Below, one piece after another: positions 1 through 43,435 of a DNA stretch of 43,435 bases; the first letter of the stretch is position 1, and the number at the start of each line of letters is the position of its first letter. The notes beneath the pieces were generated by a model, which had not been told where the DNA came from, made no database searches, and saw only the letters and a list, made by a program, of their open reading frames with translations. Made by a program: the position numbers and the translations under genes. The stretch is from an uncultured Opitutaceae bacterium. GTDB taxonomy: Bacteria > Verrucomicrobiota > Verrucomicrobiia > Opitutales > Opitutaceae. The stretch spans positions 1 through 43,435 of the forward strand of contig CALDFV010000186.1 in NCBI GenBank assembly GCA_937942145.1, given 5' to 3'.

Positions 1-832
1 CGTTTTGCTTACCGTCTTCAAAGTTGGCCCGCAATCTCGTGAGGTTGCCGTTTCCTTCAAACACAATCCAATCCACGTCGCCGTAGAATCGTGTCTGATC
101 CTCGAAGGCCGGCTGCTGCTTGTATTTCAGCTTCTCCTCCAGGAGGGCGATTCGCACCGCGAGCTTATCTTCTATAAGAGACTTGTTGAAGTCCAAGGTG
201 AACCGCAAGCTGTCATAGTTATCCATGCGCACGCCAAATTCGCCAAACTGACTGTTGTGAACCGCTCGCTTCGTGCCATTGTTAATCACACCACCGGGGC
301 TGCCGATGCCGAACAGGATCGAGTTGGGGCCGCGGCTCACCGTAACCCGATCGGTGTTGTAGCTGTCGAACGCGATGTCCGTCAGGAAGAAGTTGCGGGT
401 CAGGTCCCCCGCCCCTAGTCCCCGTATCCGCTGGTTGCGCTGCGGGTTGGTCCGTTCCTCGGTTTGGTAGTAGCGGCTTTGCGCCTGCTCGGTCGCGCCG
501 GTGAAATTGCCCTGGTAGCCTCCCACTTCCGTGTTGCCTATGTAGGAGAGAAGCGTCTGGGCGTCCGTCGCCGAAACGTCTTCCATAAACTGCTCCGTCA
601 CGACCGATATGGACGCTCCGAGATCCTTCAGGTTTGTTTTAATACGCGTTCCCGCGAGGGTGCTGGTGGCCTGGTAACCGGCGCTGTCCGCCGCATCCAC
701 CGAAAACGGACTCAGTTCGAAGACTTCATCCGCGTCTTGGTCCTGTGCGAATGCGGTTGAGGCGCACAAAAGCCCGGCGACCGAAAAAACTCCCGCTAGG
801 AGTTTGCAGTATCGTATGCGTGTCATAGTCAT
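1..832 (-). CDS. TonB-dependent receptor, N-terminal part (truncated at left window edge)
   Basis: Reverse-strand reading from ATG at 832: MTMTRIRYCKLLAGVFSVAGLLCASTAFAQDQDADEVFELSPFSVDAADSAGYQATSTLAGTRIKTNLKDLGASISVVTEQFMEDVSATDAQTLLSYI...RGPNSILFGIGSPGGVINNGTKRA. Signal peptide plus TonB plug-domain signature; open to the window edge, so absent from the ORF track. Confidence 0.92.
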   Translation of the reverse strand, partial: MTMTRIRYCKLLAGVFSVAGLLCASTAFAQDQDADEVFELSPFSVDAADSAGYQATSTLAGTRIKTNLKDLGASISVVTEQFMEDVSATDAQTLLSYIGNTEVGGYQGNFTGATEQAQSRYYQTEERTNPQRNQRIRGLGAGDLTRNFFLTDIAFDSYNTDRVTVSRGPNSILFGIGSPGGVINNGTKRAVHNSQFGEFGVRMDNYDSLRFTLDFNKSLIEDKLAVRIALLEEKLKYKQQPAFEDQTRFYGDVDWIVFEGNGNLTRLRANFEDGKQN

Positions 833-979
833 TTTTAGTTTTTTAGTTTCTAGTAATGAGCGAGGGAGAAGCCACCTGAGTATCGTTACGGAAGGCACAA
901 TGTAGGGGTGAAGCCAGCACTCTCGGGGTATTTAGCGATCTTGACTTTCTTAGTTGTCTGGGCAAGTACAAACCTAGAT

Positions 980-999
980 TTGCTAAACGCGTTTAGCAA
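980..999. promoter_or_regulatory. Perfect 20-bp palindrome TTGCTAAACGCGTTTAGCAA, candidate LacI-family operator
   Basis: Exact inverted repeat TTGCTAAACG/CGTTTAGCAA with central CpG, in the divergent intergenic region between the TonB receptor and sulfatase; a LacI-family gene lies at 2702-3781. Confidence 0.72.
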
Positions 1000-1171
1000 C
1001 CAATGGTTTTGTTTCCACATGAAACGCAGTCACGATCTCCCCCCATCCGATCTGAAGTTCCCGTGAAACCAATCGGAACTGTTTATTGAAGAGGAAAAAG
1101 AGAAATAGCCGACGCACCTTCATGGCAGCAAATCACGAGCCTTGTCCAACGGCACAATCCAGTAACTAAAT

Positions 1172-2575
1172 ATGACGACATGTCCCAACATCCTCTGGTA
1201 CTGCACCGACCAGCAACGATTCGATACCTTCGGCGCCCTCGGCAATCCGCATGTCCAAACACCCACCTTGGATAGTCTGGTACACGAAGGAGTCTCGTTC
1301 ACCAACACCTACTGCCAAAGCCCGATCTGCACGCCGAGCCGGGCCAGCTTCATGACGGGACTATATCCCAGCCGTGCTCGCAACACGCGCAACGGGAATG
1401 ACACTTTCCCCGAAGACATTCCCCTTATTTCGAAGTTGATCGCAGATTCCGGATACCGCTGTGGCATGATTGGGAAATTTCATCTAGTCAGTGCGGGCAA
1501 ACGCCCCGAGCCCCGGCTGAACGACGGATTCACTTATTGGCAACATTCGCACGCTCCCCGCGACGACTGGCCCGAGGGCACCCACGCCTACGCAGACTGG
1601 GTACGAAAAAAAGGAGGAGACCTCGACGCCATGCGAGAATCGGAAGACCGAGTCCCCCCGGAGTTTCATCAAACCACATGGGCCTCCGACTGCGCCATCG
1701 ACTTCATTAGCCAAGACCACTCCGGAAAACCCTGGCTGCTAAACATCAACGTCTATGACCCCCATCCTCCTTTCATTCCCCCGAAAGAATACGAAAAACG
1801 TTTCAAGGCGGAAGACATGCCGGGACCGCATTTCAAAGAGAGCGATCTGGCGCACCAGAAGTCGCTGGAATCGGTCGATTTCCAACAGAAGGCTCGCCGA
1901 CCTGAGGAATGCGACGCCAAGTCCGCTCAGGCCAAGTACTACGCTATGATCGCCTTGATCGACGACCAGCTCGCCCGAATCCTGCAAACGCTCGACGAGA
2001 CGGGCCAACGCGAAAACACGGTGATCATATTCACTTCAGACCATGGGGAGACGCTTGGCGATCATGGCCTCATGTTCAAGGGGTGTCGGTTCTATGAGGG
2101 ACTCGTCAAAGTCCCTCTCATTTTTTCCTGTCCTGGCAAGTTCCAGTCCAATCTGCAATGCGACGGTCTGGTCGAGCTTTTGGACCTGTCCGCAACCCTT
2201 CTGGACATCGCCGGGCTGGACATCCCCGAATACCATCAGGGACAGACCTTGGTCCCGATTCTCAAAGGCAGGGAGTCAGGCGACCACATTCGTGAATCTG
2301 CTCGCTGTGAGTACTTCGATGCCCTGGACCCGCATTTCACGGGAGGCACGGGCAGCTTTGCCACGATGTATCGAACCGAGCGCTACAAGCTGGTGGTTTA
2401 TCACGACCACAATATCGGCGAGCTCTACGACCTGCAAGAGGACCCCTGGGAGTTCAACGACCTATGGAATGATCCCGGGCAATCAGAACTGAAGAATCGC
2501 CTGATATGGGAGAGCTTCAACCAGCACGTAAACCTCACCACCAACGTGGGCTCCAAGCGCATCGCGCCGATGTAG
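1172..2575 (+). CDS. Sulfatase (alkaline-phosphatase superfamily), no obvious signal peptide
   Basis: MTTCPNILWYCTDQQRFDTFG...CTPSRASFMTGLYPSR (Cys-type formylglycine motif), ...TSDHGETLGDHG... Confidence 0.93.
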   Translation: MTTCPNILWYCTDQQRFDTFGALGNPHVQTPTLDSLVHEGVSFTNTYCQSPICTPSRASFMTGLYPSRARNTRNGNDTFPEDIPLISKLIADSGYRCGMIGKFHLVSAGKRPEPRLNDGFTYWQHSHAPRDDWPEGTHAYADWVRKKGGDLDAMRESEDRVPPEFHQTTWASDCAIDFISQDHSGKPWLLNINVYDPHPPFIPPKEYEKRFKAEDMPGPHFKESDLAHQKSLESVDFQQKARRPEECDAKSAQAKYYAMIALIDDQLARILQTLDETGQRENTVIIFTSDHGETLGDHGLMFKGCRFYEGLVKVPLIFSCPGKFQSNLQCDGLVELLDLSATLLDIAGLDIPEYHQGQTLVPILKGRESGDHIRESARCEYFDALDPHFTGGTGSFATMYRTERYKLVVYHDHNIGELYDLQEDPWEFNDLWNDPGQSELKNRLIWESFNQHVNLTTNVGSKRIAPM

Positions 2576-2701
2576 CCCTCCCTCTTTTCTGTCCTAAAAC
2601 CGAAAGAATTTGTCCGATGCTCCCTGTCGCTTGGGTAATGTAGTTACGACAATCTCACTTTTGGACGACTGACTCTAGCGTCACCCTAAATTCTTAGCGA
2701 G

Positions 2702-3781
2702 ATGGAAAAATACCCCGATAATCATAGGCCAAATAAGCAAACGACGTTCGCCGATATCGCCGAAAGGGCCGGAGTGTGTAAGGCCACCGTATCGCTCGCG
2801 CTGCACAACAATTCTAGAATACCCGAGAAAACGAGAAAACGCATCAAAGAGATCGCCCACGAAATGGGGTATCACTTGAACCCTCTGGTGGCCGCCAACA
2901 TGGCCCAGATTCGGCGTTCGAAGGAGTGGAAAGGGTCCTCTCCCACCATCGGGTTTCTAAGCACCTTCTACGACGAGAAGCGGAAAGATAAAAGGGTCGA
3001 GTGGCATATTCAAAGCCGATTCCTCAAAGGGGCTGAGCGACGGGCAACCGAACTGGGGTTCGACTTCGATTTTCTGGAATTCGACCTGTCCGCTTACTCC
3101 AACGAGCGGATACAGCAAGTCTTGATTAGCCGAAATGTGTCGGGTCTGATTCTAGGTCCTCTCCGGTTTTCCAATGCAAAGCTAAATTTGGACTGGTCCA
3201 AGTTCGCCGTATCGTCGGTCGGATTCCCCGACTCGATCGGGAACATCCCTAGCGTCTTCTACGACAACTTTCGATGCATGCAAGACGTTCTCGACTACCT
3301 CACTCATCGAGGGTATCGAAGAATTGGATTCATCACCGATTCAGAGAACGAGCTTCGCGGAGGCCATCTTTGGAATGCGGGGCTACTAGAATACCAAAAT
3401 CGTGAAATAGTGCCTGAAAATCGCGTTCCCATATTGCGAGTTCCCAAACCAGAACTCCTATTTGCACAGTCTGACTTCGAGTCCATGCACTCATGGTACC
3501 TCCAGAACCAGCCCGACGTGATCATCGCTTTCCGCTCTAAGATTTTGGCCTATTTTCAAAGCCTCAATTACAAAGTTCCCAAAGATTTCGGATACATGGT
3601 TTTAAATTGGTCCTCTCGAACGGACGGTTGTTCGGGCTATCGCCAATGCCACGAGGAAATTGCCGAAGTCGCCGTCAATATCGTTTCCGAACGGCTCTAC
3701 AACAATGACCGCGGAGAGCTTACCAAACCCAGAACCACCCTCTTGAGAGGCGACTTCATCGAAGGCTTCACAATAAAGTAG
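2702..3781 (+). CDS. LacI family transcriptional regulator
   Basis: N-terminal HTH TFADIAERAGVCKATVSLALHNNSRIPEKTRKRIKEIAHEMGYHLNP followed by periplasmic-binding-like sensor domain. Confidence 0.92.
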   Translation: MEKYPDNHRPNKQTTFADIAERAGVCKATVSLALHNNSRIPEKTRKRIKEIAHEMGYHLNPLVAANMAQIRRSKEWKGSSPTIGFLSTFYDEKRKDKRVEWHIQSRFLKGAERRATELGFDFDFLEFDLSAYSNERIQQVLISRNVSGLILGPLRFSNAKLNLDWSKFAVSSVGFPDSIGNIPSVFYDNFRCMQDVLDYLTHRGYRRIGFITDSENELRGGHLWNAGLLEYQNREIVPENRVPILRVPKPELLFAQSDFESMHSWYLQNQPDVIIAFRSKILAYFQSLNYKVPKDFGYMVLNWSSRTDGCSGYRQCHEEIAEVAVNIVSERLYNNDRGELTKPRTTLLRGDFIEGFTIK

Positions 3782-3877
3782 AGTGTGTTAGCAATCGTTT
3801 TGACGATCTTCCGCAAAAATTTGATCGATTTGCGAGAGTGCTGACGTTTACATTGATCGCCATTTGACTCTACTCCG

Positions 3878-5086
3878 ATGGCAACAATCGCAATACTAGG
3901 TACCCTCGACTCCAAGGCGGAAGAACATTCCTTTGTCGCAGATCGCATCCGTGAACGGGGACACAATGTAGCACTCATTGACGTAGGTACTGGTGACGAA
4001 CCTCAATTCACTCCCGACTACTCAAGATACGAAGTAGCCGCTGCAACCGGTGTCGATCTCAGACCTCTCATAGAACGCCACGACCGGGGGGAATGTGTCG
4101 TAGCCATGTCGGAGGCGGCTCCGATCTTCCTCGCGCAGCTGGTCGAATCAGGAACGATCGACGGCGTCGTTTCCCTGGGCGGGGGGGGCGGTACCGCTAT
4201 CGGCACCGCGTCCATGCGGGCCTTGCCCATTGGCTTTCCCAAACTCATGGTCTCCACGGTAGCCAGCGGAAATACCGCTCACTACGTAGGCACCAAAGAT
4301 ATCGTCATGATGCCTAGCATCGTCGACGTGAGCGGACTCAATCGCATCTCTCGAACCATTTTCACTCGAGCTGCCGGAGCCATCTGCGGAATGGTCGAAG
4401 CCAAGATCGACGAGGAAGGCGGCAAGCCGCTCATCGTCGCCAGCATGTTTGGCAATACCACCACCTGTGTAAACGAAGCCAAAGCCATACTGGAAGAAGC
4501 CGGTTATGAAGTGCTCGTCTTTCACTCCACCGGAGCAGGAGGACAAGCCATGGAGAGCCTGATTGAGAGCGGAATGGTATCGGGCGTGCTCGATGTCACT
4601 ACAACGGAGTGGGCAGATGAAGTGGTCGGGGCAACCTTGTCCGCGGGTCCCACTCGCATGGATGCGATGACCAAGGCTAAAGTACCGGCAGTGGTCGCCC
4701 CCGGCTGTGTCGACATGGCAAACTTCGGGGCCCGCGAAACCGTGCCCCCTGAATTTGAGGGACGGAACTTCTATATTCACAATCCACAGGTTACCTTAAT
4801 GCGCACCAATGCGGAGGAGTGTGGAGAGATCGGGAAAGTCATCGCCACCAAGGCCAACGCAAACACCGCCCCTGTCGCTATTCTCAATCCACTCAAGGCG
4901 GTCAGCGAAATTAATGGAGAGGGCAAGGCCTTCTACGACCCCGAGGCAGACAAAGCGCTATTCGAGGCCATCCACTCATACGCCAAAGTGGAAGTCACCG
5001 ACTTTAACGAGGAGATCAACAGTTCCGTTTTCGCCCGAGCCTGCGCCGAAAAGCTTCTGGAACTGATACAACAGGCTAAACCTTGA
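3878..5086 (+). CDS. UPF0261 / Tm-1-like ATP-binding domain protein
   Basis: MATIAILGTLDSKAEEHSFVADRIRERGHNVALIDVGT...VSLGGGGGTAIGTASMRALPIGFPKLMVSTVASGNTAHYVGTKDI: characteristic of the family. Confidence 0.88.
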   Translation: MATIAILGTLDSKAEEHSFVADRIRERGHNVALIDVGTGDEPQFTPDYSRYEVAAATGVDLRPLIERHDRGECVVAMSEAAPIFLAQLVESGTIDGVVSLGGGGGTAIGTASMRALPIGFPKLMVSTVASGNTAHYVGTKDIVMMPSIVDVSGLNRISRTIFTRAAGAICGMVEAKIDEEGGKPLIVASMFGNTTTCVNEAKAILEEAGYEVLVFHSTGAGGQAMESLIESGMVSGVLDVTTTEWADEVVGATLSAGPTRMDAMTKAKVPAVVAPGCVDMANFGARETVPPEFEGRNFYIHNPQVTLMRTNAEECGEIGKVIATKANANTAPVAILNPLKAVSEINGEGKAFYDPEADKALFEAIHSYAKVEVTDFNEEINSSVFARACAEKLLELIQQAKP

Positions 5087-5128
5087 TTTACAAAGCATGC
5101 GAAGTCCATCGGCACTAAGCCTAGGAAT

Positions 5129-5152
5129 TCAGGATCCAAAAATATATCCTGA
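5129..5152. terminator. Possible bidirectional terminator hairpin between convergent genes
   Basis: Inverted repeat TCAGGAT...ATCCTGA (loop ccaaaaatat) in the gap between the converging UPF0261 and AraC genes. Confidence 0.35.
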
Positions 5153-5166
5153 GTCTCAATACATCT

Positions 5167-6069
5167 CTAACCCAAATCCAGCTGCTCACGATATTGAGCT
5201 CTCAAATCTCGAGGAGAGACACCTTTTACTTCTTTGAATCGGCGATTAAAATTAGACAGGTTGTTGAATCCTGAACTGAAACAAACCTCCGAAATGCTGG
5301 CATCCGTTTCGATAATTCTCCGACACGCCAATCCGATCCGTAATTCGTTCACATAAGAGATAAACGCTTTCCCCGTGTTCTTTTTAAAGAAGCGGGAAAA
5401 CGACTTCGCACTCATCCGGGCCTCTCTGGCCACATCATCCAGCCGAATCGTAGACTCGAGATTTTTCAAGATCCAGCTCTTGATCTTGTCAATTCGATCA
5501 ACATTGATCGGATTTAGGGATGGGGAGTAGATCGGACTCACCAGAGGTAGGCAGTCCGATTCAGGCGCAGAAGCCAGCGCGTCCAGTATAAGGATAAATT
5601 GCGCTAATCGCTGCGCATCGTTTTGGTCGGCCATCTCGCGCATCAAACCATCGACGCGATCACGAGTTTTTCCGAAAAACTCATAGGACCTCCCAGTCGA
5701 TTCGAGAAACGTTCGAATCCGGGACATTTCCAACTTCGACAAAAAGCTCTTCCCAAGCGAATCCTCCGAAAACTGCAGTACTAGCATCGCCGGCTTTTCA
5801 GGGTCACCTTCGCTTGGTTCGTTAGGATGAAACGCATGGGGTACATTTGATCCATTCAGAATCAGCGTCCCCGGCTTCAGCTCACCGATGTAGTCGCCAG
5901 TAATGTGGTACCCTGTGTTCTTTAGCGTAAGCAACAGGTCGATCTCAGGGTGATAGTGCCAAGCCGTCCATATATCGGTATCTACCTTAAAGGAGAGGAA
6001 TTGTGAATCGCATGCCGTAATGATCTCACGCTGGGCATCCCGGTCACTGCTCTTGAACGCGGTCTTCAT
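5167..6069 (-). CDS. AraC family transcriptional regulator with cupin-like sensor domain
   Basis: C-terminal IRLDDVAREARMSAKSFSRFFKKNTGKAFISYVNELRIGLACRRI...SEVCFSSGFNNLSNFNRRFKEVKGVSPRDLRAQYR; N-terminal WHYHPEIDLLL...G..I.G.L.PG.L.L.G cupin-like. Confidence 0.92.
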   Translation of the reverse strand: MKTAFKSSDRDAQREIITACDSQFLSFKVDTDIWTAWHYHPEIDLLLTLKNTGYHITGDYIGELKPGTLILNGSNVPHAFHPNEPSEGDPEKPAMLVLQFSEDSLGKSFLSKLEMSRIRTFLESTGRSYEFFGKTRDRVDGLMREMADQNDAQRLAQFILILDALASAPESDCLPLVSPIYSPSLNPINVDRIDKIKSWILKNLESTIRLDDVAREARMSAKSFSRFFKKNTGKAFISYVNELRIGLACRRIIETDASISEVCFSSGFNNLSNFNRRFKEVKGVSPRDLRAQYREQLDLG

Positions 6070-6238
6070 AACATTTGGCTTCGTCCCTTATACTAATTCA
6101 TTTAGAACCAATGCGGTGTCTAATTTTTCGATATTATGTGGAAATAGTATTATAAAAAGTCCAGAATCCAGTATACGGCAATCCGATAATTCGCTATATC
6201 TTGAAGTTGATCTACTACGATTAAACTCAGCCCCAAGA

Positions 6239-9200
6239 ATGCGCCGAAAAACTCTCATCTACTTCGTTATTTTTACCCTTTTCGGTATTTCCCTGACAAC
6301 CAACGCAACGGAACTCAGCTCAGATGATGTTGAGTTTTTCGAATCGAACGTCCGCCCGCTTTTAGTCGACAATTGCTACAAATGCCACTCGGCAGATTCT
6401 GAGAGAATTCGAGGGGGATTCCTAATTGACTCACAACCGGCAATCTTGAGAGGGGGCGACAGCGGTCCCGCAATTGTCCCGGGAGACTCAGCGAACAGCC
6501 GTATCGTGTCTATGATTCAAAGGCATCCGGACTACGAAGCGATGCCCCCTAAATCGAAGTTAGAGCCCGACGAAATTGAAACCTTAATCGCTTGGATCGA
6601 TCGCGGCGCTCCCGACCCTCGTACAGAAGAATCATCTCCAAAGTCCTCTCTATCCGATTTCAATCTGGACGAAAGGAAAAGCTGGTGGTCCCTTCAACCG
6701 GTTAAGAAGCCAGCCGTCCCCAAAGTTGCGAATGAGAACTGGCCCGAAAACGACTACGATCGATTTGTACTCTCCAAACTCGAAGAGGCAGATTTGGAAC
6801 CGGCAGAACCTGCTGAACGCCATACCTTACTACGTCGCATAAGCTTCGATCTAACGGGCCTGGCCCCCAAGGTAGACGAATTAGAAGCATTTCTCTCCGA
6901 CGAGTCCCCTAGCGCCTTTGCGGCGGCAGTTGACCGACTTCTCGAATCACCTCACTTTGGAGAAAAATGGGGCCGACATTGGCTTGATCTCGTACGCTAT
7001 GCGGAAACCAAGGCCTTCGAGCAGGATTATACCATGGCCTACGCGTATCGATATCGTGACTACCTCATTCGGGCATTCAATGATGACCTTCCCTACGACC
7101 AGTTTGTCAGGGAAGCGCTTGCGGGAGACCTCTTTCCCAAACCGCGGTTCTCGCCCGATGACGAAATCAACGAGTCGATTATGGGACCCGGCTTCTTGTA
7201 CCTCACCGACGGGCAACATGGTCCTCCCGATCTCCACGAAGACGAAGCCCGTATCTTTAGCGGGATGATCGATGTGACCAGTAAAGCATTTCTCGGTTCT
7301 ACGCTGAAGTGCGCTCGCTGCCACGACCATAAATTTGACGCGATCACTACCGCCGACTACTATTCTTTTTATGGAATGCTCCGCAGTTCCCGTCTCAGCT
7401 ACGCCAACACGAATGCTAAAAAACAGGAAGCTAAACTCAAGTCCGATCAATCCAAAATCCGGCAAGCCAGGAGCCAAATCACAAAGCTTGTATACAACAC
7501 CTCATTACAAGACATAGAGCTCATACCTGAATATCTTCAAGCGCAGCGAAGTCTTCTCGAGAATGACCTTCTCAATTCGATTTTCGAATCTGTTAGTTCC
7601 GAGAAACCGAAAGACAAAAAAGACAAAGGACTCGATTTAGGCGCTCTCAAAAATCGACTTTCAGACATTTACAAATTAGAGGCAGAGCAAGGCGGACTAG
7701 ATGACGAAGTTTTATGGAGCTGGCTTTCTCTCGCCCTTTCCGCCGACCGGCTGGAAAAATGGCCCGAGCTCGAGCCCCTATTTAGCCAATCAGCGGAAAG
7801 AACCACCAACTCGGGCAACAATCAAACGAGTGTTGAACTGAGCCAGTCATTTGCTCAAGTGGCACGCTCCCTAGAAAATTGGATAACTCAGGAATCCGCT
7901 TTTGAATCACAACCTGAATCGCCGGGAGAAATGATCTTCAACCACTCAGGGACCCAAGCGGTTAAAAGCCTCGTTGGCGAATATCCCGTTGCGGGTGTCC
8001 TGGCTCCTCGAATCAGCGGTGCGATTCGCTCACCCGATTTTATAATAGATGGCAAGCCCATCGAGCTCCAAGCAAAGGGCTACTCGGGTACGGTCCGGCT
8101 CGTCATTCGCAACTACGAACTCACTGGGCGAGGCCCCACAACGGCCAAACTCTACTATGCCGTCGATGGTGATCATTGGCAGGATATCCGTTTCGAGACC
8201 TACCTGTGGGAAGGGGAAACAGCCTACCTTGAAGTGATGCAGAATGGCAAGTCCACCAACGCGATTCATCCGACGAGGGACACGCTCACCCCACCCGACG
8301 ACAATGCTTACATCGCCGTCCGCTTTAACCAGGGTATTCATTGGGCCAAATACTGGGAGACTGAAACTTCGGAAGAAAATCAATCGAAACGAGATCAGGC
8401 GATAGCGAAGAAAATTAGAGCCGTTTGGCAAAGTGCCAGTCGGTCAAGTTTGGATAGCGCCGAAGTCGAATTGCTCAGCGCATTGTTCGCAACTGGTATT
8501 CTTAGTTCCGATACAAACCGCGATCCCAAGCTAGCTAAAGCGATGTCCAAATACCAAGCATTGGCGTTGTCGATCCCACAGCCCGTTTACGCGCGAAGCC
8601 TTACCGATGGTGACTCTCACGAAGAGCCCGTCTACATCCGTGGAAGTCATAAAAACATTAGCACTGAACCAAATCCACGACGTTTTCTGGATGGACTTGG
8701 CGGCACTCTCATCACGAGTGAGGGAAGCGGGCGACTTGAATGGGCTGAACATGTGGCCAGCAAGGACAACCCCCTCACCGCACGAGTAGTCGTTAATCGC
8801 CTCTGGAAACAGATTTTTGGAAACGGGATTGTCGAGACGACAAATGACTTTGGGCAAATGGGAAGTCTGCCGAGTCATCCGCAATTACTCGACTATCTTG
8901 CCAGTGATTTGATGGAAAATGGCTGGTCGCTCAAACATGTGATTCGAAAAATGGTTCTCTCCCAGACTTACCAAATGTCATCCGTTCCGAGCCCCCAAGC
9001 AGCCACCATAGACCCTAAGAACCGATTGCTTCAGCACATGCCCATTCGTCGGCTTGAGGCAGAGGCAATACGCGATCATATTCTCGCGTGTAGCGATCGA
9101 CTCGATACGACCCTGTTCGGCCCCAGCGTTCCCGCCTACGTGAAGGACCACCCCGACAGCCGTGCAAAGCCAAAAACGGGGCCACTCGATGGTAACGGAC

Positions 9201-9592
9201 GACGCTCCATCTACCTAGAGATGAGACGCAATTTTCTGCCTTCTTTTCTAAGAGCTTTCGACATGCCCAACGCCACGGAGGCAATCGGCAAGCGACTCGT
9301 CACGAACGTTCCAGCCCAATCACTGGCCTTGATGAACGATCCCTTCGTCCATGGTCAGGCTAAACTTTGGGCTGAAAATTTGCTAGAATCTGATCTTCCT
9401 ATCGACGACCGTATCGACCGTATCCATTTAACCGCATTCAGTCGAACGGCACGCGATTCAGAGTGCGATTGGGCCAAAAGAGTGATCACCGAGCTCGCAT
9501 CAGAACACGGATGCTCAGAAGAGGATCCTCAAGTCTGGACGGATCTCTGTCATCTAATCTACAACCGTAAGGAATTTATTTATGTATTTTAA
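6239..9592 (+). CDS. PSD1 / DUF1549-DUF1553 protein with Planctomycete-type cytochrome c domain
   Basis: Start revised from 6020 to ATG 6239, which gives a signal peptide (MRRKTLIYFVIFTLFGISLTTNA) and removes overlap with the AraC gene. Contains VDNCYKCH, FGEKWGRHWLDLVRYAET, KCARCHDHKFDAI and NPLTARVVVNRLWKQIFGNGIV...LPSHPQLLDYLA. Confidence 0.9.
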   Translation: MRRKTLIYFVIFTLFGISLTTNATELSSDDVEFFESNVRPLLVDNCYKCHSADSERIRGGFLIDSQPAILRGGDSGPAIVPGDSANSRIVSMIQRHPDYEAMPPKSKLEPDEIETLIAWIDRGAPDPRTEESSPKSSLSDFNLDERKSWWSLQPVKKPAVPKVANENWPENDYDRFVLSKLEEADLEPAEPAERHTLLRRISFDLTGLAPKVDELEAFLSDESPSAFAAAVDRLLESPHFGEKWGRHWLDLVRYAETKAFEQDYTMAYAYRYRDYLIRAFNDDLPYDQFVREALAGDLFPKPRFSPDDEINESIMGPGFLYLTDGQHGPPDLHEDEARIFSGMIDVTSKAFLGSTLKCARCHDHKFDAITTADYYSFYGMLRSSRLSYANTNAKKQEAKLKSDQSKIRQARSQITKLVYNTSLQDIELIPEYLQAQRSLLENDLLNSIFESVSSEKPKDKKDKGLDLGALKNRLSDIYKLEAEQGGLDDEVLWSWLSLALSADRLEKWPELEPLFSQSAERTTNSGNNQTSVELSQSFAQVARSLENWITQESAFESQPESPGEMIFNHSGTQAVKSLVGEYPVAGVLAPRISGAIRSPDFIIDGKPIELQAKGYSGTVRLVIRNYELTGRGPTTAKLYYAVDGDHWQDIRFETYLWEGETAYLEVMQNGKSTNAIHPTRDTLTPPDDNAYIAVRFNQGIHWAKYWETETSEENQSKRDQAIAKKIRAVWQSASRSSLDSAEVELLSALFATGILSSDTNRDPKLAKAMSKYQALALSIPQPVYARSLTDGDSHEEPVYIRGSHKNISTEPNPRRFLDGLGGTLITSEGSGRLEWAEHVASKDNPLTARVVVNRLWKQIFGNGIVETTNDFGQMGSLPSHPQLLDYLASDLMENGWSLKHVIRKMVLSQTYQMSSVPSPQAATIDPKNRLLQHMPIRRLEAEAIRDHILACSDRLDTTLFGPSVPAYVKDHPDSRAKPKTGPLDGNGRRSIYLEMRRNFLPSFLRAFDMPNATEAIGKRLVTNVPAQSLALMNDPFVHGQAKLWAENLLESDLPIDDRIDRIHLTAFSRTARDSECDWAKRVITELASEHGCSEEDPQVWTDLCHLIYNRKEFIYVF

Positions 9593-9594
9593 AA

Positions 9595-9661
9595 GTAGCG
9601 GCCGAACTCCGAGCGGCCACAAGGAACTTAAAGAAATGGGCGCTCGGAGATCGCCCGCTAC
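9595..9661. repeat. GTAG-headed inverted-repeat element (REP-like family A)
   Basis: GTAGCGGCCGAACTCCGAGCGGCC...GGGCGCTCGGAGATCGCCCGCTAC; the right arm (9638-9661) is the exact reverse complement of 12981-13004. Confidence 0.75.
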
Positions 9662-9673
9662 CTCCAATACGGA

Positions 9674-11062
9674 ATGATCACTCGGCGGGAATTTCTCCAG
9701 AAAAGCGCTATGGGATTTGGCACACTCGCCCTATCCGGCACGATGCAGCAGGATCTCTTAGGCTCAACAATGCCTTTGTATCCGAAAGCTCCTCACTTTG
9801 CACCCAAGGCGCGTAGCGTTATTTTCCTTTATATGGACGGTGGCGTCTCCCAAGTCGACAGTTTCGACCCTAAGCCCCAATTGGCCAAGGAAAATGGCGA
9901 GAAGCCAAAATTCAAAGTAGACCCAACCGTATTTAACAACAACGGCAACATTCTGAAAAGCCCCTGGGAGTTCAACCACTACGGAGAGAATGGCCTCCCC
10001 ATTAGCGACCTTTTCCCCCATATCGCGTCCTGTGCAGATGATCTTTGTATCATTCGTTCCATGACTGCATTCTCGCCTAACCATCCCAACGCCAACTACG
10101 CTCTGCACAGCGGGCACATTTTGTCTGGACGCCCTAGTATGGGCGCATGGGCCTCCTATGGCCTCGGTACTTTGAGTCAAAACCTTCCCAGCTATGTTGT
10201 CATCCACGGCGGGCAAGTCCCTTCCGGAGGCATGCAGTGCTTTGGCAGCGGTTTTCTACCGGCCAATCACCAAGGCTCGATATTCCTCTCCCAGCATCCC
10301 GTCCTGAACAACACTTCCTTCCAGGAATCTAGTGCGAATCTACAGAAGAAGAAACTAGAGTATCTCGGCGAGATGGACGGTGCGCTTGAAGCAAGGCTAT
10401 CGCATTCCGAGGCAATCGAATCAGCGATTCAGAATTACGAGCTTGCCTACCGGATGCAGATGGAGGTCCCAGACGTTACCAATATTTCCAACGAAAGCGA
10501 GGTGACTAAAAAACTCTACGGAATTGATGCCCCCTACGAAAACACCCGCTCTTACGCCGCCCAATGCCTCATGGCGCGAAGGCTCGTTGAGCGAGGCGTT
10601 CGCTTTGTAGAGTTGACTATCAATCCCGGGAATGGGGATCGCTGGGACCAGCATAGCAGGCTCGTCGATGGCCATCAAAAGAATGCGATGGCCGTTGATC
10701 AGCCAATTGCGGCGCTCATCAAAGACCTCAAGTCACGTGGCCTTCTCGATAGTACGCTGCTCGTATTCAGTGGTGAATTTGGCCGGACGCCTTTTGCTCA
10801 AGGCACCAATGGCCGTGACCACAATCCACAAGGATTCAGCATGTGGATGGCCGGTGGCGGAATAAAGGGGGGAACGATTTATGGAGCTACCGATGAGTAC
10901 GGCTACCGCGTGGTGGAGAATAAACTAACGGTGCACGACATGCATGCCAATATGCTCCATTTGCTCGGAATCGACCACACTCGCCTCACCTATCGCTTTA
11001 GCGGACGCGATATCCGTTTGACTGATGTCCATGGCGAGATCATTCCCGAGATTCTAGCCTAG
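9674..11062 (+). CDS. DUF1501 domain protein with Tat-like signal
   Basis: MITRREFLQKSAMGFGTLALSG..., FLYMDGGVSQVDSFDPKP, LVFSGEFGRTPFAQG..GRDHNPQGFSMWMAGGGIKGG: DUF1501 signatures. Confidence 0.92.
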   Translation: MITRREFLQKSAMGFGTLALSGTMQQDLLGSTMPLYPKAPHFAPKARSVIFLYMDGGVSQVDSFDPKPQLAKENGEKPKFKVDPTVFNNNGNILKSPWEFNHYGENGLPISDLFPHIASCADDLCIIRSMTAFSPNHPNANYALHSGHILSGRPSMGAWASYGLGTLSQNLPSYVVIHGGQVPSGGMQCFGSGFLPANHQGSIFLSQHPVLNNTSFQESSANLQKKKLEYLGEMDGALEARLSHSEAIESAIQNYELAYRMQMEVPDVTNISNESEVTKKLYGIDAPYENTRSYAAQCLMARRLVERGVRFVELTINPGNGDRWDQHSRLVDGHQKNAMAVDQPIAALIKDLKSRGLLDSTLLVFSGEFGRTPFAQGTNGRDHNPQGFSMWMAGGGIKGGTIYGATDEYGYRVVENKLTVHDMHANMLHLLGIDHTRLTYRFSGRDIRLTDVHGEIIPEILA

Positions 11063-11071
11063 TTTCACCCT

Positions 11072-12889
11072 ATGAACATGAAATCTATTTTCATCCTGAC
11101 GCTCTCCCTCAGCTTTTCCTTCACACTGTCTGCCCAAACGACTTTCGATTACGATACTGATATCGCTCCCGTTCTTGAGAAATACTGCGTTAAGTGCCAT
11201 GGCCCAGAAAAGCAGAAGAGCGGGTATCGCTTAGACTCTTACGAAGCGCTGATGACTCCAGGCGACAGTGAGGAAGTCGCCATAGATGCGGGCTTCCCAA
11301 TGACGAGTCCACTGATCGAATACCTCCTCCTTCCTCCAGAGGATGAATACGCCATGCCGCCAGAGGGTGAGGACGCGCCCAGCGGGGATGAAATTCTAAC
11401 CATTGCTCGCTGGATACACGGAGGAGCCAAAAGCGAGTCGGCAGGCCAAGGAAAGCTCTCGCTCGAAAAGCTCTTGGATGAGAGCGCCTTTTCCGCCGTC
11501 GAACGGCTCCGAGCCAAAGGCGCCGTCATCGACAAGCTAGCAGAAAACTCATCCAACCTTGTGGTCGATCTCCAAAGTCTTGCTCCCAAAATTGACGCTT
11601 CTGCCATTGAGGACCTGAAAAGCGTGGGCCCTTACGTACATGAATTCCGAGCCGCGTTGCTTCCTGATTCTGCCAAGGTTTCTGAGTGGATTGCAACCTT
11701 TGAGAATGCCACTCGGCTTGATCTAAGCCATGGCAAATTTGGAGATGAAATTGTCGCCTCCCTAAACCGACTCGGTGGCATCAAGTATCTGAATCTATTT
11801 GGGACGCAACTTACGGATTCGGGACTCAAAGATCTGCAAGTGCCGCAAACCGGTCAGTTATTCTTGGGCAACACGAAAGTAAGAAACGCCGCCTTGATGA
11901 AAGCACGGGCTGATAAGCCAAACCTGACGATCTACGGGAATCCAGACGTCAACAAAACTCTCGGCATTACCCAAAAGGCCTGGAGCAACTCCAGCACGTT
12001 CAATCCCATTCCAAAAGTCGCCCCAGGGCGTCAAGCAAGTGACCAGGGCATTCGGCATTCGTTTCTCATATGTGGAAAGCTAACCGCAATCTTCAATGAG
12101 GAAAGCGAAGTGGTTTGGCTCGGGCCGAGTGGCTCCCGCGATGGCATGGTATTGGAAAACGGGAACGTTCTCCTTTCGATTAAAAACGAGGCTAGAGAAT
12201 TCGAGAAGGGGGGTCACAAAGTGGTCTGGTCCTACAAGTTGGATCCCCGTAACAAAGAATTGGGCACTGTCAATCGCCTCCCTTCTGGAAACACGCTCGT
12301 CATTGAGCGTGGAGAACTTCCAAGGCTTCTAGAAATTGACCCACAAGGGAAAATCGTCGTTGAAGTTCCCCTGCAACCTGAAACGGACAATGGCCATATG
12401 CAAACTCGCATGGCGCGAAGGCTTTCCAATGGAAACTATCTCGTCCCTCATCTCCTGGCTTTCAAGGTAAAGGAGTATACTCCCTCGGGTAAGATTGTGA
12501 ATACGATCAAAACCGACCTCCCGGAACTGGGTGGGAGAGAGGCCGAAAACTGGCCTTTCACCGCGATTCGACTACCGAGCGGGAACACGCTCGTCAATTT
12601 GACCCATGGAAACCAATCCGTCGAGTTCGCGCCCGATGGATCGGTGGCCTGGGTTTGCAACAACGACGATGCCGGTGGACGCTTTGCGGATCCTTGCGGC
12701 GGGCAAAGACTTCCCAACGGAAATACCGTGATCGGTAGCTACGGTCAAAAGGATCCAGAGAAAGTGAAAATCTTCGAGGTGAGCGAAAAGAAAGAAGTGG
12801 TGTGGGAATTTTTCCACCCAGATGCCAAAGCCCACGAAGTTCACATTCTCACGACGAATGGGAAACCGGTATCCCCTATCTATCGCTAG
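11072..12889 (+). CDS. Planctomycete-type cytochrome c + LRR-like segment + arylsulfotransferase/PQQ-like beta-propeller fusion protein
   Basis: Signal peptide; VLEKYCVKCHGPEKQKSGYRLDSYEAL heme motif; LRR-like ATRLDLSHGKFGDEIVASLNRLGGIKYLNLFGTQLTDSGLKDL; repeated propeller-like blades RLPSGNTLV / RLSNGNYLV / RLPSGNTLVN / RLPNGNTVIGS. Confidence 0.82.
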   Translation: MNMKSIFILTLSLSFSFTLSAQTTFDYDTDIAPVLEKYCVKCHGPEKQKSGYRLDSYEALMTPGDSEEVAIDAGFPMTSPLIEYLLLPPEDEYAMPPEGEDAPSGDEILTIARWIHGGAKSESAGQGKLSLEKLLDESAFSAVERLRAKGAVIDKLAENSSNLVVDLQSLAPKIDASAIEDLKSVGPYVHEFRAALLPDSAKVSEWIATFENATRLDLSHGKFGDEIVASLNRLGGIKYLNLFGTQLTDSGLKDLQVPQTGQLFLGNTKVRNAALMKARADKPNLTIYGNPDVNKTLGITQKAWSNSSTFNPIPKVAPGRQASDQGIRHSFLICGKLTAIFNEESEVVWLGPSGSRDGMVLENGNVLLSIKNEAREFEKGGHKVVWSYKLDPRNKELGTVNRLPSGNTLVIERGELPRLLEIDPQGKIVVEVPLQPETDNGHMQTRMARRLSNGNYLVPHLLAFKVKEYTPSGKIVNTIKTDLPELGGREAENWPFTAIRLPSGNTLVNLTHGNQSVEFAPDGSVAWVCNNDDAGGRFADPCGGQRLPNGNTVIGSYGQKDPEKVKIFEVSEKKEVVWEFFHPDAKAHEVHILTTNGKPVSPIYR

Positions 12890-12980
12890 GAGCGTATCTA
12901 AAAATTCATACGCGTGGGGCCGAACCGCAATCGCTCACGCCTAATCAAGGGATATCGGGTCAAGCTCCCTGTCATTCATG

Positions 12981-13133
12981 GTAGCGGGCGATCTCCGAGC
13001 GCCCATTTAGAGTAGAACAGGCATCCTGCCTGTTCATTATTAATTGTAACAAGCTGTCTGTTCGACCCCACTAAGGATTGATTAGAAACCTGCTCTCCGC
13101 TTTCATTGTGGACGCTCGGAGATCGCCCGCTAC
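12981..13133. repeat. GTAG-headed inverted-repeat pair (REP-like family A) enclosing a second hairpin
   Basis: GTAGCGGGCGATCTCCGAGCGCCC (12981-13004) ... GACGCTCGGAGATCGCCCGCTAC (13111-13133); internal GTAGAACAGGCATCCTGCCTGTTC at 13012-13035. Confidence 0.78.
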
Positions 13134-13145
13134 CTGATTCAGCAA

Positions 13146-14486
13146 CTACGGCAAAGGTACGGAAAATATCACCGTAAAGACAAACTCGGAGCCGAGGGAA
13201 AACAGGAGTGAGAGCTGGGCAACGGGCAGCAGCTTCTGCTTGTTCCATTCTGCAAGATTGATTCCGATAAGGAAAATCGCGGGAATCGTCGCATACACAT
13301 AGGAAACGCCCAATTGTAGGCAGATAATATAGGTGAGCAGTATTGCGACTATGAGGATGGCCAACCTACTGTTCCCATAATCTGTATCTGAAATTTTGAT
13401 GCGATTGCGCCCATACTTCAGAAAGACCAAAGCGGCTAAGCAAAGCACAATCCCAATCACCCAATTGGGGAAGTGGGGCAATCCCGATGGAGGGCTCACC
13501 GCAAATCGCTTGAGCGACTCTTTTTTAACCTTCAAGTACTGATCTAATTCTTCCCCTACTCGATAGTCAGGGGTAATGGAAAGCTTCTTCAATTCGGCTA
13601 CCACAGTCGGATCCTGCCTCGCTTCGTCGAGTATTTCCTGCAGTTTGTCGACAGCAACCTGCGGCGTTCCTTTGGGAGCAAACCAGTAGTACGAGTTTCC
13701 ATTGTCGATCGCAAAACCTTGCTCCGTTGCGGTCGGAACTTCAGGGACTCCTTGGTTTCTCTCGGCTGTGAGAATCGCAATCGCCTTAATGTTCTGATCC
13801 TTAGGCGTACCTTCGGGCGAACGATAGCCCACAAACTCTCCCACTGAAAAGATCCCCACGTCCAAATGTCCGCCCAAGATGTGGGAGTACCGCTTTTGTC
13901 CTCCCCCCGTGGAAATGTAGTTGAACCTGCTGCCGGGACTCGTCTCTTCGAGCTCTTTCGCATAGAAGTAAGCAGGTGAGCCGATGTCCGCTCCGAAACG
14001 GACGCTATTCGGATTGTCCTTGGCCGCTTCGAGAAGGGAGCGGAGTCCTTGGTAGGGAGAGTCTTCGCGAACAATCAGAACCAGGGACATCGTACCCAAC
14101 TGGGCAACCGGAGTCAGCTCTTCGTATCCAAAATTCGCGATACCCGCAAGTTGAGCCGCAATCAGCGCGTCGTTGTTGCACAAGAGTCGGTAGCCGTCGG
14201 GCCGGGAACCCATGACATATCTTCCTCCAATGGTAGATCCGCCTCCAGGCTGGTTTAGGATGACAAGAGGTTGAGTATACTTCTCGTTGGCGGCGATCGA
14301 CTTTTCAATGATCCGAACAAACGTATCAGTACCGCCTCCCGCGCTGTAAGGAACCACAACCTGGATCGGCTGGTTGGGGAATTGGAATGAACCGTCGCCG
14401 CTTTTCCAATTCAAGACCTTCCACCCAAGAAGCCCGCAGATGAGAATCGAGCTCACGATCGAAAAAAGTGTTCTGCTAGAGCTCAT
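13146..14486 (-). CDS. TctC-like solute-binding protein fused to C-terminal TctB-like membrane domain
   Basis: Start revised from 14750 to ATG 14486 (4-nt ATGA overlap with TctA). N-terminal Bug/TctC: FPNQPIQVVVPYSAGGGTDTFVRIIEKSI...VILNQPGGGSTIGGRYVMGSRPDGYRLL; C-terminal hydrophobic segments WVIGIVLCLAALVFLKYG, LAILIVAILLTYIICLQLGVSYVYATIPAIFLIGINLAEW, LSLLFSLGSEFVFTVIFSVPLP. Confidence 0.85.
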   Translation of the reverse strand: MSSSRTLFSIVSSILICGLLGWKVLNWKSGDGSFQFPNQPIQVVVPYSAGGGTDTFVRIIEKSIAANEKYTQPLVILNQPGGGSTIGGRYVMGSRPDGYRLLCNNDALIAAQLAGIANFGYEELTPVAQLGTMSLVLIVREDSPYQGLRSLLEAAKDNPNSVRFGADIGSPAYFYAKELEETSPGSRFNYISTGGGQKRYSHILGGHLDVGIFSVGEFVGYRSPEGTPKDQNIKAIAILTAERNQGVPEVPTATEQGFAIDNGNSYYWFAPKGTPQVAVDKLQEILDEARQDPTVVAELKKLSITPDYRVGEELDQYLKVKKESLKRFAVSPPSGLPHFPNWVIGIVLCLAALVFLKYGRNRIKISDTDYGNSRLAILIVAILLTYIICLQLGVSYVYATIPAIFLIGINLAEWNKQKLLPVAQLSLLFSLGSEFVFTVIFSVPLP

Positions 14487-15973
14487 TCGGAGACGAGGGG
14501 TTCGTGGTGGGAGCCAGGGCCCTTTTTCTTGAGCATGGGAAGGATGAGCATCGCCAATGAGACGGCTAGAAAGGCAATCGAAATGGGGCGCGTCACAATC
14601 GGGAGCCAGGAGCCGTTCGTCGCCATCAGCCCCGCAGAGAGATTGTCCTCTGCGATCGGGCCCAAGACAAAGCCAATGACGAAAGGAGCCAGAGGTATCT
14701 TCTTCGATTCGAGAAAGAAACCCAGCCCTCCAAACGCGAGCATAACCCAAACGTCGAAAATGCGGTTCGAGAGCGCGAACGAACCGATTACACAGAACAC
14801 CAATATGACCGGTAAAAGATAGGAACTGGGGATCCGCGAAATCCTAGCGAGCCACCGCATGGAAAAGCCCATGATCATGGCCATGGCGATATTGGCCAAG
14901 AACATCGCCCCCATAATGGTGTAGACCATCTCCGGATGCTCTCCAAAAAGGCGCGGCCCGGGTTGCAGTCCATGGACGACAAGCGCCCCCAGTAGGACCG
15001 CTTCCACCACAGAACCGGGAAGCCCCATCGCCACCAAGGGAATGAGCGCTCCCCCGATCGTCGCATTGTTAGCGGCTTCCGCAGAAACTACCCCTTCATC
15101 GTGGCCCGTGCCAAACTTCTCCGGTGTCTTGGAGGAATTCTTGGCAACCGTGTACGCCGCGACCGAACCAATGTTCGCCCCAATCCCCGGAAGAAGTCCT
15201 ATCCAAGTTCCAATGACAGAGGAACGAATCATATTGAAACCCTGTCGGCGAAAGTCCGCCAGTTTCAAGGAAAGCCCCTTGGTTTCGATCTCCTTCGTTT
15301 GGGATTTCTTTTTCAAATCAATGATGTCTCTGAAAATCTGGTTGATAGCGAACAGCCCAATCAAGACCGGGAGCAGCTTGAAGCCGTCATTCAAAGCGTT
15401 GATGCCAAAGGTAAGTCGAGACTGCCCCGTCGCTGCCGCGATGCCCGGCATGGAGAGAAGTATGCCGAGGAATCCGGACAGCAGCGATTTCGACAGCGAC
15501 TTGCCACCTATGCTAGCGATTAGGACCAAGGCCATCAGAACCAGCGTAAAATACTCAAAGGGCCCAAACTTGGTAGAGAGAGTCGCAATGGGTTTCGCCA
15601 GGAGAACCAGGAATCCCCACGAAATCACTCCTCCTACAAAGGATGCCATAACCGCCAGCCCGAGCGCCTTTTCTGGCTGCCCCTTTTGAGCCATCGGGTA
15701 ACCATCGAAGGTTGTCACGATCGATGCGGGAGTTCCTGGCATGCGAAGAAGCGTCGCCGTGACCATTCCACCACTAATCGCGCCGACATAGATGCTGATC
15801 AGCAAAGTGAGGGCGTACTGGGGGTTTGCGCCATAGGTAAGTGGTAATACAAGAGCAATCAGCATCGTCCCTGTTAGACCGGGTATTGCTCCCACAAATA
15901 CGCCTAGTGAAGTACCGAGAAGTATCAGGATAAGACCGGTAGGAGTAAAGAGCAGTTGAATGGCTTCTTGCAT
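14483..15973 (-). CDS. tctA: Tripartite tricarboxylate transporter large permease, TctA family
   Basis: GTSLGVFVGAIPGLTGTMLIALVLPLTYG...AISGGMVTATLLRMPGTPASIVTTFDGYPMAQKGQPEKALGLAVMASFVGGVISW: TctA signature. Confidence 0.93.
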   Translation of the reverse strand: MQEAIQLLFTPTGLILILLGTSLGVFVGAIPGLTGTMLIALVLPLTYGANPQYALTLLISIYVGAISGGMVTATLLRMPGTPASIVTTFDGYPMAQKGQPEKALGLAVMASFVGGVISWGFLVLLAKPIATLSTKFGPFEYFTLVLMALVLIASIGGKSLSKSLLSGFLGILLSMPGIAAATGQSRLTFGINALNDGFKLLPVLIGLFAINQIFRDIIDLKKKSQTKEIETKGLSLKLADFRRQGFNMIRSSVIGTWIGLLPGIGANIGSVAAYTVAKNSSKTPEKFGTGHDEGVVSAEAANNATIGGALIPLVAMGLPGSVVEAVLLGALVVHGLQPGPRLFGEHPEMVYTIMGAMFLANIAMAMIMGFSMRWLARISRIPSSYLLPVILVFCVIGSFALSNRIFDVWVMLAFGGLGFFLESKKIPLAPFVIGFVLGPIAEDNLSAGLMATNGSWLPIVTRPISIAFLAVSLAMLILPMLKKKGPGSHHEPLVSE

Positions 15974-16322
15974 TAATTGGGTTTTAGGGTCGCCTTCGAG
16001 TTGGGCATTGAAGGGAGAGCATTGTCAAGAATTCGCAGGCTATTCCAACACTTTCGGTGAATCGAACCCAATGCAATCCTTCGATGAGAATACTGAGCGG
16101 TGTCTCCTATTCAGCACTTGGGCCCCATCGGTGGCTTCAATCCCCTGTTTCTCCATTTTCTCTGACAATTCAGCGGCCCTAAAATCTCTCCAATGCCAGG
16201 AATGCGGCAATTGTTGGGCTGGGCCCGAAAAAACTCCTTCTCAAAGATAGACACTCTCCAATATTTTAATTGAAGCAACCACTGCAAAGTAGAATAGTAG
16301 TCCTTCACTTCCATCAATCGCT

Positions 16323-17306
16323 ATGAAATACCTAAAAACAATCGCCGCAATCGCCCTAATTTCCCTAGTAGCGTGTAGTGGACCAGACGATACTAGTACC
16401 TCTAGCGTCAAGAAAACAAAGCTTTGTTTCATCACTAATGTGTCCGCAGACTTCTGGACCTACGCGGAAGCAGGAGCGAAAGCCGCCGAAAGGGATTTCG
16501 GAGACATTGAAGCGTTGTTTCGCACCGGCGACGGGACCACGACCAAACAAAAGCAGATTGTCGATGATCTATTGGTAAGCGGAGTGAAAGGCGTAGCCAT
16601 AAGCCCTACGAGCGCGAAGAATCAAATACGGATGATCAATGAATGGGCAACCGATACCCCTTTGATCACCGTCGACAGCGATTCTCCAGATTCTGACCGA
16701 ATTTGCTACTTGGGAACTGACAACATAGAAGCGGGACGGCAATGCGGCGAACTGGTCAAGGAAGCACTCCCAAATGGAGGAAAAATAATGGTGTTTGTCG
16801 GAATTAAAGACATGCAAAACTCAATTGAGCGATTCCAGGGGCTAAAAGAAGCCGTAGCGGGATCCGGAATCGAAGTAGTCGATCTGCGCACTGATGGGGG
16901 GGACGCCTCTAAAGCGAGAGCCAATGCGGAAGACGCGCTCACCGCCCATCCTGATCTTGCCGGAATGGTCGGTCTATGGGGATACAACCCACCCGCATGC
17001 CTAGAGGCCGTTCGGGCCGCAGGCTTGATCGGGAAAGTCCAGATCATCGCATTCGACGAATCGCCAAAAACCCTTGAAGGGATCGATGCCGGAGAGATAC
17101 ACGGCACGGTTATTCAAAACCCCTATCAATTCGGCTACGACTCAATGGCCTTGCTTCGCGAGTTGGTGCTCGAAGGGAAATCGCCGAATGAAGCCGGCAT
17201 TCCTGAGAACAAAATCATTCACGTAGCCACTCGAGTGCTCCGTAAAGGCGAAGGGCTTAAATACAAAGCCCAATGTGACACTTGGAAAGCATCGATCGCC
17301 CACTAA
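16323..17306 (+). CDS. Sugar ABC transporter substrate-binding lipoprotein
   Basis: MKYLKTIAAIALISLVACSGPDD lipobox; KLCFITNVSADFWTYAEAGAKAAERDF...GVKGVAISPTSAKNQIRMINEWATDTPLITVDSD typical ribose-type periplasmic binding fold. Confidence 0.9.
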   Translation: MKYLKTIAAIALISLVACSGPDDTSTSSVKKTKLCFITNVSADFWTYAEAGAKAAERDFGDIEALFRTGDGTTTKQKQIVDDLLVSGVKGVAISPTSAKNQIRMINEWATDTPLITVDSDSPDSDRICYLGTDNIEAGRQCGELVKEALPNGGKIMVFVGIKDMQNSIERFQGLKEAVAGSGIEVVDLRTDGGDASKARANAEDALTAHPDLAGMVGLWGYNPPACLEAVRAAGLIGKVQIIAFDESPKTLEGIDAGEIHGTVIQNPYQFGYDSMALLRELVLEGKSPNEAGIPENKIIHVATRVLRKGEGLKYKAQCDTWKASIAH

Positions 17307-17381
17307 GGTGGGGATGCTTATCTTTAAGCAGCCGCAACGAACCAGATCGAATTCGACCGCTTAAGGATAAGAGGCCCTACC
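17307..17381. repeat. Degenerate inverted-repeat element related to REP-like family B
   Basis: GGTGGGGATGCTTATCTTTAAGCAGCCG...CGCTTAAGGATAAGAGGCCCTACC; resembles 34389-34460. Confidence 0.5.
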
Positions 17382-17451
17382 ATTGACTAAAGAACCAGCC
17401 TCACCCAATTTATTTGTTAAGCATTCAACTTTCACCCTTCAGCCTTAACAA

Positions 17452-18957
17452 TTGCCCCCTATCCTCCAACTATCCCAAATTTCGAAATCCTTCGGATTCG
17501 TCCAGGCGCTTTCGAAAGTAGATTTTGAGATAGCGGCAGGAGAAATCGTCGGCCTGATTGGAGAAAACGGGGCCGGCAAATCAACCCTTATGAAAATCCT
17601 CGGTGGTGTTCACCCGCCGAGCACTGGCCAAATACGATTCGATAAGGCCCCCGTAACCATTCAAGGAGCGAAAGCGGCGGAGCAGCTCGGCATCAGCTTC
17701 GTTCATCAAGAACTCAACCTGCTCGACAACATAGATATCGCAGGGAACATCTTCCTGGCTCGCGAACCCAGACGCTTCGGTTGCATAGACCAGAGGGCGC
17801 TACATAAAATGGCCCTGCCCATTCTCGAAGCGCTCGGGCTCCATCTGGATCCACGAACTTCCGTCTCTCGATTGACCAATGGCCAGCAACAACTGGTGGA
17901 AATCGCCAAGGCATTGTCGATGGATGCCAAACTTCTGATTCTGGACGAGCCCACTTCAAGCCTTTCTATCCAAGAAGCCGATACTCTTTTAAAATTGGTG
18001 AAAAAAATGAAGGGCCAAGGCATGGCGATCATTTTCATTTCGCATCGATTGTCGGAGGTCGAGAAAATCGCCGATCGAGTGGTCGGTCTTCGCGACGGAG
18101 AAAACGCGGGTGAACTGAACGCTGAAGAGATTAGTCGGGATCGGATGATCTCTATGATGATTGGCCGTGACTTGAGCGAAGTGTATCCAGAAAGCAATCC
18201 AGTTAATACCGAAACTGTCTTTTCAGTTGAAAACTTCAGCACTCGAAGATGGCCCAAGGGCAATGCCAGTTTTTCGGTCCGAGCCGGAGAAATCCTTGGC
18301 ATGGCAGGTCTCGTAGGAGCCGGTCGATCAGAGCTTGCTCAAGCATTGTTTGGCGTCGATTCCTCGCCCTCCGGGACGATGTCCGTAAACGGGCAACCGC
18401 TTACCCGAGGAAAAGTGAAAAATACAATCGCTAATGGCGTCTTCCTGGCTCCCGAGGATCGTAAGGCAAGCGGATTGATTCTGGAGATGACTATCCGTGA
18501 GAATATGACCCTAAATTCGCTTAGCCAGTTTAGCAGACGCTCTCGCATCGATTTCAAGTCCGAGCGGATTCAAACAGATAAATGGCTACGGGAATTCGGC
18601 GTCAAGGCTCCGAATGCTGAACTACCCGTGTCCAGTCTTAGCGGTGGGAATCAGCAAAAGGTCGTCCTATCAAAATGGATGACCCTTGCCCCCAAGGTAA
18701 TGATCTTCGACGAACCCACACGCGGAATTGACATGGGGGCCAGGCAAGAGATTTATCAGGCGATCGTCCGTCTAGCCGAGACAGGATGCGCTATTCTGAT
18801 GATCTCCAGCGACATGGAAGAACTTCTTGGCATGAGCCATCGGATTGCCGTCATGCACGAGGGGACTTTATCAGGCATCCTCAATAGAAATGAATTTTCA
18901 GAGAAAGCCATCATGACACTGGCCGTACAGCAGAGCCTCGCAACGAGCGCTTCCTAA
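17452..18957 (+). CDS. Sugar ABC transporter ATP-binding protein (RbsA/MglA type, two NBDs)
   Basis: Two nucleotide-binding domains: GLIGENGAGKSTLMKILGGV, LTNGQQQLVEIAKALSMDAKLLILDEPTSSL; second SLSGGNQQKVVLSKWMTLAPKVMIFDEPTRGIDMGA. Track start is TTG. Confidence 0.93.
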   Translation: MPPILQLSQISKSFGFVQALSKVDFEIAAGEIVGLIGENGAGKSTLMKILGGVHPPSTGQIRFDKAPVTIQGAKAAEQLGISFVHQELNLLDNIDIAGNIFLAREPRRFGCIDQRALHKMALPILEALGLHLDPRTSVSRLTNGQQQLVEIAKALSMDAKLLILDEPTSSLSIQEADTLLKLVKKMKGQGMAIIFISHRLSEVEKIADRVVGLRDGENAGELNAEEISRDRMISMMIGRDLSEVYPESNPVNTETVFSVENFSTRRWPKGNASFSVRAGEILGMAGLVGAGRSELAQALFGVDSSPSGTMSVNGQPLTRGKVKNTIANGVFLAPEDRKASGLILEMTIRENMTLNSLSQFSRRSRIDFKSERIQTDKWLREFGVKAPNAELPVSSLSGGNQQKVVLSKWMTLAPKVMIFDEPTRGIDMGARQEIYQAIVRLAETGCAILMISSDMEELLGMSHRIAVMHEGTLSGILNRNEFSEKAIMTLAVQQSLATSAS

Positions 18958-18963
18958 AACGAA

Positions 18964-20022
18964 ATGAACACACCCCTTTCACGCTTTTTCAACCGATACC
19001 GTAAAGAAGGCTGTCTCGCCGTAGTGCTTCTTTTTGTCGCATTCTGGACAATCTTCTTCTCCCGCAATACGGAAGCGAACAGCTTCATACAGTCCCTGAT
19101 CGAATCACGATTCCTATCTCTAAGAAATTTGGAGAACCTCTCTCGCCAAGTGGGCATGTATGGAATTTTCAGCCTCGGGATGGGGCTGGTCATCATCTCC
19201 GGCGGGATCGATCTATCGGTCGGTTCATTGATGGCTCTCTTCGGGACGGTCTTTTTCTTTTTCCTCACAGGATCGCACGCCTGGATTCCCGGCATGCCGT
19301 GGGCTCCCGCAATTTTGGTGCTTATTCTTTTTTCCGTAATGGTCGGAGTCTTACACGGCTGGCTTATCGCGAAAATACGGATGCCTGCTTTCGTTGTTAC
19401 GTTGTGCGGATTACTGGGATACCGAGGCCTCGCCCAGACCATGACGCACGACACGGCAATCGGCTACTACGATGCCAAATTCAATGTCGAGGGGCTCGAA
19501 AGTCTCTTGACCGGTGAAATCTTCGGGCTACCAGCGGCCTTTATCACCTTTATCGCAATCTGCCTAATCGTCTACTACCTGCTTCACCTATCTGTATTCG
19601 GTCGCTACCTACTCGCCCTGGGTCGAAACGAACAAGCCGCACGCTACTCGGGAATCAATACGGTTCTCATCATGGCCTTTGCCTACATCATTTGCAGCGT
19701 GCTAGCCGCCGTTTCTGCCCTCTTCTTCGCCCTCTACACTGCCGATGTGGTTCCTTCGATTCATGGCAACTTCTTCGAGCTCTACGCAATCGCCGGAGCC
19801 GTGCTCGGAGGTTGCAGTCTCCGCGGTGGCGAAGGGACCGTCATTGGGATTGTTCTCGGAACGACCGTGCTACTCGTTCTCCAGAATATGGTCAACCTTC
19901 TCGGATATGATAGTTCGTTCAGCAAAGTCATCACCGCCCTCGTCATTCTCGGCGGGGTCCTCGTTGACCGCTTCGACATTTGGAGACTTCTCTCCCGGCC
20001 GAAAAATGCGGCGGCGGCTTAA
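18964..20022 (+). CDS. Sugar ABC transporter permease (RbsC-like)
   Basis: Polytopic protein with ...GMGLVIISGGIDLSVGSLMALFG... and ...YAIAGAVLGGCSLRGGEGTVIGIVLGTTVLLVLQNMVNLLG..., typical of BPD_transp_2 permeases. Confidence 0.93.
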   Translation: MNTPLSRFFNRYRKEGCLAVVLLFVAFWTIFFSRNTEANSFIQSLIESRFLSLRNLENLSRQVGMYGIFSLGMGLVIISGGIDLSVGSLMALFGTVFFFFLTGSHAWIPGMPWAPAILVLILFSVMVGVLHGWLIAKIRMPAFVVTLCGLLGYRGLAQTMTHDTAIGYYDAKFNVEGLESLLTGEIFGLPAAFITFIAICLIVYYLLHLSVFGRYLLALGRNEQAARYSGINTVLIMAFAYIICSVLAAVSALFFALYTADVVPSIHGNFFELYAIAGAVLGGCSLRGGEGTVIGIVLGTTVLLVLQNMVNLLGYDSSFSKVITALVILGGVLVDRFDIWRLLSRPKNAAAA

Positions 20023-20118
20023 AGGGAGGAAGGAGAAGTCGCTTGACCTCGGCAAGTCAGTCTACCGTTCTCCACGAGCATCAAATCACTCCGACTCCGG
20101 TCCCTACCACAATTCATT

Positions 20119-20234
20119 CGTGGGGCTAACGCTTGCGCTACACCGCGTAGTTAGAGTCGCGAATGGGCCAATGCGGCATAGCGCAAGCGCTAGCCCTACG
20201 TTCGGGATGTGTAGGAGCGGTTTTACATCGCGAT
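20119..20234. repeat. Inverted-repeat cluster: CGTGGGGCTAACGCTTGCGCTAC / GTAG-headed elements (REP-like families E and C)
   Basis: GGGGCTAACGCTTGCGCTAC vs ATAGCGCAAGCGCTAGCCCTACG; then GTAGGAGCGGTTTTACATCGCGAT at 20211-20234. Confidence 0.68.
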
Positions 20235-20290
20235 CCCAAGACAAATTCATTCCATTAGACTTCCGTTATCTTATCAACTAACCCATAAAG

Positions 20291-20350
20291 GTAGAGATCG
20301 ACGGCCCAGCGATCCGCCACTCCAACCGACACGAGACGTCGGCCCCAAAC
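20291..20350. repeat. GTAG-headed repeat element (REP-like family D, partly degenerate)
   Basis: GTAGAGATCGACGGCCCAGCGATCCGC..., 24/27 match to 21926-21952. Confidence 0.6.
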
Positions 20351-20366
20351 ACAAATCAGCACCCCA

Positions 20367-21908
20367 ATGAAAATTCCAACCAAATCTCTCTTCCCCCTTC
20401 TTGCTTCATCCCTCTTCCTCCTCAATTTGGCAACCGCGGCCCCTCCCAACGTGGTGGTCATCTTCGCCGACGACCTTGGCTACGGCGATCTAAGTTGCTA
20501 CGGCGCCACCAAGATCAATACACCCCATATCGACCAACTCGCTGCAGAAGGTCGCCGATTCACCGATGCCCATTCCGCATCAGCGGTGTGCACGCCTTCG
20601 CGGTACAACCTGATCACCGGTGAATACGCCTTTCGGGGGAACCACTGGACACCCGTTTTCCTAAAGGTCGGGTTAATCATCGATTCAAATCAGACGACTG
20701 TCGCCGATGTGATGAAACGCGCAGGTTACAAGACGTCCATCATAGGCAAGTGGCACCTTGGATTCGGCGAAGACACCCCCAACTGGAACGGCGACCTAAA
20801 ACCCGGTCCCTTGGAACTTGGATTTGACTACTACTTTGGCGTGCCGGTTGTGAACAGCCACCCGCCTTTTGTGTATGTCGAAAACCATCGGGTGGTTGGA
20901 CTGGTTCCAGAAGATCCGTTCGTCTACGGCCAAAGGGCCAATACAGAAGTCTTTCCGGAAAAGAGAAAACTCGACGACATCGGTGGGGCTGATGCGGCTC
21001 ACGCTCTTTACAAAGATCGCGAAGTGGGAACCAAGCTCACGGAAAAATCGGTGAAGTGGATACGTGAACACAAAGCGGATCCGTTTTTCCTCATTCTTTC
21101 TACCACCAACATTCACCATCCCTTCACTCCCGCTCCCCGCTTTCAAGGGACCAGCGAGGCAGGTCGCTATGGTGACTTCGTACACGAACTCGACTGGATG
21201 GTCGGCGAAGTAATGAATACTTTGAAAGAAGAAGGCCTAGACGAAAAGACTATGGTTTTATTTACCAGCGACAACGGTGGCATGTTCAACGTGGGGGGGC
21301 AGGATGCCTGGAAGGCGGGGCATCGCCTCAATGGAGAGTTGCTGGGTTTCAAGTTCGGGGCGTGGGAAGGCGGCCATCGCGTTCCGTTCATCGCCCGCTG
21401 GCCAGGTAAGATCCCCGCGGGAACTGTTTCCGACCAATTGATCAGTAATGTAGACCTGATCGCCACTATGGCAGCCTTGGTCAATCAACCCCTCAACAAC
21501 CAGGAGGGGCCAGATAGTTTCAACATTCTCCCTGCCTTAATTGATTCCCCAGAAAAGCAAATACGCGACCACCTCATATTGAGCCCCAATAAAAAGACGA
21601 ATCTAACCATCCGAAAGGACAAGTGGGTTTATATCGATGCTCAAGGAAGTGGTGGCTTTCGGGGAAAGCTGGAGACGGACTACGAGCGAGGAGGTCCAGG
21701 CGCCTTGTTGTTGACCCAACACGTCAACAGCGATATCCAAGATGGAAAACTGAAGTCTAATGCCCCGCCCGCACAGCTTTACGATCTGGAAGCCGACCTA
21801 ATCCAAACTCAAAATCTTTATCACCAACACCCCGAAATTGCCCGAGAAATGAAAGCCCTTCTCGAACGCTACAAGAAAGCCCCCCGAACCGCCCCCGAAC
21901 GAAACTGA
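20367..21908 (+). CDS. Exported sulfatase (paralog 1 of tandem pair)
   Basis: Signal peptide MKIPTKSLFPLLASSLFLLNLATAA; PNVVVIFADDLGYGDLSCYGATK; SAVCTPSRYNLITGEYAFR; TSDNGGM. Confidence 0.95.
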   Translation: MKIPTKSLFPLLASSLFLLNLATAAPPNVVVIFADDLGYGDLSCYGATKINTPHIDQLAAEGRRFTDAHSASAVCTPSRYNLITGEYAFRGNHWTPVFLKVGLIIDSNQTTVADVMKRAGYKTSIIGKWHLGFGEDTPNWNGDLKPGPLELGFDYYFGVPVVNSHPPFVYVENHRVVGLVPEDPFVYGQRANTEVFPEKRKLDDIGGADAAHALYKDREVGTKLTEKSVKWIREHKADPFFLILSTTNIHHPFTPAPRFQGTSEAGRYGDFVHELDWMVGEVMNTLKEEGLDEKTMVLFTSDNGGMFNVGGQDAWKAGHRLNGELLGFKFGAWEGGHRVPFIARWPGKIPAGTVSDQLISNVDLIATMAALVNQPLNNQEGPDSFNILPALIDSPEKQIRDHLILSPNKKTNLTIRKDKWVYIDAQGSGGFRGKLETDYERGGPGALLLTQHVNSDIQDGKLKSNAPPAQLYDLEADLIQTQNLYHQHPEIAREMKALLERYKKAPRTAPERN

Positions 21909-21925
21909 ATTTTTCCCCAATCAAG

Positions 21926-22002
21926 GTAGGGATCGACGGCCCGACGATCCGCATTGCCTAGCATCATCCACCGCCGCGGACCGCCGGACCGTCGGTCCCT
22001 AC
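21926..22002. repeat. GTAG-headed inverted-repeat element (REP-like family D)
   Basis: GTAGGGATCGACGGCCCGACGATCCGC...GCGGACCGCCGGACCGTCGGTCCCTAC. Confidence 0.7.
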
Positions 22003-22018
22003 GTCAAGCAACACTATC

Positions 22019-23554
22019 ATGAAACACCTTTCCAAAGTCCTCTCCCTTCTTCTTGCATCTTACTTCTTTATTCTCGTTTCAGCCACCGCCCAGCGCCCTC
22101 CCAACGTCGTGATCATTTTCGCCGACGACGTCGGCTATGGTGATACCAGCTGTTATGGGGCGACCAAGGTTCGGACCCCCCACATCGACCGGCTAGCCTC
22201 AGAGGGACGCCGCTTTACCGATGCTCACGCGGCCTCTGCGGTCTGTACGCCCTCCCGCTACTGCTTGCTAACCGGCGAATACGCCTTTCGAGGAGATCAC
22301 TGGACACCGGTATTCCTGAAAGTTGGACTGATCGTCGATCCCGAGCAAACGACCGTAGCAGATGTAATGAAACGTTCGGGATACAATACGGCCTGCATCG
22401 GTAAGTGGCATCTGGGCTTCGGCGAAGAAACACCCGACTGGAATGGGGAGCTCAAGCCCGGGCCGCTCGAGCTAGGATTCGACTACTACTTCGGAATGCC
22501 GGTGGTAAATAGCCATCCGCCCTTCGTCTACGTCGAGAATCATCACGTAGTGGGACTCGACCCGAGCGACCCTCTTGTCTATGACGAAGTAGCGGATACA
22601 CCGATACATCTGGAAAAGATGGGCATCAACCAGATCGGCGGGGCAAAGGCCGCTCATGCCCTCTACGATGACACTTATGTCGGCACAACCCTCGCGGGTA
22701 AAGCGGTGTCCTGGATCAAGGAAAACAAAGACGACCCGTTTTTCCTCTACTTCGCCACCACCAATATCCACCATCCCTTTACACCCCACCCTCAATTCCA
22801 AGGCACCAGCGAGGCGGGTCGTTATGGCGACTTCATTCATGAGCTGGACTGGATCGTAGGCGAAGTGACTCGAACGCTAGAAGACGAAGGCTTGGCCGAC
22901 AATACACTGGTCATCTTTACCAGCGACAACGGGGGAATGATTAATCTCGGTGGGCAGGACGCCTGGAAGCGAGGTCACAATCAAAACGGCGATCTGCTTG
23001 GATTCAAGTTCGACGCATGGGAAGGGGGCCACCGCGTTCCCTTCATCGCCCGCTGGCCAGGAAAAATCCCCGCTGGAACCGTATCGGATCAGTTGGTTTC
23101 CAACGTCGACCTTATCGCAACACTGGCGGCGCTGACTGACCAGGAGCTCAATGACAGCGAAGGACCCGATAGTTTCAATATTCTACCCGCACTAACCAGT
23201 AACCCCAAAACACAAATACGTGATCATCTAGTTTTGGCCGCTTTTCGGAAAACGCATCTTTCCCTAAGAGACGGTGACTGGATGTATATCCCCGCCCAAG
23301 CGGGAGGGGGCTTCAGCAGTCCAGAACTCGGAACACATGGCTTTGGCGGGTTTCCTGCTGTCGATTTTGCCGGACAGAAAAACAGCGATATGGAAAACGG
23401 AAATATAAAACCCGAAGCCCCCAAGGAGCAGCTTTACAATTTGAGAAAGGACTTTCGCCAAACCAACAACGTCATTCGCGATCACCCCGAAATCGCCGAA
23501 GCCATGAAACGGCGCTTAGACGAAATTCGTGAAGCAAACGGAACACGTCTATGA
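22019..23554 (+). CDS. Exported sulfatase (paralog 2 of tandem pair)
   Basis: Signal peptide; PNVVIIFADDVGYGDTSCYGATK; SAVCTPSRYCLLTGEYAFRGDHWTPVFLKVG; long near-identical stretches with the preceding sulfatase. Confidence 0.95.
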   Translation: MKHLSKVLSLLLASYFFILVSATAQRPPNVVIIFADDVGYGDTSCYGATKVRTPHIDRLASEGRRFTDAHAASAVCTPSRYCLLTGEYAFRGDHWTPVFLKVGLIVDPEQTTVADVMKRSGYNTACIGKWHLGFGEETPDWNGELKPGPLELGFDYYFGMPVVNSHPPFVYVENHHVVGLDPSDPLVYDEVADTPIHLEKMGINQIGGAKAAHALYDDTYVGTTLAGKAVSWIKENKDDPFFLYFATTNIHHPFTPHPQFQGTSEAGRYGDFIHELDWIVGEVTRTLEDEGLADNTLVIFTSDNGGMINLGGQDAWKRGHNQNGDLLGFKFDAWEGGHRVPFIARWPGKIPAGTVSDQLVSNVDLIATLAALTDQELNDSEGPDSFNILPALTSNPKTQIRDHLVLAAFRKTHLSLRDGDWMYIPAQAGGGFSSPELGTHGFGGFPAVDFAGQKNSDMENGNIKPEAPKEQLYNLRKDFRQTNNVIRDHPEIAEAMKRRLDEIREANGTRL

Positions 23555-26364
23555 GGGCCAAATCGTTCAAAATCCTGACCGGATTTGCACTATTTTGTAT
23601 CTGCATATCAACTTCCTCACTTTCAGCAGGAAAACCACCCAATGTCATTCTCATCCTCACTGACGACTTGGGCTATGGCGATCTTAGCTGTTATGGTTCG
23701 GAGTTCATCGATACGCCGCGTATCGACAAAATGGCGTCGCAAGGCGTACGGGCTACGGGTTACCGGACCGCCGCCAACATTTGCACGCCTTCACGGGCCG
23801 CGCTTTTGACCGGTTCCTACCCGCAACGAGTAGGGATTCCCAACGGCATCAGTCCGGCTCGGCCCGAGCATCGGCATTTAGGCCTGCACCCAAACGAAGT
23901 TACCATTCCCGAACTATTGAAGAATAAAGACTACGCTACGGGTATGATCGGCAAATGGCATCTTGGATTCGACGAAGTTTTCCACCCACTCATTCAAGGA
24001 TTCGACAGCTACTACGGCATGCCGTCCAATTTTAATCACGACAAGCGTTTCTTCAACGATCGAGAGGTGATTGAAGAAGTGACCGATCTGTCCTTGCTGA
24101 CATCCAACTACACGGAAAAGGCTGTTGAGTTTATTACAAATAATCAGCACCGTTCCTTCTTCCTCTATCTTGCTCACAACTATCCCCATGTTCCCCTAAA
24201 GCCCAATCCAGCCTACGCCGGAAAATCGCGAGGGGGCGACTACGGCGATATCATTGAGGAACTCGATGCGAGTACAGGGGTTATTCTGGATACATTGAAG
24301 GAATTGGGAATCGCTGAGAACACCCTTGTCATTTTCACGAGCGACAATGGGCCGCTTACTCGCTACGCCGGCGAATACGATTCCTCAGGACCCTTTCGTG
24401 GCAGTAAGTTCAATACCTTCGAAGGGGGTCATCGCGTTCCGGCCGTCTTTCATTGGCCCAGTCACCTACCGGCAGGTCTCGTGTGTGATACGCCCATCAG
24501 CTCAATGGACATTCTGCCCACGATCGCTGCGATTACGGGAATTCAAGTTCCAAACGATCGGGTCCTGGACGGAAGAAACGTCTGGCAAATCTTGACGGGA
24601 GAATCAGCTAACCCGCCCCGGGAAATCGACTACTACTACAACGACAACAACCTCCAAGCCATACGCAAGGACCAGTGGAAGCTTCATCTACCTAGAACGG
24701 CTGAGGACATTCCCTGGTGGCAAAAGGCTGGCAAGGAAACCTTCCTGGAATTGGACAAACCCTTTCTCGTCGATCTCTCCAACGATATTGGGGAATCGCG
24801 TAGCGTCGCCGATTCCAATCCCGAAGTAGTGACGGCACTACTACAGGAAGCTGTGGAAACGCGCCAGTCGCTCGGAAGCGCCCATTCCCACGGAGCCGAT
24901 CAACGCGAGATTGGAGACTCGAGAACTTTGGCCACGCAATCCCGCACATCCCCATCCCCGCCACCTGTGGTGAGCCTGTCGTACCGAGCCGATGGCGACA
25001 CAAAACAACCAAACTTCATTCTGATCTTTGCAGACGACCAAGGCTATCAAGACATCGGTGTATTCGGCTCTCCTAACATAAATACGCCAAACCTCGACCG
25101 CATGGCCGATGAGGGCATGCGTTTCACTGATTACTACGCCCAAACGGTCTGCGGTCCCTCCCGTGCTGCCTTGATGACCGGGAGCTATCCGCTTCGCGTA
25201 GCCACAAAGGGAAATCGGGTCGATGTTCATCCTTACCTTCATTCGAAAGAAGTAACCATTGCCGAGGTGCTGAAACCTTTAGGCTACGCCACGGCCGCAT
25301 TCGGGAAATGGGACCTCGCCGGACATTCCCAGGACCCCAAACGCTACGCCCCCGAACTGATGCCCACTCACCAGGGGTTTGACTACTTCTTCGGCACACC
25401 CAGCAGCAACGATTCACGGGCTAATCTCGTTCGCAACGAAAGCATCCTCGAGATGGAGACTGACATGAGTCAGCTCACTCGCCGCTACACTGATGAAGCC
25501 ATCGGATTTATTAAGCGCAGCAAGGACACTCCCTTCTTTATCTACATGCCCCACACGATGCCGCACATCCGTTTGGAAAGATCAAAACCATTCGAAGGCA
25601 AATCTAAAGGAGGAATCTATGGAGATGTAATTGAAGAGATCGATTGGAATGTTGGCCGCATTTTTGAAACGCTAAAAGAAGAAGGATTGGATGAATCCAC
25701 CTATGTTTTCTATATGAGTGATAATGGCCCCTGGTATCTCGGTCATAGCGAAGGCCACATTAAACGGATTGGTCCGGATGCCGAAGCCCATGGCGGTTCT
25801 GCCCTCCCCTTGAGAGGCGCCAAAACCTCTACCTGGGAAGGGGGGTTGCGCGTGCCTTGCATTATGTGGGCTCCCGGCAAAATTCCTGCAGGGGCCGTTT
25901 GTACGGAAATAGCCTCGACCCTAGACATGCTTCCTACGATCGCGAAGCTCGCAGGCGGCAACGCACCCACTGACCGAGTCATCGATGGGCATGATATTCG
26001 CGACCTCATTCATGGCGTTGAGGGGGCAAAAAGTCCAACGGATGCCTATTACTACTACCAACGCACCCAACTTCAGGCTGTCCGGTCCGGCCCATGGAAG
26101 CTCCACGTCGCGAGAACAAGGGATACGTTTTGGGCGCGTTACAGCAAACCGGAAGACGTCTTCGATATCACGAGTCCTCTACTCTTCAATTTGGAAACCG
26201 ATATCGACGAAAGCAGGGACGTTTCCTCTCGATATCCAGGTGTAGTTGATAGACTCTTACACTTAGCGGAAGGTGCCCGCAATGATATCGGCGATATCGA
26301 TCGGATCGGAGCCAACGCCCGCTTCTTCGATGACGAACCTAAACGACCCGACATCGCCAGATGA
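23551..26364 (+). CDS. Double-domain sulfatase (two complete sulfatase domains in one ORF)
   Basis: Domain 1: PNVILILTDDLGYGDLSCYGSEFIDTPRID...NICTPSRAALLTGSYPQRVG; domain 2: PNFILIFADDQGYQDIGVFGSPNINTPNLD...TVCGPSRAALMTGSYPLRV. Uninterrupted 937-aa frame; ATGA overlap with previous CDS. Confidence 0.92.
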   Translation: MRAKSFKILTGFALFCICISTSSLSAGKPPNVILILTDDLGYGDLSCYGSEFIDTPRIDKMASQGVRATGYRTAANICTPSRAALLTGSYPQRVGIPNGISPARPEHRHLGLHPNEVTIPELLKNKDYATGMIGKWHLGFDEVFHPLIQGFDSYYGMPSNFNHDKRFFNDREVIEEVTDLSLLTSNYTEKAVEFITNNQHRSFFLYLAHNYPHVPLKPNPAYAGKSRGGDYGDIIEELDASTGVILDTLKELGIAENTLVIFTSDNGPLTRYAGEYDSSGPFRGSKFNTFEGGHRVPAVFHWPSHLPAGLVCDTPISSMDILPTIAAITGIQVPNDRVLDGRNVWQILTGESANPPREIDYYYNDNNLQAIRKDQWKLHLPRTAEDIPWWQKAGKETFLELDKPFLVDLSNDIGESRSVADSNPEVVTALLQEAVETRQSLGSAHSHGADQREIGDSRTLATQSRTSPSPPPVVSLSYRADGDTKQPNFILIFADDQGYQDIGVFGSPNINTPNLDRMADEGMRFTDYYAQTVCGPSRAALMTGSYPLRVATKGNRVDVHPYLHSKEVTIAEVLKPLGYATAAFGKWDLAGHSQDPKRYAPELMPTHQGFDYFFGTPSSNDSRANLVRNESILEMETDMSQLTRRYTDEAIGFIKRSKDTPFFIYMPHTMPHIRLERSKPFEGKSKGGIYGDVIEEIDWNVGRIFETLKEEGLDESTYVFYMSDNGPWYLGHSEGHIKRIGPDAEAHGGSALPLRGAKTSTWEGGLRVPCIMWAPGKIPAGAVCTEIASTLDMLPTIAKLAGGNAPTDRVIDGHDIRDLIHGVEGAKSPTDAYYYYQRTQLQAVRSGPWKLHVARTRDTFWARYSKPEDVFDITSPLLFNLETDIDESRDVSSRYPGVVDRLLHLAEGARNDIGDIDRIGANARFFDDEPKRPDIAR

Positions 26365-26410
26365 GGACCTATTCGGCCCTAAATCGCAGACCAACTGGAC
26401 GAGAGAACGA

Positions 26411-27796
26411 ATGAGAAATTTCACCATACCTCTAATTATTGTTGGAGTGAGCCTAAGCGTTAGCCTATTGGCTACTCAGCCGAATTTCATAGTCATTTTC
26501 ACAGACGATCAGGGCTATGGAGACCTGAGTTGCTTTGGAGGTGAACACGTGGATACGCCTCGAATTGACCAGATGGCGGCGGAGGGAATGAAGCTGACCA
26601 GTTTTTATGTCGCCGCACCGGTTTGCACCCCTTCGCGGGCGGCGCTCATGACCGGGAGTTATGCCCAGCGTGTCGATATGGGGCTAGGCTCTCGATTTGG
26701 GGTACTCCTCTCAGCCGATTCAAAGGGACTCAACCCAGATGAAATTACGATCGCGGAGGTACTGAAGGGCGCCGGCTACCGAACGGGGATATTCGGGAAA
26801 TGGCATCTCGGCGATCAACCGCCCTTTCTTCCGACCCGCCAAGGATTCAACGAGTTTTTCGGTATCCCCTACAGCCACGACATCCACCCCTATCATCCGA
26901 GACAAGACCATTTCCAGTTCCCGGCACTGCCTCTTCTGGACCAAGAATCGGTCATCGAAATGGACCCGGATGCGGACTTCCTCACGCAGCGGGTTACGGA
27001 ACGGGCGGTTCGATTTATTGAAGAAAATAGAGACAATCCCTTCTTCCTATACCTGCCTCAACCCATCCCTCACCGGCCCCTCCACGTTTCGCCATCCTAC
27101 ATGCAGGGAGTGGGATCGGAAATCACGGACAAGTTGAAAGACGAAAGGGAGTCCGTCGATTACAAGACAAGGGACCTGCTTTTTAAACAAGCCATCGCAG
27201 AGATCGACTCGTCTGTCGGGATGATTTTGGATACATTGAAAAAGGAAGGCATCGACGAAGACACCTTTGTGATTTTCACCTCCGACAATGGGCCCGCCGT
27301 GGGAAGTGCCGGACCGCTTCGGGGCAGAAAAGGCAGTACCTACGAAGGCGGGATGCGGGAAGCCACTGTCGTTCGCTGGCCGGGAAAGATTCCTGCAGGC
27401 ACAACGAATGCTGAACTCATGACCGCCATGGATCTATTCCCCACATTCGCAAAACTAGCGGGAGCTCGGATTCCTTCCGATCGCGTAATCGATGGTAAAG
27501 ACATCTGGCCGGTACTCGCTCACAACCAGAAGTCTCCGCACGAGGCCTTCTTCTATCACCGAGGCGAAACGCTCCTCGCCGTGCGATCGGGCAACTGGAA
27601 ATTGCACATCAACGAGGGAAAGACCTCAGAACTTTATGACTTGAAGAACGATATTGGCGAATCCAACAACGTTCTTAATAGGCATCCGCAGATCGCTAAG
27701 CGCCTCATGGGCCACATAGATTCGTTCGCTGCCGACCTCGCCGCAAACAGCCGGCCGGCTGCATTCGTGGAGAATCCCATCCCTCTAAATAAATAG
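26411..27796 (+). CDS. Exported sulfatase
   Basis: Start revised from 26273 to ATG 26411 (signal peptide MRNFTIPLIIVGVSLSVSLLA); PNFIVIFTDDQGYGDLSCFGGEHVDTPRID; PVCTPSRAALMTGSYAQRV. Confidence 0.92.
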   Translation: MRNFTIPLIIVGVSLSVSLLATQPNFIVIFTDDQGYGDLSCFGGEHVDTPRIDQMAAEGMKLTSFYVAAPVCTPSRAALMTGSYAQRVDMGLGSRFGVLLSADSKGLNPDEITIAEVLKGAGYRTGIFGKWHLGDQPPFLPTRQGFNEFFGIPYSHDIHPYHPRQDHFQFPALPLLDQESVIEMDPDADFLTQRVTERAVRFIEENRDNPFFLYLPQPIPHRPLHVSPSYMQGVGSEITDKLKDERESVDYKTRDLLFKQAIAEIDSSVGMILDTLKKEGIDEDTFVIFTSDNGPAVGSAGPLRGRKGSTYEGGMREATVVRWPGKIPAGTTNAELMTAMDLFPTFAKLAGARIPSDRVIDGKDIWPVLAHNQKSPHEAFFYHRGETLLAVRSGNWKLHINEGKTSELYDLKNDIGESNNVLNRHPQIAKRLMGHIDSFAADLAANSRPAAFVENPIPLNK

Positions 27797-27800
27797 CTTC

Positions 27801-27892
27801 GACCAAAGTCTTCCCGGGAACGCCGCGCCCGGGGTCTGATTGGATAGGAACTACTGTTGGCTGAACTGGGGCGCGGCGTTCCCAAGGTCTGC
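27801..27892. repeat. GC-rich inverted-repeat pair (REP-like family F)
   Basis: GACC..AAGTCTTCCCGGGAACGCCGCGCCCGGGGTC ... CTGGGGCGCGGCGTTCCCAAGGTCTGC; the GGGAACGCCGCGCCC arm is repeated in inverse orientation. Confidence 0.65.
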
Positions 27893-27958
27893 TTCTCTTG
27901 CTGTATTCAACGAGAATCCCGTTGCCCTTGGGACGTTAGTTGCCCATCATCTCTCGCT

Positions 27959-29332
27959 ATGAACCCCAAGTCTACCTTAACTCTGTTGAGCGCTTTGGCG
28001 ATCGCGACAACAACTGCTTTTGCGGCGGATCGTCCGCATATCATCCTAATGCTGGCCGATGATCTGGGTAGCCGCGACATGAGCCATCGAGGCAGTAATA
28101 TCTCAACACCGCACATCGACCAACTTGCCAGCCGAGGCGTAGTGATCGACCCCTTTTATGTCCAGTCCGTCTGTTCCCCGACTCGAGCAGCACTAATGAC
28201 CGGTCGCTATCCCATTCGACTAGGAATGCAGTGTAGCGTGGTGCGACCCTGGGCCAGCCACGGGTTGCCACTTGACGAAAGGACTCTTCCACAGGCCTTA
28301 AAGGAAAGTGGATACACAACTGCCGTCGTCGGAAAATGGCATCTGGGGCACGCCATACCCGAATATCTTCCATTGCAACGCGGTTTCGACAAACAATACG
28401 GGCACTATAACGGGGCGCTCGACTATTACACTCACAAGCGTGAAGGGGGTCACGACTGGCACCAGAACGATCAGCCGAACTATGACGAAGGCTACACCAC
28501 TGACTTGATCGGAAGAGAAGCATCTCGAATTATTAAGGAACACGACCCTGGTACGCCGCTGTTTCTCTACGTGCCGTTTAACGCTCCTCATTCTCCCTAC
28601 CAAGCGCCCGATGAGCATTTAGAACGGAATAAACACATCAAAGACAAGATAAGGCAGACCCACGCGGGAATGGTCACCAGCATGGACGATGCCATTGGCC
28701 AGATTGTTGATGCGGCCAGCCAGCGCCTTCCAAGAGAGGATACGCTGATCTTCTTCTGTTCTGACAACGGGGGCATTCTGCGAGCGGGCTCCAATGGCGA
28801 TCTGCGCGGAGAGAAATCCCACGTTTATGAAGGTGGCGTCCGGGCTCCAGCAATCATGGTCTGGGAAGGGACCATCAAGGAAGGCTCCGTAGTTAAGGAA
28901 CCGCTACATATTACGGATCTCTATCCCACTCTACTGGGATTAACCGGAACCTCCCTTAAGCAGGAAAAGTCCCTGGACGGAAAAGACGCCTGGGCGACGA
29001 TTACCCGAGGAAGGCGTTCTCCTCACGAATACATCCTAATCGACTCCACCCCATTTCGAGGTGCCCTTCGTATGGGCGACTGGAAGCTGATACGCAATGG
29101 AACCGCCAACGCGAACGTCCCCACCTCACTAGGGGAAGACAAATGGGAATTGTACAATTTAAAAACCGACCCCTACGAGAAAAACGATTTGCATCAGAAA
29201 AGCCCTCGAGATTTCCAGCGACTGAAAACGAAATTCCAGGAACTGTCTGGCCAAGCGGTACCCCCGCATATTCCTCCCTCAGGACTGCCCGCAGATTTTG
29301 AGGTGCCTAAAATTTGGGGACATTTTGAATGA
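27959..29332 (+). CDS. Exported sulfatase
   Basis: Start revised from 27857 to ATG 27959 (signal peptide MNPKSTLTLLSALAIATTTAFAA); PHIILMLADDLGSRDMSHRGSNISTPHIDQLASRG; SVCSPTRAALMTGRYPIRLG. Confidence 0.92.
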   Translation: MNPKSTLTLLSALAIATTTAFAADRPHIILMLADDLGSRDMSHRGSNISTPHIDQLASRGVVIDPFYVQSVCSPTRAALMTGRYPIRLGMQCSVVRPWASHGLPLDERTLPQALKESGYTTAVVGKWHLGHAIPEYLPLQRGFDKQYGHYNGALDYYTHKREGGHDWHQNDQPNYDEGYTTDLIGREASRIIKEHDPGTPLFLYVPFNAPHSPYQAPDEHLERNKHIKDKIRQTHAGMVTSMDDAIGQIVDAASQRLPREDTLIFFCSDNGGILRAGSNGDLRGEKSHVYEGGVRAPAIMVWEGTIKEGSVVKEPLHITDLYPTLLGLTGTSLKQEKSLDGKDAWATITRGRRSPHEYILIDSTPFRGALRMGDWKLIRNGTANANVPTSLGEDKWELYNLKTDPYEKNDLHQKSPRDFQRLKTKFQELSGQAVPPHIPPSGLPADFEVPKIWGHFE

Positions 29333-29372
29333 AGCTTAAAAGGCAAAGATTGAATTGGCACTAGGCCAAAAC

Positions 29373-29613
29373 GTAGGAGCGGTTTTACACCGCGATTTCT
29401 AAGAAAGTGCCTTATATGTATCAAATACTAAGCGGGGAGGTAGGACTGCTTATCCGTTCGACTGAGCTCGCGGCCGAAGCCCTAAGCAGCTGAAAAAGGA
29501 TGAAACAATGCGGCTGACTTGGGATAGTCAGCCCTACCTTTCGACTTATGGGACACCCTCTGAGGTGATAATATCTTAACGCTAGTCCAATCGCGGTATA
29601 AAACCGCTCCTAC
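29373..29613. repeat. BIME-like composite of GTAG-headed inverted repeats between convergent sulfatase genes
   Basis: GTAGGAGCGGTTTTACACCGCGAT (29373-29396) and its inverse TCGCGGTATAAAACCGCTCCTAC (29591-29613) flank a GGTAGGACTGCTTATCC...GGGATAGTCAGCCCTACC element. Confidence 0.75.
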
Positions 29614-29639
29614 ACCATGAACAACTTCAAAAATGGAGC

Positions 29640-31088
29640 TTATTTTTTAATATCCGAAATCGTCCTTCGCTCTGCCTCCACTTCCTCAAACCAAGTCTCA
29701 AGTTGCCCTAGCATATTGCTCACTCTATCTGGAAACTTTGCGGCTAAGTCATTCTCCTCTCCTGGATCGATTGACAAATCGTAGAGTTCAGGGGTTTCGG
29801 GCGGGGGAAGGTTCACCCTGGGAACCGGAAGCAGTTCGGAAACTGAAAGCGGGTCCTTTTTGTGCCGCTGATCCGCCTCTACAAAGGCCTGGGTTCTGCG
29901 TTCATCCTCTTCGCTCACATAAAGCTCTTTGCTAAAGAAGCGTGTGCCCTTGATCATCGGTCTCACCAATTTCCAGTTCCCGTCTCGCATCGCGGCATTG
30001 GTACCAATATTCGGCTCGTAGAAATTCCATTGCCAAAACCGCCTGGGCTCAAGGTTGACCTCCCCTCCCAAAAGTTTCGGCGAGAGATCATGACCATCGA
30101 ATGCGGGCCCATAGACCCGACTAGCTCCTGTCAACGTGATGAGGGTTGGGAGCCAGTCGGTAAAGTGAGTCAGGTCATCATTCACGGCCCCTGCCGCTAT
30201 TCGCCCAGGGAAGCGAACGATCATGGGAACGCGAATACCGCCTTCATAGATCCAGCCTTTGCTGCCCCGCATCCCGCAATTAAAACGTTCGTTGAAAGTG
30301 TCCTCCCCCGGTTCCAACATGTAGGGAGGATTGAAAAACGCCGGACCATTGTCGCTGGTAAAGAGTACGATGGTGTTTTCCGCCAGGCGCTTGTCCTCGA
30401 GAGATTGGAGGATACGTCCAATCCCTTGATCCATGATCTCAATCATCGCATAAGTAGTGGCGGTCACTCTATTCAGCCCCAGTGATCGGTATTTTTCAAC
30501 GGCCTCCTCAGGCGCTTGAAAAGGAGAGTGCGGTGCGGTGTAGGCCATCTGAAGAAAGAATGGAGAATCCTGGTGTCTCTCAATGAATGAGAGCCCTTCT
30601 TCAGTCAGGACGTCGGTCATGTACCGCCCATCAGACTGACGATAGCCTTCATTAACTCGCAGTGTGTAGTCGTAGTAGTCGGACCAGCCGCCGCAAAAAC
30701 CGACGAACTCCTGAAAACCACGGGCATTTGGCTCAAACCGATTGTCGAGAGCTCCGTTGTGCCACTTGCCCACCAAACCGGTCGCGTATCCGGAATGCTG
30801 AAACATGTCTGCCATCGTAACCTCTCGCAACGCGATGCGGTCCAAACCATGAAGCTCATGCTGGGTTATGGCCCCCGTACGATGAGGAACGCGACCGGTC
30901 ATTAGTGATGCCCGAGCCGGAGAACAAATCGGCGAAGCGGAGTAGTGCTGACGGAAACACATGCCCTCATTCATCAACGAATCAAGATTGGGCGTCTGGA
31001 CGGCTGGATTGAAAGCCCCAAAATCACCGTAGCCCATGTCGTCGGCGACGATGAGAATCACGTTTGGCTTTGGGACACTCATATTCAA
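29640..31088 (-). CDS. Sulfatase, no obvious signal peptide
   Basis: MNMSVPKPNVILIVADDMGYGDFGAFNPAVQTPNLDSLMNEG; PICSPARASLMTGRVPHRTG; TSDNGPAF. Confidence 0.93.
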   Translation of the reverse strand: MNMSVPKPNVILIVADDMGYGDFGAFNPAVQTPNLDSLMNEGMCFRQHYSASPICSPARASLMTGRVPHRTGAITQHELHGLDRIALREVTMADMFQHSGYATGLVGKWHNGALDNRFEPNARGFQEFVGFCGGWSDYYDYTLRVNEGYRQSDGRYMTDVLTEEGLSFIERHQDSPFFLQMAYTAPHSPFQAPEEAVEKYRSLGLNRVTATTYAMIEIMDQGIGRILQSLEDKRLAENTIVLFTSDNGPAFFNPPYMLEPGEDTFNERFNCGMRGSKGWIYEGGIRVPMIVRFPGRIAAGAVNDDLTHFTDWLPTLITLTGASRVYGPAFDGHDLSPKLLGGEVNLEPRRFWQWNFYEPNIGTNAAMRDGNWKLVRPMIKGTRFFSKELYVSEEDERRTQAFVEADQRHKKDPLSVSELLPVPRVNLPPPETPELYDLSIDPGEENDLAAKFPDRVSNMLGQLETWFEEVEAERRTISDIKK

Positions 31089-31125
31089 CAGGGCGCTATT
31101 AGCAATTTATAGATCCTATGCGGTT

Positions 31126-31749
31126 TCAATCTCGTTCGAATGAAACAAACAAAACCGGCTCCACCAGCGATTGACCACTGGTGTATTCTAGTTTGTCCGG
31201 ATCTGAGGGAATCGTCTTCATTTCCTGGATGCGCTTAACAATTTCCATTCCATCAATCACCCTTCCAAACGCTGCGAATCCCTGACCATCGGGATTGCGC
31301 TCACCGCCATAGTCCAAACTGGGCTGATCGTTGATGCAGATAAATAACTCCGAGGTCCCTGAGTCGGGCTCGCTACGAGCCATGGACAAGGTTCCATGAA
31401 GATGCTTGAGCCCCGTTTCACTCGTCCTTTCCAAGACAATGGGATCAAACGATACAGCCCCTTCCTTCCCCGCCAATCCTCCTTGGATCACTTCAATTTT
31501 CACCGTATTCTGTTCTTGGTTATCCATACGAACCACCCGATAAAAACTGCCACCCTCAAAATGCCCTCCTTCGACATACTTTAGGAAGTTCGCGACCGTC
31601 AATGGGGCCTTATCAGGAAAGAGCTCAAAACGGATCTCTCCCGCCGTAGTCACAAGATTTACATTTATCGGTTTCGCATAGGCAAAATTTGCTAAGTTCA
31701 AAACCAAGGCCGTGAAGGCAACTTTACTAGCGATACGAAAATGGGTCAT
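31126..31749 (-). CDS. Cyclophilin-type peptidylprolyl isomerase
   Basis: NLVTTAGEIRFELFPDKAPLTVANFLKYVEGGHFEGGSFYRVV...GTLSMARSEPDSGTSELFICINDQPSLDYGG...GQGFAAFGRVIDGMEIVKRI. Confidence 0.93.
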   Translation of the reverse strand: MTHFRIASKVAFTALVLNLANFAYAKPINVNLVTTAGEIRFELFPDKAPLTVANFLKYVEGGHFEGGSFYRVVRMDNQEQNTVKIEVIQGGLAGKEGAVSFDPIVLERTSETGLKHLHGTLSMARSEPDSGTSELFICINDQPSLDYGGERNPDGQGFAAFGRVIDGMEIVKRIQEMKTIPSDPDKLEYTSGQSLVEPVLFVSFERD

Positions 31750-31802
31750 TTCACAACTACACCGTCTGGAAAACTAAACGGTCTTTGCCAAGACTACGCA
31801 AA

Positions 31803-34484
31803 CTATCTCGTCCGGAAACTCTCCGAATCAATCAGGTCTAGAAGCAAGTCCTTGAAACCTTCCTCGGTCTCAACATTCGCATCAACAATCTTCCCAATGA
31901 GCTTCCGGTCACTGTAGTTCATGGAACGGCCGGTGGCATAGGTGAGGAGCTTTTCAGAAAGGCATTCGGCGAAGGGTGTTATGTCGTTCACAAGATAGGT
32001 TTTAAGGTCTCTGATATCTCGCAGGATAGTGCCGTCGGGTAAAACACCGTCCGTCTCGACGGGAAGGCCTTTGTTTGACTTGTCTTTGGATTTTCCCGAC
32101 AGATTTGGATAGTGGGTACGCCAACGGCCGATCGGATCGAATGACTCAAAAACAAATCCTATCGGATCGATTTTCTTGTGGCACCCCGCGCACGAGTCAT
32201 CTGACATATGGGCCGCAAGCATCTCACGGGGGGTTTCCGCCTTGGAAGTATCAGGGGTTAAAGCGGGAACCGCATCGGGCGGATCCCGAGGCGGATCCCC
32301 TAGAATATTCTCTAACATCCATACGCCGCGAACAACCGGTTGGGTATCAACTCCGTTCGCCGTTGCGGTCATGATCCCCGCCATCCCAAGGATTCCTCCG
32401 TACCGACCCCCCTTTTCAAACTCCACCCTCTGAAGATCCTTCCGGTCTCTGTTCTTTCTCATCGGAAGCTCGTATACATAAGTGCCGATCGATTCATTCG
32501 TGTATGTAAAACCGGGATCGATAAAGTCTACTATGGGTCGATTAGAAGCCAACATCTCTGTGAAGAAGAGGTTGGGCTCGGTTATGAGCGATCTCTTTTC
32601 ATCATCCCCGTACTTGAACTTCCTTGGCTCTGGGAAGAGTGTTTTGTCGGGAGTAAGTTGATCTAACGCTGCCAAGTCCAGCCATTGGTCGAGAAAGCTC
32701 TCAACAAAAGTGTCCAATTCCTTTTTACTCAGCAATCGGATCGCTTGGTCACGCAACTTCGACGAATCTAAAAGCGCTCCATTCCGAGCCAGTTTGTAGA
32801 GTTCAGCATCAGGAGGGCGTGAAGTTAGAAAATAGGACAACCGCGATGCTAAATCAAAAGAATCCAGAGGTCCTGATTCAAAATCTCGGTACAAAAAATA
32901 AGGCGATGTCAAAGCCGTTCGAAAGGCAAAATGCAATCCTTCCTCCAGCCTGCCAGATGGTTTACGCTCCGCTTCGACCATAGCTACGTATTCATCAATC
33001 ACTGACTTTTTAACCGGGCGACGAAATACTCTGGGAAGAAACTCCTGCAAAAACTCTTCTACAGCAGCCTGATCCGTTCTGCCCCTCAGGGATGCCGTCA
33101 GCTGACTTGATTTACCTTTCCAGTATAGATCGTCCGCACCGTCAGCTAACTCAATGGGACCGAATGCTATTGCTTTGTGGACGTCAAGGGCAGGGCCTTC
33201 CTCGAAATGCTTGTACTGCAGGACTTCGGTCGTCAGGCGAAGATTCTTTGTCACGAGCTTGACCAGCTCATCCAATGACTCTTCTTCAGGAGGTTCTGGA
33301 AGCAGGTCTGATTTCATCAGAGTTTTCAATCGCTCCCAGCCAATACGACCTCGTTCGACCACCCCATCGGCTTGCTTATAGGCTGCGGCAAGGAGCGGTT
33401 CCTCGAGAAAGAGCTTTTTCACATGAGCTGGGAGTTTCTCCCTATCCTCTGCCAACAAAGAATTTCCGTACCGTAGCGCAATGGTCTCCCCTTTTTCGAG
33501 GAGCGCCTCCATCGAATATTCCCTGCTGGAGGATTCTAAGATCTCGAATTCACCCAACAACCGAATCGAGTCTATTCGTTGACCCGGAGCTTCAACCGCA
33601 TCAACCGCATGAACGCTGCAAATAATCGAATCCCCTTCAGTCGGATTAAAGGCTGAAAGCTCCAAATTGACGCGATAAATGCCGGTAGTGCTCGCCTCGA
33701 ATTTACTTGGCCAACTCGCGCTAGCCGATATGGCCTCCGAACTCGAAACCAATCTCATCACATCATCGACAAGAAGGCCCGATGAGTAGGCATATGTGAA
33801 ATCAGCCGCAGTCAAGTAAGACTCGGATGGCTCAATCGGCTTTCGCAATGGGGGAAAAAGCTTTTCAGCCAAGTCAGTCGCAACTTCTGAATACGACTGC
33901 ATCAGCGCACCCGACAAGGGGAGCGCTTCGCTTTGATTATCGAAACCATGAGATTCGCTGTCGATCGGAAAGCTATCTGGAAGTACGTATCCAATATCCA
34001 GTAAGGAGTTGATACTATTGACGTACTCTCTCCGATTGAGTCGCCGGATCACGGTACCACCAATAGGCGAATGTTTAGATAGCGATGCGTCTAGCCAGCC
34101 GATGAGTCGGTCTCTTTCTTCAGTGGATGGCTGACGTTTCTTCTTGGGAGGCATCTCACCCGACTTAAGCATTCTGAGGGCACGCTCCCAAATATCGAGC
34201 CTCTCCTTTTGCTGCCAGTCGATCGCTAGCTCCTCAAGACTGACCTCTCCTTTTCTTTCGATGTCATCGTGGCAATCGAGGCAGTAGGACTCTAGCAAAG
34301 CGTATTCAGTTTTGGGTATCGGCTCGTTCGCATGAGCGATCACTGGAACTAAGAGGATAAAAATCGCCCAATAGATACTGGGAATCTGGTAGGGCGGCTT
34401 ATCCCTAAGCAGCCGCTTCTTTCGCCTATTCTCCGGCTGCTTAGGGATAAGCAGCCCTACCACTAATTCGATTGCCCGGATCAC
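31803..34484 (-). CDS. Planctomycete-type cytochrome / DUF1587-DUF1592-DUF1588-DUF1585 protein
   Basis: LESYCLDCHDDIERKG; VIRRLNRREYVNSINSLLDI; FLPRVFRRPVKKSVIDEYV; RLSYFLTSRPPDAELYKLA; SCAGCHKKIDPIGFVFESFDPIGRWR. Start is GTG at 34484; N-terminus overlaps an inverted repeat. Confidence 0.88.
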   Translation of the reverse strand: MIRAIELVVGLLIPKQPENRRKKRLLRDKPPYQIPSIYWAIFILLVPVIAHANEPIPKTEYALLESYCLDCHDDIERKGEVSLEELAIDWQQKERLDIWERALRMLKSGEMPPKKKRQPSTEERDRLIGWLDASLSKHSPIGGTVIRRLNRREYVNSINSLLDIGYVLPDSFPIDSESHGFDNQSEALPLSGALMQSYSEVATDLAEKLFPPLRKPIEPSESYLTAADFTYAYSSGLLVDDVMRLVSSSEAISASASWPSKFEASTTGIYRVNLELSAFNPTEGDSIICSVHAVDAVEAPGQRIDSIRLLGEFEILESSSREYSMEALLEKGETIALRYGNSLLAEDREKLPAHVKKLFLEEPLLAAAYKQADGVVERGRIGWERLKTLMKSDLLPEPPEEESLDELVKLVTKNLRLTTEVLQYKHFEEGPALDVHKAIAFGPIELADGADDLYWKGKSSQLTASLRGRTDQAAVEEFLQEFLPRVFRRPVKKSVIDEYVAMVEAERKPSGRLEEGLHFAFRTALTSPYFLYRDFESGPLDSFDLASRLSYFLTSRPPDAELYKLARNGALLDSSKLRDQAIRLLSKKELDTFVESFLDQWLDLAALDQLTPDKTLFPEPRKFKYGDDEKRSLITEPNLFFTEMLASNRPIVDFIDPGFTYTNESIGTYVYELPMRKNRDRKDLQRVEFEKGGRYGGILGMAGIMTATANGVDTQPVVRGVWMLENILGDPPRDPPDAVPALTPDTSKAETPREMLAAHMSDDSCAGCHKKIDPIGFVFESFDPIGRWRTHYPNLSGKSKDKSNKGLPVETDGVLPDGTILRDIRDLKTYLVNDITPFAECLSEKLLTYATGRSMNYSDRKLIGKIVDANVETEEGFKDLLLDLIDSESFRTR
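34389..34460. repeat. GTAG-headed inverted-repeat element (REP-like family B)
   Basis: GTAGGGCGGCTTATCCCTAAGCAGCCG (34389-34415) vs inverse of CGGCTGCTTAGGGATAAGCAGCCCTAC (34434-34460): 26/27 complementary. Confidence 0.82.
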
Positions 34485-34497
34485 GCAGTTAACCTGT

Positions 34498-35769
34498 CTA
34501 AACCAAGTACTGGTTCATGTTCCGGTTGGCATTGGAAAACTGGTCCTGCTCGATTCCCATCTGCTGGAGCATTGTAATATAAAGATCGCCTAGCAATGGC
34601 GCATCTGAACGATCCCGATCGATAGCGATATGAGACCCGTGCCTCAAACCGCCGCCGGCTAAAAACACAGGGAGATTCGCGTTTGAGTGGCGGCTAGCGT
34701 CACCCATGCCAGCACCCCAAAGAACTAAGGTTGAATCGAGTAGTGGTACGCCATTGGCATCCGTCTTCGTCTTCAGCTGGTCCAAGAAACCCGACAGCAG
34801 ACGCATGTGTTCACTCTCGACCTTGATCAAGTCCGCAATAAGCCCAGGATTGTTACCGTGATGCGAGAGAGCGTGGTAACCGGCCGAAAGGACCTCGCCA
34901 TTGATCGTAAACACTTCACCCAATCCAGGCAGGAACATCGTAATCACTCGGGTCGAATCCGTTTCCAGAGCCAAGGCCATCAGATCATACATGAGAGCCT
35001 GGTTTTCCAGCATTAGAGTGGGAGCGATGGGATCGAATTCAGGGAGTTGATAATCAACCCGAGGTCTCGGTTCATTCAAGCCCTTCAATTGGCGCTCCAT
35101 TCGATTTTCGAGATCGCGCACGGATTGGAAATACTCGTCCAGCTTAGCGCGGTCCTTAGCGCTCACCGTATTTTGCAGATGCCTCGCTTCGCCCGTCACT
35201 TTGTCTAACGAACTTTTACCGCTCTTAATCAAGTACTCCGTTCGCTCAACATCGTCCGGAAGTCCGAAGAGGGTCTGATAAACGACGCTGGGCCTTTCAA
35301 TCATCGGCAGTGGGACCCCTTGCCGGTTGTAAACCATCTTCTGACGAAAGCTGCCGCGCCCCGCGCTCAGCTGAAGTGATGCGATACGGCTCTTAGCTCC
35401 CAATTGCTCCGCTGCGATCTGGTCAAGCGTGACATCCCCAACTTTATTTCCGCAAAGGAAATTATCCCAGTTATTGTGTCCGTTTCCAGACCGGTGGTCC
35501 AATCCCGAGAAAAGCGTAAACTCCTCTTTGTGCCTCATCAACGGCTTCAAGAGTGGAGTTACGCCAAAATTCGAACCCGTCTCACCTGGAAAAAACGAAG
35601 GAGCATGCAGACCGAGGTTGGCTCCCACACAAACGAGTCTTTTCGCCTTCCCCGAAGCGCCGAGCGTCTTTTGAACCGCAGACGCTAATGGAACTGACTC
35701 CAGAGCCGGAAGGGCGAGGGTCATTCCGACCGCTCTTAAAAAATGACGTCTAGAAAGGTTGAGCTTCAT
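34498..35769 (-). CDS. DUF1552 domain protein with Tat-like signal
   Basis: MKLNLSRRHFLRAVGMTLALPALES twin-arginine leader; GLHAPSFFPGETGSNFGVTPLLKPLMRHKEEFTLFSGLDH: typical DUF1552. Confidence 0.9.
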   Translation of the reverse strand: MKLNLSRRHFLRAVGMTLALPALESVPLASAVQKTLGASGKAKRLVCVGANLGLHAPSFFPGETGSNFGVTPLLKPLMRHKEEFTLFSGLDHRSGNGHNNWDNFLCGNKVGDVTLDQIAAEQLGAKSRIASLQLSAGRGSFRQKMVYNRQGVPLPMIERPSVVYQTLFGLPDDVERTEYLIKSGKSSLDKVTGEARHLQNTVSAKDRAKLDEYFQSVRDLENRMERQLKGLNEPRPRVDYQLPEFDPIAPTLMLENQALMYDLMALALETDSTRVITMFLPGLGEVFTINGEVLSAGYHALSHHGNNPGLIADLIKVESEHMRLLSGFLDQLKTKTDANGVPLLDSTLVLWGAGMGDASRHSNANLPVFLAGGGLRHGSHIAIDRDRSDAPLLGDLYITMLQQMGIEQDQFSNANRNMNQYLV

Positions 35770-35912
35770 GGGGAGTTGAGAATTTCGAGATTACCACTAA
35801 TTACGCAAAAAACCTAAACTCTGGACTCAAATCGATTCCACCCAATTCCAATCGGACACCGTTGTTCCTGAATTAGTAACGGCTCACGTTCCAATCAGTG
35901 AGCTAACAGAGG

Positions 35913-36404
35913 CTAGAACTTTCCGATTTCCACCTTCTGGCCACGAACCGCATAAAGGTGACTGAAAAAACCGTTTTCCCAGGTCTCCTCGATCGACAAT
36001 CTGCCATGGAGCGTAATGGGTACATTGTCCACCGCCAGAGCGCCAGGGCCAGACATCTTAACATAGATGAACTCATTATAGGAGGGCATAACCCCATAGC
36101 AGCAGGCCATGGTATTGGCGACCAAGAGAAACTCCTGCACGACCTGGCCGTCAGACTTAATCGGCATCATGTAGCCGGTTATCGAAATACTCTTCTTATC
36201 GAGCTTGTACACCTCCTCCGGGAGGAAGCTCATAAGATAGGCCTTATCCGCTCGAACCACTTTGTCTCCCGATTCGGGTACCTCTGGCTGGTATTCAAAC
36301 GCGCTTAAATCAGCCAGGCTCAAGGTAAGATCCTCAGCGACGGCGAGGGGAGTGATGATCCCGCAAACCGAAAGCGCCAAAACAGTAAAAAATCTTCTTT
36401 TCAT
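35913..36404 (-). CDS. DUF3299-like exported protein
   Basis: Signal peptide; SISITGYMMPIKSDGQVVQEFLLVANTMACCYGVMPSYNEFIYVKM matches my recollection of the DUF3299 family. Confidence 0.7.
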   Translation of the reverse strand: MKRRFFTVLALSVCGIITPLAVAEDLTLSLADLSAFEYQPEVPESGDKVVRADKAYLMSFLPEEVYKLDKKSISITGYMMPIKSDGQVVQEFLLVANTMACCYGVMPSYNEFIYVKMSGPGALAVDNVPITLHGRLSIEETWENGFFSHLYAVRGQKVEIGKF

Positions 36405-36455
36405 AACAAACGTAGATTCAACGACCTCAAGACTCTAGTGAAGTTTCCTGAGAAC

Positions 36456-36935
36456 TCAATGCTTCCCTTCCGGGAAGTTAAACTCCACTTGGGAAAACGG
36501 CTGGCGGAACACGACGATTTCATCGATTCGGACAGGAAAACGACTCTTGCCGCTTAAACCATCCACTTTTGCCGTGAACTGAGCGGTATCCCCTACGGTT
36601 TCTCCTGTGGCTGAATTAGCCGTAGCCTGAAAAACGGCCTCTATGCCGTCCATCGTCACTTCGATCGTCTCTTGCTCGATCCTCACAAATCGCTCCGCTC
36701 CGCCATCAAGAATGTAGAAGATCCAATCTCCCGGTCGCTCACCAGGGACCAGCTCAAGTTGAGCGATGTGGTTTCCCAGCATGACCAAGCTACCCCCATG
36801 AGGAGCCGCGTGGTAGTGACCGCCATTTGAGACTCCACTCGGTTCGCTCGGCTGGGGACATCCTGTCCCTAGTAGCAATGAGCCTAGTAGGGCAAACAAT
36901 ACCCCCACATTCTTGATAGCTTTTTTGTCATTCAT
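36456..36935 (-). CDS. Hypothetical lipoprotein with His-containing N-terminus
   Basis: Lipobox-like LLGSLLLGTGCPQP; GGHYHAAPHGGSLVMLGNHIAQLELVPGE; ATGA overlap with upstream permease. Confidence 0.75.
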   Translation of the reverse strand: MNDKKAIKNVGVLFALLGSLLLGTGCPQPSEPSGVSNGGHYHAAPHGGSLVMLGNHIAQLELVPGERPGDWIFYILDGGAERFVRIEQETIEVTMDGIEAVFQATANSATGETVGDTAQFTAKVDGLSGKSRFPVRIDEIVVFRQPFSQVEFNFPEGKH

Positions 36936-38134
36936 GATAGATTCTTAGACACATCTGTGCGATAAGCTTTTAGTGACGGCAGCAAACCCGAAAGGACCCC
37001 GATACCCAGCATTCCCAAAGGAGCCCAAATCATAGCCGCGTTGCCAGTAAAAGGGTTTAACAAGACTCCAGTTTCCCGTTGTACGACTTCACCAATTGCG
37101 AATCCAAGAACCGCATACACCACAAATCCGGCCACCACCCCTGCCAAGGTCATTCCAACCGCTTCGAGTAGTGATATGGTAAATACCGTAAACCGCTTTG
37201 CGCCCAATGCTCTTAGCACGGCGATGTCTCGCTTGCGTTCGTTCATCGTATTATAGAGAATTGCGAGGATGGAGCCTCCAGCGATAATCGCAACGAGTGC
37301 GGCTACGGCTTGTAGAATCTTGTCGAACCAGCTAATCTTGTCGAAAAATTGCACGATGGTGCGATTTGCCGGCCATGCCAGAGTCAAGCGATTGCCTTGC
37401 TTATTATAGAGCATGTCCAACTGGAAGCCCGCCATATTCGCGCCTTGCTTGAACTTCAGCAAAGCCGCGCTTATGTCGGTAGCTGCCTTAGGGTTGTGGC
37501 CACTCATCGTCTGGATTCCACTAATCGGTATCCAAATAACTTTGTCTGCTGGGGTACCGGTTGGCTTGAGAATTCCGGTAACGGTATAGATCTCCTCGTG
37601 TTTCGCGCTCTCATTGTAGATCAACCCGTGATAAGGATGAAACGTATCCCCCACTTCCATCCCCAGTCTGCGGGCTGCCAAATTGCCGACGACCGCATTC
37701 ATCGACTTTTCTTCAAAGAGCGTTCCCCCTTCCTCTAGCTCGAAATCACGGTCCTCGGCATAGCTGTGTTTTGACAGGTAGTCAGAAACGGTACCCACTA
37801 AGCGATATCCACGATAGTTATCGCCTACTGCGATAGGATAGGCTGCTTCGATCGCGGGATATTTAGTCACCTGCTCAAAGTCCTCCCACTTCATCAAGCC
37901 CGGAGATTCGTCGAGGTGGTAGAGGGCATTCAGCACAATTTGCAGTTTCGAGCCGCGTGGACCCAGCACCGCATCAAAACCGCCATTCGCCCCGGCAAAG
38001 GATTGTTCCGCCTCTTTCTTAAATGCCCAAACCAGCATCAGCAAACTGCAGGCCAGCGCGACCGCCAGAATAGTGATGATACTGGAAACTCGGCGCTCCC
38101 GCACGCCCCTAAATGCCATCGCAACCGGACTCAT
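36932..38134 (-). CDS. ABC transporter permease (FtsX/LolE/MacB-like)
   Basis: N-terminal TM, large extracytoplasmic domain, then SILAILYNTMNERKRDIAVLRALGAKRFTVFTISLLEAVGMTLAG FtsX signature. Confidence 0.9.
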   Translation of the reverse strand: MSPVAMAFRGVRERRVSSIITILAVALACSLLMLVWAFKKEAEQSFAGANGGFDAVLGPRGSKLQIVLNALYHLDESPGLMKWEDFEQVTKYPAIEAAYPIAVGDNYRGYRLVGTVSDYLSKHSYAEDRDFELEEGGTLFEEKSMNAVVGNLAARRLGMEVGDTFHPYHGLIYNESAKHEEIYTVTGILKPTGTPADKVIWIPISGIQTMSGHNPKAATDISAALLKFKQGANMAGFQLDMLYNKQGNRLTLAWPANRTIVQFFDKISWFDKILQAVAALVAIIAGGSILAILYNTMNERKRDIAVLRALGAKRFTVFTISLLEAVGMTLAGVVAGFVVYAVLGFAIGEVVQRETGVLLNPFTGNAAMIWAPLGMLGIGVLSGLLPSLKAYRTDVSKNLS

Positions 38135-38826
38135 TCAATACCTCCCCCTTTGCTGCTCAAACAGACGGCTTGGTTCAATTCAGCCAAATCAATGACTCGC
38201 CCGAATTTCGATACCAATTGAGGATCGTGGCTGACGAAAAGAAGGGCCGCGCCATTTTCCCGGCAAAGTGATTGAATGAGTTCCAGAGCGATTGCGGCAT
38301 TAGTTGGATCCAAATTCCCTGTCGGCTCGTCCGCTAAGACCAATTTAGGCCGATTCGCCAAGGCACGCGCAATCGCGACTCGTTGCTTCTGGCCCTGCGA
38401 AAGCTGGTCGGGGCGGTAGTTTTGGCGATTGGCAAGACCGACACGGGCGAGAAGCTGGAGGGCAAACTCGCGATCTGCCCCTGCCCCAAAACTCATGCCC
38501 AACTCCACATTTTCCAAGCAGGTATAGCCATTGAGTAAATTAAAGTTCTGGAATACATAGCCTAGTGATCGAGCCCGATGGGCATCTCGAGCCGATTCCG
38601 AGAGCGAGCAAACATTCTCGCCGCTTAACAGGATCTCTCCCGAATCCGCAACCACGATCCCCGCGATCAGGTTCAACAAAGTAGACTTTCCCGAACCACT
38701 CTCCCCCTGAAGCAAGACCTGTTCTCCCGGATGCAATTCAAACCCGGCAACGTTTACGACTTCGACTAGGCCTTCCCCTTCAGAAGGGTAAGCTTTAACT
38801 AGATCGCGTATTGAGAGCAGGGCCAT
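38131..38826 (-). CDS. ABC transporter ATP-binding protein (LolD-like)
   Basis: [18 protein letters not shown] Walker [33 protein letters not shown] signature/Walker B. Confidence 0.93.
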
Positions 38827-38949
38827 TTCCTAACAAGAACAAACAAGCTGACCCTTTCCCGATCGATTTCAAGTCTGTACGGGCTTGCGGATATAACTCT
38901 TTTCTTCAATCTCGAATCAATACCACGACGGCTGGTCAATTCCCATCCC

Positions 38950-39294
38950 ATGACAGAATCCGATAGCAGCACTGTCCCGACTGCCGATCAAAAGTGCCAA
39001 CGTTGCGGCGCCCCGATCGAGAACCATCCGAATTTCCCTAGAATCTGCGATGAGTGCTACAGCATCTATGGGTCTTGTTGCAATGAATGGGAGGACCCGG
39101 ACAGCTCCAACGACTCGCTACGCAGCCAAGATTGCTCGCCAAACGTTCATTTCCCACGTAGCCATGAACCAAAAAACGAGATCTATCCTCCGCTCACTCG
39201 TTATCATAGCCATCGTTGCTCTCGCAGCCTACTTTCTCAATGTAGAATACCAATCCCACCTTGGGCAAAAAGCGATCGATGCGACCGGTCTTGA
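38950..39294 (+). CDS. Small zinc-ribbon-like Cys-rich protein (C-terminal extent uncertain)
   Basis: MTESDSSTVPTADQKCQRCGAPIENHPNFPRICDECYSIYGSCCNEWEDPDSS; CxxC...CxxC plus CC. The C-terminal half overlaps the thioredoxin CDS in another frame. Confidence 0.55.
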   Translation: MTESDSSTVPTADQKCQRCGAPIENHPNFPRICDECYSIYGSCCNEWEDPDSSNDSLRSQDCSPNVHFPRSHEPKNEIYPPLTRYHSHRCSRSLLSQCRIPIPPWAKSDRCDRS

Positions 39295-39610
39295 GGTGCT
39301 CGCCTTCCAGGACGCTCTCGTCGAATCCAGTAAAACAGGGAAGCCCGTGCTGGCCGACCTTTCGGCTATCTGGTGCCCCTCTTGTCGCCGACTCGATACA
39401 GAAGTCCTCGCCAATGAGGTGGTAAAGTCGAAGATCGAACGTGACTATATTTTCGCTCGAATTGAGTATGAAAGCGATGAGGGTACGGAATTCATGGAGA
39501 AGTACCAAGTTTCCGGGTTTCCTAACCTCCTCCTGATAGACGGCCAAGGAAACAAGCTAAAGAATCTGCCCCGCACCTTCTCACCTGAAGAATTTTTGGC
39601 CGCGCTTTAA
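39164..39610 (+). CDS. Membrane-anchored thioredoxin-family protein
   Basis: Start revised from 39050 to ATG 39164: MNQKTRSILRSLVIIAIVALAAYFL...KTGKPVLADLSAIWCPSCRRLDTEVLANEVV...YQVSGFPNLLLIDGQG; CPSC active site. Confidence 0.85.
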   Translation: MNQKTRSILRSLVIIAIVALAAYFLNVEYQSHLGQKAIDATGLEVLAFQDALVESSKTGKPVLADLSAIWCPSCRRLDTEVLANEVVKSKIERDYIFARIEYESDEGTEFMEKYQVSGFPNLLLIDGQGNKLKNLPRTFSPEEFLAAL

Positions 39611-39770
39611 ACGCTTGTCCAATTACCCGGAAGCAGCGAGGAACCCTTAGTAAGGTGGACTCTTAACGCGTTCTTCAAATTTGAGGGCTTACAATTACGC
39701 GATAGATCGACATTTGACCAAAAATAATATTCTTTGCCGATATGACAATGCGGGGGCCTTATCTAACACC

Positions 39771-40961
39771 ATGCGACCGTTTACAAAAAGACTGATCTCC
39801 GCCCTTCTCGTCGGATCCATTCCACTATCGGCAGATTTCGAACCTTTTCCGCCGACTCCAGAAGGGCAGCCGTATTCCAACGAAGTCGCTTTTCAGGCGC
39901 TTTCGAATTACGCGGACCTCGCTTGGGAGATGTATTCCGATTCTGTTAGGGAGGTGATTCGCTTCAACATGGCAGTCTACGCTTTTCGCAAGGACCCTGG
40001 TATCGATACATTTGAAAATGCGAAACGCCTTTGGATCGAGGCACGCAAAACTTATGGCCGTACGGAAGCATTTCGCTTTTCGGATACACCAATCGACGAA
40101 CTTGAGCTTGAGATACTTATCAATGCTTGGCCAGTCGACGAGTCTTACATCGACTATACGCGAGAGGATCCAGATTCCGGGATAATTAACCAGCCCGATA
40201 CTTACCCTAAAATCAACAGTGTGGCGCTTCCTAGGCTGAATGAAAAAGGAGGCGAGGCGAATGTGTCTACCGGATGGCATGTCATCGAATTCCTCCTTTG
40301 GGGTCAGGATTTTAATGATGCCGGTCCCGGTACACGTTCATGGACCGACTACACAAAGGGTAAGAATGCAGATCGTCGTATGAAATACCTGGTTACAGCG
40401 ACTGAGATCCTTCGTAGCCATCTAGTACTGATTGCTGACGAGTGGAGCCCCTTCAACTATGATGGGCATCCTGGGGAGTTCTTCTTGAGACGTCCCTCTC
40501 GAATCATTCGAACTGCTATGCGAGGTATCGCCTCTCTCGCAGGAAGGGAAATCGCTAGCGAACGCTTGGCGGCTGCGCAACGCAGCCGATCCCAGGAAGA
40601 CGAGCATTCCTGCTTTAGTGACACCACTCACAACGATCTCGTCGCAAATATGGAAGGGCTGGAGTCTGTACTGTTTGGTAAATACACGAGCTCCTCGGGG
40701 AAAGTGACCATAGCCGAGAAGGGAATTATTGACATCATCGCTTCCGCTGACACGTCACTGGCGGAGACAATCAAATCCCAATTTTACACTGCCAAAGAAT
40801 ATATAGAAGCCATACCCTTACCCTTCGATCAGGCGATCATCGCCCCCGAAGATAGCCAAGAGTATCAATCCATTCGAAAAGCTGTCGAAGCGCTCTGGGA
40901 GTTCGTCTACTCAATGTCAGATGCAGAGGAAGTCATGGGTCTCGATGTAAGGATTCGATGA
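39771..40961 (+). CDS. Imelysin family protein
   Basis: Start revised from 39681 to ATG 39771 (signal peptide). NAWPVDESYIDY and NVSTGWHVIEFLLWGQDFN...GPGTRSWTDY correspond to imelysin (M75) conserved blocks. Confidence 0.85.
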   Translation: MRPFTKRLISALLVGSIPLSADFEPFPPTPEGQPYSNEVAFQALSNYADLAWEMYSDSVREVIRFNMAVYAFRKDPGIDTFENAKRLWIEARKTYGRTEAFRFSDTPIDELELEILINAWPVDESYIDYTREDPDSGIINQPDTYPKINSVALPRLNEKGGEANVSTGWHVIEFLLWGQDFNDAGPGTRSWTDYTKGKNADRRMKYLVTATEILRSHLVLIADEWSPFNYDGHPGEFFLRRPSRIIRTAMRGIASLAGREIASERLAAAQRSRSQEDEHSCFSDTTHNDLVANMEGLESVLFGKYTSSSGKVTIAEKGIIDIIASADTSLAETIKSQFYTAKEYIEAIPLPFDQAIIAPEDSQEYQSIRKAVEALWEFVYSMSDAEEVMGLDVRIR

Positions 40962-42319
40962 AGGCTAGTACAATTCGTTGCCTAATCGCTTCGTCACTTA
41001 TCACGACGCTGGGACAAGCAGACTATCGACTCCCTGGCGGTGCCACAACCGTATTCGAAGCATCTCGCGAAGCATTCACCCAACCCCTGGAAAATTTAGA
41101 CCCTGGGTCCCTGGCAAAATTCTTTTCCGGTGATACTTTGTTTAATACAAATTGGGTGAGCGCTTCATCCGTCGTGACGAGTCGAGATGGACTCGGTCCG
41201 CTTTTCAATACGCGATCTTGCTCAGCCTGCCACTTCAAAGATGGAAGAGGGAGTCCTCCCGCCACCGGAGAAATTCCGAATGGACTGTTAATCAGAGTCA
41301 GCTCTTTAGGAGAACAAGCTAATGGAGCCCCCTTCCCTCATCCCGTTTACGGAAATCAACTAAGTGTCCGTTCTCTTCCAGAAAATAGACCCGAGGCAGA
41401 GGTTCTCATTTCCTACGAAGAAATTGTCGATAGCTATCCAGATGGAAATGGATTTCGTATCCAAAAACCAAGCTACTCCTTTAAGGAGTACGGATACGGA
41501 CCACTGGATGATTTTCATTTTTCACCCCGTGTCGCGCCGAGCGTTTTTGGTTTGGGACTGCTAGACTCGATCCCTGATGAAGTTCTACTGAAACAATCCG
41601 ATCCGGATGACGCCGACAACGATGGAATCTCAGGTCGACCCAACTGGGTATGGAGCGCTAGTAAAACTACCCAATCACTGGGAAAATTCGGCTGGAAAGC
41701 GAATAAAGCGAACCTACTAGACCAAACTGCCGCCGCCTTCCAAGGTGACATCGGAATCACCTCCAAACTCTTTCCTTCAGAAAACCACACGGACTGGCAG
41801 ACCAAACTCGTAGAATCACCCAGCGGAGGAACCCCTGAAATTGGCGAACTAGATCTGCAGGACGTCGTTTTCTACCTTCAGTCCCTGGCGCCTCCAGCAA
41901 GCCGTTTCGAAACTGAGGCCGACTACCGGGAGGGATACGAACTGTTCACGCAGGCTAAATGCGCGAGTTGCCACACTCCCGAGTTTAAGACAGCAAAACA
42001 AGCACTCATACCTGCCCTGTCCGGACAAACGATTTATCCCTATACAGATCTCCTTCTTCACGATATGGGAGAAGGTTTGGCAGACAACCGTCCCGATTTT
42101 GAGGCTACAGGAAACGAATGGCGAACCCCTCCCTTATGGGGCATCGGACTGATACCCGAGGTAAATGGTCATACAAGACTGCTTCACGACGGGCGGGCGA
42201 GAAACATAGAAGAAGCAATCCTTTGGCATGGGGGTGAAGGCGAAGAAAGCAAACGGCTCTTTACGCTTATGAATGAACAAGCCCGAGCTGATTTGATTCG
42301 ATTTGTTGAATCGTTGTAA
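40958..42319 (+). CDS. Di-heme oxidoreductase-like protein (DUF1111)
   Basis: RSCSACHFKDGRGSPP and KCASCHTPEF heme motifs; DPDDADNDGISGRPNWVW; RTPPLWGIGLIPEVNGHTRLLHDGRARNIEEAILWHGGEGEESK; ATGA overlap with imelysin gene. Confidence 0.9.
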   Translation: MKASTIRCLIASSLITTLGQADYRLPGGATTVFEASREAFTQPLENLDPGSLAKFFSGDTLFNTNWVSASSVVTSRDGLGPLFNTRSCSACHFKDGRGSPPATGEIPNGLLIRVSSLGEQANGAPFPHPVYGNQLSVRSLPENRPEAEVLISYEEIVDSYPDGNGFRIQKPSYSFKEYGYGPLDDFHFSPRVAPSVFGLGLLDSIPDEVLLKQSDPDDADNDGISGRPNWVWSASKTTQSLGKFGWKANKANLLDQTAAAFQGDIGITSKLFPSENHTDWQTKLVESPSGGTPEIGELDLQDVVFYLQSLAPPASRFETEADYREGYELFTQAKCASCHTPEFKTAKQALIPALSGQTIYPYTDLLLHDMGEGLADNRPDFEATGNEWRTPPLWGIGLIPEVNGHTRLLHDGRARNIEEAILWHGGEGEESKRLFTLMNEQARADLIRFVESL

Positions 42320-43435
42320 CTAAAACTTAAATACGCTTAAGACCGGTGTATCCAGAGCTTCGTCCAAAGGCGCTTCTGAGAACTTGTCGGATCGATTGAT
42401 ATCCAACTCGCCCTCCTCTAGCACTTCTATATCAAGCGAATTTACCCAGACGGATCCAGGACCTCTGAAAGTCAGTCCGTATTTGAATTTGGCCGCGTCT
42501 CTAGGCACTTCGAGAACGATACTCGTTTCCTGCTGTTCCAATGGGTCCTCCATTCTCGATTCATGGAATTCGATCGATCGATCGCCAATGTCATCTAGAC
42601 TAGCCCAAAGATCACAGGTGTTTCCCTTTCCAAAAAAATCAACCGCAGCACGGATCCTGATTGTTTTTCCAGCATACTTTGTCGCTTCCAGGATTTGCAC
42701 CCATTCTCTTCGCTCCTCTGAAAGAAAAACATCGCGCGCGATCGTTCCTTCGAAACCAATCTCCTCTAGGTCGTAAGCGACCTCTTCTATAAAAGGACCC
42801 GATAACCGAGTCAGTTTTACGAGTCGTTCAGATTCGCTCTGCGGATCCACTTCGCCTGTCATCGCAAACAAGAATGACGAGCCAAAAACGAGCAAGCCCA
42901 AGCCCGTCAAAACGGGCCGTCGCTCGCGACGCTTGGCGATTAGGGTGATACGCTCTTTTAAAGCTCCTGAATTACGACTGCCTAAGAGCGAGAGAGCCCC
43001 TCCTGGCGAACGCTCTTCGCCCTTGGAGAACTGCAATACTTGCAGGAGGGTGTATCCATATGCCTGAGCCGAACCTGAACAAACGCTATCGACAACCTCC
43101 AAGTCACATGCCTTTTCCATTTCTTCTTTGAACTGCTTTAAGACGAGCCAAACGAGGGGATTGTACCAATGAATATAGCACAATAGAAGAAGTGCATGTT
43201 GCAGAAAGAGGTCGCCGCGTCGGTAATGGGTGAGCTCATGCATGAAAACACAATGTAGCTCGTGCTCAGATAGTCGCTCCGCACATTTTCGGGGAACGAT
43301 AATCCTTGGGTTAAAAACCCCCGCGATACCGGGTGTTTTTACATCGTCCGAAATCATCAAAGGAACATTCGCATATATCCCGATTCGGTACTTGGTATCT
43401 TTAAAAAGCTCATACAAGGGGCCCGAATCGCATCG
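42320..43435 (-). CDS. M56/BlaR1-MecR1-type metallopeptidase (truncated at right window edge)
   Basis: FMHELTHYRRGDLFLQHALLLLCYIHWYNPLVWLV HExxH motif plus TM. The frame remains open through 43435, so the track start (TTG 43417) is an edge effect. Confidence 0.88.
   Translation of the reverse strand, partial: RCDSGPLYELFKDTKYRIGIYANVPLMISDDVKTPGIAGVFNPRIIVPRKCAERLSEHELHCVFMHELTHYRRGDLFLQHALLLLCYIHWYNPLVWLVLKQFKEEMEKACDLEVVDSVCSGSAQAYGYTLLQVLQFSKGEERSPGGALSLLGSRNSGALKERITLIAKRRERRPVLTGLGLLVFGSSFLFAMTGEVDPQSESERLVKLTRLSGPFIEEVAYDLEEIGFEGTIARDVFLSEERREWVQILEATKYAGKTIRIRAAVDFFGKGNTCDLWASLDDIGDRSIEFHESRMEDPLEQQETSIVLEVPRDAAKFKYGLTFRGPGSVWVNSLDIEVLEEGELDINRSDKFSEAPLDEALDTPVLSVFKF

Follow-up and report, generated by a model that had tools for sequence, protein, structure and literature searches.

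A TctC-TctB fusion in a predicted two-polypeptide tripartite tricarboxylate transporter of Verrucomicrobiota

Background

Tripartite tricarboxylate transporters (TTT) are the least characterised of the binding-protein-dependent transporters (PMC11452294), and the role of their small membrane subunit TctB is unknown (PMC5812351, PMC11452294). A 43,435-nucleotide stretch of DNA from an uncultured Opitutaceae bacterium, called the window here, has next to its tctA gene a single reading frame that seems to encode both the binding protein TctC and TctB. Is this a genuine fusion, how much of TctB does it retain, and what might follow for transport?

Results and discussion

One reading frame with two TTT domains

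The fusion is one continuous frame (13146-14486, minus strand) of 446 amino acids plus stop, starting with the ATG at 14486. Pfam places TctC (PF03401) at residues 66-318 (108.8 bits, cut-off 27, E 4.7e-31) and TctB (PF07331) at residues 338-446 (39.8 bits, cut-off 29.1, E 6.4e-10), the latter over profile positions 31-137 of 137. As both domains exceed their curated cut-offs, the original prediction of a TctC-TctB fusion in one ORF is borne out. In a PDB search the binding domain matches solved Bug/TctC chains down to E 2e-31, and hhalign relates the fused C-termini to standalone TctB (98.8%, E 6e-17) in an alignment that covers only the part after the first transmembrane helix, TM1. The predicted likeness of the C-terminus to TctB thus passes the profile check, both by Pfam and by hhalign, yet it is not likeness to a whole TctB, for only TM2-TM5 are present.

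Four parts can be told apart, all on the minus strand. A hydrophobic helix at residues 8-25 (14412..14465) is, from hydropathy and charge in 26 members, a predicted uncleaved signal anchor with its N-terminus inside. The Bug/TctC periplasmic binding domain, recognised by PF03401 and the PDB matches, takes up residues 37-325 (13512..14378). It is joined by a linker at residues 326-337 (13476..13511; mean length 12 residues in 26 members) to TctB TM2-TM5 at residues 338-446 (13149..13475), which lack TM1, have K/R-rich cytoplasmic loops and end in a C-terminus predicted to be periplasmic. An AlphaFold2 model of the window fusion built from three sequences (window, L006 and L007) had a pLDDT of 33.5 and was unusable.

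The large permease subunit TctA (14483..15973, minus strand, 496 residues) matches PF01970 over its full length (positions 1-423, 494 bits). A PDB search gave no solved-structure homologue of it, and an NCBIfam search returned nothing informative for either protein. The predicted direct adjacency is seen in the sequence itself: the TGA stop of tctA overlaps the ATG of the fusion in an ATGA (14483..14486, minus strand). The same overlap occurs at L006, L101, L104 and L107, and at L108 with a GTG start. The locus therefore has all three profiles typical of the TTT family (2.A.80), PF01970, PF03401 and PF07331. It has neither a complete TctB including TM1 (the match covers profile 31-137 only) nor three separate polypeptides with a free binding protein, as TctC and TctB share one ORF; nor is it of the TctA-TctB fusion type, TctA being an ORF of its own. 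Judged by domain content, the window system is a putative variant of the TTT family and not a canonical three-subunit system.

Distribution of the fusion

The window genome has six TctC, five TctB and five TctA matches. Three systems are fused (the one in the window and those on C137 and C79), two are conventional TctC plus TctB pairs (C200 and C196), and one TctC, on C171, has no TctA or TctB in the surrounding 7 kb that were read. A Pfam profile search found no further TctB or TctC on the window contig; the original statement that separate tctB and tctC genes are absent is thus correct for the contig but not for the genome, which has the two separate pairs.

The suggested survey of Verrucomicrobiota recovered 36 distinct fused sequences, which together with two truncated forms make up the 38 fused or truncated entries of our final tree. 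In alignment A2, Pfam detects TctC in 33 of 33 members and TctB in 31, the two exceptions being the truncated forms. A TctA partner is present and matches PF01970 in full. Each of the 11 genomes searched in the genus contains one or more TctB matches in frames of fused length, and in the order of G317 all eight TctB matches, from four of six genomes, lie in such frames. A contig scan of genomes returned only two close relatives. A plasmid collection gave 871 matching records, 13 of them covering 80% or more of the query; at the four plasmid loci examined the genes were separate and adjacent, with no fusion.

Several individual loci are of note. The single-contig genome G489 has two fused copies with identical scores, L066 and L085 (G489:C1:950395-951717 and 4810758-4812080), perhaps a recent duplication. 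L020 in G089 is a decayed fusion that keeps the TctB end and a remnant of the binding domain, with no TctA adjoining. L021, from a different genome of the same order (G030), is a TctA-TctB fusion in an open frame of 642 residues.

Loss of TM1 and predicted topology

The TctB match starts at profile positions 20-41 in fused-length frames versus about 2-15 in complete standalone genes, with a few exceptions among fragmentary frames, for example L020 and L038. TM1 is absent from the TctB part of every fusion. By eye, standalone TctB has five hydrophobic segments (published predictions give four to five helices, PMC5812351), while those of the fusion are the N-terminal helix and TctB TM2-TM5. Mean net charges in 26 members are +1.1 for the N-terminus, -5.2 for the binding domain, +1.9 for loop ab, +1.9 for loop cd and -0.3 for the C-terminus. 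These values obey the positive-inside rule, so the fusion is predicted to have its N-terminus inside, its binding domain in the periplasm and its C-terminus outside. For TctB itself, Winnen et al. (cited in PMC5812351) predict a cytoplasmic N-terminus. Topology would then explain the loss of TM1, because a periplasmic protein joined end to end to an N-in TctB needs one helix fewer.

Has this happened more than once? Maximum-likelihood trees give the same picture for the binding domain and for TctA: AU tests reject a single origin of all fusions (p 1.5e-68 for TctC, 7.4e-5 for TctA) while one origin of the main fused clade is compatible with the data (p 0.474 and 0.231, respectively). The TctC-TctB fusion thus arose at least twice in Verrucomicrobiota. 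The second origin is represented by L114 and L115 of family f24, which have a lipobox N-terminus and a TctB part that likewise lacks TM1; the topological argument is strengthened because the same helix was lost convergently.

Alternative explanations

The sequence comes from a MAG with 320 contigs and 88% completeness, so loss of a stop codon between two genes by sequencing or assembly error has to be considered. It can practically be dismissed. The architecture recurs in independent assemblies, including the single-contig genomes G329 and G489; the fused sequences are many and distinct; and a lost stop codon would not remove TM1. Close homologues in UBA5694 (91% identity), G329 (one contig, 93%) and G394/IP29b_bin.87 (75%) share the architecture, and neighbours on both sides are common to the window and L101, which is in a single-contig genome. 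Comparison of the window with L101 or L006 gave dN/dS values of 0.06 for the binding domain, 0.11-0.25 for the junction and 0.20-0.23 for the TctB part; the N-terminal part is also well below 1 in both of these close pairs. (With L104, which is more distant, saturation of synonymous sites spares only the binding domain.) Low dN/dS across all parts indicates that the whole fused chain is under purifying selection.

Given a genuine gene, the N-terminal helix could be TctB TM1 itself, the binding domain having been inserted in the periplasmic loop between TM1 and TM2 of a full TctB. The position, orientation and approximate length of the helix fit, a five-helix TctB would be restored, and joining the helix to the C-terminus gained about 7-8 bits of TctB score in L088 and L091. 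In the window, however, the joined sequence scored 28.6 bits versus 30.2 for the C-terminus alone, whereas in real TctBs, run as a positive control by the same method, TM1 contributes 20.5 bits (median). Moreover, N-termini that resemble signal peptides or have a lipobox occur in L076-L078, L110, L112, L114 and L115, which are fused or truncated and fall outside the main subclade, and an anchor-like helix is already present in unfused TctCs such as L009, L014 and L036. The window N-terminus has no lipobox, and bulky and charged residues follow its helix; cleavage was judged from these residues, and the -3/-1 rule applied is a simple and permissive one. The spacing from helix to binding domain is about 9-14 residues in the fusions versus 1-3 in most sister TctCs. 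Insertion seems unlikely, a retained signal anchor being a more probable identity for the helix than TM1. Less probable still is that proteolytic release of the binding domain, or internal initiation of TctB, turns the fused gene into ordinary separate subunits: a TctB without TM1 would be incomplete, its first helix would need the opposite orientation, and the length of the linker is conserved.

Predicted mechanism and related systems

The reading that we favour, with good though not full confidence, is that the window encodes a two-polypeptide TTT carboxylate importer in which the binding domain is tethered in cis to its own TctA. A TctABC-type importer would have been cut to TctA plus a translationally coupled TctC-TctB fusion, whose binding domain would be held above its own TctA by short tethers, the N-terminal helix on one side and TctB TM2-TM5 on the other, with a linker of some 12 residues between the periplasmic domain and TctB helices 2-5. 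Substrate would be handed over in cis, with one binding domain per TctB and no exchange with a soluble pool. With short tethers on both sides, delivery in cis is the simplest mechanism, and from the predicted architecture we infer such delivery and a changed stoichiometry. The original prediction set this tether against the freely diffusing binding protein of other TTT systems. The contrast is less sharp than that, tethering not being exclusive to the fusion, since several unfused TctCs of the phylum have a lipobox (L010, L033, L035) or an anchor-like helix (L009, L014, L016, L017, L036).

How does this arrangement compare with known ones? The Salmonella citrate system TctABC (TC 2.A.80) likewise has TctA, TctB and TctC domains at one locus, but in the order C-B-A and as separate chains, whereas the window has A-(CB), with a single TctC-TctB chain and a TctB without TM1. 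A TctA-TctB fusion is known from Paraburkholderia caribensis and is reported to be rare (PMC5812351); it joins two membrane subunits, while the window fusion joins the binding protein to the small membrane subunit. The TAXI-GltS proteins of Lachnospiraceae (PMC12344293), functional analogues which their authors read as tethered, resemble the window protein in having a binding protein N-terminal to the membrane portion of a secondary transporter. They differ in belonging to unrelated families, in being fused to the transport protein and not to an accessory subunit, and in coming from Firmicutes. Firmicutes presumably lack a conventional periplasm. A further functional analogue is the ABC importer GlnPQ, whose tethered substrate-binding domains are joined to the membrane domain by a 19-residue linker (PMC8025302), compared with about 12 residues in the fusion; unlike the window system it is ATP-driven and its membrane domains are unrelated. 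In lipoprotein TAXI-TRAP binding proteins the tether is thought to raise local concentration (Roden et al. 2023, as cited in PMC11574862). These are anchored to lipid, whereas the window binding domain would be anchored to a transporter subunit; the lipobox of the f24 fusions L114 and L115 suggests a similar lipid anchor there.

Reduced forms and the role of TctB

In three proteins, L076, L077 and L081, the first retained TctB helix is the last element before the stop codon (e.g. LPPLQWMVLGVVLICSVLVWMEGKKE, stop), with which the TctA start overlaps. As they are spread over three genomes and two families, the reduced form is not one sequencing error. An order survey found no PF07331 match in G018, G027 or G001, although weak TctBs could escape it. 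These loci apparently encode a two-protein TTT of TctA plus a tail-anchored binding protein, without TctB. Two lineages, then, fused TctB and kept TM2-TM5, and a third group reduced it to a single tail anchor; tentatively, TctB may be a docking or anchoring subunit.

Possible substrates

At two paralogues, C137 (= L098) and L105, an enolase-superfamily gene overlaps or abuts tctA. This gene resembles L-fuconate dehydratase and follows the fused tctC-tctB and tctA (L098:2991-4217; L105:7126-8352); for the L098 copy the match is to PDB 1yey, an L-fuconate dehydratase (E 2e-100). Its place in one operon with the C137 paralogue makes sugar acids plausible substrates, and suggests L-fuconate for transporters of the L098/L105 type. 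Sulfatases lie near the window fusion and several others, and uptake of sugar acids from the breakdown of sulfated polysaccharides is plausible from this gene context. The neighbours examined give no pointer to the substrate of the window copy itself, which is presumably an organic or sugar acid. Separately, the window has a 937-residue ORF (23551-26364) that combines two sulfatase stretches in a single chain, adjoining further sulfatase genes.

Conclusion

We found no TctC-TctB fusion described in the open-licence literature searched, nor is it presented there as a common TTT class. Natural TctC-TctB fusions give a handle on the function of the little-understood TctB, and their repeated formation with loss of TM1 shows which part of it is dispensable. 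The natural joining of binding protein and TctB in one chain opens docking, and the question whether a free pool is needed, to direct testing; a two-chain TTT would also be a simpler target for structure determination.
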